IMG/VR virus record: IMGVR_UViG_3300037961_003782
Location: 23,338-44,153 of that record
Length of the DNA: 20,816 nt
Direction: 5' to 3' (one strand)
Origin: a virus
Positions 1 through 20,816 of this stretch are shown in pieces. Under the pieces are notes generated by a model. That model saw only the letters and a program-made list of their open reading frames with translations, was not told the DNA's origin and did no database searches. A program made the position numbers and the translations under genes. Position 1 is the first letter of the stretch; every line of letters starts with the position of its first letter.

Positions 1-114
1 GTAAATCAAGAGCCCGTAGTTAATGCTATACGAGATATGGGAGATAAAGTAGTAACTGCTGTTAAAGATTCTAGTGATAATCAAGTTAGAAGTAATAAAC
101 GAATGGTAAGATAA
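1..114 (+). CDS. C-terminal fragment of an unknown phage protein (5' partial)
   Basis: An open frame enters from the left edge and ends at TAA 112-114, giving 37 residues ending in NKRMVR. Its stop overlaps the ATG of the next gene by one base (TAATG), the same coupling seen at other junctions in this window, so it is probably a real upstream gene of the tail module. The fragment is polar (NAIRDMGDKVVTAVKDS) and has no motif I recognise. Its position just before a tube-initiator-like gene would fit a tail or tape-measure type protein, but that rests on context alone. Confidence 0.6.
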   Translation, partial: VNQEPVVNAIRDMGDKVVTAVKDSSDNQVRSNKRMVR

Positions 115-2594
115 TGGGATTGTTAGATATAAAAACAAATTTATCAGAAGCGTTTAGAAAAACTGGCTACAGTAAATCTGAACCATTTGAAAGTAAAAGC
201 CCACCAAAACAAGGTGAGTACCCTCAGTTATTACCTAACGATGTAAATAAAGATTTTAATATAGGAAATCCTGTTTCTTCACCTGAAATATCGATTGGAA
301 AAGCTAGAGGTAGTTTAAAAATATCAGATTTTAGTCAAGGTGATATATTCCATACTCAACCATACGTAAATACACCAATTAGAGCTGAAGTTAGATTTCC
401 ACTAACACAAATAGTTAATCACAAAGTTAGGGTAGGAAAGTTTTTAGATTCTGATGAGGGAATATTGTTTATTGGAAAACAATCAAACTTACAGCAATTC
501 AACGCTATGCCAGAATCATTTGATGGTTCATCTGCTAGTGGTGGTAAGTACAAAGTTTTTAAGAGCGATAACACAGTATTCTCACCATTAGGAATACGAG
601 GTTCATCAACACCAGGCTTTCATATAGAGAGACATAAAATTGATAGAACATCTTCGAGAGATGCTTTTGGTAGATTTGTATCTGACGAAGATGGTAGTAG
701 AAGTAATTATATAACTCAGAACTTTCCTAACTTAGTAGCTACTCGTGATAGAATAAATATACAACAAGAGGGGCAAGCTGTTAAAAGCGCTTTTGATAGA
801 AGCTTAGAAACTGTTGGTACAGGTTTTAGTAAGAGATTTGAACCTCAGTTAGAAAATATGATGGCATCAGTTGTTGAACAAGCTTTTACAAATCCAAGAA
901 AAATAACTATTAAAAAAGTAGCTTCAGACTTTAAAAGTTTAGCATCTTCTTCTTTAGCTGGTGCTTTAGGTGATTTACTAGGTTCTACTTCTAAAACATT
1001 AGTGAGTAGAGGACAAGCTGGTATTGGTAACTACTTTAGTGGTGTATCATCTAAGATAAACTTTAACTTAGGAGATAGCAGGTTAGGAAGAGTAGGTTCT
1101 GCTATACTTAATACAGGTTCTAAGATAGTAGTTGATTCGATTAGTAATGTAGCACAACAAAAATTCGCTGAAGTAGTAACTCAACAAACTTTGAAAGCTG
1201 GTACGTGGGTTGGAAAAAGGTTAGGAGTAGACCCAAGATTTGTAACAAATGCTATACAAAGTGCTTTTAATGAAAAAGCAGTTGTATTGTCTCAAATAAG
1301 TGCACCATCAAACCTAAATAAATATAACGTGTATGCACCTTATGGTTATCCATCAAGACACGATGATGATGGAGATAAATCACGTGTGTGGGTACAAGAT
1401 AGACCTGACTTTGGTAAGGTTGCTGGATATGGATATAAAGAAAGAACAGGAAACAATGTAGCAGTTGATTTTGGAGTAAAACATAGTTTTCCTTTTATAC
1501 ACGTAAGTAGAGCTTTTTTCACCGATGATACAGATTACAAACCAAATATGTTACAAGCAAATCCTGATGGGTTGTATCCGTTTAAAAATATTTTAGGAAC
1601 TCAACCTTACAATCAAATTTACTACGAAACGTTACCATATTCTAAATTAGTAAGTAACGAAAAAGGATTAGGTAATTATCATCCAGCTAAATTAGCAGGA
1701 TATGAAAGTGTAACGGATTATTTACAACAAGAAAAAGTTATTAGTTTACCAGATTATGGTTCAGCGCCCGCTGGTATGAATGGATATGCTGAAAATGGTG
1801 AGTTAGGACTAATCAAGGATGCTAAAAAATCAGATTTAGTTACCTTAAAATCACCAACGTTAGGAGAAAAAGTAGATTCAGTAGCTGATGATTTTATTAC
1901 ATTTTCTTTCTATGATGTTGTAAATAAAAGAAACATTCAATTTAGAGCTATATTAGGTGCTATAACCGATACAGTCAGACCTGAGTATGAACCAATTAGA
2001 TACTTAGGACGTCCTGACCAAGTTTATATCTATAAAGGTGCTGTTAGAAATATAAACTTTACATTTAAATACGCTGCACAAACAAAACAAGAATTAATAT
2101 ATGGGTGGGAAAAACTTAACTACTTAGTTGGATTAGCTTATCCTGCAAAATATCAAGAGGGTGGTATTGGTGGAGGACAGATGGTTACACCATTGGTTAG
2201 ACTTACTATAGGTAAAATGTTTGAAGCTGCACCTGGTCTAATGAATAATATTTCATTAACAGTAACTGACCAATCACCGTGGGATATTAATCCTAACTTA
2301 CAATTACCAAAGTATGTAGAGGCTGCGATTGACTTTCAATACATTGGTGAGTATCCATTAAGAATGGTTGGTAAACATTATGGTTTACGATATTTAAAAG
2401 ATGATGGTGATGATGTAGTTGATAACAAAGATATACTAAATCTACGTGCAAATTCAGATAGTGCAGTAAATAGTAAACTTGGTGATACAAGTGGACTTAA
2501 CTTTTCTAGTCCAAAACAAAATCAAAGTAAGTTTGCTCCTAAAGCAAGCGATATAGTAAAATCAGTTAAATCTGCTTTAAATTTAGCTAGGTAA
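114..2594 (+). CDS. Large baseplate/tail-tube initiator-like protein (gp48/gp54 type)
   Basis: Protein of 826 residues, probably part of the baseplate of a contractile tail. The C-terminal part, about residues 587-770, looks most family-like: strand-rich sequence with FKYAAQTKQELIYGWEKLNY followed by a VRLTIGKMF segment and SLTVTDQSPWDI. This resembles the tube-like fold of T4 gp48 and gp54, which cap the hub and start tail-tube assembly. The region before it (about 230-400) is rich in small residues and helices, and the N-terminus is polar. T4 gp48 and gp54 are roughly 320-360 residues, so this protein would be more than twice as long. It is followed after 4 bases by a gp53-like gene, which supports a baseplate role. 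The family call comes from pattern memory and context, not an alignment; another baseplate protein remains possible. Confidence 0.55.
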   Translation: MGLLDIKTNLSEAFRKTGYSKSEPFESKSPPKQGEYPQLLPNDVNKDFNIGNPVSSPEISIGKARGSLKISDFSQGDIFHTQPYVNTPIRAEVRFPLTQIVNHKVRVGKFLDSDEGILFIGKQSNLQQFNAMPESFDGSSASGGKYKVFKSDNTVFSPLGIRGSSTPGFHIERHKIDRTSSRDAFGRFVSDEDGSRSNYITQNFPNLVATRDRINIQQEGQAVKSAFDRSLETVGTGFSKRFEPQLENMMASVVEQAFTNPRKITIKKVASDFKSLASSSLAGALGDLLGSTSKTLVSRGQAGIGNYFSGVSSKINFNLGDSRLGRVGSAILNTGSKIVVDSISNVAQQKFAEVVTQQTLKAGTWVGKRLGVDPRFVTNAIQSAFNEKAVVLSQISAPSNLNKYNVYAPYGYPSRHDDDGDKSRVWVQDRPDFGKVAGYGYKERTGNNVAVDFGVKHSFPFIHVSRAFFTDDTDYKPNMLQANPDGLYPFKNILGTQPYNQIYYETLPYSKLVSNEKGLGNYHPAKLAGYESVTDYLQQEKVISLPDYGSAPAGMNGYAENGELGLIKDAKKSDLVTLKSPTLGEKVDSVADDFITFSFYDVVNKRNIQFRAILGAITDTVRPEYEPIRYLGRPDQVYIYKGAVRNINFTFKYAAQTKQELIYGWEKLNYLVGLAYPAKYQEGGIGGGQMVTPLVRLTIGKMFEAAPGLMNNISLTVTDQSPWDINPNLQLPKYVEAAIDFQYIGEYPLRMVGKHYGLRYLKDDGDDVVDNKDILNLRANSDSAVNSKLGDTSGLNFSSPKQNQSKFAPKASDIVKSVKSALNLAR

Positions 2595-2598
2595 AAAA

Positions 2599-2895
2599 AT
2601 GAGATACAAATCAAACAATAATATCAAGACAAGTAAACAAGGTAAAAGATACTATGTAACCAAGTTATTGCCATCAATCGATGTTGATGATACCGATTTA
2701 TTTGTGAATAGAGTTGATGGTGTAAATTTAGGTAGTTTAGCTAAACAATATTATGATGATGAAAATTTGTGGTGGGTTATAGCTAGAGCAAATGGGATAG
2801 GAAAAAAAGGTTATGCCATAGATTCAACAATAGATGTGGTACGTATTCCAAGTCCAAGTCGTCTTAATGAAATAATAAAAGATTATGAATACTAA
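2599..2895 (+). CDS. gp53/LysM-like baseplate protein
   Basis: Protein of 98 residues. The core, about residues 32-88, reads as a LysM-like module: a hydrophobic/acidic strand (DTDLFVNRVDG), then LGSLAKQYYDDENLWWVIARAN and a final strand with VVRIPSPSRL. The YYDD..LWWVIARAN pattern is typical of the gp53-type baseplate proteins of T4-like phages and of LysM proteins that join spike to tube in contractile injection systems. T4 gp53 is about twice as long, so this is a minimal version. The stop overlaps the next ATG by one base (TAATG), implying translational coupling with the hub-like gene. Role in the baseplate is well supported; the exact position in the wedge or hub is inferred. Confidence 0.75.
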   Translation: MRYKSNNNIKTSKQGKRYYVTKLLPSIDVDDTDLFVNRVDGVNLGSLAKQYYDDENLWWVIARANGIGKKGYAIDSTIDVVRIPSPSRLNEIIKDYEY

Positions 2896-5696
2896 TGAGA
2901 GCCGGATTAGAACAAGACATAACACCAAGTGTCAGAAAACTTTTAGAAACTCGTAGTAAGAATTTAGCTAATAGAGGAAAAAACAAAAGTGTTACTGAAC
3001 AAGAGGCAGTAAAATCAACCTATATTCGTATTGTTCCTTTACTGATAGGAATAGATAAATCCGATGAGGCTCTTAGAAATAAATTAATGTTAAGAGAGGG
3101 TTCTCTTGGAGCGTTTGGGAAAGTTGCTCCACCATCCTTAGAATATAATCCTGATGCAAAGAGAAGAGGAAGACCAACGGCTGGGTTGACATCTTTAAAT
3201 GTTACACAACAAGGATTAACAGAGGGATTAGTTTCCATTGTATCTTTGAAAGGTATAATACCAAGTATAGAGGATTTAAACTTTTATCAGCCGTATCTAT
3301 TCACGCCAGGAAATTATTGGTTATTGGAGTGGGGATACTCACAACCTACAAGTTCTGATTTAATTAATTTAGATACTCTTATCAACAATCCAGATGTTAG
3401 TTCTATTTTTAACATAGTGAACCAACATAGAGAAAGAACAGGAAAATCTGAAGCTCTTATAGGTTGTACTAAATCATATGAATACACTGTTAACGAGGCA
3501 GGTGCATTTAATTTTACTTTAGAAATGATTTCTAACTCTATGCTTTTTAATGCTAGTTCTCAAGGTGATAACACTTACTCTATAGGTTATTTTGAGACTC
3601 CATCTCCACAATCAACAAAAAAATCAATACTTGATAAGAATTTTAACCCTCTTAAACAACTTAAATCAGATTTTACTAACAGAGCAGGTGAAGTATTTAA
3701 CACAGCGCTTGGTACAAATATTTTTGAAGAAGCACGTAAAGATATGAATACATATTTAACTGCTACACCAAAAGATTTCTTTGATAACTTACAAGAATAT
3801 ATGATTAGATGTGCTGGAGCTGTAGGTGGTACTGAATCTAAGACAATTAATGTTTTAGACCCAATAGAAACCTTTCGATATAAGGTAGCAACACCATATG
3901 ATTCAATTAGAACAAATGGTATTTTTTATCGTGGTGATTTAAAACCTGTAAACTTTTACTACAAATCACTAAAAGGAACTATTAAGAGTGCACCAAAAGT
4001 AACATTTAATTTTGATAAATTTAATAATGAACTTGGTCCTTATTGTACGTGGGGTTGGATGGAGGATAATATTCTTTCAGTTGCTTATGGTATGGTAAAC
4101 TCACCTGCAGGTGATGTTGCAGGGGTGCAATCAGTTGATGTTGATGGTAATCCAAACTTACTAAACTCACATAAATTTTTATACACAACAAATCCTGAAA
4201 AAATGATTATACCAGGTAAAGTAGCAGATTCTTTTAAAAAGGAAATAAAAGAAGAAGATGTAGATATATCAGGAGATTTTAATTCGCAGAGTTATGGTAA
4301 TGATGTTTCAAGAAGTTCTATAGGAGTTTTAGATAGTTTCCATCCAATAGTAAGAGAATACGTAAAGTTATCAGAAGCTGCACTTCCATTTGATAATTTT
4401 GTATCTGAGAATACTACGATGTATGATGCTAGAGAGAAAAAAGCTAGTGTTATACCAGACGCTAAAGGTTCATTGAGAAGAGTATTACTACATTGGAAAT
4501 TGATACAAGAATGCTTTATCGATGCTGTATCTCTTAAAGAGGGATTGGGAAAATTATATAATTACATAGAAACAGAATATGGTGGATTTTACAAACTCGA
4601 TAGATTAGATAGAAACGAAACTTGGACTTCAACTGTAGAATTAGATTCTGTTCCTGCTGTTCAAGAATCTATACAACCATATGAGTTTCCAACCTTTCAA
4701 AGATTAAGTGATAGTGATAACACATACGATCCTTTTGTTTCAAATGTTAATTTGACAATAACCATACCAGACTCAGCAGGTTTAGCTGCTATGTATTCAA
4801 ATAATAGAACAAATGATGAACCTTTAATGAATGGAAGTTTTGGCTCAGATAAATTAAAGTATCAGTTGATAACAGAATTATCAAGAGAAAATGCGAAAGC
4901 ACAATCAAGAATCTTTTTAAAACCAACATTTCAGCAAGGGGAAATTAGAGTTACTGGCTTTGTAGATGAGAATGGTAAGTATTTTCGTAGTGGAAAGATA
5001 AATCCAGGACAAGTTTTTGTAAAAAAAAGAGATATTGTTAGTCCGTTAGCTGAAGCAGGAGAAGATGTTAAACAGTTTATCTTAAATGGTTGGGAGTTTA
5101 CCAAAGAACTTACTCTTACAGGCGGAAAAGCTTTACTTGGATTAGTGGGTTTAGGAGAAGAAGAAGAAATAAAAGTTGAAAAAAGAACATCTAGAGGTAG
5201 TATAAATGCTATCACATCTTTAGATAGCTATGGTAGAATGTATCCTCGATATCAAGAACGTATGAACTATAGGTTAAATAATAAAGTAATAGTAGGAGGA
5301 AAAATAGTATCGGGTAAGACAACTAGACTCTTAGAACCTGTAAAATTAGAATTTACCATATTAGGTGTTGCTGGATTAAAGTGGGGAGATAGATTCAGAA
5401 TATCTTACCTACCAAAACAATATAAAGATAAAACGTATTTTATTGTTACATCGGTGGTTCATAATTTATCTGACAATAATTGGACTACAACTATTACTGG
5501 AACTATGAGGTACAGACCAAATGAAAAGCAATTAAAAACTCAGTTTGATGTTCCTGATTCTTTCTACGAACCTATGGAAAAAGCTTTAAACAAAGAAGAT
5601 GAAGAATTTGTTGAACTAATAAAAGATGCACTTTCAAAGAAAAGTGTACATATCTTACAAAAGAAATATGATGTTGAGGTTGTAGAAAATGAGTAA
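2895..5696 (+). CDS. Very large baseplate hub-like structural protein
   Basis: Protein of 933 residues, no signal peptide or membrane segment. Residues about 128-150 carry NFYQPYLFTPGNYWLLEWGY and residues about 190-215 CTKSYEYTVNEAGAFNFTLE, a pattern I associate with hub-type tail proteins of marine T4-like phages. The C-terminal part (about 815-875) is strand-rich: LEFTILGVAGLKWGDRF, then YFIVTSVVHNLSDNNWTTTI and TGTMRYRP, which resembles the tail-hub domain that ends in a beta-barrel. A low-complexity acidic patch (EEEEIKVEK) lies near residue 755. The neighbours, a gp53-like gene upstream and a small structural-type gene overlapping by 8 bases downstream, fit a baseplate cluster. I cannot assign a T4 gene number; gp27-like hub is the best guess. 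Confidence 0.6.
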   Translation: MRAGLEQDITPSVRKLLETRSKNLANRGKNKSVTEQEAVKSTYIRIVPLLIGIDKSDEALRNKLMLREGSLGAFGKVAPPSLEYNPDAKRRGRPTAGLTSLNVTQQGLTEGLVSIVSLKGIIPSIEDLNFYQPYLFTPGNYWLLEWGYSQPTSSDLINLDTLINNPDVSSIFNIVNQHRERTGKSEALIGCTKSYEYTVNEAGAFNFTLEMISNSMLFNASSQGDNTYSIGYFETPSPQSTKKSILDKNFNPLKQLKSDFTNRAGEVFNTALGTNIFEEARKDMNTYLTATPKDFFDNLQEYMIRCAGAVGGTESKTINVLDPIETFRYKVATPYDSIRTNGIFYRGDLKPVNFYYKSLKGTIKSAPKVTFNFDKFNNELGPYCTWGWMEDNILSVAYGMVNSPAGDVAGVQSVDVDGNPNLLNSHKFLYTTNPEKMIIPGKVADSFKKEIKEEDVDISGDFNSQSYGNDVSRSSIGVLDSFHPIVREYVKLSEAALPFDNFVSENTTMYDAREKKASVIPDAKGSLRRVLLHWKLIQECFIDAVSLKEGLGKLYNYIETEYGGFYKLDRLDRNETWTSTVELDSVPAVQESIQPYEFPTFQRLSDSDNTYDPFVSNVNLTITIPDSAGLAAMYSNNRTNDEPLMNGSFGSDKLKYQLITELSRENAKAQSRIFLKPTFQQGEIRVTGFVDENGKYFRSGKINPGQVFVKKRDIVSPLAEAGEDVKQFILNGWEFTKELTLTGGKALLGLVGLGEEEEIKVEKRTSRGSINAITSLDSYGRMYPRYQERMNYRLNNKVIVGGKIVSGKTTRLLEPVKLEFTILGVAGLKWGDRFRISYLPKQYKDKTYFIVTSVVHNLSDNNWTTTITGTMRYRPNEKQLKTQFDVPDSFYEPMEKALNKEDEEFVELIKDALSKKSVHILQKKYDVEVVENE

Positions 5697-6240
5697 ACGA
5701 GTTCAAGAAATTGTAAGAGAGACTTTAAATGTAAAGCATTTAGGTAAAACAAAAGCTAAAAGTTTTTACTATGAGGATAAGGGTTTAGTTCCAGCTGGAT
5801 TAGAATATCACGCACACTACACAAGGGGTGGGCAAATTTTTTATATGACAGGTAAATCTCACGATAAAACTTCAAAAATTATAAATCCCATATATCCGAT
5901 TGATGTTCAAGATGATAAACAAAAATATCAACTACTTTCAAACAATTTTAATTTTGTAAATTCAGTTGTTAGCGGTAAAACAAAACCAACAAATATTGAT
6001 TATAAAAAAGGATTTTTTGTAAGATACTTTGCTAAAAAAGTAGGAGATTCAGTTCCATTTGAAATTAAAAAAGGAGTTGTTGATGTAGATAGTTTGTATC
6101 AGTACGAATCAATATTTTGGAAACTTACAGGCGATAGAACTAAAGTTATGGAAGCAAATAGACAGGTGGTTTTAAACGCTGATAAAAATTTTCGTGGTTT
6201 GAAAAAACTAATCACTAATTATATTAAATACTATAAATAA
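5689..6240 (+). CDS. Conserved phage protein, probably baseplate or tail associated
   Basis: Protein of 183 residues, basic and rich in aromatic residues, starting 8 bases inside the preceding hub-like gene. A central motif, AGLEYHAHYTRGGQIFYMTG followed by KSHDKTSKIINPI (about residues 36-68), resembles a segment that recurs in structural proteins of marine myophages, where a histidine/tyrosine strand is followed by a 'TG..H' turn. No catalytic motif is seen and I know no function for it. The tight overlap with the hub-like gene and the end of the tail block just after it suggest a baseplate part or assembly factor. Confidence 0.65.
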   Translation: MSKRVQEIVRETLNVKHLGKTKAKSFYYEDKGLVPAGLEYHAHYTRGGQIFYMTGKSHDKTSKIINPIYPIDVQDDKQKYQLLSNNFNFVNSVVSGKTKPTNIDYKKGFFVRYFAKKVGDSVPFEIKKGVVDVDSLYQYESIFWKLTGDRTKVMEANRQVVLNADKNFRGLKKLITNYIKYYK

Positions 6241-6249
6241 AGGTTATAT

Positions 6250-6900
6250 TTGATAAATACAGGCACCTCTAGCCAAGCTTGGAATATTCTTGATAAAATT
6301 CAACAAGATGTTCGTACAGATTATGCTAGGTTGAGAGTTGAACAATGTTTTCTTTCTGATGAGAGTCCACGTGATGAGATTAATCTTCTATCTGATGAAG
6401 CGTGTGAATACTTAATAAATCATACAGACAAGCACATAGATGGTGGAAGAATAGATACAGTAGACGGAGAACCAGAGTGGCAGGTGAACTATCTACAAAA
6501 AGATATGGAAAATATGTGTGGTGAAGCTAAGATAGATAATATCGTAAATATAGCTTACGAAATGAACTCTGAGATTACTAATGCAGAATTCTTCGTGAGA
6601 AAGTATGGTGATGGTGCTAGAGGTAAGTTAAGACATCATTGTGATTTATCTCTTGTATCTATGACTATACTATTAAATAATTTTTCTGATTATGAGGGTG
6701 GTGAATTTGAATACCTAAATAATAGGGAAGTAAAACAAAGTAAGGTTATAAATAAAGGTTGTGGGAGTTTTCATAACGGGTTAACTATACACGGAGTTGA
6801 GCCAGTAACTAGAGGTAATAGATGGACTCTAATTGCGTTTTTCTTCGATCCCGAAAATGAATATGCAAACGAGTACAATATCATTGAATGGAAAAAGTAA
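6250..6900 (+). CDS. 2-oxoglutarate/Fe(II)-dependent oxygenase (prolyl-hydroxylase-like)
   Basis: Protein of 216 residues. The C-terminal half (about 110-200) shows the double-stranded beta-helix signature: iron ligands H130 and D132 (HHCDLSL), a strand YEGGEFEYL, then GCGSFHNGLTIHGVEPV with the distal ligand H181, and R191 placed to bind the 2-oxoglutarate carboxylate. This spacing is that of the prolyl-4-hydroxylase-like family, which hydroxylates protein or small-molecule substrates. T4-like phages of the ocean often carry such genes; substrates are mostly unknown. The start is TTG at 6250, with AAGG just upstream (6240-6243) and no in-frame ATG before residue 86, which lies too close to the active site. 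The gene overlaps the polymerase gene by 13 bases. Confidence 0.85.
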   Translation: MINTGTSSQAWNILDKIQQDVRTDYARLRVEQCFLSDESPRDEINLLSDEACEYLINHTDKHIDGGRIDTVDGEPEWQVNYLQKDMENMCGEAKIDNIVNIAYEMNSEITNAEFFVRKYGDGARGKLRHHCDLSLVSMTILLNNFSDYEGGEFEYLNNREVKQSKVINKGCGSFHNGLTIHGVEPVTRGNRWTLIAFFFDPENEYANEYNIIEWKK

Positions 6901-8162
6901 AAATAATTGAGACTGTAGAAGGTCTTGATAGGTTATATAAAAAGCTAAAGGGTAAAGATATCTTTATGCAATTCGTATATGAAGATGCATACAAACACCC
7001 TATCCAAAATGACATATCTGTTATTTATATAAATGACTTTAAACAAGACTATCTAATTAACCTCAAGAACTCTGATTCGAATAAAGTGGATTTAGTTAGT
7101 AATGAGTTTGATAATTTCGGTAAGGTGTATCTATTTGGCGCTAAAGAGTTGTTACATAGATATAAGATTACTAACTATACTGATTTAAATCACTACCTAC
7201 ATTTGGTGAGTGGTAAGTACTTTGGTATTGAAGAGTTATACTCATTTGATGCGCATAGGTGGTATCAAGTTAACTACTATGGTGTGGAGAATATAAACAA
7301 CTTCATACCATTGATGAAACACTTAGAATATTGTAGGGTGGCTTTTAAGTATTGTCAGTATATATTAGAAAAGTTTGAGTGTAAACAATATAGTAATGAG
7401 ATAATAGAAAACCTAAATTACATAGAACAAAGTGGACTACACACAAAAGATGGTATAGAGTATACTCAGTATAATTCATTTACATCTACAGGTCGTCCAT
7501 CTAATAGATTTGGTGGTGTTAACTATGCAGCTCTGAACAAAACCGATGGTAGTAGAGAGAAATATATAAGTAGATTCGATGATGGTATGTTAGTTGAGTA
7601 TGATTTTGATGCTTATCATCTAAGATTAATCGCAGATAAAGTAGGTTATAGTTTTCCTAATGGTTCAGTACACGAACATATGGCTAAAGAGTATGGTGTT
7701 AGTTATGAAGAATCCAAGAAACTAAGTTTTAAATACCTTTATGGTGGTATACCTAAAGAAATTTCTAAACAAATTGATTACTTTGATAGGGTTAGGGAAT
7801 ATATAGATACTCTTTGGAATACATTTACCACGCAAAAAGAAGTAACTACTGATATTTATATAAGAGTATTTAAAAGAACAACTTTTGATGATATGAACCC
7901 TAATAAGTTGTTTAATTATATGATTCAGTCATTAGAGACTGAAAGAAATATACGCTTGATTAATGATATCAAACAGTACTTGGCTGATAAGAAAAGTAAA
8001 TTAATCTTATATAGTTACGATGCTTTTCTTTTTGATTTTTGTAAACAAGACGGAGAAAAAACTTTGTTAGATTTAAAAAACTTACTTGAGGTTGACGGTT
8101 ATTCCACTAAAACTACCATAGGTAAAAATTATCAAGAAATGAGTAGTTATGAACTTCAGTAG
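6888..8162 (+). CDS. Short, divergent family A DNA polymerase
   Basis: Protein of 424 residues carrying the ordered motifs of family A (Pol I/T7-type) polymerases. Residues 201-205 give the TGRPS motif with N212 downstream. Motif A is YDFDAYHLR (238-246), with D239 matching the catalytic aspartate D705 of Klenow. Motif B is YEESKKLSFKYLYGG (273-287): K277, F281, Y285 and G286 match K758, F762, Y766 and G767, but the arginine of RxxxKxxxFxxxYG is Y273. N343 and Q347 match N845 and Q849. Motif C is YSYDAFLFD (375-383): D378 matches D882, but the flanking H and E of HDE are Y377 and A379. The E of motif A (E710) is H244. Residues 1-170 show no clear 3'-5' exonuclease motif. Both metal-binding aspartates survive, so it may be active. 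The protein is shorter than T7 polymerase (about 700). Confidence 0.8.
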   Translation: MEKVKIIETVEGLDRLYKKLKGKDIFMQFVYEDAYKHPIQNDISVIYINDFKQDYLINLKNSDSNKVDLVSNEFDNFGKVYLFGAKELLHRYKITNYTDLNHYLHLVSGKYFGIEELYSFDAHRWYQVNYYGVENINNFIPLMKHLEYCRVAFKYCQYILEKFECKQYSNEIIENLNYIEQSGLHTKDGIEYTQYNSFTSTGRPSNRFGGVNYAALNKTDGSREKYISRFDDGMLVEYDFDAYHLRLIADKVGYSFPNGSVHEHMAKEYGVSYEESKKLSFKYLYGGIPKEISKQIDYFDRVREYIDTLWNTFTTQKEVTTDIYIRVFKRTTFDDMNPNKLFNYMIQSLETERNIRLINDIKQYLADKKSKLILYSYDAFLFDFCKQDGEKTLLDLKNLLEVDGYSTKTTIGKNYQEMSSYELQ

Positions 8163-9990
8163 TATTGTAAATAAAATAGCTTACAAATGTAAGGGTGGTG
8201 CGCCTAATTGGAAGAGACACGCTGATATTGTAATGTTGAAAGAGGCTTTGGTAGAAGAAGAATGGGCACGAGATGCAATAGATGAGCTAATTTCTAATCT
8301 ATATGAGGATGATATCATTAAAAATAAAAAAAGTGGTAACATTTATCCTGTTAAAAAACATAATCCAAAAACACAAGATTTAATTAAGAAAAATGCTTCC
8401 GAGGATGATATCAAAAAGTACAAAGAAAAAGAAGATGATGAAGAAGAAACTACAGAATCCGAAACATTAGAAGATAGACATAGTGGGCTAAAAACATTTC
8501 AGAAAGTTAAAGAAGATTCATTAAAAAATCTTGAAAACGCAGATAAAGAACTTTCAGAAAAAATACTAAAAGATAAAGTAGAATCAGTAGAAAAAATGGC
8601 AGATTCTATACAAAAGATAGCAGGTTCTCCTGTTATACCAGGATCAACAGCAGCTGCTACTAAAAATTTTAATTTTATCTCTTTTGCTACTTCAGCTAAA
8701 AGCACAATACATTTAAGAGTTCTAACCGATAGTGGTAATAATGCTGTTAGAAAAGCAAAAGCAGATGAAGTTATGGCAGAATTAAAAAAGGAAGGTTATG
8801 AAATAAAAGAAACTTCAAAACCAACAGAGTTTTTTGTTGTAGCTCCAGATGGAACTAAATCTAAAATATTTGTAAAAAAGGATCCAGGAGTAGGAAAAGC
8901 ACAAGGAGAATCAGAAGCATACGAAGCGATATCAGCTTTATCTATGGTTATTGCAGGAACTGAAGATATAACTCCGGAGTCAATGAGTGATGCATTAACT
9001 CAATTAATAAATGAGGGAACATTTACAACATCTGAAGGAACTGTAGTAAATGTACAAGAATTAAAAGGAACGGGAAAACTTTGGTTACAAGACCCAAATA
9101 ATTTTGATAAGGCTTTAGGTTTATTAAAACCTCTTTTAGATAAAGAAGATGTAGCTGATATTAGAGCAGCCGCTAAATCTACATTAGATAGTGCGATTGA
9201 ACAAGGAGATTTACCAGAGGGTACGAAGTTGAGCATAGTGTGTGAAGGTGGATTGGATACAGATGAGAATAGGTCAGATTTATTTGTTTATGGTACAACT
9301 CCTGATGGTGAAAAGGTGCTTTTAGTGGGTATTTCAATAAAAGATGGAACAAATAGTCAGTTAGGACAGTTAGGCGCTGGAAAAGCAAGAGATGCGATAG
9401 CTTCAACTGAACCAGAAAGTGAAGAACGTAAAAAAGCTTTACAAGACTATAAAGAAAAAATGATTTCAAAACTACCTGAAGCGATTAGAGAAAAGTATTA
9501 CAACAAAATGGTTAATATGCCAGAAGATAAAACCAACTTTGCAGAAAGTATGTTAGAAGCTACTATGGAAGTTGCACAAGAAGCTGGAGGAGAAAAGGGG
9601 GCTAACGTGCTTTTTGACCATTTATTGTGGAACTTTGTTGGCACTAATCCACCAAAAGAAATGAGAGAATTTCTTTATGTAGATAAAGGTAAGGTGGTAT
9701 CTGTACCCATTCCACCAAACAAAAATTCTGAAAAGGTTGTGAATAAAATGAAAAAAGCTTTAGAAGATGGTAGATTAAGGATGGCAAAAGATAAACGAAA
9801 ATATTATAAAGGTGATAATCCTGATAGTGTAGCCTTTTTTGAGTATGAAACGGAAAATGGAGAGGAAGTCTCAATTTTAAACGGTAGAGATAAATCTAAG
9901 ATACTCGCTACAGGTGAACGTCAAGTAGAACGTACTTACAATAATAAAACAAAAAATACTATAGGATTCTTACAATGCAAGGTGAAATAA
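8149..9990 (+). CDS. Unknown phage protein with possible PD-(D/E)xK nuclease-like core
   Basis: Protein of 613 residues starting 14 bases inside the polymerase gene. Residues 1-90 are helical and end with DIIKNKKSGNIYPVKKHNP, a segment type I associate with marine phage structural or DNA-linked proteins. Residues 90-160 are strongly charged (EKEDDEEETTESE) and probably flexible or coiled. A mixed domain follows at about 175-270 (TIHLRVLTD, FFVVAPDG, IFVKKD). Residues 360-410 contain E366, then SDLFVYG with D377, then VLLVGISIKDG with S396 and K398, then QLGQLGAG. The SD...SxK arrangement is like the PD-(D/E)xK fold of some restriction enzymes in which the middle acidic residue has moved. No function is established; nuclease activity is a hypothesis, and a structural role is the main alternative. 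Confidence 0.6.
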   Translation: MNFSSIVNKIAYKCKGGAPNWKRHADIVMLKEALVEEEWARDAIDELISNLYEDDIIKNKKSGNIYPVKKHNPKTQDLIKKNASEDDIKKYKEKEDDEEETTESETLEDRHSGLKTFQKVKEDSLKNLENADKELSEKILKDKVESVEKMADSIQKIAGSPVIPGSTAAATKNFNFISFATSAKSTIHLRVLTDSGNNAVRKAKADEVMAELKKEGYEIKETSKPTEFFVVAPDGTKSKIFVKKDPGVGKAQGESEAYEAISALSMVIAGTEDITPESMSDALTQLINEGTFTTSEGTVVNVQELKGTGKLWLQDPNNFDKALGLLKPLLDKEDVADIRAAAKSTLDSAIEQGDLPEGTKLSIVCEGGLDTDENRSDLFVYGTTPDGEKVLLVGISIKDGTNSQLGQLGAGKARDAIASTEPESEERKKALQDYKEKMISKLPEAIREKYYNKMVNMPEDKTNFAESMLEATMEVAQEAGGEKGANVLFDHLLWNFVGTNPPKEMREFLYVDKGKVVSVPIPPNKNSEKVVNKMKKALEDGRLRMAKDKRKYYKGDNPDSVAFFEYETENGEEVSILNGRDKSKILATGERQVERTYNNKTKNTIGFLQCKVK

Positions 9991-9994
9991 TACA

Positions 9995-10408
9995 ATGAAT
10001 ACACAACTATTATGTACTTTTACAGATACGAATAGTCTACAACCAACTATAGATTTAATCGTTGAATGCAACGAAATAATGTATAATAAAATATATGTGC
10101 TATCAAATACAGATGATTCATCTCAGTTGATGTGTACATATAATATACCAAAAACAGATGACTTTTTGCAGGGGGCTAAAAACACCATATCATTACATAG
10201 AAAAAAGCAATCAAATACATTATATACCATTAACGCTCTAAATATGCTGATTAGAGAACTCAACAATGGTATACTGGATAAGAGCTTTAGTATTGATTGG
10301 GATAATTACAAAAATTGTATACTACTTTACGACTCTACAGAGAAAGTTCAACGTATAAATACTAAACTACACAAGATAATCGATACAGAGACTCACGGAA
10401 ATATTTAA
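9995..10408 (+). CDS. Conserved phage protein of unknown function
   Basis: Protein of 137 residues, starting four bases after the preceding stop with AAGGTGA at 9980-9986 as ribosome binding site. It alternates strands and helices: MNTQLLCTFTDT, IMYNKIYVLSN, LYTINALNMLIRELNNGILD and NCILLYDSTEK. The NTLYTINALN...LN.GILD pattern looks like a family I have seen in T4-like marine phages without a known role. Cysteines are present at residues 7, 25, 47 and 108 but do not form a metal-binding pattern. It is the last gene before a promoter, so it probably closes the transcription unit that includes the polymerase gene. Confidence 0.65.
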   Translation: MNTQLLCTFTDTNSLQPTIDLIVECNEIMYNKIYVLSNTDDSSQLMCTYNIPKTDDFLQGAKNTISLHRKKQSNTLYTINALNMLIRELNNGILDKSFSIDWDNYKNCILLYDSTEKVQRINTKLHKIIDTETHGNI

Positions 10409-10427
10409 AAAAAGACTTGACACATAT
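10405..10427 (+). repeat. Promoter repeat, copy 1
   Basis: This 23-base stretch (TT, seven A, then GACTTGACACATAT) recurs at 10710-10732 with one difference (A for T inside TTGACW). It contains the -35 box of the promoter described at 10417-10446 together with an A-tract just upstream. Confidence 0.8.
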
Positions 10428-10446
10428 ACATTTTTATTCTTATATT
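10417..10446 (+). promoter_or_regulatory. Sigma70-like promoter upstream of the small acidic gene
   Basis: TTGACA at 10417-10422, an 18-base spacer, and TATATT at 10441-10446, with a seven-A tract just upstream of the -35 box. It lies in the 65-base gap before the 76-residue gene, whose AAGGA ribosome binding site is at 10462-10466. A perfect -35 box in a true intergenic gap makes this the best promoter candidate in the window. Whether the host's primary sigma factor reads it is unknown, because Bacteroidota use a different consensus. Confidence 0.7.
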
Positions 10447-10473
10447 CTCATATGAAAAATAAAGGAATAATAA

Positions 10474-10704
10474 ATGAACTCTAACGTAGGTAAATACACT
10501 TATAGTGAAGTTAAGAAGATGACCATATTTCAGAGATATGAACTTTTCGGTTGTCTTGAGGCTGAGGATGTAATGAAGTCAATGTTAAAAGAATCTAAAG
10601 AAGAGGCTTTTACTGGCTCAGAACAAGAAACTGCTATGGAACAAGCTATAGAAGATATAGGAGATGACTTTATAGAGACAGAAGAATTTATAAAATATGG
10701 GTAA
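10474..10704 (+). CDS. Small acidic protein, unknown function
   Basis: Protein of 76 residues, strongly acidic in its second half (EQAIEDIGDDFIETEEFI), probably all-helical, with no recognised motif. It has its own promoter and a good ribosome binding site (AAGGA at 10462-10466), and its stop lies 8 bases inside the next annotated gene. Small acidic proteins right behind strong promoters are common early phage products that bind host factors, but nothing in the sequence shows a target. Confidence 0.7.
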   Translation: MNSNVGKYTYSEVKKMTIFQRYELFGCLEAEDVMKSMLKESKEEAFTGSEQETAMEQAIEDIGDDFIETEEFIKYG

Positions 10705-12913
10705 AAAAGTTAAAAAAAGACTTGACTCATATGGTCAAAATGTATTAAGATCTAATATAAATAATAGAGGTTATATGTCAAAGTTAAAACATTTCAATCC
10801 GATGGCTCTTCGAGAAAAGTATTCTTCTAATAATACTAATTACTCTGGCTTTTGGATGGGTGATTTAGATTCTCGTAAAACAAGTATTTTTGACGATGAT
10901 GAAGTAGAAGTAAAACGTGGTGTTGACCATATTGCTTTGGCTTCGTATCGTAGAGCTATCTCAAATTTCGTTAGTATTGTTACTGGCGATTCTTCTATTC
11001 CTGTAAGATTTCAAACCAGTAATGATTCTTATACTGATGGTAAAGTTGTTACTATCGGTTCTAAACTTGATGATAAAAACTTTGACTCAACGGTTGGTTT
11101 GGCTCTTCACGAGGGTTCACATATTAAACTTTCTGATTTTGTTCTACTTAAAAATCTTGAGTTCGAAATTAGACACGATGTTTATGAACTTGGTAAGGGG
11201 GCAGGATACAGTAGATATGATGTGATGGGACACGTAAAAAATATGTTGAACTACGTTGAGGATAGACGTATTGACTATTATGTTTTCACTACTTCACCTG
11301 GCTACAAGGGTTACTACACTTCTATGTATGATAAGTATTTTCATTCCAAAGTGATTGACAAAGCTGTTCTATCTGATGAACATACTTCTATCAGTTGGGA
11401 TTCATACTTATTCAGAATATTAAACTTTACTAATAAAAATCGTAGGTTAGATGTTCTTCCTAAGTTGGATAAAATTTACAATCTTATCTTTAAAGATATG
11501 GGTGGTATCAAGAGTATGCAATCTACGAGTGAAGCTCTTGAAGTTGCTCAAGAAGTTGTTTACACTATTTACAAATTACTACCTAATGCAGTTAGTAATG
11601 ATAAGACAGGTGAAGTAAAGCCTGCTTCTGAAATATCAGATGGTGATAAGATGAGTAATGGTGGTTCAGTTCCAGATTCAAAAGTTGATGAAATAAAAAA
11701 ACTTATTGAAAATGGTGAGATGAAAAGTGGTAGTGGTGGTGAAGTAGTAGAACTTACTGATAATCAGAAAAAGCAACTTGCTAATGCTATTGAGAAGCAG
11801 AAGAAGTTTATAAATGGTGAATCACCTAAGACAGGTAAGTTATCTAAAAAAGATGAAGGTATTGTCAAGAGTATGGAAGAAGCTGGTGTTGAGTTAAAAA
11901 ACGTTGGTGATGGTCTTACTAAAGAGCAGTATGATTATGAGAGTGGTAGTTACAAGCCTGTTGCTGTAAAAGGTGTAAAGTGTATTTATGTTAATAAACT
12001 TACTGATGGTATGTTTGATGATTATGTTTTTCCAGCTCTAATGAGTACAAATTTCAGAGATAGAAATAGAACAGATTTAAGGGATTACTATCTTAGAGTT
12101 ATGGAACACAACAAAGTGCCAATCAATGAAGGTATCGCTCTTGGTAAGAAACTTGGTAGAAAACTTCAAGTTCGTGGAGAATCAAGAGATACCAAGTGGA
12201 CTAGACTTGATAGTGGTAAGATTGATAAGAGATTAATTAGTGAATTAGGTTTTGGAAATCAGAGAGTTTTCAACACTACTTTTGTGGAAAAGTTCTCGGA
12301 TGCTTTCTTACATATCTCAGTTGATGCCTCAGGTAGTATGAGTGGAGATAAGTGGGATAAGACGATGACTTCAGTTGTCGCTATTTGTCAGGCTGCTTCA
12401 ATGATTCAAAATGTTGATGTCGTTGTTTCTTTTAGAACTACACACGAGGCTGCTAGAGGAACTAGAGGGAATAGTAATTATATGCCTTTAATAGCTGTAG
12501 GTTATGATTCAAGAGTTGATAAGATGTCTAAAATCAAGAGACACTTTGCTTTCATAAGACCTGGTGGAACTACTCCTGAGGGCTTGTGTTTCGAAGCTAT
12601 CTTAAAAGATATCATTCCTACTTCTAATGATAGAGATTCTTACTTCTTGAATTTCTCAGATGGAATGCCAATGTTTAGTGGTGGTGGTGTTGACTACTAT
12701 TACGGTGATGCTTTGAATCATACTAAAAAAATGGTAAACAAGATACGTGGTATGGGAGTTAATGTTTTATCTTACTTCATCGGTGATACGTATGATAGAG
12801 ATAGATATGTTCAAGATTTCAAAACTATGTATGGTAAAGATGCTAGTTTCATTAACGTTACGAATGTAATGGAAGTGGCTAAAACTATGAACAAAATGTT
12901 TTTAACGAAATAA
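10697..12913 (+). CDS. CobT-like protein: HEGSH metallopeptidase-like domain plus VWA domain
   Basis: Protein of 738 residues in three parts. Residues 120-210 contain ALHEGSH (H138, E139, H142), an HExxH zinc motif, followed by NYVEDRRIDYYVF, where E188 may be a third ligand; this matches the putative metallopeptidase domain found ahead of VWA domains. Residues 300-420 are charged and low in complexity. Residues 535-738 are a von Willebrand A domain with a complete MIDAS site: DASGS (D543, S545, S547), T625 or T626, and D655. CobT-like VWA proteins normally work with a MoxR/CobS-type AAA+ ATPase; T4-like marine phages often encode both, but no ATPase partner is in this window. The start is uncertain: ATG 10697 overlaps the previous gene by 8 bases with a weak ribosome binding site, whereas ATG 10775 (M27) has AGAGG at 10766-10770 and follows a promoter-like repeat, giving 712 residues. 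The substrate is unknown. Confidence 0.8.
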   Translation: MGKKVKKRLDSYGQNVLRSNINNRGYMSKLKHFNPMALREKYSSNNTNYSGFWMGDLDSRKTSIFDDDEVEVKRGVDHIALASYRRAISNFVSIVTGDSSIPVRFQTSNDSYTDGKVVTIGSKLDDKNFDSTVGLALHEGSHIKLSDFVLLKNLEFEIRHDVYELGKGAGYSRYDVMGHVKNMLNYVEDRRIDYYVFTTSPGYKGYYTSMYDKYFHSKVIDKAVLSDEHTSISWDSYLFRILNFTNKNRRLDVLPKLDKIYNLIFKDMGGIKSMQSTSEALEVAQEVVYTIYKLLPNAVSNDKTGEVKPASEISDGDKMSNGGSVPDSKVDEIKKLIENGEMKSGSGGEVVELTDNQKKQLANAIEKQKKFINGESPKTGKLSKKDEGIVKSMEEAGVELKNVGDGLTKEQYDYESGSYKPVAVKGVKCIYVNKLTDGMFDDYVFPALMSTNFRDRNRTDLRDYYLRVMEHNKVPINEGIALGKKLGRKLQVRGESRDTKWTRLDSGKIDKRLISELGFGNQRVFNTTFVEKFSDAFLHISVDASGSMSGDKWDKTMTSVVAICQAASMIQNVDVVVSFRTTHEAARGTRGNSNYMPLIAVGYDSRVDKMSKIKRHFAFIRPGGTTPEGLCFEAILKDIIPTSNDRDSYFLNFSDGMPMFSGGGVDYYYGDALNHTKKMVNKIRGMGVNVLSYFIGDTYDRDRYVQDFKTMYGKDASFINVTNVMEVAKTMNKMFLTK
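10710..10732 (+). repeat. Promoter repeat, copy 2, inside the 5' end of the CobT-like gene
   Basis: Differs from copy 1 at 10405-10427 by a single base over 23 positions. The two copies are 305 bases apart in the same orientation. Here the repeat lies inside the annotated reading frame, encoding roughly VKKRLDSY, unless the gene starts at ATG 10775. Confidence 0.8.
10722..10751 (+). promoter_or_regulatory. Second sigma70-like promoter, for the CobT-like gene
   Basis: TTGACT at 10722-10727, an 18-base spacer and TAAGAT at 10746-10751, the same spacer length as the promoter at 10417. A ribosome binding site AGAGG (10766-10770) and ATG (10775) follow. The distance from repeat end to the downstream ATG is 42 bases here and 46 in copy 1, so the whole layout is copied. 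The -10 box is weaker (4 of 6 matches to TATAAT). Confidence 0.5.
10766..10770 (+). promoter_or_regulatory. Ribosome binding site supporting an alternative start at 10775
   Basis: AGAGG lies 4 bases before ATG 10775, which is in frame with the CobT-like gene (residue 27). The upstream start at 10697 has no comparable site, so this one may decide the true N-terminus. Confidence 0.45.
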
Positions 12914-12943
12914 AAAAAATACGTTTTTTAAACATAAGGTTAT

Positions 12944-12979
12944 ATTTATGTTTGAGACGAGAATGTCTCGAATACGAAT
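12944..12979 (+). promoter_or_regulatory. Hairpin in the leader of the SSB gene, candidate translational operator
   Basis: Positions 12949-12958 pair with 12965-12974 (10 pairs including two G-U, core GAGAC/GTCTC) around the 6-base loop GAGAAT. After an A-C mismatch, 12944-12947 can pair with 12976-12979. No U-run follows, so this is not a terminator. About 40 A-rich, unstructured bases lie between the hairpin and ATG 13015, including the AGGAGA site at 13002-13007. T4 gene 32 mRNA is repressed by its own protein, which nucleates at a structured element about 40-67 bases upstream and spreads along an unstructured leader; this layout is similar. The loop repeats six bases of the ribosome binding region (GAGAAT at 13004-13009). 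Confidence 0.6.
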
Positions 12980-13014
12980 TAACAAATAAACAGTAAACAA
13001 TAGGAGAATATCGA

Positions 13015-13782
13015 ATGGATATTAACGCAATAAAAGCAAGGTTATCCCAACTTCAAGAATCAAATACTCGTGTAAGTAATCTGTGGAAACCATCAGCTGG
13101 TAAAACCCAAATTAGAATAGTACCTTACAAATTCAATAAGGAAAATCCTTTTATTGAATTGTACTTTCATTATCAAATTGGTAAGAAAAATTATCTTTCA
13201 CCAATTTCATTTGGACGTCCTGACCCAATCGAAGAGTTTTCGAAGAAATTGAAAGCTAACGGCAATCGTGATGATTACGCTATGGGTAGAAAGTTAGAAG
13301 CTAAGATGAGAACTTTCGCACCAATCGTGGTTAGAGGACAAGAATCAGAGGGTGTTAAGTTTTGGGGATTTGGTAAAACAGTTTATCAAGAACTGTTATC
13401 TATTAATACCGATCCTGATTACTTTGATATCACCGACTCAATGAATGGTCGTGATATTGTTGTCGAGTTCAAAACAGCAGAAGAATTGGGTGCTCAGTAT
13501 CCTAAAACAAGTATTAGGGTTAAACCTAATCAAACACCGATCACGGAAGATGCTTCTTTAATGGAAAATCTTATGGAGAATCAAAAAGATATCCGAGAGA
13601 TTTATAAAGAGCAGAGTTATGAGGAACTAACATTAGCCCTTGAAAATTGGGTGAATGGTAATTCAGAAAATGATGACGATGCAGATGAACCTACCGAAGA
13701 AAAAACTACAAATGCTCCAGTAGGTAAATCTGATTCAGTTCAATCTGTAACAGATTCATTTGACGATTTATTCAATAGTTAA
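13015..13782 (+). CDS. gp32-like single-stranded DNA-binding protein
   Basis: Protein of 255 residues, the expected size for the T4 gp32 family (T4 gp32 is 301). It coats single-stranded DNA during replication and recombination. The core (about 20-170) carries the family pattern: WKPSAGKTQIRIVPYKF, FIELYFHYQIGKKNYLSPI, and KFWGFGKTVYQELL. The C-terminus is acidic (NDDDADEPTEE) and ends SFDDLFNS, the tail type used to bind partner proteins. T4 gp32 coordinates zinc through three cysteines and a histidine; here the matching stretch is PISFGRPDP (63-71) and the protein has no cysteine at all, so the zinc site is lost. Ribosome binding site AGGAGA at 13002-13007. The gene has its own leader and a terminator behind it, which suits a protein needed in large amounts. 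Confidence 0.85.
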   Translation: MDINAIKARLSQLQESNTRVSNLWKPSAGKTQIRIVPYKFNKENPFIELYFHYQIGKKNYLSPISFGRPDPIEEFSKKLKANGNRDDYAMGRKLEAKMRTFAPIVVRGQESEGVKFWGFGKTVYQELLSINTDPDYFDITDSMNGRDIVVEFKTAEELGAQYPKTSIRVKPNQTPITEDASLMENLMENQKDIREIYKEQSYEELTLALENWVNGNSENDDDADEPTEEKTTNAPVGKSDSVQSVTDSFDDLFNS

Positions 13783-13792
13783 GTTAGTTAAT

Positions 13793-13820
13793 TGGGGCAG
13801 CATCAGCTGCCCCATAACTT
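13793..13820 (+). terminator. Rho-independent terminator after the SSB gene
   Basis: GGGGCAG (13794-13800) pairs perfectly with CTGCCCC (13807-13813) around a 6-base loop CATCAG, with an extra T-A pair at 13793/13814, followed by TAACTTTTAT. This is the most GC-rich hairpin seen in the window. The T-run is interrupted, so readthrough into the recombinase gene is likely. Confidence 0.75.
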
Positions 13821-13835
13821 TTATAGGAGAAGTAA

Positions 13836-14939
13836 ATGAGTACACGAGATGAACTCGCAGGCATTTTAGCCGAAAATCTAAATCAATCATTTAAAGGTAG
13901 TAAAGATAATGTAGCTTTCTTTTTAGATAATGGTGTAACCACACCAACTGATATAAAAGAATTCATATCAACTGGTTCTACAATGTTAGATTTAGCAATA
14001 TCTAATCGCCCGAATGGTGGTATCGCTGTCGGTAGGATTACAGAATTAAATGGATTAGAATCAAGTGGTAAATCTCTACTTGGTGCACATATGTTAGCTG
14101 AAACTCAGAAGAAAGGTGGTGTAGCAGTTTACATAGATACTGAAACTGCAGTAAGCCAAGATTTTCTAAAGGTTATAGGTGTAGATATCAATAGTATGTT
14201 GTATGTTCACTTAGAAACTGTTGAGGATATATTCTCAGCTATAGAACACATAGTAGCTAAAGTACGTGAATCAGATAAAGATAGGTTAGTAACTATTCTT
14301 GTAGATTCATTAGCTGCTGCATCAACTAAAGTTGAGATGGAAGCTGATTATGATAAAGACGGTTGGGCTACATCAAAAGCAATTATCATATCTAAAGCAA
14401 TGAGAAAAATTACCCAAATGATTGGTAGACAAAAAGTTGCTCTTGTATTCACGAATCAACTCAGGCAAAAACTTGGTGTTATGTTTGGTGACCCGTGGAC
14501 TACAAGTGGTGGTAAAGCTTTACCTTTTCACGCTTCAACTCGTGTTAGGTTAAAGAATAAAGGACAGATTAAAGATAGTAAAGGTAATGTAATTGGAATG
14601 ACTATACTTGCTCAGGTTATCAAAAATAGATTAGGTCCTCCACTAAGACAAGCCGAGTTTCCATTATACTTTGAAAGTGGTATAGATGATACAGGTAGTT
14701 GGTTAAAGATATTGAAAGACCATAAACTTGTGAAGCAAGGTGGTGCTTGGTATACTATGAACGATCATAAAGGTAAAGAACTCAAGTTTCAATCTAAAGA
14801 TTGGAATGAGAAATTGGAAGATGAAGAGTTTAAGGAACATTGTTACAATATGATTTGTGAAAAGCTAGTTCTCAAATATGATATGAGTGAACTAGGTATA
14901 GATGATGTTACTGAAACTGAAGATGTAATGGATGATTAA
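13836..14939 (+). CDS. RecA/UvsX-type recombinase
   Basis: Protein of 367 residues. It is an ATP-dependent strand-exchange recombinase: Walker A GLESSGKS (73-80), catalytic E103 in YIDTETA, Walker B LVTILVDSLAA with D157, and TNQLRQKLGVMFGDPWTTSG (206-225), which covers the sensor glutamine Q208 and the DNA-binding L2 loop. The N-terminal STGSTMLDLAIS motif is also family-typical. The acidic tail (TETEDVMDD) may regulate DNA binding. In T4 the homolog, UvsX, works with gp32 on single-stranded DNA to start recombination-dependent replication, and here it directly follows the gp32-like gene. Ribosome binding site AGGAGA (13825-13830). The stop overlaps the next ATG by one base. Sequence features lie between UvsX and bacterial RecA; I did not resolve which is closer. 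Confidence 0.9.
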   Translation: MSTRDELAGILAENLNQSFKGSKDNVAFFLDNGVTTPTDIKEFISTGSTMLDLAISNRPNGGIAVGRITELNGLESSGKSLLGAHMLAETQKKGGVAVYIDTETAVSQDFLKVIGVDINSMLYVHLETVEDIFSAIEHIVAKVRESDKDRLVTILVDSLAAASTKVEMEADYDKDGWATSKAIIISKAMRKITQMIGRQKVALVFTNQLRQKLGVMFGDPWTTSGGKALPFHASTRVRLKNKGQIKDSKGNVIGMTILAQVIKNRLGPPLRQAEFPLYFESGIDDTGSWLKILKDHKLVKQGGAWYTMNDHKGKELKFQSKDWNEKLEDEEFKEHCYNMICEKLVLKYDMSELGIDDVTETEDVMDD

Positions 14940-15940
14940 TGTCTAATGACAACTATATATCCATTCTCAATCAGATAAAAGATAAGTCTAAACAGGATAT
15001 TCACGGCGGCGATGTAGATGATAAAGTATTAATAGTTGATGGTTTAAACACTTTTATTAGAGTGTTTAGTGTTTTGCCAACAATGAATGATAACGGTATA
15101 CACGTTGGTGGGTTGGTAGGTTTTCTTAGGAGTGTAGGTTACGCTATTAATATGTTATCACCAACAAGGGTTGTAATAGTGTTTGATGGTAAAGGTGGTT
15201 CTACTCGTCGCCGGAAAATATTTCCTGAATATAAAGAAAAAAGAACTGGTGCAGTTCGATTGAATAGACAAGATGGTCTTGAATCTGATGATGAAAAAAC
15301 CAATATGATAATTCAGTTGAAAAGATTGTTGAACTATCTTGAGGTTTTACCTGTAAATGTTATGGCAGTAGATAATATAGAAGCTGATGACGTTATAGCG
15401 TACTTAGCAAAAAATAGATTTAAAAAATCTATAATTATGTCTACTGATAAGGACTTCCTACAATTAGTATCGGAAGATATTAAAGTTTGGAGTCCTGTAA
15501 GAAAAAAACTATACGATGTAGATTTAGTTAATGATGAATACAAGGTTCATCCAACTAATTTTATCTACTACAAAATATTAGATGGTGATAAGTCTGATAA
15601 TATAAAAGGTGTTCCGAGATTTGGGTTGAAAACTGCAGTAAAAAAGTTTCCTGAATTATGTGATTCAGAGGACTTCACCTTAGATAAGTTAAAATCAAAA
15701 CTAACTGAACATACTGATTTAATTGATTTAAATTATAGGCTAATGCAGCTGAGTGATGTTGATATATCAGGTAATACAAAAATTAAAATACTTGATTTGA
15801 TAGATAATGTTAAACCAAGATTACAGAAGTTTAAATTTGAGAAGTTATTCTTTGAAGATAGGTTGTTTATGAACCTACCTAATATTGATACTTGGTTAAA
15901 TCAACACTTTCTCAGACTGGATAATTATATGAAAAAATAA
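14939..15940 (+). CDS. FEN-type 5'-3' exonuclease (T4 RNase H-like)
   Basis: Protein of 333 residues with the acidic metal-binding residues of the PIN/FEN nuclease family: D34 in LIVDGLN, D83 in VVIVFDGKGG, E148, D150 and D151 in IEADDVIAYLA, D170 and D172 in STDKDF, then D217 and D220 in GDKSDN followed by IKGVPRFGLKTA (helix-hairpin-helix type, 221-233). RRRKIFPEYKEKR (90-102) is the basic arch region that contacts the substrate. T4 RNase H removes RNA primers during lagging-strand synthesis and is about 305 residues. It is coupled to the recombinase gene by a TAATG overlap. The family A polymerase in this window has no fused 5' nuclease, so this free-standing enzyme could fill that role. 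Confidence 0.9.
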   Translation: MSNDNYISILNQIKDKSKQDIHGGDVDDKVLIVDGLNTFIRVFSVLPTMNDNGIHVGGLVGFLRSVGYAINMLSPTRVVIVFDGKGGSTRRRKIFPEYKEKRTGAVRLNRQDGLESDDEKTNMIIQLKRLLNYLEVLPVNVMAVDNIEADDVIAYLAKNRFKKSIIMSTDKDFLQLVSEDIKVWSPVRKKLYDVDLVNDEYKVHPTNFIYYKILDGDKSDNIKGVPRFGLKTAVKKFPELCDSEDFTLDKLKSKLTEHTDLIDLNYRLMQLSDVDISGNTKIKILDLIDNVKPRLQKFKFEKLFFEDRLFMNLPNIDTWLNQHFLRLDNYMKK

Positions 15941-15949
15941 AATTGTATT

Positions 15950-16120
15950 ATGGGTAGAAAAAAAATATATATAACTGAAGAAGAAAGGAAAGAAGCTCAA
16001 CGTCGTTGGAATATGGAATACTACGAGAGAAATAAAGAAAAAATCAAACGGCGTGCTGTCAAACGTTATCGTGATAAAAAAATTAATGATATTAAAAAAG
16101 ATTTATATGGAGAGCAGTAA
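15950..16120 (+). CDS. Small basic protein of 56 residues
   Basis: Reading frame from ATG 15950 to TAA 16118-16120 giving 56 residues, highly basic, with QRRWNMEYYERNKEKIKRR in the middle, a predicted long helix. Similar short 'YYERNKEKIK' helices are seen in phage proteins, often beside nucleic-acid-binding domains. Its stop immediately abuts the TTG start of the helicase gene, and the helicase ribosome binding site GGAGAG lies in its last codons, which fits a coupled gene. Its own ribosome binding site is not obvious, so the start is less sure. A DNA- or RNA-binding accessory role is a guess. Confidence 0.6.
   Translation: MGRKKIYITEEERKEAQRRWNMEYYERNKEKIKRRAVKRYRDKKINDIKKDLYGEQ
16109..16114 (+). 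promoter_or_regulatory. Ribosome binding site that fixes the helicase TTG start
   Basis: GGAGAG ends 6 bases before TTG 16121. The first in-frame ATG of the helicase is codon 39, which would cut off the start of the DnaB N-terminal domain, so the TTG start is preferred. Confidence 0.7.
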
Positions 16121-17497
16121 TTGAATCAAGATTCACTTAGCCAATATGGCACTTCATTTCAGAAGAAAATAATAACATCCCTAATATTTAAAAAACCATT
16201 CCTACAAACTATATTTGATATATTAGAATCTAATATGTTTGATAGTGAAGCAGATAAATGGTTAGTGAAACAAACCAAAGAATATTTCTTAGAGTTCAAA
16301 AAAGAGCCAACGTTAGAGGCTTTGAAAATATCTATAGAAGATATACAAGATGATATCTTAAAGACTTCAGTAATATCTAATTTAAAAGATGTCTACAACT
16401 ATCGTGAAGCTGATGATTTAGATTTTGTTCAGAAGAAAATGATTGAGTTTTGTAAGAATCAAAGTTTAAAAAATGCTATATTAAAATCAGTTGATTTGTT
16501 ACAAATTGGTGAATATGATAAGATAAAGACTGTTATAGATAAAGCGATGAAGGCTGGTACATTATCTGATTTAGGACACGATTATATAAATGAACTATTA
16601 TCAAGATTTGAGGAATCCACAAGAGATACAATAAAAACTCCGTGGGATGTAATCAATGATGTTATGGATGGTGGTTTAGGTAAAGGAGAACTTGGAGTTG
16701 TTGTTGCTCCAGCTGGTATAGGTAAGACTTGGTTCTTACAATCGATTGGTGCTGATGCTGTTAAGAGGGGTAAATCGGTAGTGCATTATACACTTGAGTT
16801 AAATCAAGCGTATGTTGGGTTAAGATATGATACTATCTTTACAGGTATTCCAACTGCTAATCTAAAATATAGTATGAGTGATGTAGAAAAGATTATTAGT
16901 AAGCTAACAGGCAATTTGTTGATAAAATATTTCCCAACAAGAACTGCTAGTGTTCAAACTCTTTCTGCTCACTTAAAAAACTTAGAGCTACACGATAAAA
17001 TGCCAGATGTAGTTTTGGTAGACTATGCTGATATACTCAGAGATACGAGTGGTATAAAAGATTACAGGTTACAATTAGGTAACATCTATGAAGATTTAAG
17101 AGGTTTAGCTGGTGAGTATGATATTCCAATATGGACTGCATCACAAGCTAATAGAAGTTCTCTTGAAGAGGATGTTATTGAGGCTGATAAGGTTGCTGAA
17201 TCTTATAGTAAGGTTATGACAGCAGATTTTATTATGTCGGTTAGTAGAAAAGCAACAGATAAGATAGCTAATACAGGTAGGGTTCATATTATGAAGAATA
17301 GGTTTGGACAAGATGGTAATACGTATCCTGCCAATATTAACACAAACGTAGGTAAGCTTGAGGTTTTTGAGGGGGATTCTTGGCAAGGTAAAGAACAAAC
17401 TGAAAAAATGAATTCTGATGAAATGTTGACAGGCTTTCTAAAAAATAAGTATGACGATTTTAAAACTACTGAAAAAAATCTTGATGGATTTGAATAA
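16121..17497 (+). CDS. Replicative DNA helicase (DnaB/gp41-like)
   Basis: Protein of 458 residues, the usual length for DnaB-like and T4 gp41-like helicases, which unwind the fork as hexamers. The N-terminal part (1-150) is helical, as in DnaB. The RecA-like motor follows: Walker A APAGIGKT (196-203; alanine at the first position as in bacterial DnaB), catalytic E226 in YTLELNQ, Walker B VVLVDYAD with D301, the TASQANR motif with Q342 and an arginine-finger candidate R394 in MKNRFGQDG. Start is TTG 16121 with GGAGAG upstream, directly after the stop of the 56-residue gene. No primase is fused or adjacent, so one would have to lie elsewhere. The C-terminus is polar and probably flexible. Confidence 0.88.
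   Translation: MNQDSLSQYGTSFQKKIITSLIFKKPFLQTIFDILESNMFDSEADKWLVKQTKEYFLEFKKEPTLEALKISIEDIQDDILKTSVISNLKDVYNYREADDLDFVQKKMIEFCKNQSLKNAILKSVDLLQIGEYDKIKTVIDKAMKAGTLSDLGHDYINELLSRFEESTRDTIKTPWDVINDVMDGGLGKGELGVVVAPAGIGKTWFLQSIGADAVKRGKSVVHYTLELNQAYVGLRYDTIFTGIPTANLKYSMSDVEKIISKLTGNLLIKYFPTRTASVQTLSAHLKNLELHDKMPDVVLVDYADILRDTSGIKDYRLQLGNIYEDLRGLAGEYDIPIWTASQANRSSLEEDVIEADKVAESYSKVMTADFIMSVSRKATDKIANTGRVHIMKNRFGQDGNTYPANINTNVGKLEVFEGDSWQGKEQTEKMNSDEMLTGFLKNKYDDFKTTEKNLDGFE
17426..17455 (+). promoter_or_regulatory. Candidate promoter inside the end of the helicase gene
   Basis: TTGACA (17426-17431), 18-base spacer, TATGAC (17450-17455). It has the same -35 box and spacer as the promoter at 10417-10446 and would give a leader of about 115 bases before the ribonucleotide reductase gene. 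The -10 box is imperfect and the site is within coding sequence. Confidence 0.35.
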
Positions 17498-17499
17498 AT

Positions 17500-17528
17500 T
17501 TGGTTTTGAATCGGATATATATTATATT
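17500..17528 (+). promoter_or_regulatory. Weak promoter-like sequence before the ribonucleotide reductase gene
   Basis: TTGGTT (17500-17505), 17-base spacer, TATATT (17523-17528) in the 81-base gap before ATG 17579. Only the -10 box is good. The GGGAG ribosome binding site of the downstream gene is at 17565-17569. Confidence 0.3.
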
Positions 17529-17578
17529 TAAAAATGAGTTTCAAAATAAAAAAATAGATTATATGGGAGCGTTACATA

Positions 17579-19588
17579 ATGGATAAATTTCAGTTGTCGG
17601 AAAAGTTTTTGGATAAATTTAAGAGGAAAAAAGCACCTTTCGGTTTTAATGGATTAGGTGAATTAGTATATATGAGAACCTATTCTCGAATCAAAGAGAA
17701 CGGTAAAAATGAGAGATGGTGGGAAACCGTTCAAAGGGTTGTCGAGGGAACATACTCAATGCAAAAAAATTGGATTGAGTCTCACCAATTAGGGTGGAAC
17801 GCGTGGCAAGCACAAAAGTCAGCTCAAGATATGTATGAGCGTATTTTTAATATGAAATTCTTGCCTCCTGGACGCGGGCTGTGGGCGATGGGAACACCAA
17901 TCACAGAAGAAAAAGGATTATATGCCGCCCTAAACAATTGCGCATTTGTTTCAACAAAAACAATAAAAGAAGATTATTCCAAACCATTTTGTTTCCTTAT
18001 GGATGCAAGTATGTTAGGTGTTGGAGTTGGATTTGATACTAAAGGCGCAGGTGAGATTGTTGTTAAAGGTGTAAATAAAGATAGAGCTGAAGAAACATTT
18101 CAAATACCAGATAATCGTGAGGGTTGGGTAGAATCACTTCGTTTACTTTTAGAAAGTTATTTCCACGGAACTGCTCCTATGCAATTTGATTATAGTATAG
18201 TAAGACCAGCTGGAGAACCAATCAAAGGATTCGGTGGAGTTAGTTCAGGTCCTGAACCATTGAAAGAAGTTCACGAAGATATCAGAAAAGTATTAGAAAA
18301 AAATAGTGGTGAACCAATCACAATAACTACGATCGTAGATATAATGAATCTTATTGGTAAGTGTGTTGTGGCAGGTAATGTTAGAAGAACTGCTGAGATA
18401 GTTTTTGGTGACCCACACAATGAAGAATACTTGGATTTAAAAAACTATAAGGTTAATCCACATAGAGAAACATTTGGATGGACATCTAATAACTCTATCT
18501 TTGCAGAACTTGGTATGGATTATACAGAAGCTGCAAAACGTATTGTAGATAATGGTGAGCCAGGTTTTGCTTGGTTAGAAAATATGAGACATTACTCAAG
18601 AATTAAAAATGGTGGTGATGATAAAGATTATAGAGCTATGGGTGGTAATCCTTGTTTAGAGCAAACACTTGAATCATATGAGTTGTGTTGCCTTGTGGAA
18701 ACATTTCCAAGTAACCACGATAGTTTCGAAGATTATGCAAGAACTCTAAAATACGCATATTTATATGCAAAGACAGTTACACTTGGTAGAACACATTGGA
18801 GTGATACTAACAGAGTGATGCTAAGAAACAGAAGAATTGGATGTAGCGTAAGTGGTGTTGCTCAGTTTGTTACAAACAGAGGTATTAATGAATTTAGACA
18901 TTGGTTGGAAGAGGGATATGATGTTATTCAAGAGTGGGATAAGATGTATTCAGATTGGTTTGCTGTACCACGTTCCATCAAAACTACTTCAGTTAAACCA
19001 AGTGGTACAGTCTCATTATTGGCTGGTGCTACTCCAGGCTTACATTATCCCGAAAGTAGATTTTATATTAGAAGAATTAGGTTATCTAAACATTCTGAAC
19101 TAATTGAACCTATGAAGAAAGCAGGTTACAAGATAGAACCTGCATTTGGTTCTGAAGATACAACTTGCGTAGTTGAGGTGCCAGTAGATGTTGGAGAGGG
19201 TATCAGAACTGCAAGTGAGTTATCTATTTGGGAACAATTTAGTTTAGCTGCATTTATGCAACGACATTGGGCTGATAACCAAGTGAGTTGTACGGTTACA
19301 TTCGATCCTAAAACAGAGGGTGAACAGATACCTCAAGTGTTAAATTATTTTCAATATCACTTGAAAGGTATATCGTTATTACCAAGACACGATTATGGTG
19401 CATATCCACAAATGCCATATGAAGCTATAGATGAAAAAGAATACAATAAACAAATGAAAAAACTAGGTAAGTTGTCTTTTGGTGTTATCAAAAATGAGGA
19501 AGCTGAAATAGATAAATTCTGTAATAATGATAGCTGTGAAGTTCCATCATTTACAGGTGATAATGATGACCAAGAATATGCCAATTAA
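17579..19588 (+). CDS. Adenosylcobalamin-dependent ribonucleoside-triphosphate reductase (class II, monomeric type)
   Basis: Protein of 669 residues that converts ribonucleotides to deoxynucleotides. The catalytic core is complete: NNCAF with C121, NPCLEQTLESYELC with N357, C359 (site of the thiyl radical), E361 and C370 exactly 11 residues on, as C408/C419 in the Lactobacillus leichmannii enzyme, then PSGTVSLLAGATPGLHYPES (474-493). The C-terminal redox pair is CNNDSC (C648, C653), matching the CxxxxC of that enzyme. No small radical-generating subunit is next to it, as expected for a class II enzyme that uses coenzyme B12. It is shorter than the Lactobacillus protein (739). Start ATG has GGGAG at 17565-17569. 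It would supply dNTPs for phage replication and depends on the host's cobalamin supply. Confidence 0.92.
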   Translation: MDKFQLSEKFLDKFKRKKAPFGFNGLGELVYMRTYSRIKENGKNERWWETVQRVVEGTYSMQKNWIESHQLGWNAWQAQKSAQDMYERIFNMKFLPPGRGLWAMGTPITEEKGLYAALNNCAFVSTKTIKEDYSKPFCFLMDASMLGVGVGFDTKGAGEIVVKGVNKDRAEETFQIPDNREGWVESLRLLLESYFHGTAPMQFDYSIVRPAGEPIKGFGGVSSGPEPLKEVHEDIRKVLEKNSGEPITITTIVDIMNLIGKCVVAGNVRRTAEIVFGDPHNEEYLDLKNYKVNPHRETFGWTSNNSIFAELGMDYTEAAKRIVDNGEPGFAWLENMRHYSRIKNGGDDKDYRAMGGNPCLEQTLESYELCCLVETFPSNHDSFEDYARTLKYAYLYAKTVTLGRTHWSDTNRVMLRNRRIGCSVSGVAQFVTNRGINEFRHWLEEGYDVIQEWDKMYSDWFAVPRSIKTTSVKPSGTVSLLAGATPGLHYPESRFYIRRIRLSKHSELIEPMKKAGYKIEPAFGSEDTTCVVEVPVDVGEGIRTASELSIWEQFSLAAFMQRHWADNQVSCTVTFDPKTEGEQIPQVLNYFQYHLKGISLLPRHDYGAYPQMPYEAIDEKEYNKQMKKLGKLSFGVIKNEEAEIDKFCNNDSCEVPSFTGDNDDQEYAN

Positions 19589-19682
19589 GATTTCGCATAC
19601 CAAGAAACAGGCAGTAGACACACCTGTAGAAAAATGTGTCGTACATAACAATAATGAGGAGATTCGATATGAGAAATCGTAA
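19563..19682 (+). CDS. Possible tiny ORF bridging the reductase and receptor genes
   Basis: ATG 19563 to TAA 19680-19682 gives 39 residues beginning MMTKNMPIKISHTKKQ. It overlaps the reductase gene by 26 bases and the receptor gene by 14, so it spans the otherwise empty 80-base gap; such overlaps are normal in this window. The product has no recognised motif and the ribosome binding site (AGGTGA about 5 bases upstream) is moderate. It may equally be a chance frame. Confidence 0.3.
   Translation: MMTKNMPIKISHTKKQAVDTPVEKCVVHNNNEEIRYEKS
19617..19640 (+). promoter_or_regulatory. Small hairpin in the gap before the receptor gene
   Basis: GACACA (19617-19622) can pair with TGTGTC (19635-19640) around a 12-base loop. 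It lies 28 bases before ATG 19669. It has no T-run. The gap is too short for a known cobalamin riboswitch, and no such box is visible. Confidence 0.25.
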
Positions 19683-20816
19683 TCTAATTGCTATGATGAT
19701 GACTCTACTAACACCGATGATGTTGTTCGCACAATCGGTAACGGGAAAAGTTACATCAGAAGCAGGAGACCCATTAGCTAATGCTAATATTGTTGTAGTA
19801 GGTACTGATAAGGGTACGGTAACCGATGAGGGTGGTATGTTTATGCTCGATTTAGGTGCTGGAAGCTACACAATTACAGCTACAGTTATTGGATTTAAAC
19901 CACAATCACAAATGGTTCAGTTAAATGAGGGCGATAATGATTTAACAATGGCTTTTGTTTTACCACTAAACGTGATTGAATTATCAGACGTTGAAGTTTT
20001 GGCTTCTCGTGCTGATGAAAAAACACCTGTTGCTTACTCGATGGTAACTAAGGAAGATATGGAAGTTCGTCTTGGTTCTCAAGATATCCCTATGGTTCTT
20101 AATACAACTCCATCAGTATATGCAACACAACAAGGTGGTGGTGCGGGTGATGCCCGTATTAATGTTCGTGGATTCAACCAGAGAAACGTAGCAGTTATGA
20201 TTAACGGTGTACCGCAAAATGATATGGAAAACGGGTGGGTATACTGGTCTAATTGGGATGGTGTTGGAGATGCCGCTGCATCAATTCAGATGCAACGTGG
20301 TTTATCAGCTGTCAACTTGGCTACACCATCTATTGGTGGAACTATGAACATCATAACCGACCCTGCCGCTTTCGAAAGAGGTGGTAAGTATAAGCAAGAG
20401 TTTGGTGCAGGTGGTTTCTTGAAAACTACTCTGAACTATAATACAGGTCTTATGATGAACGATAAGTTAGCACTTAGTGGTACACTTGTTCGTAAGACTG
20501 GTGATGGTATTATTGATGCTACTTGGACAGATGCTTGGGCTTACTATATGGGTGCTACATATGCAATCAACGATGGACACAGAGTTGAAGCATACATAGT
20601 TGGCGCTCCACAAAGACACGGACAGAATCTATACAAACAGAATATCGCTACTTACTCACAGAAGTTAGCTGGTGATATCGATGGATATGATGTAAGTGCT
20701 TTCGCTGAAGGCGCTAAGTTCGAAACCGAAGCTGGTAGAACATTCAACCAAAATTGGGGCTCAGTTAGTTCAGACTACAAGGGTAAACAATATTGGTATA
20801 TGTATGGTGTCGGTGG
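19669..20816 (+). CDS. TonB-dependent outer-membrane receptor (3' partial)
   Basis: The frame is open from ATG 19669 to the window edge: 382 codons seen. Residues 1-21 form a signal peptide (MRNRNLIAMMMTLLTPMMLF, cleavage after A21). Residues 23-100 are a carboxypeptidase-regulatory-like domain (VTGKVTSEAGDPLANANIVV, GTVTDEGGMF, ITATVIGFKPQ). Residues 104-230 are the TonB plug: LSDVEVLASR as a possible TonB-box region, INVRGFNQRNVAVMINGVPQ, IQMQRGLSAVNLATPSIGGT, MNIIT. The rest is the start of the beta-barrel. Such receptors move iron complexes, vitamin B12 or glycans across the outer membrane using TonB energy; the N-terminal extension is typical of Bacteroidota and relatives. Ribosome binding site AGGAG at 19657-19661. 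It follows the phage reductase by 80 bases on the same strand, and its GC content in samples I counted (about 44%) exceeds that of phage genes here (about 33%), which suggests a host origin. The substrate is unknown. Confidence 0.9.
   Translation, partial: MRNRNLIAMMMTLLTPMMLFAQSVTGKVTSEAGDPLANANIVVVGTDKGTVTDEGGMFMLDLGAGSYTITATVIGFKPQSQMVQLNEGDNDLTMAFVLPLNVIELSDVEVLASRADEKTPVAYSMVTKEDMEVRLGSQDIPMVLNTTPSVYATQQGGGAGDARINVRGFNQRNVAVMINGVPQNDMENGWVYWSNWDGVGDAAASIQMQRGLSAVNLATPSIGGTMNIITDPAAFERGGKYKQEFGAGGFLKTTLNYNTGLMMNDKLALSGTLVRKTGDGIIDATWTDAWAYYMGATYAINDGHRVEAYIVGAPQRHGQNLYKQNIATYSQKLAGDIDGYDVSAFAEGAKFETEAGRTFNQNWGSVSSDYKGKQYWYMYGVG

Follow-up and report, generated by a model that had tools for sequence, protein, structure and literature searches.

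The question raised by this locus is whether a gene for a TonB-dependent receptor (TBDR), found at the end of a phage contig directly behind replication genes, belongs to the phage and, if so, what a phage does with an outer-membrane transporter. The window, which is the whole stretch of 20,816 nucleotides that was analysed, is the 3'-terminal 20.8 kb of a 44,153-base virus record (IMG/VR IMGVR_UViG_3300037961_003782, positions 23,338 to 44,153). Its plus strand, on which the genes, protein domains, ribosome-binding site, and pseudoknot described below lie, encodes a gp32-like single-stranded DNA binding protein (13015..13782; PF08804, PHROG 1192/224), a UvsX/RecA-like recombinase (13836..14939; PF00154, PHROG 97), a 5'-3' exonuclease (14939..15940; PF02739, PF01367), a DnaB-like replicative helicase (16121..17497; PF03796, PHROG 19), and an adenosylcobalamin (AdoCbl)-dependent ribonucleotide reductase (RNR) (17579..19588; PF17975, PF21995, TIGR02505, PHROG 367) that scores as the class II RTPR type (TIGR02505, 368 bits compared to a cut-off of 340). 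The TBDR ORF (19669..20816), identified by its reading frame, Pfam domains, and full-length relatives, starts with an ATG 80 nt after the RNR stop codon. Because the window is the 3' end of its record, the ORF is truncated to its N-terminal 382 aa, its 3' end is open at the contig edge, and the barrel part is cut off; full-length relatives are mostly 905-954 aa (about 905-950 aa) long. It contains a signal-peptide-like segment judged from its sequence (MRNRNLIAMMMTLLTPMMLFAQ; 19669..19734, end approximate), a carboxypeptidase-regulatory-like N-terminal domain (19735..19998; PF13715, PF13620), and a TonB plug domain (20017..20343; PF07715), with Pfam E-values of 4e-17 for CarbopepD_reg_2, 9e-16 for CarboxypepD_reg, and 6e-15 for TonB Plug. 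A ribosome-binding site, GAGGAG (19656..19661), is placed 7 nt 5' of the ATG by its sequence and by the leader spacing in relatives. The first-pass annotation had described this domain order, a good ribosome-binding site, and a same-strand position 80 bases downstream of replication and RNR genes, and all three descriptions were borne out.

That annotation also named a main competing explanation, in which a chimeric assembly or a prophage/host junction at about 19590-19670 joins phage DNA to a bacterial gene. The gene does lie at a contig end, it is GC-richer than its surroundings (0.40 compared to about 0.35), and it is host-like. However, the same RNR-TBDR junction recurs in >100 loci. Past the receptor, the sequence returns to phage genes for DNA polymerase and clamp, a 164,845-base record being among the examples. 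This explanation is ruled out by independent contigs covering both junctions, and we give it a negligible probability. A scan of IMG/VR found 308 stretches that encode relatives of the TBDR, with 69-99% identity among the best 80 of the 308. Many viral contigs share one order on one strand: helicase, AdoCbl-dependent RNR, TBDR, DNA polymerase B, clamp, and clamp loader. The first-pass annotation had proposed looking for phage genes beyond the receptor, and 3' of the TBDR in relatives we find DNA polymerase B, a clamp-like gene, and a gp44/RFC-like clamp loader. Phage genes thus lie on both flanks, and the receptor therefore sits inside the replication region, where a T4-like module (gp32, UvsX, gp41-like helicase, gp43-like polymerase, clamp, and gp44-like loader) is present in one cluster. 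The best matches of the DNA polymerase are T4-like phages and Microcystis phage Mel-JY01 (47%).

Among loci with a related RNR and >600 nt past its end, 115 have a TBDR as the following gene, 5 a glutamine synthetase, 3 a DNA polymerase, and 1 an unlabelled ORF; these counts are not independent because some contigs were fetched twice and loci were chosen by TBDR or RNR similarity. A less biased sample was collected through the DNA polymerase, from loci that reach 62% identity and extend far enough upstream; it contains 45 loci with the TBDR and 5 without it. INPHARED phages give only distant TBDR matches of at most 39% identity, none covering 80% of the query. We conclude from these comparisons that the TBDR truly belongs to, and is widely retained in, a lineage of T4-like marine phages, and the suggestion that it is a routine gene of that lineage holds, given the same junction across many viral contigs.

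Empty sites occur in a few close relatives, where the RNR runs straight to the polymerase. In two such loci (L116 and L134), the RNR stop codon is followed at once by a promoter-like sequence, TTGACT-17-TATATT, and then by the DNA polymerase gene. In receptor loci, a terminator-like hairpin comes after the TBDR (L109 14834-14854), and the polymerase has the same kind of promoter 5' of it, which a simple pattern finds in 30 of 50 polymerase leaders. This arrangement is consistent with leader, receptor, and terminator forming a unit placed between the RNR and the polymerase promoter, and the empty sites indicate that the receptor is dispensable in some relatives. A GlnII-like glutamine synthetase lies between the RNR and the receptor position in L004 (8918-9922) and also in L003, L006, L097, and L140; the TBDR follows it in the four of these five loci that are long enough to show it. 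Replication clusters of relatives also contain a Mom-family protein (PF25680, DNA modification; L109:18207-18968), and PADLOC matched no defence family.

The nearest cellular relatives of the N-terminal 382 residues come from Candidatus Neomarinimicrobiota (NCBI Fidelibacterota; "SAR406") and are mostly 57-71% identical. Each of six examined Neomarinimicrobiota genomes contains one strong ortholog, their other TBDRs reaching at most 34-35%, and a strong ortholog is present, nearly always as a single copy, in 91 of 245 genomes of the phylum. All phage receptors form one fully supported clade inside Fidelibacterota, both in a 106-sequence tree and in a careful 51-sequence tree. The tree indicates that the phage TBDR is a descendant of a Ca. 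Neomarinimicrobiota (Fidelibacterota) receptor, and the search of phage and host genomes and the donor tree that the first-pass annotation had proposed name this phylum as the donor. Exchange of the gene between phages is likely, because TBDR distances correlate only weakly with those of other phage genes. The single-copy CarboxypepD_reg/TonB receptor of Ca. Neomarinimicrobiota resembles the phage TBDR in domains, length class, and invariant plug motifs; by contrast, the phage copies form their own clade, lie in a replication cluster, and follow a leader pseudoknot that is absent from the host genes. One receptor on a Neomarinimicrobiota MAG contig (L145:986-3736) is nested in the phage clade (support 100/100 and 96/97), lacks the pseudoknot, and lies between a divergent DegT-like gene and a second, partial TBDR; this contig is possibly a phage-to-host transfer, or a phage contig. 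Two further hits that were nominally cellular (L142 and L143) are contigs of the phage lineage within public MAGs labelled Euryarchaeota and Flavobacteriales and represent binning contamination.

Several features suggest that the phage receptor still works. Median dN/dS is 0.15 among phage copies of the TBDR, compared to 0.08-0.11 in replication genes, which indicates that the TBDR is under purifying selection. Phage-host identity in relatives is 90% in the plug, 63% in the strands, 61% in the long loops, and 63% in the linker expected to contain the TonB box. The plug motifs are invariant in phage and host, and this linker before the plug, ELSALEVLASRADEKTPVAYT, is kept in both. The long loops are as conserved as the strands, which suggests that the same ligand is still handled. 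Membership of the TBDR class is supported by the plug (PF07715) and by a modelled barrel that matches FhuA, FecA, Fiu, and PqqU in Foldseek; the AF2 model forms a TBDR barrel, with a plug that is poorly modelled and loops for which the model is too weak, and its fold matches are generic (siderophore, citrate, copper, and PQQ receptors). An assignment to SusC was rejected, since scores of 55.7-61.7 bits to the SusC/RagA family TIGR04056 fall far below its cut-off of 368; no SusD-like gene was recognised, without a profile search, among the conserved neighbours. The neighbourhood of the host ortholog was uninformative about substrate. Overall, the phage receptor is apparently functional. Of the roles that had been proposed for it, boosted nutrient uptake fits best with the purifying selection and the conserved plug, TonB-box region, and long loops. 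Models of the B12-receptor and SusC families gave no support for placing it in either.

The adjoining RNR suggests a specific cargo, in that the receptor could supply B12 to an AdoCbl-dependent enzyme of the RTPR family that almost always adjoins it. This proposal is hard to reconcile with the absence of a BtuB-type model among the NCBIfam matches of the TBDR, of a cobalamin riboswitch from the window, eight host loci, and 140 kb of a relative, and of B12 genes around the host ortholog, and with receptor copies that exist away from the RNR. We consider cobalamin import very improbable, and a B12-receptor assignment was rejected on the missing model match and riboswitch. A less remote, though still unlikely, reading is superinfection control. 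TBDRs are classic phage receptors, and a phage version could serve not to feed the infection but to modify, saturate, or substitute for the surface receptor on which competing phages rely. Docking of TBDRs with Crassvirales tail spikes is reported (PMC10569736), and a phage copy 57-71% identical to its host orthologs could be functional yet antigenically different. However, long loops as conserved as the strands and a low dN/dS are easier to explain by a retained ligand than by an altered surface, and the loop conservation argues mildly against the changed surface specificity that had also been suggested. Moreover, the receptor fold has its normal, complete length, unlike known exclusion proteins, which are usually small lipoproteins.

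A second feature that sets the phage gene apart is its leader. A short peptide conserved in the RNR-TBDR gap was considered and rejected, because the reading frame is not conserved; the conservation, being in nucleotides only, led to an H-type RNA pseudoknot of 34 nt (19607..19640), identified by a structure descriptor, covariation, and a covariance model. In the window, stem S1 pairs 19607-19611 with 19623-19627, stem S2 pairs 19617-19622 with 19635-19640, and an A-rich loop occupies 19628-19634. The consensus from compared RNR-TBDR gaps, ACAGG-CAGNN-GACACA-CCTGT-NNAAAAA-TGTGTC, shows the two interleaved stems and the A-rich loop. The descriptor found the pseudoknot in 126 of 129 phage receptor leaders, in none of 71 host leaders, and in none of 200 shuffled sequences; of the three leaders missed, L047 has the pseudoknot by the covariance model, L110 has a one-mismatch form, and L093 is degenerate. 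The covariance model scores the window pseudoknot at 57.8 bits. Among 48 distinct sequences, 96.2% of cells pair and 6 of the 11 pairs changed on both sides, as in the S1 alternatives ACAGG/CCTGT, ACTGG/CCAGT, and ATAGG/CCTAT and the S2 alternatives GACACA/TGTGTC, GACGCA/TGCGTC, GGCACA/TGTGCC, and AGCACA/TGTGCT. The covariation score of 0.230, compared to 0.101 for shuffled alignments, was reached by none of 500 shuffles, and slid controls were far lower, in tests that count sequences and not independent events. The compared leaders indicate that this is an H-type pseudoknot with both stems supported by compensatory changes. Rfam gave no match at gathering thresholds and one meaningless match (E 3.1) in a permissive search, and nested folding of the window leader by a program that cannot form pseudoknots was not significant (z -1.05). 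The pseudoknot is flanked by a 16-nt inverted repeat (88% complementary; window 19584-19599 and 19668-19683) that could base-pair with the region of the start codon. Visual comparison shows no clear conservation of this repeat in relatives.

The pseudoknot keeps close company with the receptor. A TBDR follows all 228 pseudoknot matches with room downstream, and 24-37 nt (median 29) separate the last stem from the ATG, whereas the distance from the RNR stop codon varies. This single-gene association and near-fixed spacing to the ATG, together with the varying spacing to the RNR, imply that the pseudoknot belongs to the phage receptor gene. With the covariance model, each receptor-bearing record searched had one copy, except L093 and L145, which lack the motif, and nothing convincing was found elsewhere in the 164,845-base record. 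Where the receptor follows a glutamine synthetase (L003, L004, and L006), the pseudoknot keeps its place beside the receptor. Four loci (L022, L028, L030, and L031) have both pseudoknot and receptor away from a related RNR, among other small phage-like genes, and these copies imply that the leader travels with the receptor. A host origin of the RNA was rejected on its absence from the 71 host leaders and, by the covariance model, from 585 kb of host loci; a scan of 245 Neomarinimicrobiota genomes, run without a positive control, was also empty. Likewise, an RNR frameshift signal was rejected because the RNR-stop distance varies, the TBDR-start distance is nearly fixed, and the element occurs without a preceding RNR, and a terminator was rejected because the pseudoknot has no T-run after it. 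Control most likely acts on translation, since the RNA lies directly against the ribosome-binding region with no terminator behind it.

What the pseudoknot would respond to can be framed by the T4 gene 32 operator, a pseudoknot of about 28 nt with unstructured RNA after it that contains the ribosome-binding site (PMC535899, PMC3014915). The T4/RB69 operator is likewise an H-type pseudoknot in a 5' leader of a T4-like phage, but the RNA described here precedes a captured receptor gene instead of gene 32 and differs in sequence. If the receptor leader were a protein operator of this type bound by the phage single-stranded DNA binding protein, and not a metabolite sensor, it would tie receptor synthesis to the amount of free single-stranded DNA. 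Its placement relative to the ribosome-binding site is the same, its size is similar (PMC535899, PMC3014915), and the phage encodes a gp32 homolog. We hold this reading to be possible but doubtful, for no such pseudoknot precedes the phage's own gp32 gene, the sole copy being that before the TBDR, and half of the pseudoknot columns are invariant, which exceeds the needs of a structure-only operator. Compact pseudoknots with A-rich loops are known in several riboswitch classes. The strong sequence conservation and one-gene association lean to a metabolite riboswitch, while the T4-like setting with a gp32 homolog leans to a protein operator. We give roughly even chances to the broader proposal that the pseudoknot is a new phage RNA class, either a riboswitch for the imported nutrient or an operator for a phage protein, by which a lytic phage would sense the state of the cell and adjust its importer. 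A 2010 review considered the T4 gene 32 pseudoknot maybe the sole viral pseudoknot in translational autoregulation (PMC3014915), and the receptor leader is a strong candidate to be a further pseudoknot by which a phage controls translation. The manA, wcaG, and PhotoRC-II RNAs are structured cis-regulatory elements from marine samples and T4-like cyanophages that lie by metabolism genes (PMC2864571); the present RNA differs from them in structure and gene.

The reading that we favor, and hold to be somewhat probable, is that the TBDR is a nutrient importer that the phage has captured, regulates at the level of translation, and makes while it replicates. The TBDR would be transcribed by read-through with the RNR in the replication phase, and the pseudoknot, which ends about 29 nt before the start codon, would gate its translation on a signal that may be a metabolite, as in a riboswitch, or a protein, as for the T4 gene 32 pseudoknot bound by gp32. 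The receptor would then insert in the host outer membrane, couple to host TonB, and import the nutrient taken up by the host ortholog, which would be limiting for phage synthesis. This arrangement suggests that, during infection, these phages produce a nutrient importer of their own and control it. The phage retains a transporter of >900 residues as a near-core gene and supplies its own dedicated regulatory RNA, which does not come from the host, and phage remodelling of nutrient uptake at the host surface becomes testable. The closest precedents are SusC-like TBDRs in the marine megaphage Mar_Mega_1 and in LR745206, suggested to raise carbohydrate uptake (PMC9723777). These are likewise marine-phage TonB-dependent receptors proposed to raise uptake during infection, but the LR745206 protein has about 27% identity to the present TBDR over half of the query and belongs to a different phage group, and no comparable conserved operon position or RNA was reported for either (PMC9723777). 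What sets the present case apart from known ones is the receptor family, the host phylum, the near-core conservation, and the RNA element. No description of this phage receptor gene or RNA was found in the open literature (subscription papers and preprints lay outside the scope), and the leader RNA is apparently undescribed.

SAR406-type bacteria are uncultured and widespread in the ocean, and to our knowledge little is known of their phages. One Fidelibacterota genome includes a 7,552-base contig whose tmRNA (76% identity) and one of whose proteins (90% identity) match counterparts in a long relative of the window phage. The tmRNA does not resemble the tmRNAs on chromosomes of the phylum, which is what a phage origin of the contig would predict. 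The genome that holds it lacks a strong TBDR ortholog, and the contig falls short of proof because binning errors are common. Together, the ancestry of the TBDR and this phage contig support Fidelibacterota as host. The phage lineage is common and appears to infect SAR406-type bacteria, and the receptor and its leader provide a marker gene and an RNA signature for it. The 164,845-base relative (G246) encodes a tmRNA (L236:9378-9797; tag VNDEPTYAYAA), which is unusual for a phage and of which the contig in the Fidelibacterota genome has the 76% identical copy, and a tRNA-Gly (L236:10909-10981). The first part of the window's own record encodes adjacent large proteins that by eye resemble carbamoyltransferase/glycosyltransferase fusions (L223:244-4131), and two neighbouring proteins, probably tail fibres, that combine long collagen-like GxxGxQGP repeats with a C terminus resembling an intramolecular chaperone (L222:8126-10847).
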